DNA from: Cenococcum geophilum 1.58
Taxonomy: Eukaryota > Ascomycota > Dothideomycetes > Gloniales > Gloniaceae
Assembly: GCA_001692895.1 (NCBI GenBank)
Contig: KV748189.1
Span: forward strand, 2,674,432-2,738,431
Reading direction: 5' to 3'
Length of the DNA: 64,000 nt
Shown: positions 1-64,000 of the stretch, in pieces
How positions within the stretch are numbered: the first letter of the stretch is position 1
Layout: every line of letters begins with the position of its first letter
Position numbers and translations under genes: made by a program
The notes under the pieces: generated by a model
The model's input: only the letters and a program-made list of their open reading frames with translations
What the model was told of the DNA's origin: nothing
The model's database searches: none

Positions 1-929
1 AATCTAGTATATTAGGATATATAAAGGACAGAGTACTAGTATAAAGAATTACTAATAGACTAAGAGTAGGCATACTAAGAGCTAAGTGGCTTACCGAACT
101 AGAAGATAAAGAGGATCTAGGGATTCTAATTAGGTTCAAGGAATGACATATAAAGGGCTATTACAATATAATAATAAGAAGATACTTCCTTACGGATAAA
201 CCGTATATACTCCAGCAGCTATACTAAAAGTGGTATAGATAAAGGCATAATAATAAGTAGGAAGATTTCTATATATAGTTGGATAAAAAAGTTATCTAAG
301 ACTACCTAATTATAGAGAAGGCTATAACGCATATTAAAGGAGCCTTAATTATAACGTTAAAGGATCTAAAGGAATGTTTAAAGGACTAGAGAAGTAAGAG
401 GCGTATCTTAGTACCTATAAATAAAGTTATAACGTTTAGATTAGTATAATAAAGGTTTAAACTTAAGGATAAAGATAAGCTAAGAGTTAACCTAAAGCAC
501 CTAGTATACTATACGTTATTATAAATTGCGTGTATAGATAATATATACAAAATATATAAGAATCTAAAGAAAAAGAATTGGAAATACCCTATAAGGATAT
601 ACTAGATAACGGATAAGTAATAGTATAGGAACGCTAAATATATATATAGATGGCATCCAGCAGAGGTCCAAGAGGAAGGAAGTTTAGTACTTTAACTAGA
701 AAGATTCCTTATAAAAGAATGCTTAGATGGATAATAGTAGTAGGAATACCTAAAAAATACGTGTTTATAGTATATTAAAGATAAAAAGCGAACTAGGTAT
801 TAGCTAAAGAGTAAGCTAAGTGTACTAGGATTAAGCAGCTAATAGTTAGGAAAAGTAGAGACCTATAGGACTAAAGGGAGCTAGTAGTAGAGCCTTAAAC
901 CCTTAAAGGAATTTAAGAACAATACCTAA

Positions 930-3900
930 ATTTATAAGTTAATTAGTAAAATTAGCAGTTTAAAGCGCTAATAGATAGTAGAGTAATATAAAACTATATT
1001 TTATTAGCAGTAGTTAAGAGAATAGGACTACCTTATAGATAAAAGGAGCAACCTTACCTATTAGTTACGATTTTAGGAGATCTAATAACCTATAGAGGAG
1101 GGATCATTAATCTTAAAACAGGACCTATTCGGATAACTATTAAAGGGAGATAAATTAAGATGTCTTTTAATATCCTACCATTGGGACAGGATAAGGCAGT
1201 ATTAGGTATGCCTTAGTTATAAAAATATAATCTAAGGATTGATTGGATTACAGGTTAGGTTAATATTAGAGATACTTAATGCCGTAAGATATAATAATAA
1301 GCTAAGTTAGTATAGTACTAAATAGGAGCAACCTATAAAGAAACAGAAAAAGGACTAAGTTATATACTAAAGAGATACTATAAGTATAGTAAGAAACTAT
1401 AGTTACCAGAAAGTGAAAAGCTATTAGAATATACAGTATAGGACTATAAAATAGAGTTGGAACTAGGAATAAGTCTAAAGTTCTTTTTAATCTACAAGCT
1501 TACTAAAGAAGAAGGTAGAGCGTTAAAAGAGTTTATCTAGGAAAATCTATAAAAGGGATATATTAGACTATCGCAGTTATTAGCGGGTTATCCAGTACTG
1601 TTTGTACTAAAGAAAAATAGCAAACTAAGGCTATGTATTAACTACAGATAGTTAAATAGCATCACTAGGAAGGATAGGTATCCTTTACCCTTAATTAGCG
1701 AAATTTAAGACAGAATAGGCAATGCGTAAATCTTCACGAAGATAGATCTAAGATAGGCGTACTATTAGATTAGGATTAAGGAAGGCAATAAATAAAAGGC
1801 AGCTTTTAGGTTAAAGGAAGGACTATATAAACCATTAGTTATACAATTCGGGCTTATAAACGTACCAGCAACCTTCTAAAAGCGTATTAATAATATATTA
1901 GGAGAATACTTAGATGAATTTGTTATAGTATATCTTAACGATATTATTATCTACTTAATAATTAAGGAAGAATATAGGGAACACGTTAAATAGGTCTTAA
2001 AGAGACTATAAGAAGAATAGATACTAGTAGCAATTAAAAAATGCAAGTTCTTCACCAGGAAAACCGATTTTATTAGATTTATTATTAAACTAGGCTAACT
2101 TAGTATAGATTTAAAGAAGATCGAGGCTATAGTAAATTAGTAGGAACTAAAGAACGTTATATAGTTAAGATCGTTCCTAGGGTTTTGCAATTACTGTAGA
2201 AGGTTTATAGCGCAGTAGTTAAAGAATATTAAGCTACTTATAAGGTTAATAAAAAAAGAAGAACTATAGGCATAGGAAGAGGAGTAAAGAAAACTCTTTA
2301 AGAAAGTTAAAGAGTTGTTTACCTAGGAGCCAGTTCTTAAGATCTATTAACTAGGACTAGAGACGGTTATAAAGACGGATGCATTAGACTATATATTAGG
2401 GGTATACTTTATATAAAGGCATTAGGATAGATAGCACCTAGTAGCATACTATAGTTGAAAGATAACACTACTAGAGTTAAACTATAACATCTATAATAAG
2501 GAGTTATTAGGTATAGTTACAGCATTAAAAAAATAAAGAGCATTCTTATAAGGCATAGAGAAACTATTTATAGTTAAAACGGATTATAAGAACCTAATAG
2601 GATTCCTAATAACGAAGGAACTTAATTAAAGATAGGTTAGATAGGTAGAGATGCTTACGGAATACCATTTTAAGATTTAGTATACTAAAGGTATAGATAA
2701 TATAAGGGTAGATGCTCTAAGCCGTAAAGCTAAACTATAAAATAAGGAGAAGCTATTAGGGGCTTTATTACAAAAGGATATAGACGGATTAATTAGGTAT
2801 AATTATCTAAGAATTATAGCAACTTAAGAAGATAATAAACTAGAGAAAGTCTACAAGATACCAGAAAGCTATTAGGTATAAAGAATTCTAGAAGCATAGC
2901 TAGAAGATCTATAGACGGATATATATAAAAATCGAGAAGTGAAGTATATCTTAAGAAGCATAATAGAGTAGTTTATAGAAGACTTCTATAAGGGACTAAC
3001 TTAAGGACATAATAGAGCTATAGGCTTAGTGTTAAGACTCTAGGAGGAGTACATTATTAATAGAATCTAAAGGATAGCTAGAAAAGTTATAAAGGAATAT
3101 CTAGATTGCTAAAGAAATAAACTAACGAGGCATAAGCTATATAGAGGGCTATAACCTATTAAAATACCAGAAAGACTATAGGAGGTCATATTATAGGACT
3201 TTATTGTTAAGTTGCTAAAATTAAAAGACCCTATTACCGAATAAGATCACGACGTGATCTTAGTAATAGTAGACAAGCTTATAAAGTAGGGATACTTTAT
3301 AGTATGTATAAAAGAAATCTTAGTAGAAGATATCGCTAGAATCTATATTAAGGAAGTATTTATAAGACATGGAGCACTAAGTAAAATCATATTAGATAGA
3401 GATTTAAGATTTATAGCAGTATTCTAGGAAGTATTCTTAGCGAAGCAAGAAGTTCGAGCAGTAACTTCTACCGTATATTATCCACAGACAGACAGTTAAA
3501 CGGAAAGGTTAAATTAGACGCTAGAATAGTACCTAAGGCATTATATTAATTATGCATAGAATAATTGGGTATTACTATTACTAGTTATATAGTTTGTATA
3601 TAATATAATACCTTAAGAAGGAATAGGCATATTACCATTTAAGGCAAATTATGGGTATAAGCTAAGAACATTATTATTACTACGGTAAGTGAANAAAACG
3701 AGTAGTACAGCTAAAAAAAGAATAAAGACGTTAATAAATCTTTATGCAGACCTTATAGAATTAGTAAAAAAAGTANAAGAGAGAATAAAAAAGTACTATA
3801 ATACTAAGAGATCTAAGGGACNAGATCTTAAGGAGGNAGATAAAGTATGGCTACTATACAAAAATTTTAAGAGTTAACAACTAAGTAAGAAATTGGACCA

Positions 3901-4262
3901 CGTTAGACTAGGACCCTTTAAAATTACGTAAAGGATTTCATTAGTCACGTTTAAGTTAAACCTACCAGCTAAAATGAAAATTTACCCTATATAGCATATC
4001 GTAATGCTAGAGCTAGTATATAGGAATATTAAGCCACTGGTTTATAAAGCAGATATATATAGAGGATAAGAAGAAGATAAATGGTAAGTATTAAAGATCG
4101 TTAATTATAAAGACATTAACAACAAAATATAGTATAAGGTTAAGTGGATAGGCTATACTAAGACTACCTAGGAGCTATTAGAGAATTTAAAGAATGCTAT
4201 AGGAAAGGTATAGGAGTATTAGAAGAGATTAGGTTAGGCAGTATTAATAAAAAAGGATTGCT
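930..4262 (+). pseudogene. Gypsy A1 pol relic: protease, RT, RNase H, integrase, chromodomain
   Basis: The product would have processed the polyprotein, copied the RNA and integrated the cDNA. The protease is near 950-1270, with ALIDS around the active site (the expected following Gly reads as Arg). RT is about 1540-2200: 'LRLCINYRQLNSI' is clear, and the catalytic YxDD box reads YLND (about 1930-1950). RNase H is about 2330-2740. Integrase is about 3000-3690, with the TSTVYYPQTDSQTERLNQ region preceding the catalytic Glu position. A chromodomain-like end, 'YKVKWIGY' then 'NLKNAIGKVQEY', lies at about 4135-4215. Stops occur throughout and sit almost only at former Gln or Trp positions, as RIP predicts. 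Some Ns occur at 3694-3837. Only fragments remain open, such as a 62-codon piece at 3689-3877. Confidence 0.9.
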
Positions 4263-4289
4263 AAAGAATAAGTCACCTAAGGGGGACCT

Positions 4290-4950
4290 AAGAAAAGCAG
4301 TTGCCGAACTACTTGGATCTATTTCCTTCTCTATTAGAGGAGAGTCCGTTTTTTTATCGCCTAGTTCCTATAAACCTTATTCTATAAGTTTCTACTCCTT
4401 AAAATAAACCTTTTTATAAACCTTCTTAAGATAAAGTAGACGAGTAGACGCCGCAATTTAAGCATTTAAAGCCTTCTGTTCTGCGTTATAGGAACGTTTT
4501 AATTTAGTAAGGGCTTGCAATAGTTTACTATTTAGCTAAGCAGCAGTAGATTAAATATAAAACCCTAAAACAAATTAATTAGGGAACTAGACGACTATTA
4601 AAAGTAATAGGTCGCGTATATTTAGCATTAGAAGTAAAGCGAACGTCATAGGATAAATAAATATTCGCTTTAGTATACTCTAAGTAAGAGAACGGTTATT
4701 ATAAAGATAGGTTCGCCAATGTAATATAAACTAACCCCTCTTTCGAACAACAAGAATATGGAGACGGCATAATCTTACTAAGAGATAATATTGCAGCAAT
4801 AGTGCGAGCACAACGTTGGGTGTATAAAGAAGAAATTGCTTTAGGTATAATAAGCAATAATATTAACTAAATTAATTAGACGGATATTACACCTTTAGTA
4901 AACGACTTAAAGATATTTTAAATCTTTAAGGACAAAGATAAAGAGAAGGG
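4290..4950 (+). pseudogene. Possible third ORF of Gypsy A, downstream of the chromodomain
   Basis: Between the end of pol and the polypurine tract there are about 680 bases. Reading through RIP stops gives a protein-like frame similar to the same interval in A2 (37320-38020). Shared patterns include 'TFL-TF' and 'QAF-A' early, 'YLALE' in the middle, and 'FKDKDKE-GD' just before the tract. The function is unknown and I recognise no domain. The early part of A1 seems to need one frame change. It could instead be a 3' untranslated region that looks coding by chance, but conservation of residues rather than only bases argues for an ORF. Confidence 0.4.
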
Positions 4951-4956
4951 AGATAG

Positions 4957-5381
4957 TATTACGGACGCTTTAAGTATAATATTATAACTACTTAGAGAAG
5001 AGACAGAAGAAGCTAGTTAGTTAATTTAGGCACAGTCTAAAATAGAGCCGATAGAACTATATAACGAGGAATAGTAACTAAGGTTATATAATATGCTACG
5101 TATTAAATAAGAGAAACAAGAGGAACTTACGTACCTTATATATAAGACGTATATTATATATAAGAAGGATTTCATAGGAGTACGGTCGTGTATTTAAGGA
5201 CCCTTAGTCCCTACCTAGATAGTTCCTTCCTTATAGTAATTCTCAGAATATAATTAGAGTTAATTTATTGGGCAACCACTCCACCAGTTGTTATTACGTT
5301 ATTAACTTTTATACTTACATTTCCTACACACCTAGCCCAATAACGAGCCTACCGTAGTTCTTGCTATAAGGTTCCGTTACA
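4957..5381 (+). repeat. 3' LTR of Gypsy A1 (about 425 bp)
   Basis: The LTR begins TATTACGGACGC, from an ancestral TGTTACGGACGC, and ends GGTTCCGTTACA. It directly follows the purine tract AAAGAGAAGGGAGATAG. It is much closer to the solo LTR at 38816-39239 than to the LTRs of A2 and A3, which begin TATTACGGACCT, so two LTR subfamilies are present. GTTAG follows immediately as the right half of a target-site duplication whose left half is off the window. Confidence 0.88.
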
Positions 5382-5389
5382 GTTAGCTA

Positions 5390-8300
5390 GTTAGGTTCTA
5401 CTAAGAAAAGTTCCGGTTAGAATTCTTTAAACGCTTATATAATTATAAGGAGTTCTTTATTATAGATCTTATAGTTATACTCTTATAGTATAAGCTTAGA
5501 TAAGTAGAATATAACTAGGTAAAGGAAACCATTATTACCCATTTAGAAAAGAACGCCTGCGTTAATGTAGTCTAAGGAGTTGGTTTTAAGATAGAGTTAT
5601 CGTCCTAGTATAAAGTAAGCTAGGATAGGTGCTTTAGTAAAGGCATTTTTAAGGTTTTAGAATGCCTTCTTATAGTTAGGCGTCTAGGTAAAGCGTAGGT
5701 ACGTTTTTCTTCCTTTTATAAAAAGGCCCTTTATTCGCATTATTACTATAAGTAGTGCTACTACGCCTAAGAAGTTGTATATAAATTTCTAATAGAAGTT
5801 AGCAAAACTAAGGAAGGCTTTTATATCCTTAATGCAGTTAGGGGCTTACTATTTAGTAATTATATATACCTTTTTAGGGTCTATACAGACACCCTTAATA
5901 GTAATAATTAGTTTAAGGTATTTTACTTCTATAACTAAAAATTCGTACTTTTTTAAATTAATATAGAGTTTTACTTCCCTAAGGCGTTATAGGACCTTTT
6001 AAACGTGCTTAATATACTTAAAAGGGTTATTGCTATAAATAAGTATATCGTCCAGGTACGCCAAGTAGAAGTCGTTAAGGTAGTCCTGTAAGGCGTTATT
6101 AATATAGCTTTAGAAGGTGCCTAGGCCGTTATATACGCCAAAGGGTATAATAGTATATTCGAATTGGCTAAAGCATAATATAAATGCGGTTTTCCATTCG
6201 TCACTATCCTGTATTTAGAAATAGTTAAAGGCGGCGATAATATTAAGCTTAGTATAGATTTTAGCTTAACTAAGCCGCTTAAGGGTCTTACGTATAAGCG
6301 GTACTAAGTATCGGTTCTTAATTATAATAGCGTTAAGTCCTCTATAGTTAACGCAGAATTAAATACCTCCTCCTAGCTTCTTAACAAGAAGGATAGGGGC
6401 GGCTGCTAGTAATATACTAGGACGAATAAACCCTTTATTAAGGTGCTCGTTAATATACTTTTTTATAACTAGAAGTTTGTCTTTTAATATTAAATAGGGT
6501 CTCTTATAAGGTAGCATTTTTCCTTATTTAATATTAATAGTATAGTTGTTAGGTTAATATAGGGGGAGTATATCTACGCCCTTTTATAAGTATATATTAA
6601 TAAAGTTGTAATACCTTTTAAGGAGGAGCTTGCGGAGTTCCTTATTAGTAAGTCCCTTTTTAAGCTTTATAAACTTCTTAAAGTCTAAGGTTAAGAGTTT
6701 ATTAAGTTCTATAGGCGTGTTATCCTCTAGGAGGTTTACTAAATCTATCCTATTACTATAAAGGACATAATCCTATTTTTATTAAATTTATATAGCTATA
6801 AGTAGGAGGCCGCTGTAATAACCTAGCTCTTCCTTCGTGCTATATAATAGAAGGCTACGGCACTAACGTAGTAATAGTTAGTCGTGGGTAGTATAATTAA
6901 AGGTTCTTTAGGTTAATATCCTAGGGAGTAGGTAGAGGCGGCTAGGCTATACCCTAGGTAGGTCTCTCTATAGTAGTTAGAGTTAAAGGTTACTTCTCTT
7001 TTCTTCTAGTTAATAATAGGGTTATACTGCTTAAGCTAGTTCATTCTAAGGATAATAGGGTAATTAGTAAGTAGTATAACATAGGCCTAAAGTTCTTCTT
7101 AGTGTCCGTTTATATTTAGGTAAAGTTATACTATATAAGTAATCTTTTATATAGTATAACTACCGTTAGCGAGTTATAGGGCGCGGGCTTTAGTAAGGGG
7201 TAAGGTCGGTAGGTTATATTTACGCACAAATTAGGTATTTATAAATTTATTAGTAGCTCCGTAGTTAATTATAGAACGGTCTTTATATTATTTTTTAGCA
7301 GTTATTCCTATTATAGGTAAAACTATCTATTTCCGTCCGTCTATTCTTACTAAGTTATTTATTAAGCAGGCCGATATATAGATCCCTCCATTATTAGGGT
7401 ATTAGGGCTAAAACTAAGCATTTCCCGCTGCTTCCGCTGCTGCTTCTTTATCTTATACGGTAACGGTATATAGCGAGGTATTCGGTGTTTAAGGTATAAA
7501 GTTAGGTATTAGGCGGCGATTATTAAACCTAGCTATTAGGCAGTTTAGGTTTTCGCAATAATAGCCTTCTTAACGGTATCTATAGCAGCGCCCTAGCTTT
7601 TAAAGTAGCTTATACTCTTTATCTAAGAGTTTACGTAGGAAGGTTGGTATAGAGAGGTTAATATTAGCTCCGGTAATAGTATTAGTAATAGGCGTTAGTA
7701 ACCTAGTATATATAGGTATAGTTGGCCCAGAGGGCTTTTATATAGGGGCCTTTAGGTAAGGGTTAGTAGTAGAGATCTAATTTAGCCGTCGTTTAATCTT
7801 CTATAGGGCTGCCACTATGCTATAAATATTATTGTAATTATAACTAGCGGCAGCGTAACTAAGATAATAGGTGACCTTTTTAAGGAGGTCTTCCTGGTCT
7901 TCAGCATCGTCTTAAAAGAGAACTTTAGTATATTCCTAGAACTTAATATAGAACTTATTAAATGACTTAGTAGGACTTATCTTTAGGGCGCGTAGTTTAG
8001 CTCGACTGGTGGCCACTAAGTCGTAGTCGCGATATATTAGGTTAAAATCGTTAAAGACCTTATAGTAGGACTACTACTTCTAGGGGCTATTGGTCTCCTA
8101 TTAGGCGAAGAGTCTATTAAATAGGGTACCATTTATACGCCCGATAATGTAACCAATCTTAATATCCTCCCTAGGAAAAAGGTAGGCGCTTTAGGTTAGT
8201 TTTTCGCGGATTTATATCTTTTAGTAGCTATATTCCTTACGGTCTCCCTAAAAGACTAGGGGATTAGGGTATTGTATATTAGACCCCATAATTATAGCTT

Positions 8301-9030
8301 AAGTTTAGTCGCTATTATAGGGGTTATCCCTATTAGGTAAAGCTGCTTAATACTAACTTTTAGCTAAGTGTTGGGTGGGTAAGGTTGCTGGAGGCGTAGA
8401 GACTTAGGTGGTGTAGTATATAGTAGGGAGATGCTTAGCATTGTTACGGATATGCTCGTTAAGCTAAGACTGTAGGTATTTAATTATGCCCTCCTTCTTA
8501 GTAACCTGGGCAATAAGTATAATCTTAGCTTTCTTTAATTGTTAAATATCGCGCTTAAATATGCGGAGGTTATCTTTAGTCTCTTAGCGTGTGTTATTAG
8601 TAAGTGCCTTACTAGCTTATAAGTCTTAGATAATATTATAATCTTAAGTAGTACGCAGTTTAGCTTATATAAGCTTTAGGTAGTAGTTTTATAAAAGGCG
8701 GTAGTATTTATTAGGTTCTCTTGCTACTATTTATATAAATATCTCAGCGTCTTATATTTCGATTTTAATAGGTAGCTGCCCTTCTAGTTGCTTTTCCGTG
8801 GCTATATAATTAATAAAGGATAAAATATCGCCGGTCTATCTTATTAAGGTTATCGCTATGGCCACCTATACTAATAGGGGTGTACCTATCCTACTAGGCT
8901 GGTTAACTCTTATCGTCTTTAAGATAGTGCTAGGTGCTTAGGGGTACTTATAGTTATAACTCTTCTAAGCCGCTAGGCTTACCCTTAGGGGTTAAGGCTA
9001 GGATTAATAAATTAAATTCTTCTGGGATTA
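5390..9030 (-). pseudogene. Gypsy B' gag-pol relic
   Basis: The capsid, protease and reverse transcriptase polyprotein is read right to left. Protease shows 'NYGATNKFI' where a D-S/T-G-A-T active site is expected, so the catalytic Asp codon has changed. A zinc knuckle of CCHC type is recognisable but has Tyr at Cys or His positions. RT is well preserved, including 'KYEFLVIEVKYL' downstream of the YLDD box. RNase H shows the 'LKTNSLDYINAGVLFQ' region, where an Asp-for-Asn change also suits RIP. The relic ends at the A1 insertion, before integrase. Confidence 0.85.
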
Positions 9031-9232
9031 ATTAGCGTCATAGGTTGGGTCGGGGTATTAGGTTGCTCTTTAGGCTTAACATAGTGGCTAGTAAGGAATC
9101 TCGTCTTACTATTGTGGTATAAAGGTTACTCGTAAACACGCTGCTTCTAGTAGCGCCTATAGTATTGTAGAGATGTAGAATTGGTCGTAGGCTAGGTATT
9201 GGTTGTAAAGAAAAAAAAAAGGCGCAATGTAA

Positions 9233-9437
9233 TGTCACAGGGCGCGGAACAGTGGCTGCTGAACGTATGTATTTAAGGAGTCTACAAGACGTTATACGAT
9301 TAATCGTAAGGATTGAGGGCGTAGGAAGGTAATATACTACGCGTAGCTAACGTAAGCTGTACGTAAAGCATACGTGAGGGCACGGGGTTCCGCTAGGGAG
9401 TCTCCTATAGAGGCTCCTACGGCGGCGTTCCGTAACA
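9233..9437 (-). repeat. 5' LTR of Gypsy B' (about 205 bp)
   Basis: It starts TGTCACAG and ends TTCCGTAACA, and is homologous over its length to the 193-bp LTR pair at 18688-18880 and 24849-25041. The neighbouring internal sequence reads GGCGCAATGTAA, the likely primer-binding region on the - strand. Several bases of length difference from the other copies lie near the right end. A 66-codon ORF at 9038-9238 straddles its edge and is not a gene. Confidence 0.85.
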
Positions 9438-10260
9438 CTATATAACCTTTGTTCTTAAGCTAAAGCTTATACCCTTTACTTTAGCTTATAAAGAAGACCG
9501 TCCTAATACACTAATTTAAGAAGATAAGGCTTTACCGCATATCTCTCTCTATTATAACCTTCTTATAAACCTCTTAAATATTTAACGGCTTCTTTAGTGC
9601 CCTAATTTGCCTAATATAAATATAATAGAGCCAGCGCGGCCTTACCTTAAGAGAGCTACTACTAGGAAGGGCGCCCTTATAACTTCTGTGCCTGCTAAAA
9701 GAGTATAAAAGAAGGCTTAGAAGGATCTTAAACAGTAGCAAATTTAGCGGTAGATTAAGAGGATCCCTTAGTATATTAAAGAGATAATAAGGCTTAAGGG
9801 AGGCAATAAGTATCGTAAGGGCTTATTAAATATACCTCGGCGCGCAAGGCCTCTAAAATACTATATTCCGCAGAATAATTAGGAGGATATATTAGTGAAG
9901 ATAAGGAGAATCTATAGCTAAAGGTAAAGGTAAAGGCTAAGCCAAGAAAGCAAGCTCTAAAGAAGGCAGTAAAAAGCGCTGCTAGAGCTGCTTTAGCTAC
10001 TGTTTTCGCTATATAAGAAGCTCAAGAAACGCCTTAAGATCTACCTTAAGAACTACCTTAAGATCTACCTCAAGATCCACCTCAAGCGCCACGACGAAAT
10101 TTACGACGTCGCCTTCCAAATGAGGTCCTCAATAAGACGTTTATTGAGCCCGAGGAGCCATAGTAGCAGCAGGCTGAGTCATTAAAGAGGCTATAGCGAC
10201 GGGGTGGTGGGCGGAAGCAGTAACTGTATATATTATATATATCAACACCTTAATAGGTAT
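9438..10260 (+). pseudogene. Unassigned degenerate coding-like stretch
   Basis: I do not recognise this region. From about 9610 to 10230 the + strand reads as a basic, Gln/Arg/Lys-rich protein tail if TAG and TAA are read as Gln. It includes a run of 12-base repeats (about 10028-10088, units like CCTTAAGATCTA) encoding a repeated Pro-Gln-Asp/Glu-Leu motif, and ends near a GGGRKQ-stop at about 10230. Such tails occur at the C-terminus of fungal DNA transposases, but nothing here fixes a family. The density of former Gln codons suggests a RIP-mutated repeat. Confidence 0.35.
10028..10088 (+). repeat. 12-bp tandem repeat, about five units
   Basis: Units are variants of CCTTAAGATCTA, drifting to CCTCAAGATCCA at the right end. 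The period is a multiple of three and keeps one frame (Pro, Gln, Asp/Glu, Leu/Pro), suggesting a repeat inside a former coding sequence. The right units keep CAA and CCA while the left ones have TAA and CTA, a visible gradient of RIP. Confidence 0.7.
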
Positions 10261-10565
10261 TAAATATGACGTTATCTATTTACACTTCTCGTTATAGAGA
10301 GCCAAAATCTAGCTTCTACTCCAGCCTCCTTCCTAATTTGGAACGCCAAGAGCTGGTAATGTGGCGTTTTGGTGGCGTTTTGGTGGCGCAGGGGGGGTCC
10401 GTCACTTTTGACCGCTGCCTCTGTATGCCGCACCGCATTGTTAAATACGGCAGTATGCTGTACCTTAGTTGATACCATACGCTACACGTTATAGTGCGTG
10501 GAATGCGTATTTGGCCGCCAAATGCTGCCAAATGCTGCAAAAATGCTAGTAAATTTTTTCCTGAC
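10261..10565. other. Weakly mutated patch with short direct repeats
   Basis: Unlike its surroundings, this patch keeps many CA and TG dinucleotides. It contains short direct repeats: TGGCGTTT/TTGGTGGCG units at about 10363-10390 and CCAAATGCTG units at about 10515-10540. Its right edge reads AAATTTTTTCCTGACGTAGC, which reversed resembles the TCAGGAAA-poly-T terminus of the element at 12949-14933. It may be a remnant of a related small DNA transposon, but a convincing left end was not found. Overlapping small ORFs on both strands (10266-10540) have no protein character. Confidence 0.4.
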
Positions 10566-11230
10566 GTAGCGTTATTTCTATTTAATATATGCCTATCCTA
10601 TAATATATATAGTAGATCTCTACTTATACTAATAGCCCCCTAGCCTCTATTACTATAGTAGTGCTTTACTAGCGTAGCGTTAAGTCTTCGCTTAGTGTTA
10701 TAATAGCTCCTATATTTTCTATTCTCTGCCTACTACTTATAAATAAAGGGCTTCTTAGCTTATTAGCTTTTACCATTAATACTAGGTCGTTATTTAGCCT
10801 CCTTTTTTTATAAAATAGATAAGCTAGTATTAATCTAGTATAAATTTAACGCCGTATTGTTTTGTTTATATAATATACCGGTTATATACCTAGTTTAGGC
10901 TAGTACGGTTTTCTACTACTATAACTTCTTATATAAGCGATATTTCCGCCCTTTAAAAAAATAAAAAAATTCTAAAAAATAATTAACGCTATAGATAGCA
11001 GTAATATTAATCCGGTAATACTGCTAATTTTCCCTATATACTATTGTATATATATCTAATAGCTCTAGAAGCGGTAAAAAAGTAGGATAGATAGGGGGGT
11101 TAAAATTTAGAAAATTAGATTTCGCGGTTAAGCTATTTAAAAGTTAGGAAACTAAGATAAATGCTATATTCTCCGCTTACCTCTAAGCTAATATATAATT
11201 TCCTAATTAGGAAAAGTCTTTTATAAGTAG
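10566..11230. other. AT-rich RIP-mutated spacer, no recognisable gene
   Basis: TA-rich sequence with stops in all frames. The - strand of about 10570-10820 has a coding-like run rich in Lys and Arg that I cannot assign. The boundary with the LINE on the right is soft, because that LINE's reverse transcriptase becomes recognisable only near 11340. Confidence 0.5.
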
Positions 11231-11339
11231 TTGCTACTACCTCTATATAAAATCTTCTTATTATACCTCTTTGGTTTTACTTAACTAAAATCGTTATTTT
11301 ATTTCTACTGTATCTATATAATATCTATAGGCTAGAGAC

Positions 11340-12945
11340 AAAAGGAGCCTATTCCCTTAACTATATAGACGGTTTTGTAATTATAGTTACTTTAAACTCA
11401 GCTAAATCCAATTACAAAAAGCTAGAGAGAATTGCACTAGAGCTAATATTTAGAGCTAAGGAAGCTGCTATTAGCTTTAATATTGGCAAAATAGAGCTTA
11501 TACACTTCTATAATAAGCGTACTACTATAGAAAAAGGGCTAAAGCTAGGAGATGTAGAAATATCCCCTAAAACCCTAGTTAGGTAGTTAGGAGTAATCCT
11601 AAACTCTAAGCTTACTTTTAAATAATATATAGAAATAAAAATCTCTAAAGCAAAAGCAGCCTTCTATTTAATTAGAAGACTAGGAAATATATAAAGAGGT
11701 CTATCTCTATAAGCTTTACGGCAGCTCTATATAGCTTATATTACTACTATAGCAGATTATAAAATATAATACTAGTAGAAAAGCAAATCTAGAGATTACC
11801 TACTAGCTAGGTACCAGTCTCTACAAAATAAGGCCCTAAAACTAGTTTTAGGAGCGTTTAAAGGATCTCCTAGCCAAGCTATAGAGATCGAAGCCTCTAT
11901 TCCTCCTCCTAGAATTAGATTTAAAAAGCTTTGCAATAGCTACGCATTAAAAATCCTAAAATTTAAGGAAAACTATGCAATTAAAAAGGCCTATATAAAA
12001 GAGAACGATAAAGATAAGGACGAACTAGCAACTAGCTCTTGCTCTAGTTCTAAAAACTCTACTATAAGGCACTTACTACAGCTAAAAACACAGCTATTAT
12101 CCCTAGTATCTAGGGTTAAGCAGTTAGTTCAGAACTAGAAAATAGAGAAGATCTCTCTAGAGTGGTAAAAACTATAGTCTCCTCCTATGTCTACATCCTT
12201 CTTTATCTTAAGAGGTAGTAAAGAAGAAGCTGTATAAGAACATCTAAGACTAGTAAAAAATCTATAAGAATCCCTAGAGTGGGACTTAGTAGATATATAC
12301 TATATAGATGGCTCTAAAGACAGTAAATTAAATATAGCTACCGTATGCAAAATAGGGGAGAGAAATAGGATTAAATATGCAATAAACTAGAATCTAGAAC
12401 CCTATATGGAAATTATAGATATAGAGCTTTATATAGTCTATAGGGCCCTAAAATACCTAAAATAATAAAGACTAGAAGAGAAATAAGTCTATATCTTTAT
12501 AGATAGCCAAGTGGCTATTAAGAGATTATAGCTTAATTCTCTTATAGGGGGATAAGAGCTAGTCTTTAAAATCACGCAAAGCTGTTCTTACTTAGCTAGT
12601 AAGGGTATCTTTATTAACTTTTATTAGGTTCCTAGCTATCTAAAAATCTATAGAAACGAAATAGCAGATAAGCTAGCTAAAAAGGGCATTTCAAAAAGAA
12701 AACTATAATATTTTTATACTTCTTTAGCCTACCTAGGGAGACGAGTAAGAGAAAAGATACTAGAATAGTAAAAAGACAATTAGTAACAGAATAAAAGTAA
12801 AGGAAAACACTATACTAGAATCTATAAAGGAAACTACCCCTTTTTTTTTAAAAAAAAAAAGCCCTAAAGGATAAATATCCTAAAAGGCTATAATCAGCTC
12901 TCTTTTAATTAAAAGTAGAAAAAGGCTTTTTTAAATCCTTCTCTA
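11340..12945 (+). pseudogene. LINE-2 ORF2 relic: RT C-terminal half and RNase H
   Basis: RT begins at the catalytic box, reading YVDGFVIIVTSNS where Y-V-D-D is expected (about 11365-11405), so the second Asp is lost. The thumb-like 'RQLGVILNSKLTFKQY' (about 11580-11625) is typical of LINE reverse transcriptases. RNase H starts at 'YIDGSKDSKLNIATV' (about 12295-12345), has an 'IELY' segment (about 12420), and a 'FIDSQVAIKRL' motif (about 12495-12530). The frame holds for about 1600 bases with stops mainly at Gln codons. Endonuclease, ORF1 and the RT N-terminal half are missing. The C-terminus continues beyond the inserted elements. Confidence 0.85.
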
Positions 12946-13045
12946 AAACAACATCAGGAAATTTTTTTTCGGGCTCGTTGTTGCAGTTTGCGGCAATTTG
13001 CGGCAAACTGTACGGTCGCGGCAGTCGTATATAGTCTTATGCGGT

Positions 13046-13160
13046 TTGCGTATTTTGTGGCAAACTACATAGAGCCTGCGTATTTTGCAGCAACTTGCAG
13101 CAAACTGCATAGAGCCTACGTATTTTATAGCAACTCGCAGCAAACGCGCAGAGCCTGTGT
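13046..13160. repeat. Degenerate tandem repeat of about 40 bp
   Basis: About three imperfect units carry CGTATTTT, then GCAGCAAACTGCATAGAGCC, differing by substitutions and small deletions. The AGAGCC word also recurs in the large 12-bp minisatellite of the same element, hinting at a common origin. The overlapping ORFs on both strands here are products of the repeat, not genes. Confidence 0.7.
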
Positions 13161-13240
13161 ATTTTACACGTTTTGTATATTTTATATATTTTATATATTT
13201 TACACATTTTGCACATTTTATACATTTTATATTTTTGCAT
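13160..13240. repeat. Degenerate 10-bp AT-rich repeat
   Basis: A run of imperfect TATATTTTAT-like units with CACATTTTGC variants. It is open in several frames and gives low-complexity Tyr/Ile/Phe or Lys/Tyr peptides, best read as non-coding. Confidence 0.7.
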
Positions 13241-13390
13241 ATTTTTATTCCTATATAACTATATAAAATATAGAGCTATTTTATTAAGTATTAAGATAAG
13301 GGGGGATACCCTTTACAAAGGCTCCAAATCATTAATTGGCGGTATTCCTAACGATCTGCTGGCTGTGTACCGATTTCCTAACTAGGCTAG

Positions 13391-13392
13391 TG

Positions 13393-13427
<35 letters not shown>

Positions 13428-13660
13428 ACCTGTCTGTCTGTCTGTCTGTCTGTACCTGCCTATGCCTACCTGCCTATGCCTACTGGTCTATGCCTACTAT
13501 CTGTGCTACCTGTCCTGTGCCTACTGTCTGTGCCTACCTGTCTGTACCCTACCTATCTGTGCTACCTGTCTATGCCTACCTGTCCTATACCTACCGTTCT
13601 GTGCCTACGTCCTGTGCCTCCTATCTGTGCTACTGTCTATGCCCTACCTGTCTGTAATTT
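13391..13660. repeat. (TGCC)n and (TGTC)n microsatellite passing into a degenerate repeat
   Basis: About nine TGCC units (13391-13428) are followed by about five TGTC units (13430-13452), then imperfect CTGTGCCTACC words to about 13660. The start is nearly pure, which suggests recent expansion. The peptides from the overlapping ORFs at 13336-13859 are low-complexity and not genes. Confidence 0.85.
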
Positions 13661-13772
13661 GGGGGAAAGGTCGGCCCGATCGAAGGCTCCGCCTAATTTG
13701 ATTGATCGATTAATCGTATTAATTCGAATCGTTCTCTCTACGGCCGTTCGCTGGGCTGTATATTCGAACGGT

Positions 13773-13822
13773 GGGTCGTCTGGCTCTGGCGACGGTCGAC
13801 GGTCGTCTGGTTCTGGCGACCG
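13773..13822. repeat. Two copies of a 28-bp GC-rich unit
   Basis: GGTCGTCTGG, then CTCTGGCGAC or TTCTGGCGAC, occurs at 13773 and again at 13801. It is the most GC-rich part of this element and unlike the surrounding window. Confidence 0.75.
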
Positions 13823-13984
13823 GTCCTCAGCTGGCTGCCCCGTTCTGGTGCCTCCCTAGGTAGGGGAGGATGTAAGGAAGGAGGGTAAGAAAATAAGGTG
13901 GCTACCTAGGTATATAGATAAGGGTTCACACTTGGCAGAGGCACGTGTAGAGGCTATCGGGAATATAGCGGGGACCCGATGCAG

Positions 13985-14735
13985 AGCTTCGTGTAGAGCC
14001 TCCGTATGTCGCGCAAAGCCTCGTGCAGAGCCTCTGTGTACGTAGAGCTTCGTGTAGAGCCTTGTGTAGAGCTTCGTGCAGAGCTTCGTGTAGAGCCTCA
14101 TGCAGAGCCTTGTGCAAAGCTTCGTGTAGAGCTTCGTGTAGAGCCTCGCGCCAAAGCTTCGTGCAGAGCTTTGTGTAGAGCTTCGTGTAGAGCTTCGTGT
14201 AGGAGCTTTATGCAAAGCTTCGTGCAGAGCTTCGTGTAGAGCTTCGTGCAGAGCCTCGTGTAGAAGCTTCGTGTGAGGCTTTATGCAGAGCTTCGTGTAG
14301 AGCTTCGGTATAGAGCTTCGTGTAGAGCTTCGTGTAGAGCCCTCGTGTAGAGCTTCGTGCAAAGCTTCGGTGTAGAGCTTCGTGCAAAGCTTCGTGTAGA
14401 GCTTCGTGCAGAGCCTCGTGTAGAGCTTCGTGCCAAAGCTTCGTGTAGAGCTTCGTGCAGGAGCCTCGTGTAGAGCTTTCGTGCAGAGCCTCGTACAGAG
14501 CCTCTATACGCAGAGCTTCGTAATAGAGCTTCGTGCCAGAGGCTTCGTGCAGAGCTTCGTGTAGAGCTTTGTGCAGAGCCTCGTGCAGAGCTTCGTGCAG
14601 AGGCTTCGTGCAGAGCTTTCGTGTAGAGCTTTGTGCAGAGCCTCGTGCAGAGCTTCCGTGCAGAGCTTCGTGTAGAGCTTTGTGCAGAGCTTCGTGCAGA
14701 GCTTTGTGTAGAGCTTCGTGTAGAGCTTTATAGTA
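13985..14735. repeat. Large 12-bp minisatellite (about 750 bp)
   Basis: Units are variants of AGAGCTTCGTGT and AGAGCCTCGTGC, repeated for about 750 bases with occasional 1-base slips (for example 14150, 14200, 14270 and 14460). Because 12 is a multiple of 3, all frames stay open on both strands: + gives Arg-Ala-Ser-Cys style repeats and - gives Ala-Leu-His-Glu repeats, which produces the ORFs at 13856-14362 and 14533-14929. Frame slips between copies argue against selection for a protein. Confidence 0.92.
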
Positions 14736-15053
14736 TTTTTGTTGCGTTTTTATTGCAGCCGAAAATTAGGGTCTACTTAAGTCGCAATTTGCGGCGATTT
14801 ATATGGGTAGCCTATGTATTTGTAGCAAATCGCCGCAAGTTGCCGNAAATCGCTAAAATNGCGACTTACGCAGGTTTTGNAGACCCCGATTTTCGCTTGC
14901 GACAACGTGCCCAAAAAAAAAATTCCTGATGAATAGGGAAAGATAAAGAAGGTAGATGCTTTAGGGACTATACCACGGTATAAAACCCTATGTATCTATT
15001 ACTAGAATGCAGACTATATTAGGAAGATAGAAAGGAAATGTAAAGATAAATAG

Positions 15054-15277
15054 TATAAGGGTACTTTTAGTCCCTTACTCGGCTATATCCCGGGAGCTCT
15101 TAGTTACCCCTTATAAGCTCCTCAGGCTTATAGCCTCCTTCCTCTCCTATTAGTTCGTCTCTGTACCTAGGCTATTGCCTACCCTTATTACCATATCGTC
15201 CTCTTCTATTAACTCTCCTTATAACTTATACTCGGCTTACCTACTCCCTACTATATACCCTAGTAATGTGCTTTATA
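15054..15277. repeat. Solo LTR, family C, copy 1 (224 bp)
   Basis: It starts TATAAGGG and ends CTTTATA, probably from an ancestral TGTAAGGG and CTTTACA. It is flanked by AATAG at 15049-15053 and 15278-15282, a 5-base target duplication. A second copy lies at 49766-49998. No internal retrotransposon sequence accompanies either, so both look like products of LTR-LTR recombination. The host LINE-2 frame continues after it. Confidence 0.8.
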
Positions 15278-15600
15278 AATAGGCTCTTCTCTCTCTTTAG
15301 AGAAGCTTTTTTGCACAAAGAAAGGAAGAGGGGCGCTTTTTCTATTTCTAAGTAGGACAAAAATAGCTACTAGAAAGTGGCTAAGAGCAGTAAGATCTCT
15401 AGAAGGAGGTAACTCCTACTAAAGTCCTAGTAGATAGACTATAAAAAGTAAAAGGATAGAAATAAACTACAAATAGGACAGGGACAGGCGTTAAGATTAC
15501 ATTTATTTCGATTTCAATTTTTTTTAACTATTTTTCTACCGTTTTCTTACTACCTAATAGTTGCTAGTAATCTAGTATATACTAGGAAGCTATAAATCCC

Positions 15601-16701
15601 TATGCTTGCCTAATTATAGATTTCTTATTAAAAACGAGATAGTAAATATCCTTAAAAGCTTACTATAGAGGTATAAGACTAGCAGTAGGTAATTCCTTAA
15701 ATAGGCGATTTACTAGCAACCTTAATAGATTATATATAGTCCTGCCGTTAATATTAAAAGTAGCTACCCTAGTAGGGGCCGCTTAAGCCAATAGTATTAG
15801 CTTACTATTAACCCTTACTATATTATAAAGCGTAATAGAGAGGACAGTAATAAGATATAATTTGCCGGTTTCTACCTCTTTATTAATATTAATCCATAGT
15901 AGGGAGGGACTAAGGCCCACTTAGATCTACCTATAGTAATTAACTATAGCATTATAGATATAACGCTGGCCTAGTTATAAGGAAGATAGAGTTACTATTT
16001 AGGATAGGCAGCTCTATGGTAAAGGCTATAGCCATACTTCCTGCTAATAAGTCCTCTTATTAAGCTGCGGGTACGTACTCTAATACATACTTTAGTTATA
16101 GTTGTAATTAAGCTCCCTATTACTAAGCCTATTAGGATCCTTAATTTTAACTCTATTAGTATTTTAAATGCGGGCATATAGGGTCTTAAAGGACTAGTAT
16201 AGCTCTAAGTCGTTTATAAAATCGCCCTTAAACTTATTAATATTATTAGTAGTTTCGCGACCTTCCTCTAGTTTTTAATTATAGAAGTAGTTAGGTGGGT
16301 GCTAATAAGAGCTAATATAAGCCTACTAGGAAGCCTTATAATTAGGGGCCCCAAATTAATTAATATAAGTAGCTACTTTTTTATACTCCCTTTACGGATA
16401 ATAAAGAATAAGCTTTATATAGTAGAACTTAAGATACTATAGATAAAAAAGATCGCCTTTATATCGCGGAAAGTATAATATAACTTAAGGCCTTACTCTT
16501 AGCTAACGCTTATAAGTAGAGTAATTAAAATAGAGTAGAAAATTAAGGAAAGTAATATCCTCTACCCTATCTAGGCGGCGCTTATATTTCTTATAGTTAG
16601 ACAATCTATACCCTTTTAGTTACCTATCCTTAAGCTTATATATAGTGCTTTAATTGTCCTCCTAATAGTAATATAAAGTTACTATATTTCTTAAGCCTTT
16701 A
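15601..16701 (-). pseudogene. Helitron PIF1-type helicase relic (C-terminal part)
   Basis: Helitrons encode a Rep/PIF1-like helicase for rolling-circle transposition. Read on the - strand, a Walker A region 'VETGKLYLITVLS' lies near 15845-15880, then 'AAPTRVATFNINGRTI' at about 15735-15785, then a Walker B-like 'YLVFNKKSII' at about 15610-15655; the DE box has become NK. Upstream, near 16480-16560, is 'KYKRRLDRVED', as in the region before the helicase in fungal Helitron proteins. Beyond 15600 it is cut by LINE-2, so the later helicase motifs are missing. The N-terminal half lies at 38456-40259 beyond the A2 insertion. Confidence 0.82.
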
Positions 16702-17119
16702 TATTACGGACCTTATATTAGCAGTAGTACGACTACTAAGAAGGGATATAAACGGGTTGGTTAAAATAGTATGGGAGGCGCTAGAACCGATTAAGCTATA
16801 GGATAAGGGGTAGCTAAGTTATATAGCTAGTTATATTATAAGTTTAAAACTAGGAATGTAAGAATATAGGAACGTAACATATTAATATACTAATATACCA
16901 ATATACTAAACCCTTTACTATAGGGAGGAGTTATATATTTAAGGATACACGGTCTCTATAGATAGTTTCTCTTCTTTATAGTAAATTTTGGAATATAATT
17001 AGAGTTAATCTGTTAGGTAACCACTTTACTAGTTATATTTACGTTGTTAACTATTCTATACCTATATACCTAGCCTATTAATAAGTTTACTATAGTATTT
17101 CCTATAAGGCTTTATTATA
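16702..17119 (+). repeat. 5' LTR of Gypsy A2 (418 bp)
   Basis: It starts TATTACGGACCT and ends GGCTTTATTATA, where the 3' LTR ends GGCTTCGTTACA; the differences are C-to-T type. The primer-binding region after it begins TATTCACTACTAAGG. Confidence 0.88.
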
Positions 17120-18687
17120 TATTCACTACTAAGGTTATAGTAAAAGAAGTTAAATAATATATTACTAAAAGTAGTAGCCATAACACCGTTAACGGCAGCA
17201 ACTATATTAGGATTAGGTAATAATACCAGTATAGCAAACACTAACTTTTAGCTAGTTACCATTAGATAGCTATAGGAAATAGTTAATTAATTAACAGATA
17301 ATAATAGGATACTTAAAGAAAGAATTAATGGAATTAGAGTAGCTAAGGTTAAGTTACCCTTAATTAAGCGATTTTTAGGAGAAAAGTTAAAGCTTAAGGG
17401 ATTCCTTATATAAATGCACTTTAAGGTTATATAAGAAAGAGTAAAGCTAGGAACGCTTATAGATTAAGTTACCTATATAAAATTATTTTTAATAGGAAGA
17501 GTACTTAAGTGGTTTAAGCCTTACCTTATAGAGGTATAGGAATACGGTATAACGACTATTAACTAGGAGGTACGGTATATATTCTTAAGTTAAAGTAGGT
17601 TTACAGAATACCTAACGCAAATCTTTAAAGACCTAGAGGTAACTACTATAATAAAAAGAAAACTTTAAAACCTAGTATAAAGAACTTTAGTAATTAAGTA
17701 TATAACATAGTTTTAAATATTAGTAATATAGGTTAAATGGAATAATAAGACGCTTATAGTGTAGTATAAGTAAGGATTTAAGGTAAAAGTCTAAGATATA
17801 ATTATCCTAAGATACTTAGAGCGCCGAAACGCTAATGGAGCTCTTGCTGCACCCGGCCCAAAAAGACCAAAACCAACCAAAAGAACCCTAAAAAATACCT
17901 AAAGAATCCCCCTAAGATGCATGCATTATAGGGGAGGCATATATTAAACGATGGTGGTTTATACTCGCGCGTGTCCACCAGAACCACGCCTAGTAATAGC
18001 CCTCCACAATAAGAATAGGCGAATACTACACTATAAAGCGGAAAGACCTCTATTAAGAAGGCATCTAATAAAATATAAAGCCTATTAAACGCGTTTAATA
18101 TCCGCAGTTATAGGGAAGTAACTATTAGCTATAACAAACTAATATAGCTAGTAGAATAGCTCCGCCAGTTTAGCGAACCTTAGGCGCCCCTCTAGTAAAC
18201 CCTTAATTAAATCCTCTAATAGCTAAGCAAAATTAAAAATAAATAAAATCCCTTCTTACCGGCGAACCATACCTAGGCCGCTATAGCTACGCGTCTATAG
18301 TATAGGGAACCTACCCCCCTAAAGACAATATCTAGGTATATAATTATAATATAACTAAATATAAAAAAAGTAGAGGGGCTTAGGGGATAATTAGAAATAG
18401 AAGTCCTTATAAAGATTTGTGAAAAGGTCTATAACGCTATTATAATCCAATACCTTAGGAGCGGAGATATTAGAGTTACCCTAAGGGACTAACAGGCAAA
18501 GGAATAAGCTATTAGGGTAGGGGACAGGCTAGGAGAACGTATTAGCATAAAAGTGCTTCGCGAAAATTACTTAGTTAAAGCCCTAGTGGTTCCCCTAAGC
18601 CTTAGGGTAGAAAAGGGGCGCTAAGCGGATAATATAGCAACTATATATAAGATAGTAAAATAAACGGAACGCCTTATACTAGGACTT

Positions 18688-18880
18688 TGTCACGGAACGT
18701 AGGTAGTGGCTATAGAGCGTATGTATTCGAGGAGTCTATAAGACGTTACGCGATCGATCGTAAGGGTCGAGGGCGTAAGGAGGTGATATACCTACGCGTA
18801 GCTGACATAAGCTGTACGCGAGGTGTATATAAGAGCACGGGGCTCTCCTATAGAGGCCCCTGCAGTAGGGTTCCGTAATA
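18688..18880 (-). repeat. LTR of Gypsy B, left (3' LTR, 193 bp)
   Basis: It starts TGTCACGGAACG, retaining the ancestral TGTCAC, and ends TTCCGTAATA. A 63-codon ORF at 18687-18878 is exactly the LTR and has a twin in the other LTR; it is a by-product of the LTR sequence. Confidence 0.93.
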
Positions 18881-19032
18881 CTACCCCCCCTCCTATAAAG
18901 GCGGAGCTCCGGCGACGCTATAGTTACTATATATATATAAAAGGGACACTTAAGGTATAGAAAAGAAGAAAGGGGGGTATTACTAAAGGTTTAAAACAAC
19001 GTTATATAATAAGGCTTAGCATCTAAAAATCC

Positions 19033-19085
19033 AACCAATTAGATAACTTTAACCGCTAGTTAAAGTTCCTAGACATCTTAACGAT
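19033..19085. repeat. Palindromic segment shared with the Copia element
   Basis: The segment contains AACTTTAACCG, then CTAGTTAAAGTT, an imperfect palindrome inside a stretch of about 45 bases. The same stretch occurs, reversed, at about 56965-57018 in the unrelated Copia element. It lies in the 3' non-coding part of Gypsy B. Confidence 0.7.
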
Positions 19086-19189
19086 ACTCCAGTTATATAA
19101 TCGCACTTTACCGCAATCTAACGGCAATTTGCCCTTACGTAGTAATATATAATGGTTTAACTCTATAAGGGCTCCTATAGAGGATTAGG

Positions 19190-22100
19190 TATAAAATCTC
19201 TGCTTAGGCCTAGTTTCTATAGGTTCGCGTAGTAAAAGTCGCTAATTAGATCCTTTGCATTTTTAAAGTCTTCCTATAGTTACCATTCTGGCTAATTTAT
19301 ATTAAATCCTGTGTATATAGCTCTATAGTAGAGCCGTTGTCCTTTACCTTTACTAAAGTATTTAAAGTTAATAATTCGTTTAACGGTCCACTCCTCGTGG
19401 TTCTTATCTTTATTCTTATCTTAGATTAGTACTAGTAGGGATTTAGGCTATATCTGCCCCGGTAAGGGGTTAGGCTAATAGAGGTGTAGTAGCTATAGGT
19501 AAAATATAGGCTATATCCTATAGGTGGCTAGGGTAGGCGGGAGTTCTAGCTTATATACAGCTCCCCTATTAATAACTTGTTTAATTAGATAGGGGCCAAG
19601 GTTCTTATAATTAAGTGACTTTATAGGCCTCTATATAGAGATATTACGTATATCTAGCTATACCCAGTCGCCCACACGCATCTCCGGTGGTGGCGTTCTA
19701 TAGCGGTTAGTAAAGTAGGCCTACTTTACTTAAGCCTAGGCCACTTCTCCCTTACAGTAGTTAAGTAGATTTTTTATACGGTCTGCATACTAGTTAGTAA
19801 GTAGTATCTTAAGGCGTTTTCTATATAGCAGTTTCTTATCAATAGGTTCTAGTAGCTTTATGCCGGATTAGGGGTAATAACCCTTATTCGCGAAGAATGG
19901 GGTAAGTCCTATAGTAGTTAAGACGTAGTTATTCGCTATAAATTTACCTAGTAGGAGGTAATCTACCCAGTTATCTTGGCTATAGGCGACTACCTATTAT
20001 AGGTACGCTTTTATACTAGCATTAGCGTTTTCCGGTTACCTAGTAGTTTCATAGTAGAAGGATATAGATATCTTAACGGAGATGCTAAGGCGTTAGCAGA
20101 TTCGTCTCTATACATCGGAGTTAAATTATATACCTTAGTTAGACGTAATTAAGTTAGGTAGCCTATATAGTTAGTAAACTTCGTAAAGGAAGGCGTTAGT
20201 AACGTCACTAATAGCTACGCCTTTAGTTGGGACGTAGTGGCGCTCTTTTATAAGTCGGTATATTATTATAAGGATATTCTTATAGGTACGGCCGTATCGT
20301 TTATAGGGTGGTAGGTTAATAACGAAATCTATGGCGATATCTGCCTATCATCGTATAGGTACTAGTAGAGGGTATAGTAGTCCTTAGTACTTTATATTAA
20401 AGGCCTTAGCGTACTTATAACCGTAGCAGGCGCCTATAAAGCGTTTAACTAAGTCTATTATTTTTGGCTAGAAGTAGTATTAGCTAAGAAGCTTATAGGT
20501 TCCTCCTCTACTTAGGTGGCCGCTTAATCAGAGGTTGTAGGCCATTTAGATTAGTTACCGTTATAGATTTTCTAAGTTAGGGATAAATAGGCGACCTCTA
20601 TAATAGAGCCTATTCTCTTTTACTTCTAAGGCTGCTATATTAATCTAGCCTAAGCTTTAAAGGTTAGTAGGTAGCGTATAGGCACTAGCGGTCTTTACGG
20701 CAATAAGTTAATACAGTAATAGGTTAATAGAGGTGTTATATACTATAGTAATAAGCTTATTAATTTTAGAAGGTAACTCTAGTTCTATAGTATAAAGCTA
20801 AGGTATAGTTAGCTCTATTATAGGTAGTATACCTAGGGCCAAATTTCGTGCTTTTAGGATCGTCTGTTATTAGAACTAATTATAAGGGTTATCTTTAGAC
20901 TAAGGAAGGTCTTACAAGCGGCGTATTAGGCTATTAGGTTTAGTACCTTATACTCCTAGTCTATATATAATTTTAAAGTTAAAACTAAAGAGGAACTCGT
21001 TCTAATGTGCTTAGCGTTAGTTTAACTACTTTATAGTTATAAAGTACTTAAGGTTGCAATAGTCTGTAAGAACTTCAGTTGGCTAGTTAAGCTCTGCTAA
21101 GGAAAGTTCTAGTTAAAATTCTTTAAACGCTTATATAATTACAAGGAGTTCTTTATTATAGATCTTATAGTTATACTCTTATAATATAAGCTTAAATAAG
21201 TAAAATGCGACTAGGTAAAGGAAACCGTTATTACCTATCTAGAAAAGAACGCTTGCGTTAACGTAGTCTAAGGAGTTAGTTTTAAGATAGAGTTGTCGTC
21301 CTAGTATAAAGTGGGCTAGGATAGGTGCTTTAGTAAAGGCATTTTTAAGGTCTTAGAACGCCTTCTCGTATTTAGGCGTCTAGGTAAAGCGTAGGTGCGT
21401 TTTTCTTCCTTTTATAGAAAGGCCCTTCGTTCGCATTATTACTATAAGTGGTGCTACTACGCTTAAGAAGTTGTATATAAATTTCTAATAGAAGTTAGTA
21501 AAACTAAGAAAGGCTTATACGTCCTTAATGCAGTTAGGGGCTTACTATTTAGTAATTATATATACCTTCTTAGGGTCTATACGGACACCCTTAGTAGTAA
21601 TAATTAGTCTAAGGTATTTTACTTCTGTGACTAAGAATTTACATTTCTTTAAGTTAATATAAAGTCCTACGTCCCTAAGGCGCTATAGGACCTTTTAAAC
21701 GTGTTCGGTATATTTAAAAGGGTTATTATTATAAATAAGTATATCGTCTAGGTACGCGAAGCAGAAGTCATTAAGGTAGTCCCGTAAGGCGTTATTAATA
21801 TAGCTTTAGAAGGTGCCTAGGCCGTTATATACGCTAAAGGGTATAATAGTATATTTAAATTAGCTAAAGCGCAATATAAATACGGTTTTCTATTCCTTAC
21901 CTTCCCGTATTTAGAGATAGTTAAAGGCGGCGATAATATTAAGCTTAGTATAGATTTTAGCTTGGCTAAGCCGCTTAAGGGTCTCCTGTATAAGCGGTAC
22001 TAAATATTAGTTTTTAATTATAATAGCGTTAAGTCCTCTATAGTTAATATAGAATTAGATACCTCCTTTTAGCTTTTTAGCAAGAAGGATAGGGGCGGCT

Positions 22101-24640
22101 GCTAGTAATATACTAGGACGAATAAATCCTTTATTAAGGTGCTTGTTAATATACTTTCTTATAACTAGAAGTTTATCTTTTAATATTAGGTAGGGTCTCT
22201 TATAAAGTAGCGTTTTTCCTTATTTAATATTAATGGTATAATTATTAGGTCAATATAGGGGGAGTATATCTACGCCCTTTTATAAGCATATATTGATAAA
22301 GTCGTAGTACCTCTTAGGGAGGAGCTTATGGAGTTCTTTATTAGTAAGTCCTTTTTTAAGTTTTATAAACTTCTTAAAGTCTAAAGGTAAAAGTCTATAG
22401 AGTTTTGCAGGGGCGTTATCTTCTAGAAGGTTAACTATATTTATTCTATTACTATAGAGGACGTAGTCCTATTCTTTATTAAGCTTATATAGTTATAATT
22501 AGGAAGCTACAGTAACGGTCTAGCCTTTCCTACTTACTATATAGTAGAAGGCCGCGGCACTTATATAGTAGTAGTTAGTCATAGGTAGGGTAATAAGGGG
22601 TTTCTTAGGTTAATATCCTGGTAAGTAAATAAAGGCGGCTAGGCTATGTCCTAGGCAAGTCTCTCTACAGTATTTAGAGTTAAAGGTTACTTCTCTCTTT
22701 TCCTAGTTAATAGTAGGGTTGTATTATTTAAGCTAGTTTATTTTAAGGATAATAGGGTAGTTAGTAAGTGGTATAATATAGGCCTAGAGCTTTTTCTAGT
22801 GCCCGTTTATATCTAAGTAGAGTTATACTACATAAGTAATCTTCTATATAGTATAACTACCGTTAGCGAGTTATAGGGCGCGGGCTTTAGTAAGGGGTAA
22901 GGTAGGTAGGTTATAAGTACACACGAGTTAGGTATCTATAAATTAGTTAGTAGCTCTACAGTTAATTATAAAACGGCTTTTATATTATTTTATAGTAGTA
23001 GTTCCTATTATAGGTAAAACTATCTATTTCTATCTATTTATCTTTACTAAGTTATTTATTAAGCAGGCCAATATATAGATCCCTCTATTATTAGGGCGTC
23101 CTAACCCACAACTTAGGGCTAGGACTTAGCGTTTTCCGTTTCCGTATCCAATTCTACTACTATTATTATGTCTTTGTCTTATACGGTAGTGGCGCATAGT
23201 AACGTATTTAGTATTTAGGGCATTAGGTTAGATATTAAGCGGTAGGTACTAAACCTAGCCATTAGGTAGTTTAGGTTATTATAATAATAGCCTTCTTAAT
23301 AGCATCTATAGCAGCGTCCTAATTTCTAGAGTAGCTTACACTCTCCATCTAGGAGTTTTTGCGGAAAGGTTAGTATAGAGAGGTTAATATTGGCTCTAGT
23401 GGCACCTAAGGTAGTAGGCGTCGGTGGCTTAGTATATATAGGTTTAGTAGGCCCAGAGGGCTTCTATAGAGAGGTCTTTAAGTAAGAGTTAGTAGTAGTA
23501 ATCTAATTTAGTTGTCGTTTAATTTTCTATAGGGCTATTACCATCTTATAAACATTGTTGTAGTTATAGCTGGCGGCTGCGTAACTAAGGCAATAAGTAA
23601 CTTTTTTAAGGAGATCCTTTTAGTCTTTAGTATCGTCTCGGGTAAGGGCTTTAGTATATTCCTGGAATTTAACATAGAACTTATTAAATAATTCGGTAGG
23701 GCTTATCTTTAGGGCATATAGTTTAGCTCGGTTAGTAGCTAGTAGGTTATAGTCACGGTATATTAGGTTAAGATTATTAAGGACTTTTTAGTAAGACTAC
23801 TACTTTTAGGGGCTACTAGTCTCCTATTAGGCGAAGAGTCTATTAAATAGTATACCCTTTACTCGCCTAATAATATAGCCAATCTTTAGTATCTTTTTAT
23901 AGAAAAAGGTGGCGCTCTAAGTTAGTTTCTTACGGATTTACATTTTCTAGTAGCTGTATTCCTTACAATCTCCTTAAAAGACTAGGGGGGATTAGGGTAG
24001 CGTATATTAGATTCTATAGTGGGCAGTTTAGGTTCTAATTATTATAGCTTTTATTATTACTACTTTAGTAGGAGTTCTTATTAGGTAAAAAGCTGCTTAG
24101 CGCTACCCTCCGTTAAGCGTTACGTAGGTAATGTTACCGGGGGCGTAGAGACTTAGGTGGCGTTAATATAGTAGTAAAAGAGGTATCTAGTGTTATTATA
24201 AATAGCTCATTTAAGCTAAGATTATAGGTATTTAATTATGCCTTCTTTTTCAGTAACTATAGCCAATTAGTATAATCTTATTTTTCTTTAACTATTAGAC
24301 GTCGCGTTTAGACATATAGAGGTTATCTTTAGTTTCTTAACGTGTGTTATCGGCGAGCGCCTCACGAGCTTATAGGTCTTAGATAATATTATAATCTTAA
24401 GCAGTATGCATTTTAGCTCGTATAAGCTTTAGGTAGTAGTTCTATAAAAGGCGGTAGTATTTATTAGGGTCTTATGCTACTATTTTTATAAACGTCTTAG
24501 CGTCTTATATTTTAATTTTAATAGGTAGTAGCCCTTCTATTTGCTTATCCGTAGTTATATAGTTAATAAAAGATAAAACATTATCGGTGTCTATCTCCTT
24601 AGGGGTTAGGGCTAATAAATCAAATTCTTTTAGGATTAAT
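19190..24640 (-). pseudogene. Gypsy B gag-pol relic with C-terminal chromodomain
   Basis: Read right to left: gag (about 23450-24640), zinc knuckle (about 23260-23350), protease (about 22900-23100), RT (about 21660-22110), RNase H (about 21180-21560), integrase (about 19850-20560) and a chromodomain (about 19190-19410). Integrase shows 'AIDFVINLPP' for the first catalytic Asp and 'NLITSNQGIQF' near the second, where Asp has become Asn. The chromodomain reads 'EEWTVKRIINFKYF' then 'QEDFKNAKDLISDFY', the usual aromatic-cage arrangement with Trp-to-Tyr or stop changes. Chromodomains of this class direct integration to heterochromatin. Stops are frequent and RIP-like. Confidence 0.88.
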
Positions 24641-24848
24641 TAGCGTTATAGGTTAAGTATAGGTATTAAATTATTTTTTAGGTTTAATATAGTAGCTAGT
24701 AAGGAATATCGTCTTACTATTATAGGTTCCTTAAAAGTATAAAGTAAGGTAATTTATAGACACGCTGCTTTTAGTAGCGCCTATAGTATTATAGAGACGT
24801 AGAATTGGTTATAGGCTGGGCGTTAATAGTAAAAAAGGCGCAACGTAA

Positions 24849-25041
24849 TGTTACGGAACGTAGGCAGTAGCTACAGAGCGTATGTATTCGAGGAGTCTAT
24901 AAGACGTTGTGCGATCGATCGTAAGGGTCGAGGGCGTAAGGAGGTGATATACCTACGCGTAGCTGACATAAGCTGTACGCGAGGTGTACGCGAGAGCACG
25001 GGGCTCTCCTATGGAGGCCCCTGCGGTGGGGTTTCGTGACA
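24849..25041 (-). repeat. LTR of Gypsy B, right (5' LTR, 193 bp)
   Basis: It starts TGTTACGGAACG and ends TTTCGTGACA, retaining the ancestral TGACA end that the left LTR lost. The pair together show the original palindromic termini TGTCACGGAA and TTCCGTGACA. Confidence 0.93.
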
Positions 25042-27154
25042 GACTTAAAATTACCTAAATCTAATAGCTTTAATAGGAAAATGCAAACTAAGTATATAAT
25101 AAGAATAATAAAAGAATATAAGGGTCGCTAGAGACTTNCTAGGGAAACGCNAGTTAAACGTATAGCTCNNNTATNNTTAGNATANATANACTAGGAATNC
25201 AAAAACTCCTTATTTAAAAAGGTATTATTATAAATGGCCTTATATATAACGTAAGGCTCTATAACCACAGACTCCGCTTAGAATAATACTATCGCTATAT
25301 ATAATAGGGACACACCCAATCTATATACGCAGCATAGGTGTGCTGTAGCCACTATATAAGCCCCTATAATACAAGATAATACTTAAATTAAAACTAAATA
25401 AAATACGTAAATTGCTACTAAAATATATATAAGGTATAGGAGAGAGAAGACTACATTAAATATAGGAGATAGAAGGTAAGAGCTTAACAGCTATAGGAAT
25501 AACTACACGCTAGGTTATATAAATAGAAATAATAGGTAATAAGCTAGGGGTACGGGTGCCTTTCTAGCATTTCATACCTTTAATACTAGGGGGCTAGGCT
25601 AGCTATCCCAAGCCTTAATAGGCTAGAAGTAATGCCGTGTAATATTACTAGACTATATAGGGATATAAGGGTTATAGGGGACATAAGGGAAAGAATGCCC
25701 TATAGGAAGACCCTTATAGACAGCTATAGCAAGCTTAAGACTAGGATAATTAAAAATTAGACTTAATATAGTAAATATAACATTTGTAGCTAACTCTTAA
25801 AGGGTATATAGCTAACTAGTAAGAATAGGGGAAGAACTAGAGATAATAATAAATTTAGATATAAAAGCGCTAGTAAAAACACAAAATATGGGAATAGAAA
25901 GCTCTATGTAAAATAAGTAGTAACTAGGGTATAGATATAAGAGATAGAAGTTCTAAATATCCTAGAGAAAGTAGAAATAGAAAAATTAAGGAACGAAGAA
26001 GAGGCGAAGGACCCTCGCTAGGGGTTCGCTACCTATTTATTATATAGTATAACTACAGCAATACAAACCACCGTCTCGCAAGGCCCCTACTAAACAGCCT
26101 AGACCTAGAAAAATACTATATCCTTACTATATAAGAGCCGTATTATAATGCCTACACACAATTAATATACTACCCCTAAGGATTCCAGCTCCTATACAAA
26201 CCAAAAGCAGCTACACGCGTGTGCTTTATAATTAACAAGGCTATTAGCCTATCCTTATAGTTATAGTAGGTAGTTAACCCAGATATTACAGTTATAATAA
26301 TCTAGATATATAGGGGACCAGTATAGATTATTAATGTATATAACTCTAGGGTTAAAGGGGTCCCATAAACAGAAAACATTATATTAGTAATAAGCTTACT
26401 AAAAACCAAAGGCATAGAGTTTATCTTACTAGGAAATATAAACCTCCACTACCTATAGTAAGGAGGTATCTATATTGCTGCTAAATAATAGGTAGAGTGC
26501 CTACTAAGAGCTATAGACACCTAGGGCCTTAAGCTAGCTACCCCCTTAGGAGCAATTATATAGTAATAAGGCACCGCCAAAAGTATAATTAACCTTACAT
26601 TTATAGACGAAGGCCTATACTAGAGACTTAAAAGGTGTAACCCTAAAGAAGAATAGGTGCTTATTTTAGACTATATCCCTATCCAGATATAGCTAGATCT
26701 AGATATTAAGGCGCAACTAAATAGCAAAAGATATATAATAAGAAACTTAAGATAAACAGCTTCCTTAATATAGTTAAACAACAACTTTAAAACCTAGAAG
26801 AAATCCACCTAATACCAAATAAGCGAGGCTTATTAGCTACCCCTAAGGAAATTAACTAAAGACTAGAAAGGATTTAGGTAGCAATTAAAAATAGGCTAGA
26901 AGAGCACTGCCCGGTCTTAAAACTAAGCCCCTACGCGCGACACGCATAGTCCGTATAATGCGCAGTTCTTATCGCCAGCTAATAATAAGTAAGAAGAAAA
27001 TATATAAGTAGCCATAATCCTAAAGACGAGAGACAATATAAAGATATAAGAAACCAGCTAAAGAATACCCTAAAAAAAGAAGTAAGGAATAGCTGGAGAT
27101 AGTTTATTAATAAGTATACTATTAACCCAAGCCTCCCCTATAATAAAGGTCTTT

Positions 27155-29270
27155 TTTTTTTTTTTTTTTTATTATCCATTGTATTATACTACGTACAATA
27201 CTGCGCATGCAGCCTTGGGCTATGGCGCTATAGTTCTATATACATAAATCCTTTCTAGGCAGCTTAATATGTACTAGTAGCTATGTCCTAGTAGTTTATA
27301 AACCCCTAAATTAGGAGTTTATAGTTTCCTAGTAAAATACTAAGATACTACAACTACTAGGGAATGAGAAAATGGTAAGAAAAACTATAAGAAATCCTAA
27401 CCCCTATCCCTGTCCTTTTGCAATTTATTTCTGTCCTTTTGCTCTCTAATATCTTTTTAAGAGCCTAGTAGGAGTTGCCTCCTTCTAGAATCCTATCTGT
27501 TTTTATTCTTCTATAGAATCTTCCTCGCGTACTAGTTTAGCAGCTTTAGAGTCTCGCAGTCTTTACTGTTAGCAAAGTGTTTTTCTTTACAATTAATGCA
27601 AAGAGGGTGGTATGCTGGCAAGGCTTGCCTGTTATTATATAGGTAGAACAGGAATGGTCTTTAGATAAATGTGCAGCCGCATAGTATCTGCAGGCCCTAG
27701 TAGAGCACCTGTCTCCTATATGGCCAATTTTGGGCAGCTCGTACACTGCGTAGTAGGAGAGACTTCGAGGTATTTTACTACCTTAGTAGCTGTACCTGCA
27801 ATTGATATCTCTTTTGCTTAAGGATTTCTTGTCTTTTTTCTTCGTTTTCTATAGTAAAAACTATAGAGCCAAATCTGGTCTGTGGATCGTGTCTTTTTAC
27901 ACTAGATGAGATCCATCTAGGTAGTCCTTGTATCGCTTATAGGATTAAAGGTCTCAATTTCTTCTTTTAGAAGCTTAGAGCCTCCTTCTCCTAAGAACGG
28001 TAGGGTAGGAACCCCATGGGCTATAATTTGAACCCAAGGTTCTAGTTTTTGTTCTCTTTAAAAGGTAAAGCAGTTATGCCAGATTTTCTTTGTATTTAAC
28101 TAGGAAATCCGCAATTATACTCTTCCGTAGTCATAAGGAGAATATTTCGTTTTCCTTTAGTTCTAGCTATGGATGCTAAAACAGGTTTTTCTACTTGCAG
28201 TTTTGATGCAAATAGTTGATTGACTTTGTTTCGTATAGAGAAGGTATCTAAAGGTGGTCCTTTTGGTCTGTAATTAGGACTAGCTTTCTTTCTTGTAGCT
28301 GCTTTTCTTACTTCTAGTAGAAGTAGAAGGAGTAGGAGATGGTAATGAGGAGGGTAGAGAGGACGAAGTAGGGAGGCCCTTCTTTAGCCTCTCTGCGTAG
28401 GTTTCCTTTAGTAGAGGCTACCTCCTTAACGGAGAGCTTACTTCTTCGACTAGTCCTTTTAGGACATCGTTTGTCTTTTCTTTTCCTTTTATAAAGGGGT
28501 TTTTCTCCTGCTAGGACACTACGTGTATAGTCCTCTAGCTGTTTAACTTGTTCCTTTTATTTTCTTCTTCTCTTTTCTTCTTCTTCTTCTTCTTCTAGCC
28601 CTTTATAGGCCTGGGTTAGCTATCTAGAGCCTTTTGTAGGTGTTGTTCTGGAGAAAGGGGAGAGAAAAGATATACTATGTATACCAGCCGTGAAAGTCCT
28701 CATTTTGGTTTGTCTTTTTTGCAGGTTTTGGGTTTTCTTTTTCAGTAGAGAGACTGAGGATATCCTCTTTTTTCTCCTGTCCCAATAGGCCAGGGGAAGG
28801 AAAAAGGGCAGAAAAAGTGGATGTAGATATAGACTCATCACTTATTTCTATAGGAGGTTTCTTTTAGGCCTGCCGGGCCTTGGCATTTTGTAGGGGAAGT
28901 TTTCTAGTTTTTACTATCCTTATACCCTTTTTCCTTAATAATCCTACTAGAGGATTTCTGGGGAGATTAGGTTTAAAGGTAGTAGTAATACTAGACCCCT
29001 GGTATTGGTAGTGGTAGTAGTGGTTAGTAGTTTTGGTGTTTTTGTCCGTGCCTCGCTTACAAGCTAGGACCACCCCTAAGAAGAATTTTCTGTTGGGGGA
29101 AAGGGGGTAAAACGACAATTAAATCCACCTATAGCTTGCTAAGCGGTAGGAATTGGGTCTTGAAAGTTGGAAAATCGATTGTTTTTGGTGGTAAGATGGG
29201 TATGCGTAAGTTTTAAAGTGCGGCGCTACCTTTTGGTAAGGTTGCATGTGTGGTAAATGGTAATAAAGGT
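27155..29270 (-). mobile_element. Deleted LINE-2 derivative: ORF1 joined to the 3' end, no RT
   Basis: The insert of about 2.1 kb has a poly-T start (27152-27170, a poly-A tail on the - strand) and is flanked by TAATAAAGGTCTTT at 27141-27154 and 29271-29284. LINE-1 copy 2 near 60870-60885 shows the uninterrupted site. Its 3' end (27171-27520) is similar to the 3' end of LINE-2 at 15400-15600, but no RT or endonuclease lies between ORF1 and that end. It keeps more CA and TG than its host, so it is younger or less RIPed. Confidence 0.8.
27540..29118 (-). pseudogene. ORF1 of the deleted LINE-2 derivative (gag-like)
   Basis: Three open stretches on the - strand (28864-29118, 28620-28841 and 27546-27746), with interrupted sequence between, look like one former ORF1. 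The start at 29118 is the first Met and is followed by a basic, Ser/Thr-rich N-terminus. The distal part (27546-27746) contains a Cys/His-rich segment, 'CRYYAAAHLSKDHSC', with the spacing of a CCHC zinc knuckle in which one Cys has become Tyr. This is where LINE ORF1 proteins bind RNA. Stops at former Gln or Trp codons and probable frameshifts prevent a full product. Confidence 0.6.
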
Positions 29271-32200
29271 CTTTAAAGGATAGTAAAATAGGTAAAGAGA
29301 AAGGCGGGACGTCTAATAGAAGACCTATACCTTCCGCCCCTATAAAGACTAGGTAAATTACTAGCTATAAGTAATAATAATAAGAAGGCAAAGATCCTTA
29401 TAGAAAGATTTTTCCCTTAACTAGCTTTAGTAGACCTTAGTAATATCACAGATAAAGCACTAGTAACTCGTCTAAGGGTTAATAGCGATATAATAACTAA
29501 AGAAATAGCCAGAACTATTAGCCGCCTTTTAAATAATATAGCACTAGGACTAGATAAGATCCTAAATAAAGCCCTAAAGACCTATAGACTACTAATAGCA
29601 CCCTAGCTTACGAATGTAGCTAGAGTATACTTTATAATAGGCTACTACCTAAGACTCGGAAGAGCTATAATAATATTTATCCTATATAAAAAAGGTAAAG
29701 CAAACTACTTATTTCCAGGGAGCTACTGCCCTATTGCCTTAGAGAATACCCTTAGTAAGATCTTAAAAAGGGTAATAGCGGACCACATAGTAAATATGGC
29801 TAAGGAACACGCCCTACTACTATAAAGCTAAATAGGGGCAAGAAAGAACCGCTTAACACTATTAGCACTTACGCTACTCGCTACTACTATTAAATCTGCA
29901 TAGGCGATATAAAGGGACTTTGTAGTATTAATACTTAGCCTAGATATTAGTAGCGCCTATAACAATATACCCCACAAGCGTCTCCTATATATCTTTAGGG
30001 TAAAAGGCTTCCTAGAATAGATTATATAATTTATTTAAGGGTTTATAGGTTAAAAAGAAATATTATTAGTCTTTAGCGGATACTAAAGCCCCCCTATTAT
30101 AGTTGCAATAGGAATACCACAAGAATTACCCCTCTCGCCTATACTCTTCCTTTTCTTTATAAGTAACCTGCTTAACTCCTTTAAGGAAGGGGCGACCTAG
30201 GGAATAGGCTTTATTAATAATATAAACCTAATTATATACGGGCTAATAGCCGTAGAGAATTGCAGAACACTAGAGAAAGCTTATAATACCTATATAGAAT
30301 AGGCAAGACAATATAGAGTCCAATTCTTACCAGAGAAATACTAGCTAATCTATTTTATAAGAAAACGCAACTAATCTACAGATCTCTAGCACATAATTCG
30401 CATTTAAGGCTTTAGGGGTTAACTAGTTTAGAACCTAAGAGTATTAGGAGTATAGGTAGACAGTAAGCTCCGGTAGAGCGCATATATAGCGTAAGCGGCC
30501 TATAAGGGCTAAGTATAGTACATCGCATTATCTAGGATTGTTAACTCTATATAGGGTCTATACTTCTAGAGGTTACGCCTACTATATATAGTAGTTGTCC
30601 GGCTAACTATAACGTATAGGTCCAGTATTTAGGCCATTAGAGAATTAGAGAAAGGCCCCCCTAAATCACTCCTTAAACCACTCTAAAAGGTCTAAATAGC
30701 CTACCTTTAGAGTATAATAGGCGGATATAAGCGAACGGCTACAGCACTGCTTAAGAAGGAAGCTAATATCCCCCCCCTATAACTATATATTAAAGCCGCT
30801 GTAATATAAAGGGCGTAAAAGGAACGTAACTCTAATATTATAAAGTATATTAAGACACGCCTAAATAAACTATAGAGGGATCCTAGGGCGCCTTATAAAA
30901 GAACAAATTAACAACCCTAAAATAGGGAAGATATATTAGAGAGACAGGTAAAGAAAGCAAAAGAAAAATAGTGCTGCTTTAGGGCCTAGGCCTATATAAA
31001 GGAGGAAGGGAGATACGCAAGAGGCTAGTAAAGATAACAGTAAGAGAGAAAAAGGAGCCAAAGTAGAGTATGAAAAAACGCTAGAGAGGCGTATAAGAGT
31101 TAAAGGTGTAAAGGCTAATTAAGGTAAGAGGAACCTAAGCCGTAGTATAGTTAACGCTATAGGGGGTAAACACTCTAGGGCTTTAAAAAGGCCTAATAAA
31201 GGCAGAAAATATAATAGTAATACTCTTAAGAATAGGAATAATAGGACTAAAAGACTGGCTCTACTAGGTAGGTGTCCTAGTAGGTAGCCTAAGATGCGAA
31301 TATAGCTAGCTAAAATAGACACCAAAATATATAATATTATTATGCCCCTTACGCACTAACTAAGAAGTAATACTCTTAGTAGCTAGTACAGAGAACTATA
31401 AGACACTGCTCTCGATATAAAAAGGCCTTAAGGCGGTTACCTAGTAGCTTATTAGCTAAAATATACTAAACCAGTTCCAGGTTGCAAAGGAAATGGTAAT
31501 AGAGGGCAGGGGGGCGAGCAACGGGCGCCCCCTGATGACTCTATAGCAGTAGAGTAAAGTTTAAGATACTAGCGCGTCTGTAGGCTTGTTACGGCAGCAG
31601 TGGTTCCTAAGGAGGTTAAAAAGTAAGGTAGTAGGAGCACCTTAAGTAACTTGTAGGCGCCTTATAGGCGAGTCCTAAAAGGCGGGGAGATAGATTACGG
31701 GGTTTTCTTATATAGAGTTTTCTCCCTATATGTATATAAGGAGTAGTCCGCGTGGGCCTAATAGGGATCCAAATCGGACGTTAAGCAATGAATTAATAAT
31801 AATAATTATCCTAATAGAAGATACGGATACTTTTAGGGAATTAATTAATTAAGTAATTAAGATTAATAATAGGATCTACTAGAAAGAGAGCAAACTAAGA
31901 AGGGTTAGGATAGAGTTCTATAGTTATATAAGGCGTAGGGTACGTAATAATAGAGTTAAAGTTAGAAACTATAATATAGCGCAGAGCTAATAGACCTAAG
32001 TAGTACTAAATAAAATAAGAAATAAAATAAGAAACTATAGAAACCTAAAGGATAAGGATTAAGTAATTAAAGATTTAAGGAGTAAAGGCTAAACTAGGGA
32101 TCTTAGTAATAGAAGATGTTTAGGCGAACTCTATAGCAAGAAAAATGGTTTAAAGAAAGAGCTTATATAAATTACAGAAAATAAGGTTATTTTATTAAAG

Positions 32201-32679
32201 ACTATAGAAGTAAATAGAATTACTATATAGTAAGAGGAATAAGACTAGTAGACGATATATACGTATAGAGGGATAATAATACGCTATAAGGAACGAAAGA
32301 ATATTTAATTAAGAGTTTTGCGTTTTATTATAATAACGTATACTAAATTTATAAAGATGCTAAATATGGCGCAAGCTATTAGCTATAGGAGCTAAAATTA
32401 TTAGAGTTTAGAGAAACTAATAAACCATCTCATAGATTGGATATTAAGGACAATAAATTTAATATAGGTAAAATATTTAATAATAATAAGGTAATAAGAG
32501 TAGCTTACTAGAAGCGTATAAGCCTTAAAGATGTTATAAAAGAGGTAGAGGATAATTCTATTATAGAATAAGGAATATTAGTAGGGATTAAGATCCTACT
32601 AGATAGAATATCTATCGCTTTATAAGACGTAAGAGAAGTAAGATAGTAAACCACTTCGGCACTTAATAAAGGCAAAAGG

Positions 32680-35600
32680 CTAAAGGCTTAAGACTCTTAA
32701 GACAAGATAAGAGATAACTAAGACTCTTAAGATAAGATAAGGTAAGCTTAAGGACCTATAATAGACGATAACCAATAGAGTAGAGTAATAGCTTAGTTTA
32801 GTAATATATAAATAAGCTCGGGGTAAAGTTTCCTAAAGGTATAAGATTCTTAAGACGAGATAAGTAAAATTTAAGATTTTTAAAATAAGATGAGAACACT
32901 ATAAAAGCCTAGTTAAACTAAGGCTAGAGCTAAGCTTAAGAAAGAAGCAAGCTTAGAACTAAGAATCCTATAGGACTAAGATTTTTAAATATAAATAAGG
33001 ACTATTAAATAAACTAAGATTAAGAAGTAGGAAGACTTTAAAAATCTACTTATAAGGCGAAAACTAAAAGAAACTATAACAGAATTTAGATAGAAAATTA
33101 TTGTATAGTAAGAATAGAAGCTAGATTAAAGAGCTAGTATAATAGGTTGTATAAGGGATAGAGCACCTATATAAAGAATTACTAATAGACCTAGGGTAGG
33201 CACGCTAAGAGCTAAGTGGCTTATTAAATTGGAAAACGAAAAGAATCTAGGAATCCCTATTAGGTTTTAAGAACAATATATAAAGGGCTGTTATAATATA
33301 GTAATAAGAAGATACTTCCTTATGGATAAGCCGTATACACTTTAGTAACTGTACTAAAAGTAGTATAGGTAACGACATAATAATAAGTAAGAAGATTTCT
33401 ATATATAGTTAAATTAACGAGTTATTTAGGACTACCCTATTATAAAAAAAGGTAATAAGTTATATTAAAGGGGCCTTAATTATAATATTAAAGGATCTAG
33501 AGGACTAGAGAAGTGAGAGACATATCTTAGTACCTACCAACAAAGTTACGACGTTTAGATTAATATAGTAAAGGTTTAAACTTAAAGATAAAGACGAGTT
33601 AAAAGTTAACCTAAAGCACCTAGTATACTATACGCTATCATGGATTATATATATAGATAATATATATAAAATATATAAAACTCTAAAAAAAAGAATCGGA
33701 AGTACCTAGTAAGGATATATTAGGCGCTAGAAGAGCAATAATATAGGAATACTAAATATATATACGGATAGTATCTAATAGAAATTTAAGAGTTAGGGGA
33801 CTCAATACTTTAACAAGGAAGATTCTTTACGGAAGAATGCTTAGACAAATAATAGTAGTGAGAATGCCTAGAAAATATATATCTATAGTATATTAAGGAT
33901 AAGAAGCGAACTAGGTATTGGCTAAAAAGTAAGCTAAATATATAGGGATTAAGCAGCTAATAATTGGGAAAAGTAAAGGCCTATAGGATTAGAAGGAGCT
34001 AGTAGTAGAACCTTAAACCCTTAACGGAATTTAAGGATAACACCTAAATTTATAAGTTAATTAGTAAGATTAACAGTTTAAAGCACTAATAGATAGTATA
34101 GTAATAAGGAACTATATCTTATTAGTAGTAGTTAAAAAAAATAGGACTATATTATAGATAGAAGGAATAACCTTACCTATTAGTAACGATTTTAGGAGAT
34201 TTAATAGCCTATAAAGGAGGGATTATTAATCTTAAAATAGGACCTATTTAGATAACTATTAAAGGAAGACAAATTAAGATATCTTTTAATATCCTACTAT
34301 TAGGACAAGATAAGGCAGTATTAGGAATACCCTAATTATAGGAATATAATCTAAGGATTAATTAGATTATAGGTTAGGTTAATATTTAAGATATTTAAGA
34401 ATATAAAATGCGATAATAGACTAAATTAGTATAGTATTAAGTTAGAGTAATATATAAGGAAACTAAGAAAGGGTTATCCTATATACTAAAGAGATACTAT
34501 AAGTATAGCAAGAAGCTATAGAGCCTAGAAAGTAAAAAGCTAGCAGATTATATAGTATAGGATTATAAGATAGAGTTGGAACTAGGAACGAGTTTAAGGT
34601 TCTTTCTAACTTATAAGCTTACTTAAGAGGAGTTAAAAGCACTTAAGGAGTTTATCTAAGAAAACTTACGAAAGGGATATATTAGACTATTATAGTTATT
34701 AGCAGGTTATCCAGTATTGTTTATACTAAAGAAGAATAGAAAGCTTAGGCTATATATTAACTATAAATAGTTAAATAGCATTACTCGGAAGGATAGGTAT
34801 CCTTTACCCTTAATTAGCGAAATTTAGGATTAGATAGGTAATGCGTAAATCTTTATAAAGATAGATCTAAGATAGGCATACTATTAGATTAGAATTAAGG
34901 AAGGTAATAAATAAAAGGCAGCCTTTAGGTTAAAGGAAGGACTATATAAACTATTAGTTATACAATTTAGGTTAATAAATGCACTAATAACGTTCTAGAA
35001 ATAAATTAATAGCGTATTAGGAGAATACCTTAATAATATTATTATCTACTTAATAATGGAGGAAGAATACGGGGAACACATTAAATGGGTCTTAAAGAGA
35101 CTATAGGAAGAATAGATGCTAGTAATAATTAAAAAATGTAAGTTCTTTATAAAAAAGATCGATTTTATTAGATTTATTATTAAACTAGGTTATATTAGTA
35201 TAGACCTAAGGAAAATTAAAGCTATAGCAAGTTAGTAAGAACTAGAGAATATAATATAGTTAAAGTTATTTTTAGGGGTTTATAACTACTATAGGAGGTT
35301 TATAGCACAGTAGTTAAAGAATATTAAACTATTTACTAGGCTTATAAAGAAGGAGAAACTATAGGTATAGGGAGATAAATAAAGGAAGTTATTTAAGGAA
35401 CTTAAAGAGTTATTTACTTAGAAGCTAATCCTTAAATTTTATTAACTAGGACTAGATATAGTTATAGAAATAGATATATTAGACTTTATACTAGAAGTAT
35501 ATTTGCTATAGAAGTATAAGAATATTTAGTATTTAGTAGTATATTACAATCGGAAAATAATACTACTAGAGTTAAACTACGATATCTATAATAAAGAATT

Positions 35601-37290
35601 GCTAGGTATAGTTATAGTACTTAAGAAATAGAGAGCATTCTTATAAGGCGTAGAAAAACTATTTATGGTTAAAACGGATTATAAGAACCTAATAGGGTTC
35701 CTAATAATAAAAGAACTTAATTATAAATAAGTTAGATAGGTAGAGATGCTTATAGAATACTATTTTAAGATTTAATATACTTAGTAAAAAGGCTAAACTA
35801 TAGAATAATAAGAAACTATTAGGAGAAATACTACATAAAGATAAGGATGGATTAATTAGATATAATTACCTTAAGCTAGCAGCAACTTAAGAGGATAAAG
35901 AACTAGAAAAAGTTTATAAGATATTAGAGAGCTTTTAGGTATAAAGAATCTTAGAAGTATAGCTAGAAGATCTATAGATGGATATATACGAAAATTAAAA
36001 AGTGAAGTATATCCTAAAAAGCATAGTAGAGTATTTCGTAGAAGACTTTTATAAGGAAATAACTTAAGGACATAATAGAGTAACAGGCTTAGTATTAAGA
36101 CTTTAGGAAGAATACATTATTAACAGAATCTAGGGTATAGCTAAAAAAAAGTAATAAAAGAGTATCTAGATTGCTAAAGAAATAAACTAATAAGGTATAA
36201 GCTATATAGAAGGCTACAACCTATTAAAATACCAGAGAGACTATAGGAGGTTATATTATAGAACTTTCTTATTAAATTACTAAAGTTAAGAGATCTTATT
36301 ACCGGATAAGAGTATAATATAGTTCTTATAATAGTAGACAAGTTAATTAAATAGGGCTACTTTATAGTATATACAGAAGAACCCTTAGCAGAAGATATCG
36401 CTAGAATCTATATTAAAGAAGTATTTATATAATATAAAGCACTAAGTAAGATTATATTAGATAGAGATCTAAGATTTATAGCAGTATTTTAAAAGGTATT
36501 CTTAGCGGAATAGGGAATTAGAGTAGTAACTTTTACTATATATTATCCGCAGACGGACAAATAGATAGAAAAACTAAATTAGATATTAAAATAGTATCTA
36601 AGATATTATATTAATTACGTATAAAATAATTAGGTATTATTATTACTAGTTATATAGTTTATATATAATATAACACTATAAGAAGGAATAGGTATATTAC
36701 TATTTAAGGCAAATTACGGATATAAGCTAAGAATATTGTTATTACTATAGTAAGTAAAGAAAACGAGTAGTATAGCTAAAGAAAGAATAAAGAAATTAAT
36801 AAATCTTTATGTAGACCTTATAGAATTAGTAAAAGAGGTATAAGAAAGAATAAAAAAGTACTATAACGCTAAGAGATCTAAAGGACTAGATCTTAAGGAG
36901 GGAGATAAAGTATAGCTACTATATAAATTTTTTAAGAGTTAACGACTAAGTAAAAAGTTAGACTGTATTAGACTAAGACCTTTTAAAATTATATAAAAGA
37001 TTTTACTAGTTATATTTAAGTTAAACCTACTAGCTAAAATAAAGATCTACCCTATATAGTATATTATAATACTAGAGCTAGTATATAGGAATATTAAGCT
37101 ACTAGGCTATAAAGCAGATACGTATAAAGGATAAGAAGAAGATAAATAGTAAGTTTTAAGGATTATTAGTTATAAAAACATTAATAATAAAATATAGTAT
37201 AAGGTTAAGTAGATAGGCTATAATAAAACTACCTAGGAACTACTATAGAATCTAAAAAATGCTATAGGAAAGGTATAAGAGTATTAAAAG
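32680..37290 (+). pseudogene. Gypsy A2 pol relic with chromodomain
   Basis: Protease is about 34050-34390, RT about 34690-35310, RNase H about 35440-35760, integrase about 36060-36740 and the chromodomain end about 37180-37290. It parallels A1 with slightly more mutation. A gap relative to A1 near 35025 removes the part of the RT that would hold the YxDD box: A1 has 'EYLDEFVIVYLNDIII', A2 only 'EYLNNIII'. A second gap near 35785 removes part of the RNase H-integrase linker. No frame is open for more than a few dozen codons. Confidence 0.87.
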
Positions 37291-37319
37291 ATAATGGGTT
37301 AGGTAATATAGAGAAGGAG

Positions 37320-38020
37320 CTAAAGATAAAGGGATTAATTAAAGGTAATAGACAAGCTAGGCTATCTAGGGGATCTACTACTAGCGTACTAGTTATTTCC
37401 GCCTTAACTTAATTAAAATCCTTTTTAGCCTTTTTAGCCTTAAGCTTAGATAAACCTTACTCTACTAAACGTAACTCCTTTAAGCGTACCTTTTTATATA
37501 CCTTTACTAGACGGCTTAAATAAGTATAAGCATCTAGTTAAGCTTTTAGAGCCTAAAACGCCTTATTAAAATAACGCTAAACCTTAATAAGGGCCTCAGC
37601 TAGCTTACTCTCTAGTTTTTTTAGCCGCTATTAATACGCGTAACCTTAGAGTAAATTAGATAAAGAACTAGACAGTTATAAAGGGTAATAAAATATATAT
37701 ACTTAGCGTTAGAGACGGATTAAATATTATAAAAAGATTATATATTCGCTCGCATATACTTAGTATAGGAAAAAGGTTAGCAACTAAATAGAGCTGTGAT
37801 TGCAATATATACTAACTTTTTCTCTATATAATAAGAATAGAACGGTATAACTTTACTAAGCGAAAGAATAAACGTTACTAGCCGGTTATAATAATTAGAC
37901 ATAAAAGATCTAATAGAAGGTATTAGAAATAATAAAGGTTACTAAATTAAAAATGGGAATGTTATACCTCTAATAGATAACTTAGAGATAGGAGATATCT
38001 TTAAGGATAAAGATAAAGAG
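37320..38020 (+). pseudogene. Possible third ORF of Gypsy A2
   Basis: This is the counterpart of 4290-4950. Residue patterns agree with A1 when TAG and TAA are read as Gln: 'RTFLYTFTRR', then 'QAFRAQNAL', then 'YLALETD', then 'FKDKDKEEGDG'. Function is unknown. Confidence 0.4.
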
Positions 38021-38031
38021 GAGGGGGATGG

Positions 38032-38450
38032 TATTACGGACCTTATATTAGCAGTAGTACGACTACTAAAAAGGGATATAAATAGGTTAGTTAAGATAGT
38101 ATAGGAGGCGCTAGAACCGATTAAGCTATAAAATAAGGGGTAGCTAAGTTACATGGCTAGTTATATTATAAGTTCGGAATATAGGAATATAGGAACATAG
38201 GAATGCGACGTACTAACGTATTAATATACCAATATATTAAACCCTTTACTATAGGGAGCAGTTATATATTTAAGGACACACGGTCTCTATAGATAGTTTC
38301 TCTTCTTTATAGTAAATCTTAGAATATAATTAGAGTTAATCTATTAGGTAACTACTCCACTAGTTATATTTACGTTATTAACTATTCTATATCTATATAC
38401 CTAGCACATTAACAAGTTTACCGTAGTATTTCCTATAAGGCTTCGTTACA
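38032..38450 (+). repeat. 3' LTR of Gypsy A2 (419 bp)
   Basis: It is preceded by the purine tract AAAGAGGAGGGGGATGG (38015-38031), starts TATTACGGACCT and ends CTTCGTTACA. It matches the 5' LTR at 16702-17119, with differences mostly C/T and G/A. Confidence 0.9.
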
Positions 38451-38455
38451 CTTTA

Positions 38456-38815
38456 AAAAGGGGAATATTAAAAAGTAGATAGTATACCTCCTACGCCAAT
38501 TAATCGCGTTTAGTAATAAGCTTATTTATAAACTTAGCTACTACTAAACTAAAGGTATAAAGACTGTTAGCATACGGCTATACTAATTAAAGTAACTCCT
38601 AGTAGGAAGTTAACTTCTTCTCTTCCTTGCTGCAATATTTACCTATATAGTTAACTATTACTAATATACTTATAGCGGGCGACGTATTAATATTTACTAT
38701 CTATACCAGTATTATAGCTAAATTGTAGCTATTAAGAAGCTTATTATTACGCTATAGATAGAACGTCTAGTAATATAGATTTTAATCCTTTAATATAGCG
38801 GCCTTATTGTGAGGA
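38456..38815 (-). pseudogene. Helitron replication-protein relic, middle part
   Basis: On the - strand, 'VNYIGKYCSKEEKK' (about 38608-38652) and 'SYQELL' (about 38590) match the region after the Rep motifs of fungal Helitron proteins (usual form Y-x-x-K-Y-x-S-K-x-E). It is bounded on the left by A2 (duplication CTTTA) and on the right by a solo LTR. Translation continues into 16701 on the far side of A2. Confidence 0.8.
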
Positions 38816-39239
38816 TGTTACGGACGCTTTAAGTACAATATTACGACTACTTAGAGAAGAGTCGGAAGAAGCTAGTTAGTTAATTTAGGCACGGTCCAGG
38901 ATGGAGCCGATAGAGCTATATAACGAGGAATGGTAACTAAGGTTATATAACGTGATCTATATAATCTATAGGATCTGTATAATTCACAACAGAGTAGATA
39001 AAGCACATGTATATTACGTATAAGAAGGACTTTATAGGAGTATAGTTGTGTATTTAAGGACCCTTAGTTCCTACCTAGATAGTTCCTTCCTTATAGTGAT
39101 TCTTAGAATATAATTAGAGTTAATCTATTAGGCAACCACTCCACTAGTTATTATTACGTTATTAACTTTAATTTGCATTACCTATATACCTAGCCTATTA
39201 ACAAGCCCATCGTAGTACCTACTACAAGGTTCCGTTACA
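38816..39239 (+). repeat. Solo LTR of the Gypsy A family (424 bp)
   Basis: It begins TGTTACGGACGC and ends GGTTCCGTTACA. It is flanked by GAGGA (38811-38815) and GAAGA (39240-39244), a near-perfect 5-base duplication. It belongs to the A1 LTR subfamily, not that of A2 next door. It keeps ancestral TG at its start and has more CA/TG than A1's LTR. Confidence 0.88.
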
Positions 39240-40259
39240 GAAGAGAGTGTAGAAAGTAAAAGCGGCACTCCTTTACTCTAGTGGAGCCTTTCTTTAATCT
39301 TAAGTAGTAAAATTTAGTATAATTATAATGCCGTTAAAATCGATTAAGGTAAGTAATAAGAAGCTTACTAGTATTAAGCTATTCTTTATAGCTAAGAGTA
39401 GAAGGATATTAAAGATTAGGAGGCCTAGATTAATTAGGATTTATTATAAATATAAAAGCAGCCTAGTACTTAGTAAAAGCCGCCCTTAATTTACTAGTTA
39501 ACGGATTTGGCCTTAGGGCTATTAAACTCTGTAGAAAGCTATATATATAGCCACTACCTTACACCTACCACTTATATTAGGACTAAAAGTTAGTGCTATT
39601 AAATAGACCTATAAGCACGTGCTTCTTAAATAGATTAAAGCAGTAATATAGCTAGTAAGCAGCAATATATAGGTTATTATTAAGATTCTAAGAGGCAATA
39701 TAGTAGCGCTAAGCCTTATTAGTAGCCTTATATTTATTAAATCAAGGTATATAAGAGTGTGGATTATACTAATATAGATTAGTAGCGCTAATTATAAAGA
39801 ATAGAGACCCACTCTTAATATTTTTAGTATAAGCTTATTTCTCTGCTTTTAGTAAGGCTTAGTACCCTTAAGCCCCCATATATACTATATAATCTTATTT
39901 AAAACCTAATTATCCCTAGTACTATTTATAAGATTATTAAGCTTATCTAAAGATAGACTATTCTTATTTAATTGGCTATAAAGGAAGCGGGTAGTATTAA
40001 GGGCTTGCTCTCTTATAATCCGATTAAATACATAGTAGCGAAATAAGGGGTAGCGGCCAAACCAACCGTCCTAATACTTAAGCATATACTTAGTGGACGT
40101 AGCTAGGGTAACTATACGGCTTTATAGCATATTAAAGTCGGCTTTACTATAGGGAAATAGAGTAGGAAAGGCGCTGCGTATAATAAAACTAGCTAATTAC
40201 TTAGAGAGAGGTATCTGTCGTATAGTAAAAACCTCTAGGCCTATTTATAGGTCTTATTA
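39240..40259 (-). pseudogene. Helitron-like N-terminal domain relic
   Basis: On the - strand, 'SAFPTLFPYSKADF' (about 40140-40185), 'YQDGWFGRYPLFRYYVFNRI' (about 40025-40085) and 'GLKGTKPYQKQRNKLI' (about 39845-39895) follow the layout of the Helitron_like_N domain (Rep-type nicking region) in fungi. The catalytic His and Tyr residues cannot be assigned with confidence through the mutations. It continues right through the LINE-derived insertion into 41292 onward. Confidence 0.78.
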
Positions 40260-41276
40260 ATTCATTTATTGCTTAACGTCTAATACGGATCCTATGCGGC
40301 CCACGTAGACTACTCTATACATAGGGGAAACTTATAAATTTATAGGAAGAAAACCCCTGATATATTAGGGGAGGAAAAACCCTATAAGCCACCTTAGTAG
40401 GATAAAAAACCCTAACTTGCTATATCTGTCCATAGCAGCGGCCCTATAGGTCTACGGCTACGTCCTATCCTCCTTAAATATTCGAACTCCTTAGGAACCA
40501 CTGCTTCCTTCCTTAGCTTATCTAAGGCTAAGGTTCACTACGTCCTAGCTAGGCCTTGCTAATTAATTACTATATTTTATTATTATCGTCGTCTCCTATA
40601 TCTTAACCACCCCCTATATACTATCTCTTATTAACTATTACTATATACGCCTTGCCTCCCCCCCCCTAGAGCTATTAAAGGCGTAAGGGGAATTCATCCG
40701 TTCTAACTACTGTAATACTAACCGCGGGATATATTATTGTGCTTTGGGTATCTTTTATACCTAGGCCCTAGCTAGGCCCTTTTTAAGGGTTACTACTCCG
40801 TTAAAAGGAGATAAGGGAAACCGTGGGTCGCAATTTAGGCTGTTAGGTATTTAGTAGTAAACGGTAAGTAACCGCATACTCTATAGGCGATCGCCCTAGG
40901 GGTTAGGAGGGGCCGTATATTTGCTCATTCGCTATTTATTCGCATTTATTCGTTCGTTTATTAATATAAGGTTATTAATGCTTTCAATTATAGGTCAGGG
41001 GGATGTTATTAAATACTGCGCATCTATGTTGGATCGTATAGGTGCCCTAGATAGGAGAATAGTGTAGTAGTTGTTGTATTATAGAGGGCTAACAGTAGTG
41101 GTTTTTAAGATCTCACCATCCGAAAATTTTTTCACCACCGCCCTTAACGCCTACAACCACCACCAGGTCCTGTCCGCACGCTGTGCGACGTCTCTGCGTT
41201 GGCTCTGGATCTGAACTTCGAAGACCAGGTTCGTAGCCGTCACCACGTACAGGTGCAGAGTCCGATTTCGACGGCC
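40260..41276 (-). mobile_element. Short LINE-1-derived insertion (1017 bp) with perfect duplication
   Basis: It is flanked by TTATAGGTCTTATTA at 40245-40259 and 41277-41291, identical over 15 bases. The left 240 bases are homologous to the LINE-1 3' end (compare 58276-58500: the GACGTTAAGCAAT end and a GGAACCACTGCT word). The rest does not match the LINE-1 copies here. Bases 41105-41276 keep CA and TG and are GC-richer than the rest. This suggests a short element using the LINE-1 3' end for mobility, or a LINE with a foreign 5' piece. Confidence 0.65.
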
Positions 41277-41291
41277 TTATAGGTCTTATTA

Positions 41292-42760
41292 GTATTAAAC
41301 CTTACGACTTAAAGGTTCCAATTTATTAAGGTTAGGCACTAGATTAGGGACCAAAATATCCAATATATTGTTATTAAATTCGCTATCTAGTATATTACTA
41401 CTAAGCTTAGTAAGCAGAGGATTAACAATAGGAGGACATTATATAGGAGCAGAATTATTAGACTCTAACTTATTAATATAAGGTAGCTAATCTAATATAG
41501 AGTTATTTTTAGGTAAGCTAGTAAGCTAGGTGCTATATATTTTAACGTCGCAATAATTAGGATAATTAACCTTTAGAAAGTAAAGCTATAGTAATATAGT
41601 AAAGCGCCTTATAGTATACCGCTTAGTAAACCGCCAACTTAGGTATTCGCCACCCTCTACTACTATAGGCCTTACGACCAGTATATTAAGTTTAGCAGGT
41701 AGCTATAGTAGCTACCTTTAAGTCTTTAATATATTCTAGCTAAAGCAGTAGACGTAACTAGTATAGCGATATTAATAGCCGCGTATATGCATAACTTGTA
41801 GATAAACGTATACACGCGTAATTAGAAGCTCCTCTACCGTAGTAAGTATAGGTAAGAAGCCAGGAACAGGCCCTAGATTAAGCCCATTACTTTTACTAAA
41901 TAGGGGGGAAAGGGTTAGATCTTTAAGGCTATCGGCGTCCTTAATATAGGCTTTGCATATACCTATATTATTACCCTTTATAGCTAGGCCTATTTAGAAC
42001 TACTGCTCCTTATAATAACTGCACGTCTCTATACATTTAGCCTATAGTATACTCCTAATCGACAGCTAAAACAGGTAGTAGTATAGCTATAGTTAGAGCT
42101 TACTAAAAGGGAGCTTACTAAGAAGGAGCTTACTGCAAGGAAGCTTGCTATAAGGAAGGTAGTATTAGCAGTAGAGTAGGTATAGAAGCTAGTTCCGGCA
42201 AGGACGTATTTAGGTTATTTAGAGTGCCTCTTCTACTATATAGAGCTTTATCTATAGTATATAGTGGAGGAGTAGGCGAGTAAGCTTTACCCCACTAATT
42301 AAGAATACGGTACTCCCGTTATATTACTATAATTATCTTCCGCCGTTAAGCTATTTTAGGGGTATCTTAACTGTTCTAGCCGTAAGGCAGGAAGGCGTTT
42401 TTAGGGTCGTTTTTAGGTTAAGTAGTTCGCTAGCGCCTTATAGAATAATTCTTAATAGTAGAATCTAGCCCTATAAAAGCTTTCCACTTTCTTAAAATAG
42501 ATATAGAGTTTTAGAAAAGTAAGTAAAAGTAAAAGTAATATATAGGGAAAACGTGCCTTTAACTAATATAGCTAGTATAGCTTTAAAAGCTTCTTTAATA
42601 GGCTATCTTTAACAAAGTTAATATAGGGCTTATAGACATGGCACCTAATATATTTAATTATAATAGGCTCTACCACGTTTATAATGTATATAGTAGTGTT
42701 AATTAAGGTATTAACCAAAAAAGGATATTTTAACGTTCGTTACATAGATTCTGCCACAAC
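41292..42760 (-). other. RIP-mutated region, possibly the Helitron 5' end; no confident gene
   Basis: The first tens of bases continue the Helitron frame on the - strand. Beyond about 41350 no domain is recognisable. A short repeat of about 15 bases, GAGCTTACTAAAAGG and variants, recurs about four times at 42096-42157. RIP bias stops at about 42760, where ordinary sequence begins. A Helitron 5' terminus (TC after an A) could not be identified. Confidence 0.4.
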
Positions 42761-43321
42761 TTACCGCGCGCTATATTTTTTTCTAACCAATTAAAAGCCG
42801 GCTTAGCGGGGTTTGAAAATTTAAACACCTAACCACCTAAAAGTACAGACCACTCGTACTCGGGTCAATAAAACTTAGAAATTTGCTATTATTAACTAGA
42901 AGTAAAAAATAATTACCAGCTGTTAAGATTGCTAGTAGTTAGAAATGCTGAATTTATATATTTTTTGGAGGTAGGCCAGTAAGTGAGTGGGCCGGTGAGT
43001 GGTGAAACATGTTAGATGTATCGGTAAATACAGCCGCTTTTCCGCTTTTTGCATGCGAGAAATTCACAGCACGGCCATCCTGCAGCTCTTGGCTTCCGGT
43101 CTAGCCGTACCTGACTTAGCCTTATTTATTATTTCGCCAAGACTTTTAGGATATGCATCATCGCAAAAATTTACAGTAGCACAACCTCAAGTCCAAGAAT
43201 CGGAGGCCGCAGGATCATCATGATCACTTCAAGACATTGCATTTCATACCCGGCGGTTTCCAGAGAGGTAGAGCTATTACTGGCTTAAGATGGCGCTTTG
43301 AATTAATAGCAACTGAACAAG
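42761..43321. other. Ordinary-composition region upstream of the HET gene
   Basis: CA and TG return to normal frequency here. It probably includes the promoter and 5' leader of the HET gene. A 74-codon ORF at 42999-43223 on the + strand has no recognisable domain and ends 98 bases before the HET start; it may be an upstream ORF or chance. No clear TATA box or other element can be asserted. Confidence 0.5.
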
Positions 43322-45278
43322 ATGCGACTCCTCAATTCTCGGACACTGCAGCTTGAAGAGTTTATTGGAGATGCTAACGTTCCTCCATACGCCATCCTCT
43401 CGCATACGTGGGGGGAGGAAGAGGTTACCTTACGGGATATGATCAGTACAGCTGGCAGCTTGAAGGAAAAGAAGGGCTTCAAAAAGATTCAAAACTGCTG
43501 CTCGCAGGCTTTGGCTGATGGACTACACTGGGCTTGGGTGGATACGTACGTACTGCTTCCTAGTTTTTAGACGTTTTCTTACCTATATTAGCTGTTGTAT
43601 TGATAAGACTAGTAGCGCTGAGCTGTCCGAGGCCATTAACTCCATGTTCCGCTGGTATTCACGCTCCAAAGTGTGCTATGCCTATCTCACCGATGTTCCT
43701 TATGATGGATTTGACGATTCGCTGCCGAAGAGTCGTTGGTTCACTCGTGGGTGGACGCTTCAAGAACTATTAGCTCCTTCTAGTGTTGTCTACTACTCGG
43801 CTGAATGGACACGTATCGGAGATAATGAAGATTTGATATCCGTTCTCAGAAACGTCACTCGCATCGACGAAGGCATCCTTTCACGCACAAAAGGCTTGGA
43901 TTGGATTAGTGTGGCAGAGAAGATGTCATGGGCCGCGACGCGGGAGACAACACGAGTTGAAGACATGGCGTACTGCCTTCTTGGCATCTTCGACGTCAAT
44001 ATGCCACTACTTTACGGAGAAGGGGAGAGAGCTTTTCAACGACTGCAGGAAGAAATCCTCAGGAACAGCCAGGATCAATCACTTTTTGCATGGGGTTTAA
44101 AGGAAGACTTGGTAGGCATGCAAACGCTCATTCCTGACCACGTCAGAGTCGGAGCTGATATCAGTGGCGAAACTCGTTATGAGCTGGACCCAGATTTTCC
44201 TCAGAGGCTCGGAATGGATTACAAGCCACCCATGGATACGAAGTCACCCCGAGATTTCATGTATAACGCAATTCCGGCGTACGAGCATCGTCGGCCAATG
44301 CTCCGTGGGCTTTTCGCACACTCCCCCGAGGATTTCCGGTTCAGCGGAATGGTCAAGCGGATCCCACGTTGGCCTGGAAACGGTCAAGATCCCCCTGTTC
44401 TCGTTGCCGGAGAAGTTCGCATCAGAATGCCATTGCTTAGGAATCACAGAAAGCCGTCGTCCTTCGCCATCGTTATTCTCGGCTGCAAGATATCGCGCAT
44501 GGTCCTCGGACTCCTGGTTAAAGAGTGGGAGGAAGACATCGTCGGACGGCTATCACTTGCTGTTTTGATACCAGACTTCTTTCCACTTTTTCAACAAATT
44601 GTTGCTTTCAAGAAATTATATCAGGTCCTTAGATTCAAGGAACAGAAGGAGGGGTTGCCTTCACCACTCCTTCTGATTGTACTCAGCAATAATCTGTCCG
44701 ATAACGGCCCTTACCAGTTCAGGAAAGCATATTGCTCACGGGAGAACCTTCGATTCGCTGATAAAACTTCGATCCTACTTGTGGATCTACAAAAGGAGGG
44801 TCGACAGTTCCTGTTAACTTTCACTCCTTCCCCGGAAACAAACTTCGAACCCGTCCTGCCGCACTTGGCTGTTCAAATTGGCCTTTTCGCTATGGACACT
44901 GGTACTCGAACCGTTAGTACGCTTCGCCTTCGAGCTGCTTTCGTCACGTCGGAAGAAGAAATCGAATATCTTAAACCGAAAGATGAAATAGTCTACCAAG
45001 AATTAGATGGTGAGATGCACACGCACAATCAGCATTCGCTTACTGCTGACTATCTCGACATCCACACTCCAGGGATAGCACCTGTGCAACAACTTAGCCA
45101 GTGGGAGTATCAGGCTGTTTTAGGGCCCCTGGCTGACGGTCGATATGTGCTGGTTGCGTTAATCAGTTCCTATGCATCACTTTTCTACTTGGATAACAGG
45201 TATAAAGAGCTAAATATTGAGCTAATTGACTTAGATCGTTTAATACAACGTGGGATCTCAGTACCTCAGCTAGTTTAA
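43322..45278 (+). CDS. HET-domain protein (heterokaryon incompatibility type), one intron
   Basis: This is the one intact gene in the window, predicted at 636 residues. Exon 1 is 43322-43545 and exon 2 is 43592-45278. HET domains trigger programmed cell death when genetically different fungal cells fuse. The three conserved blocks are present: 'PPYAILSHTWG' (residues 21-31), 'WVDTCCIDK' (72-80, created only by splicing) and 'SRWFTRGWTLQELLAP' (122-137). 'MAYCLLGIFDVNMPLLYGEG' (200-219) follows, as in the HET-E/HET-D N-terminal region. The C-terminal 390 residues have no domain I recognise: no NACHT P-loop and no WD40 repeats. The start is the first Met in frame and agrees with the usual 'MRLL' beginning of this family. 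No premature stop or RIP bias is visible. Partner and trigger are unknown. Confidence 0.92.
43546..43591 (+). other. 46-bp spliceosomal intron in the HET gene
   Basis: The donor is GTACGT and the acceptor TTAG. Removing it joins GGATAC to CTGTTG and gives W-V-D-T-C-C-I-D, the invariant centre of the HET domain. Reading through it ends at a stop at 43568-43570. CTTAC at about 43578 is the best branch-point candidate and is weak. It is short but within the fungal range. Confidence 0.85.
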
Positions 45279-45900
45279 AGCAGCGTTCTTGCTCAGCGTC
45301 GGGTACTAATACAAAGTATTCAGCGATCTATAGCATCAGTCTTTCTAAGCATCCCTGTTCCTATCTAAAACGATATCATAACTTCGCGCTCCGAGAGATG
45401 CTCTCGCCAAAATTTAATTCCTCATTTCTCTATATCCTGATGTATCGTAGGTATCGCTCGTATTGTCAACATGTACATGCAGTGATGGCAATAATCAGCT
45501 AGTTAGTTATGATTATGTTATGTTATCAGGAACATAACTAACCTAATTATAATCGCACCTGCTGATTATGTTATATATATATAACTATATAATTACCCGC
45601 GGTAAGACCACCAAGTAGTGGTGTTGAGTAAATCTTGACGATTATCGCGATCATCGCCAGAGGTGCTCTATATACCTGTGCACGCCTCTAAACTAATTAA
45701 AATACATACAATATACGTCTCTGCGGGCTTACAGAAGGGCTAGCGTCTATAACGCGTCGTAAGTATACTTCCCTTACCATTTTATCCACCGTTGATTTGC
45801 CTTACCTTCGCCACCTACTTCCTAAGCCATACCCCTCCCAGCCGACACCCGTAGCCTAACTGCCACCTAAAAGCGACTTTGAGAAGAAGACGCTACCAGT
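45279..45900. other. Downstream flank of the HET gene, non-coding
   Basis: Ordinary composition at first, becoming TA-rich. It would hold the HET 3' untranslated region, though no clear poly-A signal stands out. A hairpin-forming unit lies at 45491-45569. Confidence 0.5.
45491..45569. repeat. Interrupted inverted repeat, possible tiny MITE
   Basis: Two nested arm pairs: ATAATCAGC (45491-45499) with GCTGATTAT (45561-45569), and GTTAGTTATG (45502-45511) with CATAACTAAC (45533-45542). Each pair is a perfect reverse complement. The unit is about 79 bases with a loop of about 21. No clear target duplication is visible. Confidence 0.65.
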
Positions 45901-47250
45901 TCAACACTTAGTGATCACGATTCACGTGAGTTTGATAGTGTGACGGCTGCCCGCGAGGATCCTTACTATGAGATTGGTATACCACCTATAAAACGATGGC
46001 GTGGGCGTAAGGATGAGACTCTTTGGGCACACGCACTTGATGAGCCTCTAAAGGCTTACTAGTTAGGAGGGAACTAACCAAGAGCTCTTCTACTGCAAGC
46101 GGTGCTCAGATCAAGGTGTTGTAAAGCCTCTCTCTAGTGCTACTGCTTTCCGTTATTACCTAAAAAACTTATATAGAATCCTTACTGACTAAAGCGATCC
46201 GACGCTAATATTAATACCGAAGCTATCAGGTCGTTTAGGAAATATGGCCCGTGCGCGAACACCAAAACATCAAAAATCGGCTCAACCATAGTATCCAGAT
46301 AGCTTTCTACCTCAATTAAACTATCACAATGGGTCATAAGTATTCTTCTAATGATGAAGATCTTGTCTAACCTGACTAATAAAATATATATCAAGTTCGA
46401 GCTTTATTATCGCGATATTGCGTTATAATTGATTAATCAAATCTACGGCTTAATTTGGCCAAGACTACGTTAAATCTAGATTATCTGGTTGGTTCGCTTA
46501 CCAAACAACCTTTCTTAACAGCGCATAGGATACTTACCGTATTGTTTAATAAGCAGGCTAAAGCTATAGCAACTAGGCAAGATCTAAAAACATTAAAGAT
46601 TCTATAAGAGGTAGTAGACAAGAAGGCCTTTATAGACGCCCTTATATACTTAATCGTTACCTAGAATCTTCCTTATACAATTATTAAGTGGCTAAAGTTT
46701 AGAGCCTTTTTGTAACCGACTACCGGTACTAATACCCTACCAAAACACGACCCTGTCTCGACTGCGTATCACCCTGTTTTAGCTACGCATTGGTATCCCC
46801 TTTCATCTTATTTCTTACACCTTCCTCATGTATTTATACCACTTGATTTCCATAGATTTACAATCAAGTTGCTCGTTCAATTCCCACACACTGCAAAAGC
46901 TTACACTTTTTATAAATCTATAACTATGTGTTAACTAAAGACGGCTTACCTCTATATAAATTACGCCAGAGCGTGCTAATTCTAATTAGTAAGATATTCG
47001 TTGTTTAAAAGGATCGCATTAAGTTAAGGCTTAAAAAACCTGAGTTAAAAATATACTTTACTACTAACTGCTAGATAGTTCTAAATAAGACAGCTTATTA
47101 AGCAGTTACTGCTTATTTATAGACGAACTTAATTAGCTATTAAAGGCAAAAATCGCGCTAAAAGAGTATAAAGAGGTATATAGAGGCGAATAGTAGGTAG
47201 AGGTAATAATTAAGGTAATTAAGGAGTACGAGATTTTTAAGAGTTAAATT
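45900..47250 (+). pseudogene. hAT-family transposase relic (N-terminal half)
   Basis: The product would be a cut-and-paste transposase. 'KRWRGRKDETLWAHAL' (about 45990-46040) leads into a BED-type zinc finger, 'FYCKRCSD' then 'TAFRYYLKNLYRIL' (about 46085-46185), with Tyr at the expected His positions. After a degraded part come 'KKAFIDALIYLIVTQNLPY' (about 46620-46680), then 'ELKIYFTTNC' (about 47040-47070), and 'EVIIKVIKEYEIFK' (about 47205-47242), all usual landmarks of fungal hAT proteins. The gene has frameshifts and stops, and ends at the LTR of Gypsy A3, which inserted here. An unmutated block at 46712-46925 interrupts it. Confidence 0.72.
46712..46925. other. Unmutated non-coding block inside the hAT relic
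   Basis: About 214 bases retain CA and TG (for example CACACACTGCAAAAGC) and do not fit the transposase translation, which resumes after it. It may be a small insertion or an intron-like segment. I found neither inverted termini nor a clear duplication. Confidence 0.35.
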
Positions 47251-47648
47251 TATTACGGACCTTATATTAGCAGTAATACGACTACTAAGAAGAGATATAA
47301 TTGGGTTAGTTAAGATAGTATAAGAGACACTAAAACTAATTAAGCTATAGAATAAAGGGGAGCTAAATTATATAGCTAGTTATATTATAAGTTCGGAACG
47401 TAGAAATATAGAAACGTAGGAATAAGACGTACTAATATACTAACGCACTAATGTACTTAGAATATTTCTTAGGCGTAGTATTAAATATTTAAAGGACTAT
47501 AGTCCCTACCTAGACAGCCCCTTTTTTTAGAGTTAATCTATTAGGTAATCTACTCTACTAGTTATATTTACATTACTAACTACCCCGCGCCTATATACCT
47601 AGCCCTTTAATAAGTCTATTATATTATTTCCTATAAGACTTTATTATA
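47251..47648 (+). repeat. 5' LTR of Gypsy A3 (398 bp)
   Basis: It starts TATTACGGACCT and ends GACTTTATTATA, and is homologous to the A2 LTRs. It is followed by TATTTACTACCAAGG, the same primer-binding region as A2. Confidence 0.87.
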
Positions 47649-47699
47649 TATTTACTACCAAGGTTATAGTAAAAAAAAGTTAAAAAATACTACCTAAAG

Positions 47700-49400
47700 C
47701 ACTAGTTATAACGCTATCTATAGTAGTAACTACTTTAGGATTAGGAGGAGATACTAGTATAAGGGATAATAAACTAGCTAATAAGTGTTATAGAATAAAA
47801 CAATGCTAATAATTAGGTACTACTTTAGTAGCTATAAGATATAAAGAGGGAAAGGATTAAGATACTATTAATTAAAAGATTTATAGGAGAAAAATATAAG
47901 CTAAAGATTTAATATAAAGAGACTAAGTTAGAGTAAGTAGTGGACTAAGTGACGTATATAGGACTATTTTTAATAAGTTAGGTATTAGAGTAGTTTAGAC
48001 CTTATTTTACGGAGATATAGGCTAATAGGTTAGTAACTACTAACCTAAAGACGTAGTATATATTTATAAGCTAGGAAGGATTTGCTAGTAGACTAATATA
48101 AATATATAGAAATCTGGAATTAATAGTAATAGCTAAAGAAAAGCTATATTAACTTATATAAAGGGGATTGGTAATAGACTATATAACATAGTTTTAAACA
48201 CTAGTAGTATAGACTAAGTAGTACTAAAAGGCGTTAATATTATAGTATTAAAGAGGACTAGAAAATAAGATCTAGAATATAATAATACCTATAGAAGATC
48301 TAAGCGATATAAGGGAATTAATTAAATAAGCTATTAAAGTAGATAACCGGCTATATTAAAGCAAAAAGGTAGGAAGAATATAGTAAGTATTTAAACTATA
48401 GTATAGTATAGACCTAATAGACCTAAGTAGTATTAAAGAGGCTAGGAAAGGAAATAATTAACTATAGAAACCTAGAGGTTAAGGATTAAGTAATTAAAGG
48501 ACTAAAAAGTAAAAGCTAAACTAGGGATCTTAATAGTAGAAGATATTTAGGCAGACTTTATAGTAAGAAAAGTAGTATAAAGAAGGGGCTTGTATAAACT
48601 ATAGAATATAATTATATTTTGCTAAAGATTATAAAGGTAGTTAGAGTAACTACGTAGTAAAGGAAACTAAACTAGTAAACGATATATATATGGGGATAAT
48701 AATATACTATAAGGAACAAAAGAATATTTAATTAAAAGCTTTATATTTTATTATAATAATATATACTAAGTTTATAAGGACGCTAAGTATAGCGTAAGTT
48801 ATTAGCTATAAGAGCCTAAGTTAAAAGGACTCTAGGGTATAAAAGAGTTAGATAAAGATTAAGATTAACTTTATAAACTAGATTAGAACTAAGACAGTAT
48901 ATTTAGCTAATAGTTAGCAAAGAAAGTTCTTACGTACTAGCTTTGCTAAGTAATAAAATCTAAAAATTAAAACATTTAAACTATTAGTAGCAATAATAAG
49001 GAAATAAAGGCAACTTACTAGGAGTATATAGACCTTAAGGACATAATAATAGAGGTAAATATTAAATCTACTATAGATTAGGGATTATTAATGGGGATTA
49101 AGACTCCCTTAAATACAATATTTATTACTTTATAAGATATAAGAGAAGTAAAATAGTGTCAGGTGACGAAGTCACCTCGCCTATATGTATTGTTCCGCAC
49201 AGCCGTGCTTGGCATCAAGCCAGTCACTCGTTTACCTTTTGCGGGTTTGTGTGGCTGAGTGGTGCGGAGCTTATCACCTCACAAATAGTAAGCTATTTTA
49301 GCGCTTAATAAAGGCAAAAGGCTAAAAACTTAAGATTTTTAAGAAGGGATAAAAGGAGCTTAAGAACCTATAATAGATAAAAACTAATAAAAAAGAGTAG
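47700..49400 (+). pseudogene. Gypsy A3 gag relic
   Basis: The capsid region parallels A2 gag. A zinc knuckle at about 48576-48632 reads 'GACINYRI', then a stop, then 'LYFAKDY', with one original Cys kept and the others changed to Tyr. A 127-bp insertion (49157-49283) lies within the 3' part. Confidence 0.75.
49157..49283. mobile_element. 127-bp LTR-like insertion, not RIP-mutated
   Basis: It starts TGTCAGGTGACGAAGTCACC and ends TTATCACCTCACA, with AATAG duplicated on both sides (49152-49156 and 49284-49288). TG...CA ends plus a 5-base duplication indicate a solo LTR, here of a very small LTR retrotransposon. The interior keeps TG and CA throughout (TGTGTGGCTGAGTGG), unlike all surrounding DNA. 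GGTGACGAAGTCACC is an interrupted palindrome. Confidence 0.8.
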
Positions 49401-49765
49401 TAGCTTAGTTTAAAGGTAAATAAATAACTACGAGATATAGATTTCTAGAGACCTAAGGATTTAAGCTAGAGTAGTAGGATAGGGATAAGGCTCTATATAT
49501 AGAGTATTAGAAAATAAAAGGTAAAGAAAGTATTTAGCCTTAGAGTTAAATAGTTAATACTAGAATTATAAAGTTTAAGGATTTAGAGGATGTAATAGCT
49601 AGATATAAATTAGGAGAAGACTAAATATAATTTAAAAATTAAATTTCAGTATAGTAAGAAGAAAGAGGTTACTATAAATTAAAAATGCTAGGTAAACTAA
49701 GGGATAAAGCACCTTTACGTGAAATTACTAATAGGCCTAAAGTAGGTATACTAAAAGTAAAATAG

Positions 49766-49998
49766 TATAAGGGATCTTTTGGCGGCTGCTAAGGGCTAGC
49801 CGAAAGCTGGCCTTGGCACCTCCTTATAAGCTCCCTTAGGCTTACAGCCCTCGTATCCTCCTTATCGGTTCGTCTCTCTCTCTTTGTATAAGGCTATTGC
49901 CATACTCTTTACCATATTGTCCTCTTCTACCGACTTTCCTTATAACTTATGCTCGGCTTACCTGCTCCCTATTATATACCTAAGCAATATGCCTTATA
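49766..49998. repeat. Solo LTR, family C, copy 2 (233 bp)
   Basis: It starts TATAAGGG and ends GCCTTATA, with AATAG at 49761-49765 and 49999-50003. It is homologous along its length to 15054-15277 and retains somewhat more CA/TG than that copy. A1 at the same position reads AAGTGGCTTACC without interruption. Confidence 0.85.
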
Positions 49999-50652
49999 AA
50001 TAGCTTAAAGAACTAAAATAAGGAGAGGATTTAGGAATCCTAACTAGGTTTAAAGAATAGTATATAAAAGGCTATTGTAATATATATACGCTTATAGAGC
50101 TATATTAAAAGTAGTATAGGTAGCGATATAATAATAAATAGGAAGATTTCTATATATAGCTAAATGAAGGAGTTATTTAAGACTAAGCAATTATTAAAAA
50201 AGGCATAAGTTATATTAAGGGAGTATTAATTATAATATTTAAAAATCTAGAAAAACAATTAGAGGACTAAAAATATAAAAAATAGGTTTTAGTATTAGTA
50301 AATGGGGGGCTAACGTTCTAATTAACTAGGTAAAGGTTTAAACTTAAAAGCAAAAATAAGCTAAAAGTTAACCTAAAGCACCTAACGTATTATATATTGG
50401 TATATATTACGTATATAGATAATATAGATAATATATAAGAAACTAAAAGAAAAAATATTAGAAATATTAAGTATACATATAGCTAGCATCTAGTAGAAGT
50501 TTAAAAGTTAAATCACTTAATACTTTAACTAGAAAAATTCCTTATAGAAGAATTATTAAATAAATAATAGTAGTAAGAATACCTAGAAGATATATATCTA
50601 TAGTATATTAAAGATAAAAAGTGAACTAAGTATAAATAGGATCTAGTAGTTA

Positions 50653-51079
50653 ACGTAATCCACCCCCAAGTAGCCCATACCCCCAAGTGGCCCACTCCAA
50701 AAACTCACCAAAAAAACCAAAAATTGTTCTTTAATATCTTAACAACGGCTTAATAATAAATTATAAGAATTTATAATTAGACTCTTATACTTACTTTAAG
50801 GCCTTTATTAGAGTTTTAAAGTAATTAGTTTGGCTATTATTAATATATTAAGATTTAGCTCTTTAAATTTAAGCTTAATTATTATATCTTAAAAACCACT
50901 TATTAAATTACTTTAAAACTTTAATAGAGGTCTTAAAATAGGTAAGAAAGTCTAATTTTAAATTTTTATAATTTATTATTTAGCTGTTGTTAAGATATTA
51001 AAGAACGATTTTTGGTTTTTTTGGTGAGTTTTTAGAGTGGGCCACTTGGGGGTATGGGCCACTTAGGGGTGGATTACGT
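50653..51079. mobile_element. 427-bp MITE with about 100-bp inverted repeats in a TA site
   Basis: The termini are ACGTAATCCACCCC and GGGGTGGATTACGT, and the inverted repeat extends about 100 bases with few mismatches. TA is present on both sides (50651-50652 and 51080-51081). A2 at about 33950-33970 shows the empty site with one TA, which proves a TA duplication and suggests the Tc1/mariner (pogo/Fot1-like) superfamily. It encodes no protein. It contains GGCCCACT and GGGCCACTTGGGGGTATGGG, unlike its host. Confidence 0.85.
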
Positions 51080-51466
51080 TAATAGTTAGGAAAAGGAGAG
51101 GCCTATAGAATCTAAGGAAGCTAGTAGTAAACCCTTAAACCCTTAAAGAAATTTAAGAATAATACCTAAATTTATAAATTAATTGGCAAGATTAGCAGTT
51201 TAAAGTATTAATAAATAGTAAAGTAATAAGAAACTATATCTTACTAATAGTAGTAGAAAGAATAGAATTACTATATAGATAGAAGCAGAATTTATATCTA
51301 TTAGTTATAATTCTAGGAGATCTAATAGCCTATAGAGGAGGTATTATTAATTTTAAAATAGGACCTATTTAGATAACTAATAAAGGGAGACCAATTAAAG
51401 TATTTTTTAATACCTTGCTATTAGGATAGGATAAGGTAATACTAAAAATACCTTAATTATAGAAAT

Positions 51467-51642
51467 TGTTGGGAATATAGGCAAGTTGCCGTTACGTGCG
51501 GCAAGTTGCTATTACGTGTCGCCGCGGCACTAGTGTGGCGAGGAGCCCTAAGCTCCTTGCCCTCCCTTATAGAAGATATATAGAATAATTATCATACTAT
51601 CTACGAACCGTAGCTACGTAATATCCCCTTATGTAACCAACA
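51467..51642 (+). repeat. 5' LTR of the Copia element (176 bp)
   Basis: It ends CTTATGTAACCAACA, complementing the TGTTGG start. Inside are two consecutive copies of an 18-base unit, GGCAAGTTGCCGTTACGT, the second partly mutated. It is followed by CTAATTAGTAGTTAAC. Confidence 0.93.
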
Positions 51643-52046
51643 CTAATTAGTAGTTAACTTTACTGTTATATTATAGAATAGTAAGGTATTCTACCAAGAA
51701 GAGATAAGCTACTGTACTAGTGCTACTCGTGCTAGAGGAAGCTGTCTTTTAAGGTTAGAACTGGTCCTAAACCTTAAATAGAACTCTTTTATAAATCTAA
51801 GGATCTAAAGGCCAGAACTAGTCCTAAGCCTTTTTAAAATTATAGATTCTTGCGTCTATTACGCAGAATAATATACTTTACAAGTCTTTGTGATTTAAGG
51901 CTAGAACTAGTCCTAAGCCCTATAATCGTAAATATATATTTAAACGCGTACTAAATAATAAACGCGTACTAAATAATAAATATATATCACAAACGCGTAC
52001 TAAACGATAATCCCTATACTAATAACACTTCCCTCCCTCCGAAAAC

Positions 52047-55000
52047 ATGGCTACGCCTACTTTAAATAACTAGAAAGACTTCTTACTACTAGGGATAGCT
52101 AAGCACGCGAAACTTATTAATAAAGATTAGGACGAATTCGCCTTTAATATAATAACTTATACCGCAAAATAAGTTAACGGCTTTCTTTTATACTATATTA
52201 TATTTTACCGAAATAGATGCTATACCGATTTATAACTATAGGAGTATTTTAGGGAGGATTTTATAGGATGGACTGCTGATACCTAGGTACTTAGCAACAT
52301 TAATATTATTTAAGATTTTTAAGACTTTCTCTATAGGAATAGGGTATATGTTACTAAGAACGGTAACCTAATTACTAGTAATATTTAGGCCATTATTACT
52401 AGTATAGAAGAACTAATATAGACGGAAGCTAAGATTATACATTAACTACAGAAACCTAAAAATAACCTATATTTTTTAGAAGGTAACTTTAATTTATATT
52501 AAAACCCCTAAAACGCTAACCCCTTACCTAGAGCTGCTCTCCCACCTAGAGGTGCTCTCCTACTTAGAGTTGCTCTACCTTTACCTTCTCTACTCTAGCT
52601 AACTAGTAAGCCTTTACTATAAGAAGTTACAAATCTAATAAAGGTATATTTAGATAAAAAGAAGAAGTTTAGAGGAAAGCTATACGATATACTTAGAGTA
52701 AAACTATAGGTCTTTTATAACTGTTATAATAAGGTTAAAATTTAACGCTACTAGTACTACTATGCTTTCTCTATTATATTAAAGGGATGGGCAGCAATAT
52801 TCTATTACGACTATATTACGGGTAAAAACTATAGCTTTAATATAATGCTTTAGCTTACTAGAGCCTACTTTAAAACTAATAAGAATTGCTAGCTTTATAT
52901 ATCCGAATAGCGGGAGACTATATTCTAAAGAGTTATCGCTTCTAACCTAATAAAGACTTATTTAGAGTGCCTTTAACTACTCTTTAATAAACTTTAGAAA
53001 ATCTAATATAGCCTTACCAAAACTTACTAAAATAAAAACAGCCTAAGGGACTAGGTTATCTTAGCATGCTATAGCATTCTTAAGTGTAACTTGGCGCTAT
53101 ATAAACCTATAAACACGTTTAAAGGAGTATATGCTAAGCTATGCTCTGCTATAGGTACTATAATGCAAATATAAGAATCTTAATAGTTCTATACCAAAAA
53201 CCCTACCTAACTAAGTATTCCCGACTAATATAATTATAACTAGACTAATTAAATATATAGTGGCCGTAGTAGGGAATATAGAAGAGGGTATAATTAACGT
53301 CGACTATAAGGCAATTATAGAGGTCCTCGTAGAGGTTTATTTTAAAGTAATTACTAGAAGAAGTGCTACGTTTATAAGAAGCCAAATTACTAGTTAACTA
53401 GATACTCCCTTAATAAGTAAAAGGAGGCATATAATAAGTTCCGTTAGAGTATAAGAAATGTTAAAAATTATAAAGTTACTATAGTCTACTTCTAAAGCTT
53501 CCTAGTTTAATATAAAGGCGTAAAAGATCTTAAGGGTAAGGTTAATAAGACTAAACAGCTCCTTATAGATATAGAAATTAAGGACTACTTACTTAACTAA
53601 TACTTTACTAAGTATGGTAAGGTAAATAGTATATAAACCGTTGCTATTCTTAATAACTAATCTACGCTCCATTTTATTATAAAGTTAGATATTTTTAACG
53701 AGCTAAAGAAGAGCTCCGCGTTTTCCTTTAATAATAGATACTTAGCGAACGTCTTCTATAGTATTATGCTGGATACTAGAGCCGCAGGAGTATTTATAGT
53801 AGGAGAACCTTAAGTTTGAGCCCTTTAGTAGCTTAATAGCTCTATTTAGATTAACTATTTAATGGTAGGCCAATACACGATTTGTTTTAGTAAAGGTACT
53901 ATAATCTCTCTTAGCATAATTAGGGTTTAAACCCCCTTAGGGTATATTACTTTTTACGTTATTTCTATAAACACCCCGTTTCTATTTTATATTAAAGATA
54001 TAAATAAACTAGGTATTAAGCTTAATAACCTTAAGAATATACTTATGTAGGGAGATAATCGGGTGCCTATTATATATAAGTAGGGTTACTCTTAGCTGCT
54101 TCTTTAATAACTAAAAAAGAGTATTGCTTAGAGCTATTTAACTAAGTTAAAGTTACGCCAACTATACTGTTGTTTTAGTCACCTATTAGTTTACTAATTG
54201 CTTAGGGTTCTTTAGTAAGTAGGCTATAAAGTTAAGATTAAGGCAATTAAGCATTTTATAAAATACTATTACTACTACTAAATAAACTAAAGGTCCCCTA
54301 GCTGATTTAAGTTCACTCTTAAAGATAACTACGACTTTAACTTCTATATTATCGTTAACGTTATATATCTTAGCGGCAAGCTAGTACTCTAAGTTATTAA
54401 CTTCTTAACCTCCTTTTAAGCCGCATAATTTTTAAATGATATATTAGCTAGGAACGTATAGGATACCCTTTAGTTATACTAGATTAATGTCTACCTAGGA
54501 CCCCCTAATTAAATTATCTATAATATAGGAAAGAACTTCTTATCTATAGAGTTCCGATAATAAATAAAGGTAATAGTAATTAAGGTTAAGGAAGTCCCTA
54601 TTAAGGCATATAATAGTATTAAAAAAGTAGAATAATATTACGCGCCATTACGCCACGTATATAAGATTATCTTTTTAGAACTAAAGGACGCTAGTAAAAA
54701 ACTTACCTTATAAATAGCTATTAAAGCTATTAACGATTCTGCTGGCTTGGATGGACTTATACCTATATTGCTAGTCTTTAGCGCCTACCTATAAATAACT
54801 AACAATTCTTTACTATCTCCCTCCGTTATATAATAAGCTAAGGCAATTCGCAAGGTAATAAAGGAGGTGCGACGCCTCTATGCTATACGCTAGGTTAATA
54901 ACGTACTAGGAATAAGAAATGGCTTAAATACCTTAACTACGCTTAATCTACTACTCTAGTTTAAAGTACGCGTATAGCATAAAAGGGGAGGATAGTTAGG

Positions 55001-56890
55001 CCTATATTAACTTATTACAATTAATAGTTAAACTTATACTATTTAGATGCCTTATAGACCTACCTAATTCCGTTTAACTATTATTAAGCCTTACTATAAA
55101 GATAATAATTCTAAGCCTTTATAGGATGCCCTAGAAGATACCTTAAAAAAGAACTACAATTAATATACTCTAGAAGGCGATTACAATCCTAATATAATTG
55201 TAGTAGATGCGCTATAACTATAACGCGGTAGAGGTCGCCCAAAGGGATTATAAAATCGCTAATACCTTATTAATTTTAAAGAACAATTTATTGCCGCTAT
55301 TAAGAATAAAGTTAAGTTATTAATGGCCTTTATAACAGCTAAAGAGAAGGCTGACTTTAAGCTCGCAAAACAGCTCTAAAAGGAAGGTTGTATTATAACC
55401 CTAGGAGCTCCTTTCTAAGCATCCGATAAGTAGGAGATTAACGGTCTTATTATAAGAGGAGTCTTTAAATTTAAGAAGTATAACCCTATTAAGTTTAATA
55501 AAGTTCGCATCTTTAAGTTAAGGATGGTTAATAAGATTAAGGGTAAGGCTACTAACGCCCCATTTAAGAAATTAAGGCTTATTATTTAAGGTTATAACAA
55601 TAATAGTAAAGAGATAATTCTTATATAATCTCCTATAATTTAACAAGCTAGTTAGTAAGTTATTATTATATTAGCTCCCTCCTTAATAAAGAATAAAATA
55701 GCGGTTTATTTATAAGATATTACTTAAGCCTACACCCAATTAGAGACGCACCTTTAGCGCTTAATATTAGCATACCTTCTAGAGTAAATTCGCCACCAGT
55801 ATCCTAAAGATACGATTATAGTTGTGCTTAAGCCATTATATAGAATTGCAGAGGTAGGAACTTACTAGTAGGCTATCTATAGTAAGCATTATAAAGAGAA
55901 GCTTTTAATAACTACTTCTATATTTAATCCCTACTTCCTTATTATAACTACGGGAACCCTATTCGGAATCGTTGGTATATAAACTAATAATATAATTATC
56001 TTAGGAGANAACTAATTCTTAGCTCTTAAAGAGGATAAGCTAGTAAAGGTAAATCTTATAGCAAAGCTAAAGGAAAAGCTTAACTTAATAACACTATTAC
56101 TCTTTAATGGATATATCCTCTCCCTAAATAAGAATTCTATTACTTTGCGCTAGAAGGGTTAAGGTAAGAAGATTAACATTATTAACGTTAATTCTCTAAA
56201 GTAAGGATATATGGAGCAACGTGCTCGCGAAGCTTATATTACTTTTATCTATTAACCTAAGGCTTTATTTAATCTCTTTATTATAGCTTAACACTAGGAA
56301 CTAACTAAGGATAATATTTTTACCCTAAATAAGCGTCTTTTCTAGTAAATAAACTATCTTAATTGGGGACTACTCTACGTGCCTATTAATCTTCCTACCG
56401 CTAAGCTCTTTATATTTATTAATAGATCGTTTATAAATAATAAAGATTTTAGCTCCTAGCTAGGATATAAGATTATTATTACAAATAAATCTACTAGAGA
56501 GAATGACTTTATAATCTACGGCAATCTTATCTATTAAAGCTTAACTAAGAGTAAGCGCGTTACTTAAAGCGTCCTAGCATTAGAGATATATAGAATAGTT
56601 AGCGGAGTTAATATAGCAATTGCAATTGGAACTACCCTAAAGATAATTATAAATTAACTCGAACTTCCCGTTATCCCTATAATTATATATACTAATTTAT
56701 ACTCCCTCTATAAGTGCCTGGTTAAGCTTAGTACTATAAAGGAAAAGCGCCTTATAATCGATATTATAGCACTTTAGCAATCCTATAAACGGCGAGAACT
56801 CTTTAAGATTTAATAGATTAATAGCTAAGATAACCTAGTAGATNTAATNANNAANGCGAACCNAAANAAGGNACTANAGACGTTTATTAA
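52047..56890 (+). pseudogene. Copia gag-pol polyprotein relic
   Basis: ATG at 52047 opens gag (to about 53400), with a zinc-knuckle region near 53360-53400, 'CYVYKKPN', in which one Cys is Tyr. Protease is near 53765-53820 ('LDTRAAGVFIV', where D-T-G-A-A is expected). Integrase is about 54240-54690: 'HFIKYYYYYQINQRSPSQFK' is the degraded zinc-binding HHCC part, then 'GPPNQIIYNIGKNF', where the catalytic Asp is now Asn. RT is about 55480-56020 ('AVYLQDITQAYTQLETHL'). RNase H is about 56390-56880 ('LYKCLVKLSTIKEKRLIIDI'). The frame is a single continuous one, as in Ty1/Copia. Stops are mostly former Gln or Trp codons. Ns cluster at 56844-56912. Confidence 0.87.
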
Positions 56891-56964
56891 TANAAATACT
56901 NTANNTATANNAGTTAAAGGTTAGGTTAAAAGGGAGTCCCTAGAAATTTCTTAGTTATGTAAGG

Positions 56965-57018
56965 TCTTAAGATGTCTAAGAACTTTAACCGGCGGTTAAA
57001 GTTGTCTAATTAGTCAGA
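56965..57018. repeat. Palindromic segment shared with Gypsy B
   Basis: AACTTTAACCGGCGGTTAAAG with AAGATGTCTAAG on one side and GTCTAATTAG on the other; reversed, it matches 19033-19085. This copy forms a longer perfect palindrome (CTTTAACCG and CGGTTAAAG) than the one in Gypsy B. Confidence 0.7.
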
Positions 57019-57041
57019 TTTTATAGACCCTAACTTAACCT

Positions 57042-57088
57042 AGCCAATTAGGATTTTCCATCCCTGGGATGGAAAATCGCTATTGGCT
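57042..57088. repeat. Long hairpin in the Copia 3' region
   Basis: GATTTTCCATCCC (57052-57064) and GGGATGGAAAATC (57066-57078) are perfect complements around a single T, flanked by AGCCAAT and ATTGGCT, which extend the stem with a few mismatches. Confidence 0.75.
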
Positions 57089-57297
57089 CGCTTACTACTA
57101 GCGCCTTAGCGGCCCTCCGAATAAGATATCTACCTACGACTTCTAAGTAAGAAAGCACTACGTGCTAAGAGGCAAACTTTTAGGACAGTGAGACTTATAT
57201 TATAATGGCAATAGTAAGTAAGGAGGATTGATATTTGTTACGCTAGTCGAGCGGTATATATATATATAGATAGCAACCGTAAAAGAAGAGTTGCTAG

Positions 57298-57473
57298 TGT
57301 TGGGAATATAGGCAAGTTGCCGTTACGTGCGGCAAGTTGCCGTTACGTGTCGCCGCGGCACTAGCGTGGCGAGGAGCCCTAAGCTCCTTGCCCTCCCTTA
57401 TAGAAGATATATAGAATAATTATTATACTATCTACGAACCGTAGCTATGTAATATCCCCTTATGTAACCAATA
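57298..57473 (+). repeat. 3' LTR of the Copia element (176 bp)
   Basis: Nearly identical to the 5' LTR. The end reads CCAATA, from CCAACA. It is followed by the right duplication GAAAT, after which Gypsy A3 sequence resumes. Confidence 0.93.
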
Positions 57474-57489
57474 GAAATATAATTTAAGA

Positions 57490-58261
57490 ATTAATTAGGT
57501 TATAGGTTAAGTTAATATTAAAAATACTTAATAGTATAAAATGTAATAATAAACTAAGTTAAAGCGATATATAAGGAAACTAAGAAAGGGTTAAGCTATA
57601 TACTTAAAAAATACTATAAGTATAGTAAGAAGCTATAGAGCCTAGAAAGTAAAAGGCTATTAAAATATATAGTATAGGACTATAAGATAGAATTAGAACT
57701 AGGAATAAGTTTAAGGTTCTTTTTAATCTATAAGCTAATTAAAAAAGAGTTAAGGGTACTTAAGGGGTTTGTTTAAAAAACTTGTAAAAGGGATATATTA
57801 GACTATTATAGTTATTAGTAGGATATCTAGTATTATTCGTACTAAAGAAGAACGCAAAACTTAGGCTATATATTAACTACAAATAGTTAAATAACATTAC
57901 TAGAAAGGATAGATATTCTTTACCCTTAATTAATAAAATTTAAAATAGGATAGGTAATGCGTAAATCTTTATAAAGATAGATCTAAGATAGGCGTACTAT
58001 TAGATCAAAATTAAGGAAGGCAATAAATAGAAAATAGTTTTTAGGTTAAAGGAAGGACTATATAAACTATTGGTTATATAATTTAGGCTTATAAACGCAC
58101 TAGTAATGTTTTAGAAGTAAAATAATAATATATTAGAAGAATACTTAGATAAGTTTATTATAGTATACCTTATTATTATTATTATTATCTACTTAATAAC
58201 TAAGGAAGAATATAAAGAGTACGTTAAATAGGTCTTAAAGAGACTATAAGAAGAATAAATA
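57490..58261 (+). pseudogene. Gypsy A3 protease-RT linker and RT relic
   Basis: Continuation of A3 pol after the Copia insertion. 'LRLYINYKQLNNI' at about 57860-57900 and 'FKEGLYKLLVIQF' at about 58045-58085 match A1 and A2. The catalytic box region (about 58165-58190) reads 'VYLIIIIII', having lost both aspartates. It is cut by LINE-1 copy 2 and resumes at 63902. Confidence 0.82.
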
Positions 58262-58479
58262 TTAGCAGTAATTAATAATAATTCATTGCTTAACGTCCGA
58301 TTTAGATCCCTATTAGGCCTACGCGAACTACTCCTTATATACATATGGGGAGAAAACTCTATTTAAGAAAACCCCGTAATCCATCTCCCTGCCTTTTAGG
58401 ACTCGCCTATAAGGCGCCTGCAAGGCGCCTGCGAGTTACCTATAGTGCTTCTACTACCTTACTTTTTGACCTCTTTAGG

Positions 58480-61400
58480 AACCACTGCTATTGTAATAAG
58501 CCTACGGACGCGCTAGTATTGCAAACTTTACTCTACTACTATAGAGTTATTAGGGGGCGCCCGTTACTTACCCCCTTACCCTTTATTACTATTTTCCTTA
58601 TAACCCAAAACTAGTTTAGTATATTTTAGCTAATAAGCTACTAGGTAACCGCCTTAAGGCCTTTTTATATTAAGAGCAGTGTATTATAGTTCTCTGTACT
58701 AGCTACTAAAAGTATTACTTTTTAGTTAGTGCGTAAGGGGCATAACAGTATTATATGTTTTGGTGTCTATCTTAGCTAGCTATATTTATATTTTAGGCTA
58801 TTTACTAAAACACCTACCTAATAGAGCTAGTCTTTTAGTCCTATTATTCCTGTTCTTAAGAGTATTACTATTATATTTTCTACCTTCGTTAGGCCTTCTT
58901 AGAGCCCTAGAGTATTTACCCCTATAGCGTTAACTATGCTACGGCTTAGGTTCCTCTTGCCTTAGTTAGCCTCTATACCTTTAACTCCTATACACCTCTC
59001 CAGCGTTAGTCTAACTAGTATTATATTACGGTAGATGGTTTCCTAGCGTTCTTTTATACTCTACTTTAGCTTCTTTCTCTCTTTTACTATTATCTTTACT
59101 AGCCTCTTACGCGTTTCCCTTCCTTCTCTATATAGGCCTAGGCCCTAAAGCAGCACTATTCTTCTTCTACTTTCTTTACCTATTTCTCTAATATGTCTTC
59201 CCTACTTTAGGGTTATTGGTTTGTTCTCCTATGGGGCGCCCTAGGGTCCCTCTATAGTTTATTTAGGCGTGTCTTAATATACTTTATAATATTAGAGTTA
59301 CGTTTATTTTAGGCCCTTTATATTATAGCGGCTTTAATATATAGTTATAGGGGGGGAATATTAGCTTCCTTCTTAAGAAGTACTGTAGCCGTTCGCTTAT
59401 ATCCACCTATTATACTCTAGAGGTAGGCTATTTAGACCTTTTAGAGTGGTTTAAGGAGCGACTTAGGGGGGCCTTTCTTAGATTCTCTAATGGCCCAAAT
59501 ACTAGACCTATACGTTATGGTTGGCCAGATAACTACTATATATAGTAGGCGTGACCTCTAGAAGTATGGGCCCTATATAAAATTAACGATCCTAGATAAT
59601 GCGATATACTATACTTAGCCCTTATGGGCCGCTTACGCTATATATGCGCTTTACTAGAGCTTACTATCTACCTATACTCCTAATACCCTTAGGCCCTAAA
59701 CTGGTTAACCCCTAAAGCCTTAGATGTGGATTATATGCTAGAGATCTATAGATTAGTTACGTTTTTTTATAAAATGGATTAGCTGGTATTTCTCTAGTAA
59801 GAATTAGACTCTATATCGTCTTACCTATTCTATATAGGTGTTATAAGCTTTCTCTAGCATTCTATAATTCTCTGCGGCTAATGGCCTGTATATAATTAGG
59901 TTTATGTCATTAACGAAGCCTATCCCCTAGGTTGCCCCTTTCTTAAAGGAGTTAAGTAGGCTGCTTATAAAGAAAAGGAAGAGTATAGGCGAGAGGGGTA
60001 ATCCTTATGGTATTTCTATTGCAACTATAATAGGGGGGCTTTAGTATCCGCTAAAGACTAGTAATATTTCTTTTTAACCTATAAACCCTTAAATAAATTA
60101 TATAATCTATTTTAGGAAGCCTTTTGCCCTAAGGATGTATAGGAGACGCTTATAGGGTATGTTATTATAGGCGCCACTAATATCTAGGCTGAGCATTAAT
60201 ACTATAAAGTCCCTTTATATCGCCTATGTAGATTTAATGGTGGCAGCAAGTAGCGTAAGTACTAATAGTGTTAAGTGGTTCTTTCTTGCCCCTATTTGGC
60301 TCTATAGTAGTAGGGTATATTCCTTAGCCGTATCTGCTATATAGTCCGCTATTACCTTTTCTAAGATCTTGCTAAGGGTGTTTTCTAAGGCAATAGGGCG
60401 GTAGCTTCCTAGGATTAAGTAATTTACTTTACCTTCTTTTTATAGGATAACTATTATTATAGATCTTCTGAGTTATAGGTAGTAGCCTATAGCAAAGTAT
60501 GCTCTAGCTATATCTGCAAGCTAGGGTGCTATAAGTAGTCTATAGGTCTTTAAGGCCTTATTTAGAATCCTATTTAGACCTAGTACTATATTATTTAAAA
60601 GGCGGCTAATGGTTCTGGCCATTTCCTCTATTATTATATTGCTATTAACCCATAGGCGAGTTACTAGTACTTTACCCGTAATATTACTAAGGTCTACTAA
60701 AGCCGGTTAGGGGAAGAACCTTTTTATAAGGATTTTTGCCTTCTTATCGTTATTATTAGTAGCCTATAATTCCCCTGCTCTTTATAGGGGTAGTAGGTAT
60801 AGATCTTTTGCTAGTTACCCTACCTTTTTCTTTACCTATTTTACTATAGCCTACAGGCCCTTATTATAGGGGAGGCTTAGGTTAGAAGTATGCTTATTTA
60901 TAAATTATCTCCAGTTGTTCCTTACTTCTTTTTTTAGGGTATTCTTTAACTGGTTTCTTGTGTCTTTATATTATCTCTTATCTTTAAGGTTATAGCTACT
61001 TAAGTATTTCCTTCTTACTCGTTATTGGCTAGCTATAAAAACCGCGCATTATGCGGACTATATGTATTACGCGTAAGGGCCTAGTTTTAAGACCAGGCAG
61101 TACTCTTTTAGCCTGTTTTTAATTGCTGCCTAGATCCTTTCTAGTCTTTGGTTAATTTCCTTAGGGGTAACTAATAAGCCTTGCTTATTTAGTATTAGGT
61201 GGATTTCTTCTAGGTCTTAGAGTTGTTGTTTAACTATATTAAGGAAACTGTCTGCCTTAAGCATCCTTATTGCGTATCTTTTGCTATTTAGTTACGCCTT
61301 AATATCCAAATCTAGCTGTATCTAAATGGGGATATGGTCTAAAGTAAGTGCCTATTCTTCTTCGGGGTTATACCTTTTAAGTCTTTAGTATAGGCCTTCG

Positions 61401-62050
61401 TCTATAAATATAAGGTTAATTGTACTTCTAGCGGGTCCTTATTGCCATATAATTGCTTTAGGGGGGGTGGCTAGCTTAAGGCCCTAAGTATCTATAGCTT
61501 TTAGTAGGTACTCTGCCTATTATTTAGCAGCGACGTAGATACCCCTTTACCGCGGGTGGTAGAGGTTTATATCTCCTAATAGGATAGACTCTATACCTTT
61601 GGTTTTAAGTAAGCTTATTACTAATATAATATTCTCTATTTATGGGACCCCTTTAACCCTAGGGTTATATATATTAATGATTTATACCGGTCCTCTATAT
61701 GTCTAAATTATTACAACTATAATATCTAGATTAACTGCCTGCTATAACTATAAGAATAGGCTAATAGTCTTACTAATTATAAAGTATACACATATAGCTG
61801 CTTTTAGTTCGTATAGGAGCTGGAATCCTTAGGGGCAGTATATCGATTATATATAGGTATTATAGTACGGCTCTTATATAGCAAGGATATAGTATTTCTC
61901 TAGGTCTAAACTGTCTAGTAAGGGCCTTATAAGACGGTGGTTTATGTTGCTATAGTTATACTATATAATGGATAGGTAGCGGACCCCCGGCGAGGGTCCT
62001 TTACCTTTTTATTATTCCTCGCTTCTTCTATTTCTACTTTCTCTAGGATA
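58480..62050 (-). pseudogene. LINE-1 copy 2 ORF2 relic
   Basis: Endonuclease is about 61300-62010 and RT about 59550-60580, with the same motifs as copy 1. The RT box lies near 59860-59910. The RNase H-like part is about 58560-58890. Stops are RIP-like. A + strand ORF of 89 codons at 58345-58614 is an antisense by-product of the 3' region. Confidence 0.78.
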
Positions 62051-63820
62051 TTTAAAACTTCTATCTCTTATATCTACACCCTAGTTACTACTTATTTTAT
62101 ATAGAGCTTTCTATTCCTATGTCTTATGTTCCTACTAGCGCTTCTATATTTAAATCTAATATTATCTCTAGTTCTTCCCCTATTCTTACTAGTTAGCTAT
62201 ATACCCTTTAAGAGTTGGCTGCGAATGTTATATTTGCCGCGTTAAGTCTAATTCTTAATTATCCCGGTCTTAAGCTTACTATAGCTGTCTATAAGGGCCT
62301 TCCTACAAGGCATCCTCTCCCTTGTGTCCCCTATAACCCTTATATCCCTATACGGTCTAATAATATTACGTAGCGTCGCTTCTAGCCTATTAAGGCTTAG
62401 GATAGCTAGCCTAGCCCCCTAATATTAAAGGTAGGAAACGCTAAAAAGGCACCTGCGCCCCCCTAGCTTATCGCCTATTGTTTCCATTTATATAACCTAG
62501 CGTGTAGTTATTCCCGCAGCTATTAAGCCCTTACCTTCCGTCTCCTATATTTAATGCAGTCTTCTCTTTCCTACGCCTTATATGTGCTTTAGTGGCAGTT
62601 TACGCATTTTATTTAGTCTTAATTTAGGTAGTGTCTTATATTATAGGGGCCTATATAGTGGCTATAGCATACCTATACTGCGCATATAGATTAAGTATAT
62701 CCCTATTATGCGCAGCGATAATATTATTCTAGGCGGAGTTTATAGTTATAGAGCCTTACGTTGTATATAAGGCCATTTATAATAATGCCTTTTTAAATAA
62801 GGAGTTTTTGCATTCCTGGTATATGTGTGCTAATAATAAGGGAGCTATACGTTTAACCGGCGTTTCCCTAGCGAGTCTCTAGCGACCCTTATATTTTTTT
62901 ATTATTTTTATTATATGCCTAGTTTATATTTTCCTATTAAAGCCATTAGATTTGGGTAATCTTAAGTCCTAGTATAAGGCGTTCCGTTTATCTTACTATC
63001 TTATATATAATTGCTGTATTATCCGCCTAGTGTCCCTTTTCTACCCTAAGGCTTAGGGGAACCGCTAGGACTTTGACTAGGTAATCTTCGCGGAGTACTT
63101 TTATGCCAATACGTTTTTCTAGCCTATCCCCTGCCCTAACGGCTCGTTTCTTTACCTATTAGTCCCTTAGGGTGACTTTAATATCTCCGCTCCTAAGGTG
63201 CTAGACTACGATAGTATTATAGACCTCTTTATAAATCTTTATAAGGACTTCTATTTCTAATTATCCCTTAAGCCCCTCTACTTTTTCTATATTTGGTTAT
63301 ATTATAATTATATACCCGGATATTGTTTTTAGGGGGGTAGGTTCCCTATACTGTGGATACGCAGCTACGGCGGCCTAGGTGCGGTTCGCCGGTAAGAAGG
63401 GATTTTATTTATTTTTAATTTTGCTTAGCTGTTAGAGGATTTAATTAAGGGTTTACTAGAGGGGCGCCTAAGGTTCGCTAGATTAGCGGAGCCATTCTGC
63501 TAGCTATATTAGTTTATTATAGCTAACGGTTACTACCCTATAACTATAGATACTAGACACGTCTAATAGGCTTTATATTTTATTAAATGCCTTCTTAATA
63601 GAGGTCTTTCCGCTTTATGGTGTAGTATTCGCCCGTTCTTATTATAGAGGGCCATTGCTAGGCGTGGTTCTGGTAAACGCGCGCGAGTGCGAACTACCGT
63701 CGTTTGATATGTGCCTCCCCTGCAATGCATGCATCTTAGGGGGATTCTCTAGGTGTTTTTCAGGGTTCTTTTGGTTGGTTTTAGTCTTTTTAGGCTGGGT
63801 GCAGTAAGAGCTCCTTTCCT
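62050..63820 (-). pseudogene. LINE-1 copy 2 ORF1 and 5' leader relic
   Basis: It corresponds to 17839-18687 plus 25042-25900 of copy 1 without the Gypsy insertion. It contains the intact target GACTT, read on the - strand, at about 62967-62971. The 5' leader includes GCATGCATCTTAGGGGG (63726-63742), also seen in copy 1 at about 17912-17928 in reverse. No clean domain motif survives. Confidence 0.55.
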
Positions 63821-63901
63821 AGAATTTATTATAAAGTGGTTGTTAAGATATTAAGGTAGGATTTTTCTAATTTTTAGTGAGTTTTGGTTAGTAGTAATTA
63901 A

Positions 63902-64000
63902 GAAATGCGAGTTCTTTATAAAAAAGACTAATTTTATTAGATTTATTATTAAACTAGGTTATATTAGTATAGACCTAAAGAAAGTAGAAGCTATAGCTAG
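63902..64000 (+). pseudogene. Gypsy A3 RT relic, continuing past the window
   Basis: 'KKCEFFIKKTNFIRFIIKLGYISID' (shown here only as the match to A1 2038-2115) resumes exactly after the LINE-1 duplication and runs to the window end. Confidence 0.85.

Follow-up and report, generated by a model that had tools for sequence, protein, structure and literature searches.

Coates and co-workers reportedly described, in 2011, lepidopteran MITEs with (GTCY)n microsatellites, in which, as in the element considered here, a tetranucleotide tract is hitchhiking cargo. In Acropora corals, the CMITE families, which go with piggyBac, resemble the elements considered here in that, as far as the available part of their description goes, they comprise several MITE families whose internal region varies less from family to family than the inverted ends do, and which share a short common terminal motif (PMC2872659). 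The Tetris/DAIBAM elements of Drosophila virilis are presented, in the accessible sections of the report, as non-autonomous and foldback-like, with terminal parts in common with a MITE, and as carriers of tandem repeats that also form longer arrays (PMC4079207). According to the available excerpt, the miDNA4 and Xstir MITEs of Xenopus captured a tandem repeat of variable copy number and may release satellite arrays (PMC12628747). BrickBuilt of Porphyromonas gingivalis is characterized, in the portion of the source at hand, by a minisatellite inside a MITE and by promoter activity (PMC4596501).

The element studied here is a 1,980-bp inverted-repeat element at positions 12952-14931 of the window, by which we mean the whole 64,000-nucleotide stretch of Cenococcum geophilum DNA that was analysed. 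It is the window copy of a group that we call end family F1. It is a non-autonomous DNA transposon, satellite-bearing and MITE-like, of a kind already known. Its mechanism class, that of non-autonomous elements with terminal inverted repeats (TIRs), is ordinary, while its cargo and the sharing of this cargo among end families are unusual. With good confidence, we read it as a non-autonomous transposon of the cut-and-paste type with a satellite cassette, in which ends and cassette have recombined among three end families.

The left TIR, CATCAGGAAATTTTTTTTCGGGCTCGTTGTTGCA (12952..12985, + strand), and the right one (14898..14931, - strand) were identified by inverted-repeat comparison, the left one also by genome-wide end counts. 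These 34-nt ends, already reported in the initial annotation, are 88% complementary, and the two ends of the element have nothing in common beyond them. The borders drawn initially differ by at most 1 bp from the outer edges of the two AA dinucleotides that flank the element as a 2-bp target duplication (12950..12951 and 14932..14933, no strand assigned). In a search with the joined flanks, 40 of 983 candidates were scored; of the 40 matches listed, two were the flanks of the window copy itself, and the remaining 38 were all unbroken across the insertion point. The six relatives that we read base by base contain AA once at the empty site, the sequence of which is AACAA/TAGGG in five of them and AACAA/TATGG in one. 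Since the 38 host-repeat alignments end 119-120 bases to the right of the insertion, the element seemingly lies near the 3' end of the host repeat. The initial annotation had the frame of a host LINE continuing on both sides: the continuity was borne out by the 38 relatives aligning straight across the junction, and the identity of the host as a LINE is likely, short of proven, given a weak RNase H match. The match, located upstream of the insertion, scores below the Pfam cut-off both in the window copy (E 0.016, with stops read as Q/W) and in the sister host copy L067 (E 2.9e-5, 24.7 bits, the cut-off being 25.8). No RNase H match was obtained from L068, another sister copy.

The flanks of the element in the window are AT-rich, with a dinucleotide bias that is RIP-like, in keeping with a fungal genome. 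The (CpA+TpG)/(ApC+GpT) ratio was 1.06 in the element, as against 0.53 in one 5-kb flank and 0.36 in the other, and among 27 elements its median was 0.91 inside versus 0.45 in their own 400-bp flanks, being higher inside in 26/27. Elsewhere in the window, the stretch 9500-9860 bears an apparent resemblance to a Tc1-like remnant, but a Pfam search of it gave no match.

The interior of the element consists of a series of modules, all given here on the + strand. The left end module U1 (12952..13045) was matched from its position 1, wholly or partly, in all 28 long elements scanned, the window copy included. It is followed by a 40-bp tandem repeat of 2.8 copies (13060..13168) and by an AT-rich array (13156..13245), both found by tandem-repeat detection; the former agrees with the initial annotation, and the latter is present as annotated with a period of 9 rather than 10 bp. 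A TATA-like conserved core, ATATAACTATATAAAATATAGAGCTA (13253..13278), recurred with at most three edits in 28/28 long elements searched, window included. The CCTG/TCTG tract (13390..13656), noted previously as TGCC/TGTC tracts, was recovered by tandem-repeat detection and has counterparts at the matching place in relatives. Next comes the single-copy spacer U3 (13657..13773), which only part of F1 possesses and to which similar sequence can be seen by eye in family-2 elements. The short GC-rich array at 13774..13825, annotated initially as a 28-bp pair, does exist; by eye it holds some two repeats of a unit whose length in relatives is 20 bp, and in L064 the array extends over 849 bp. Spacer U4 (13826..13954), which includes the palindrome-like CCTCCCTAGGTAGGGGAGG, is common to all three end families by alignment and tree. 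The near-invariant 26-mer TATCGGGAATATAGCGGGGACCCGAT (13955..13980) has 373 exact copies in the genome, versus 2 for the reversed string. The 12-bp array (AGAGCTTCGTGY; 13981..14728) was detected at 14044-14728 and is recognisable by eye from ~13981, from which point it covers the ~750 bases attributed to it before. Exact 27-mers of its unit number 740 genome-wide, versus 12 for the control. The right end module (14735..14931) reads as a former ~265-bp palindromic MITE, of which the window copy retains an outer arm of 129 bp at 88% and an inner arm reduced to 25 bp at 84%.

The genome-wide counts refer to an assembly with 162 contigs and a total of 177,193,698 bases. Exact F1 end strings occurred 347 times (281 + 66), with 1 + 3 for the reversed-string controls, and often formed +/- pairs 1.5-3.2 kb apart; thus, the search for further copies of the ends suggested in the initial annotation was successful, and the same unit is bounded at many loci. 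All of the first 32 end loci (L001-L032) led inward into family sequence, self-matches excluded: the inward match reached at least 331 bases at 15 independent loci and at least 100 bases at 17 loci belonging to fetched copies, the poorest of which, L010, adjoins a nested insertion. Target duplications were counted over 31 intervals, with L060 (two ends of one orientation) omitted and the window copy added. The outer 2-mers were identical in 24/31 intervals and mismatched in seven; without L044 and L061, right-end fragments whose inner flank is array, the count was 24/29. Shuffled flanks agreed in 7.3 cases on average, with a maximum of 13 of 31 in 2000 shuffles, and flanking 3-mers agreed in 1/30. 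Thirteen of the matching 2-mers were TA and 11 were of nine other kinds (AC 2, AA 2, and CA, GG, GA, TC, GT, CG and TT 1 each). The view of the element as one mobile unit with satellite cargo is supported by all this: inverted repeats bound a like unit at many loci, a 2-bp duplication flanks it, and empty sites are seen at one insertion.

As far as modules were found, they followed one fixed order in all 28 long elements scanned, the window copy among them: left end, AT-rich part with the TATA-like core, CCTG/TCTG tract, 20-bp array, U4 with the 26-mer, 12-bp array and right end. U3 and U4 are absent, partial or split in some F1 copies (the U4 of L033 is split by ~760 bp), and a search for the 26-mer in L041 and in L040, which has runs of N, did not find it. 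Total length ranged from 1,563 to 3,463 bp (median 2,166; 26 elements, L051 and L052 being omitted for their nested insertions), the distance from the 26-mer to the right end from 437 to 1717 bp (22 elements), and that from the TATA-like core to a CCTAGG motif from 493 to 1498 bp (21 elements). The comparison of array lengths between copies that had been proposed initially thus shows a fixed module order with widely variable array lengths.

A six-frame domain scan of three copies (the window copy, L055 and L063) revealed no transposase domain. An NNH2 match above the Pfam cut-off was found in a reverse-strand frame of the window copy (E 5.5e-7), and matches below the cut-off in another of its frames and on the reverse strand of L055 (1.9e-4) and L063 (0.0014). 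As the 12-bp array, in one frame or another, makes up all the matched stretches, we took the matches for an effect of composition. In 28 elements, among them L051 and L052, the longest stop-to-stop frame of each measured 116-505 residues. A protein-coding reading was rejected, since repeats of 12-bp and 4-bp units leave frames open unaided. Across the 26-mer, three frames are open in L052 (reading GPRYI, VPAIFP and GSPLY) and two in the window copy, so no constant protein is read there.

The autonomous partner with the same ends that the initial annotation had envisaged was not found for F1, F2 or F3 in the part of the genome covered, among the ends listed. A PF02992 profile search gave no match in the genome, nor in controls, and so carries no information. 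PF13359 gave 66 matches, all with stops and, by eye, none between the paired ends listed; for PF03184, 150 matches were listed out of 713 candidates and compared by eye with the listed ends. One DDE_1 match lies 12 kb inward of an unpaired F1 end on contig C14. Three DDE_1 genes inside bounded elements, at the two places near ends that were read, were rejected as the partner, as they look like nested pogo-like elements; one of the three, that of L088 near a family-2 end, is part of such an element bounded by separate inverted ends of 63 bp. Neither did the longest bounded intervals qualify as autonomous: L051 (6.0 kb) contains a nested element with ends of a hAT-like motif, L052 (7.6 kb) contains a nested family copy, and the 16.6-kb pair L064+L065 holds, in the three stretches scanned, two DDE_1 genes judged to be nested and a weak aspartyl protease match, together with a reversed family copy. 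In L066, which lies next to the end locus L029, no frame stays open for 100 residues.

F1 was also compared with named classes. MITEs in the strict sense are usually shorter than ~800 bp, and F1 copies are too long for them. Tc1/mariner elements duplicate strictly TA, whereas 11/24 matching F1 duplications are not TA, and AA is shown by the empty sites. The ends of CMC/CACTA elements begin with CACTA or similar and their full complement includes a Transposase_21 gene; F1 ends begin with CATCAGG, and PF02992 was silent, in controls too. In PIF/Harbinger, the duplication is of 3 bp and the full-length partner has a DDE_Tnp_4 gene, whereas the duplication here is of 2 bp and no PF13359 match was seen by eye between the listed paired ends. 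A foldback element would have, at each end, a long inverted repeat with tandem repeats in it, whereas the F1 palindrome is limited to the right end. In the mechanism that we envisage, the ends (CATCAGG...) would be recognised in trans by a transposase of presumably cut-and-paste chemistry, and insertion duplicates a target dinucleotide of 2 bp, which is frequently TA and in other cases a different one. The cassette travels with the element, and its arrays grow and shrink, presumably by slippage or unequal exchange.

The 347 exact F1 ends amount to ~174 pairs, fewer than the exact genomic copies of the 26-mer. On contig C1, five of 14 exact 26-mers lie within 2 kb of F1 ends; eight of the remaining nine were read and assigned to family 2 or 3, and the ninth is inside a family-2 pair by its coordinates. 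Family 2 (L074, L075, L077, L078, L080) has ends of type CATCGGSAAAATAT, and family 3 (L073, L076, L079) ends of type CGTCAGGAAAAAATTTAC. In L074, L077 and L073 the right end alone lay within the stretch read or was recognised, the ends of L076 and L080 are altered, and L080 was placed by the sequence beside its end. Exact family-2 ends occur 558 times genome-wide (control 1) and exact family-3 ends 152 times (control 0). The ends of the three families are alike only in the short terminal motif C(A/G)TC(A/G)G(G/C)AA and the 2-bp duplication. With altered ends allowed, the flanking 2-mers of family-2 and family-3 elements agree in 8/9 cases (L075, L076, L078, L079, L081, L082, L084 and L085; not L083), being TA in five and TT, CT and AT in one each. 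Four family-2 loci picked for having no listed exact 26-mer between the two ends (L081, L082, L083 and L085) all carry the cassette, that is, the CCTG/TCTG tract, the 20-bp array, the spacer with the near-invariant 26-mer and the 12-bp array. By eye, the 26-mer has at least one change in L082, L083 and L085, and in L081, where 3.8 kb separate the family-2 ends, there is an insertion inside the cassette. Short copies seen are without the cassette: L043 (168 bp) and L084, a 515-bp family-2 element with both ends and a TA duplication. A near-identical satellite cassette is therefore present in at least two further families with different ends, which goes beyond what the initial annotation had seen from the sequence alone.

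The right ends differ in structure among the families. Those of L042, L046, L048, L052 and L053 match the 265-bp palindrome of L044 over its full length, in L046 with 98% identity; these results cover F1 copies as far as L054. The L044 palindrome folds at -113.7 kcal/mol, with a hairpin z of -21.8. Its inner end, which abuts the 12-bp array, is still CATCAGG in L046, L060, L044 and L061. Family 3, too, has a palindromic right end (in L079, 47 nt at 89%), and L073 shows a further 24-nt match (96%) of the inner border to the outer end; in the two family-2 stretches tested, no inverted repeat of 20 nt was found. In some F1 and F3 copies, the palindromic right end thus butts against the 12-bp array with an inner end resembling the outer one. 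In F1 and F3, the right end may be a captured neighbouring MITE.

A tree of the U4 block was built from 34 cassettes (25 of F1, 6 of F2, 3 of F3) with 148 columns kept; L033, L040, L041, L082 and L083 were left out for want of a clean block. One branch, supported at 98/97, splits the cassettes into 12 of F1 with the three of F3 and 13 of F1 with the six of F2. The F1 label needs four changes on this tree, at least three of which are forced by the starred branches; support is weak for 21/29 inner branches of the tree, and its bootstrap values were still unsettled. L079 (F3) and L053 (F1) are identical over the U4 block and 71-100% identical in the cassette, but only 44-51% in the left 600 columns and 33-41% in the right end, except for its last 19 columns (16/19, the common terminal motif). 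Their similarity begins at the CCTG tract and ends at the edge of the 12-bp array. A tree that cuts across the end families, together with this identity, indicates from sequence comparison that ends and cassettes have been exchanged between families, and suggests that repeats are passed between transposons. The position of the two borders leads us to propose recombination in the common arrays as the most likely route: crossing-over or conversion inside arrays would join cassettes to other ends.

It is possible, and we propose it tentatively, that the cassette is a selfish non-coding passenger that changes vehicles. The arrays would serve it as homology handles onto the ends of mobilised MITE families, and the 26-mer and TATA-like cores would be kept as helpful in recruiting transcription, recombination or transposition. 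Conservation within the cassette was measured in 28 cassettes, L033 being dropped: mean pairwise identity is 96.4% in the 26-mer, 87.2% in the upstream spacer and 62.9% in the downstream part, and 14/26 columns of the 26-mer are invariant versus 45/129 upstream. The best-scoring 26-column windows overlap the 26-mer, which is exact in 20/28 rows. Selection may account for its uniformity, and so may gene conversion. We are more doubtful that the 26-mer, U4 and the TATA-like cores would form the promoter or processing unit of a non-coding RNA, with the arrays transcribed or acting as part of an enhancer, in the service of element or host. Such a unit would fit the location of the 26-mer in the best-conserved stretch of the block and the TATA-like blocks, which are conserved in F1 and have another version, TATTATTTTAGATAATTTAATRTA, before the CCTG tract in the nine F2/F3 loci compared. 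However, eight of the 28 rows are without an exact 26-mer, gene conversion could equally keep it uniform, an Rfam search of the window returned nothing at the gathering score (two chance-level matches, E 0.52 and 0.6), and a tRNA search of the element returned none.

Descent of all copies from a single ancestral cassette, the ends of the three families having merely diverged without exchange, appears unlikely to us. The terminal motif and the 2-bp duplication shared by the ends are what it would predict, and family 2 does form one group in the tree, with weak support (49/74), but F1 cassettes fall on both sides of the well-supported branch, and the L053/L079 block is identical between ends that, apart from the last 19 columns, align at 33-51%. 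We find it similarly improbable that the cassette is itself a mobile unit inserting into different MITEs by its own mechanism: its occurrence in three contexts and the empty family-2 element L084 would agree with such insertion, whereas no common terminal motif or duplication was noticed in reading the cassette borders, and the L079/L053 borders lie in or at tandem arrays, as recombination would give. Finally, Helentron-like rolling-circle elements with satellite cores have a similar lay-out of conserved blocks around arrays with a hairpin near one end, but Helentron/DINE-1 elements have rolling-circle ends and insert without target duplication, and the matching inverted ends at both termini, the 2-bp duplications and the clean empty sites found here make this origin extremely improbable, so we rejected it.

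The 12-bp array is not confined to transposons. Contig C1 contains 17 array loci; for seven of them, no exact end or 26-mer is listed within ~3.5 kb. We read two of these: L086 proved to be a cassette whose 26-mer is altered and whose right side is different, and L087 is a stand-alone 12-bp array of ~430 bp, the 1.0 kb read on one side of it and the 0.4 kb on the other being free of both spacer and ends. Unit variants of the L087 array also occur in F1 elements, 27 and 3 times. At least one 12-bp array, therefore, exists outside any element. The earlier suggestion that such a transposon could seed arrays in the genome gains weakly from this array, in which either direction, from element to array or from array to element, would give the same picture.

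The origin and spread of dispersed minisatellites is an old question. Here, one genome offers hundreds of ends and three families with like arrays alike placed, plus at least one free array, so that the growth, loss and exchange of arrays can be measured in individual copies. Should the exchange of ends be borne out, arrays would be more than cargo: they would be joints at which transposon families recombine. There is also a practical side, as with at least 373 exact 26-mers repeat annotation could be misled and might lump or split families.

In the literature searched, which covered few subscription journals, the string CATCAGGAAATTTTTT had no match, and no description of a multi-array cassette common to families with different ends was found in the parts of the sources available. 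BrickBuilt differs from the elements described here in being bacterial, with one 23-bp repeat and 19 copies in one strain, as given in the available part of its description (PMC4596501). For miDNA4 and Xstir, the excerpt available describes no multi-array cassette across end families (PMC12628747). The repeats of Tetris, in the accessible sections of the report, are ~220 bp long and lie within the inverted repeats, whereas several kinds of array are found here, internal and asymmetric (PMC4079207). The CMITE core is not described as minisatellite arrays in the available part of the report and is set apart by that description (PMC2872659). In comparison with CMITE, the elements of C. geophilum have a 2-bp target duplication, a core laden with arrays, and a core tree that conflicts with the ends.

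Each of the end families that carry the satellite cassette seems to contribute repeats of its own, since an additional array of TTAAGTTAGTTAAATT-type units was seen by eye on the right side of family 2 (~1640-2150 of locus L074), and a set of GCATTTAGC-type palindromes was likewise recognized in family 3 (~2120-2440 of locus L079). The 12-bp array also stands alone, outside any element, at ~1055-1490 of L087, where it borders a stretch of higher GC content that, on visual inspection, resembles a gene.

A family-2 element was the insertion host of a pogo-like DDE_1 element with inverted ends of 63 bp (92%), located at 221-2046 of L088, as numbered on the reverse complement of C2:573900-576800. 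This pogo-like element appears less decayed than most DDE_1 matches among the 150 listed of 713 candidates. The family-1 copy L051 contains a nested element (~2581-6265) with numerous stops, a 23-bp tandem array (5576-6051) and CAGTGTAAGAG-type ends, which are hAT-like.

In the window, a family-3 left end lies on the reverse strand at 10423-10566, with an exact CGTCAGGAAAAAATTTAC at 10549-10566; sequence comparison aligned it with L079 over ~145 bp at 93% identity. It is truncated by unrelated sequence (AGAGGCAGCGGTCAAAAGTGACGG...), perhaps a Tc1-like end.
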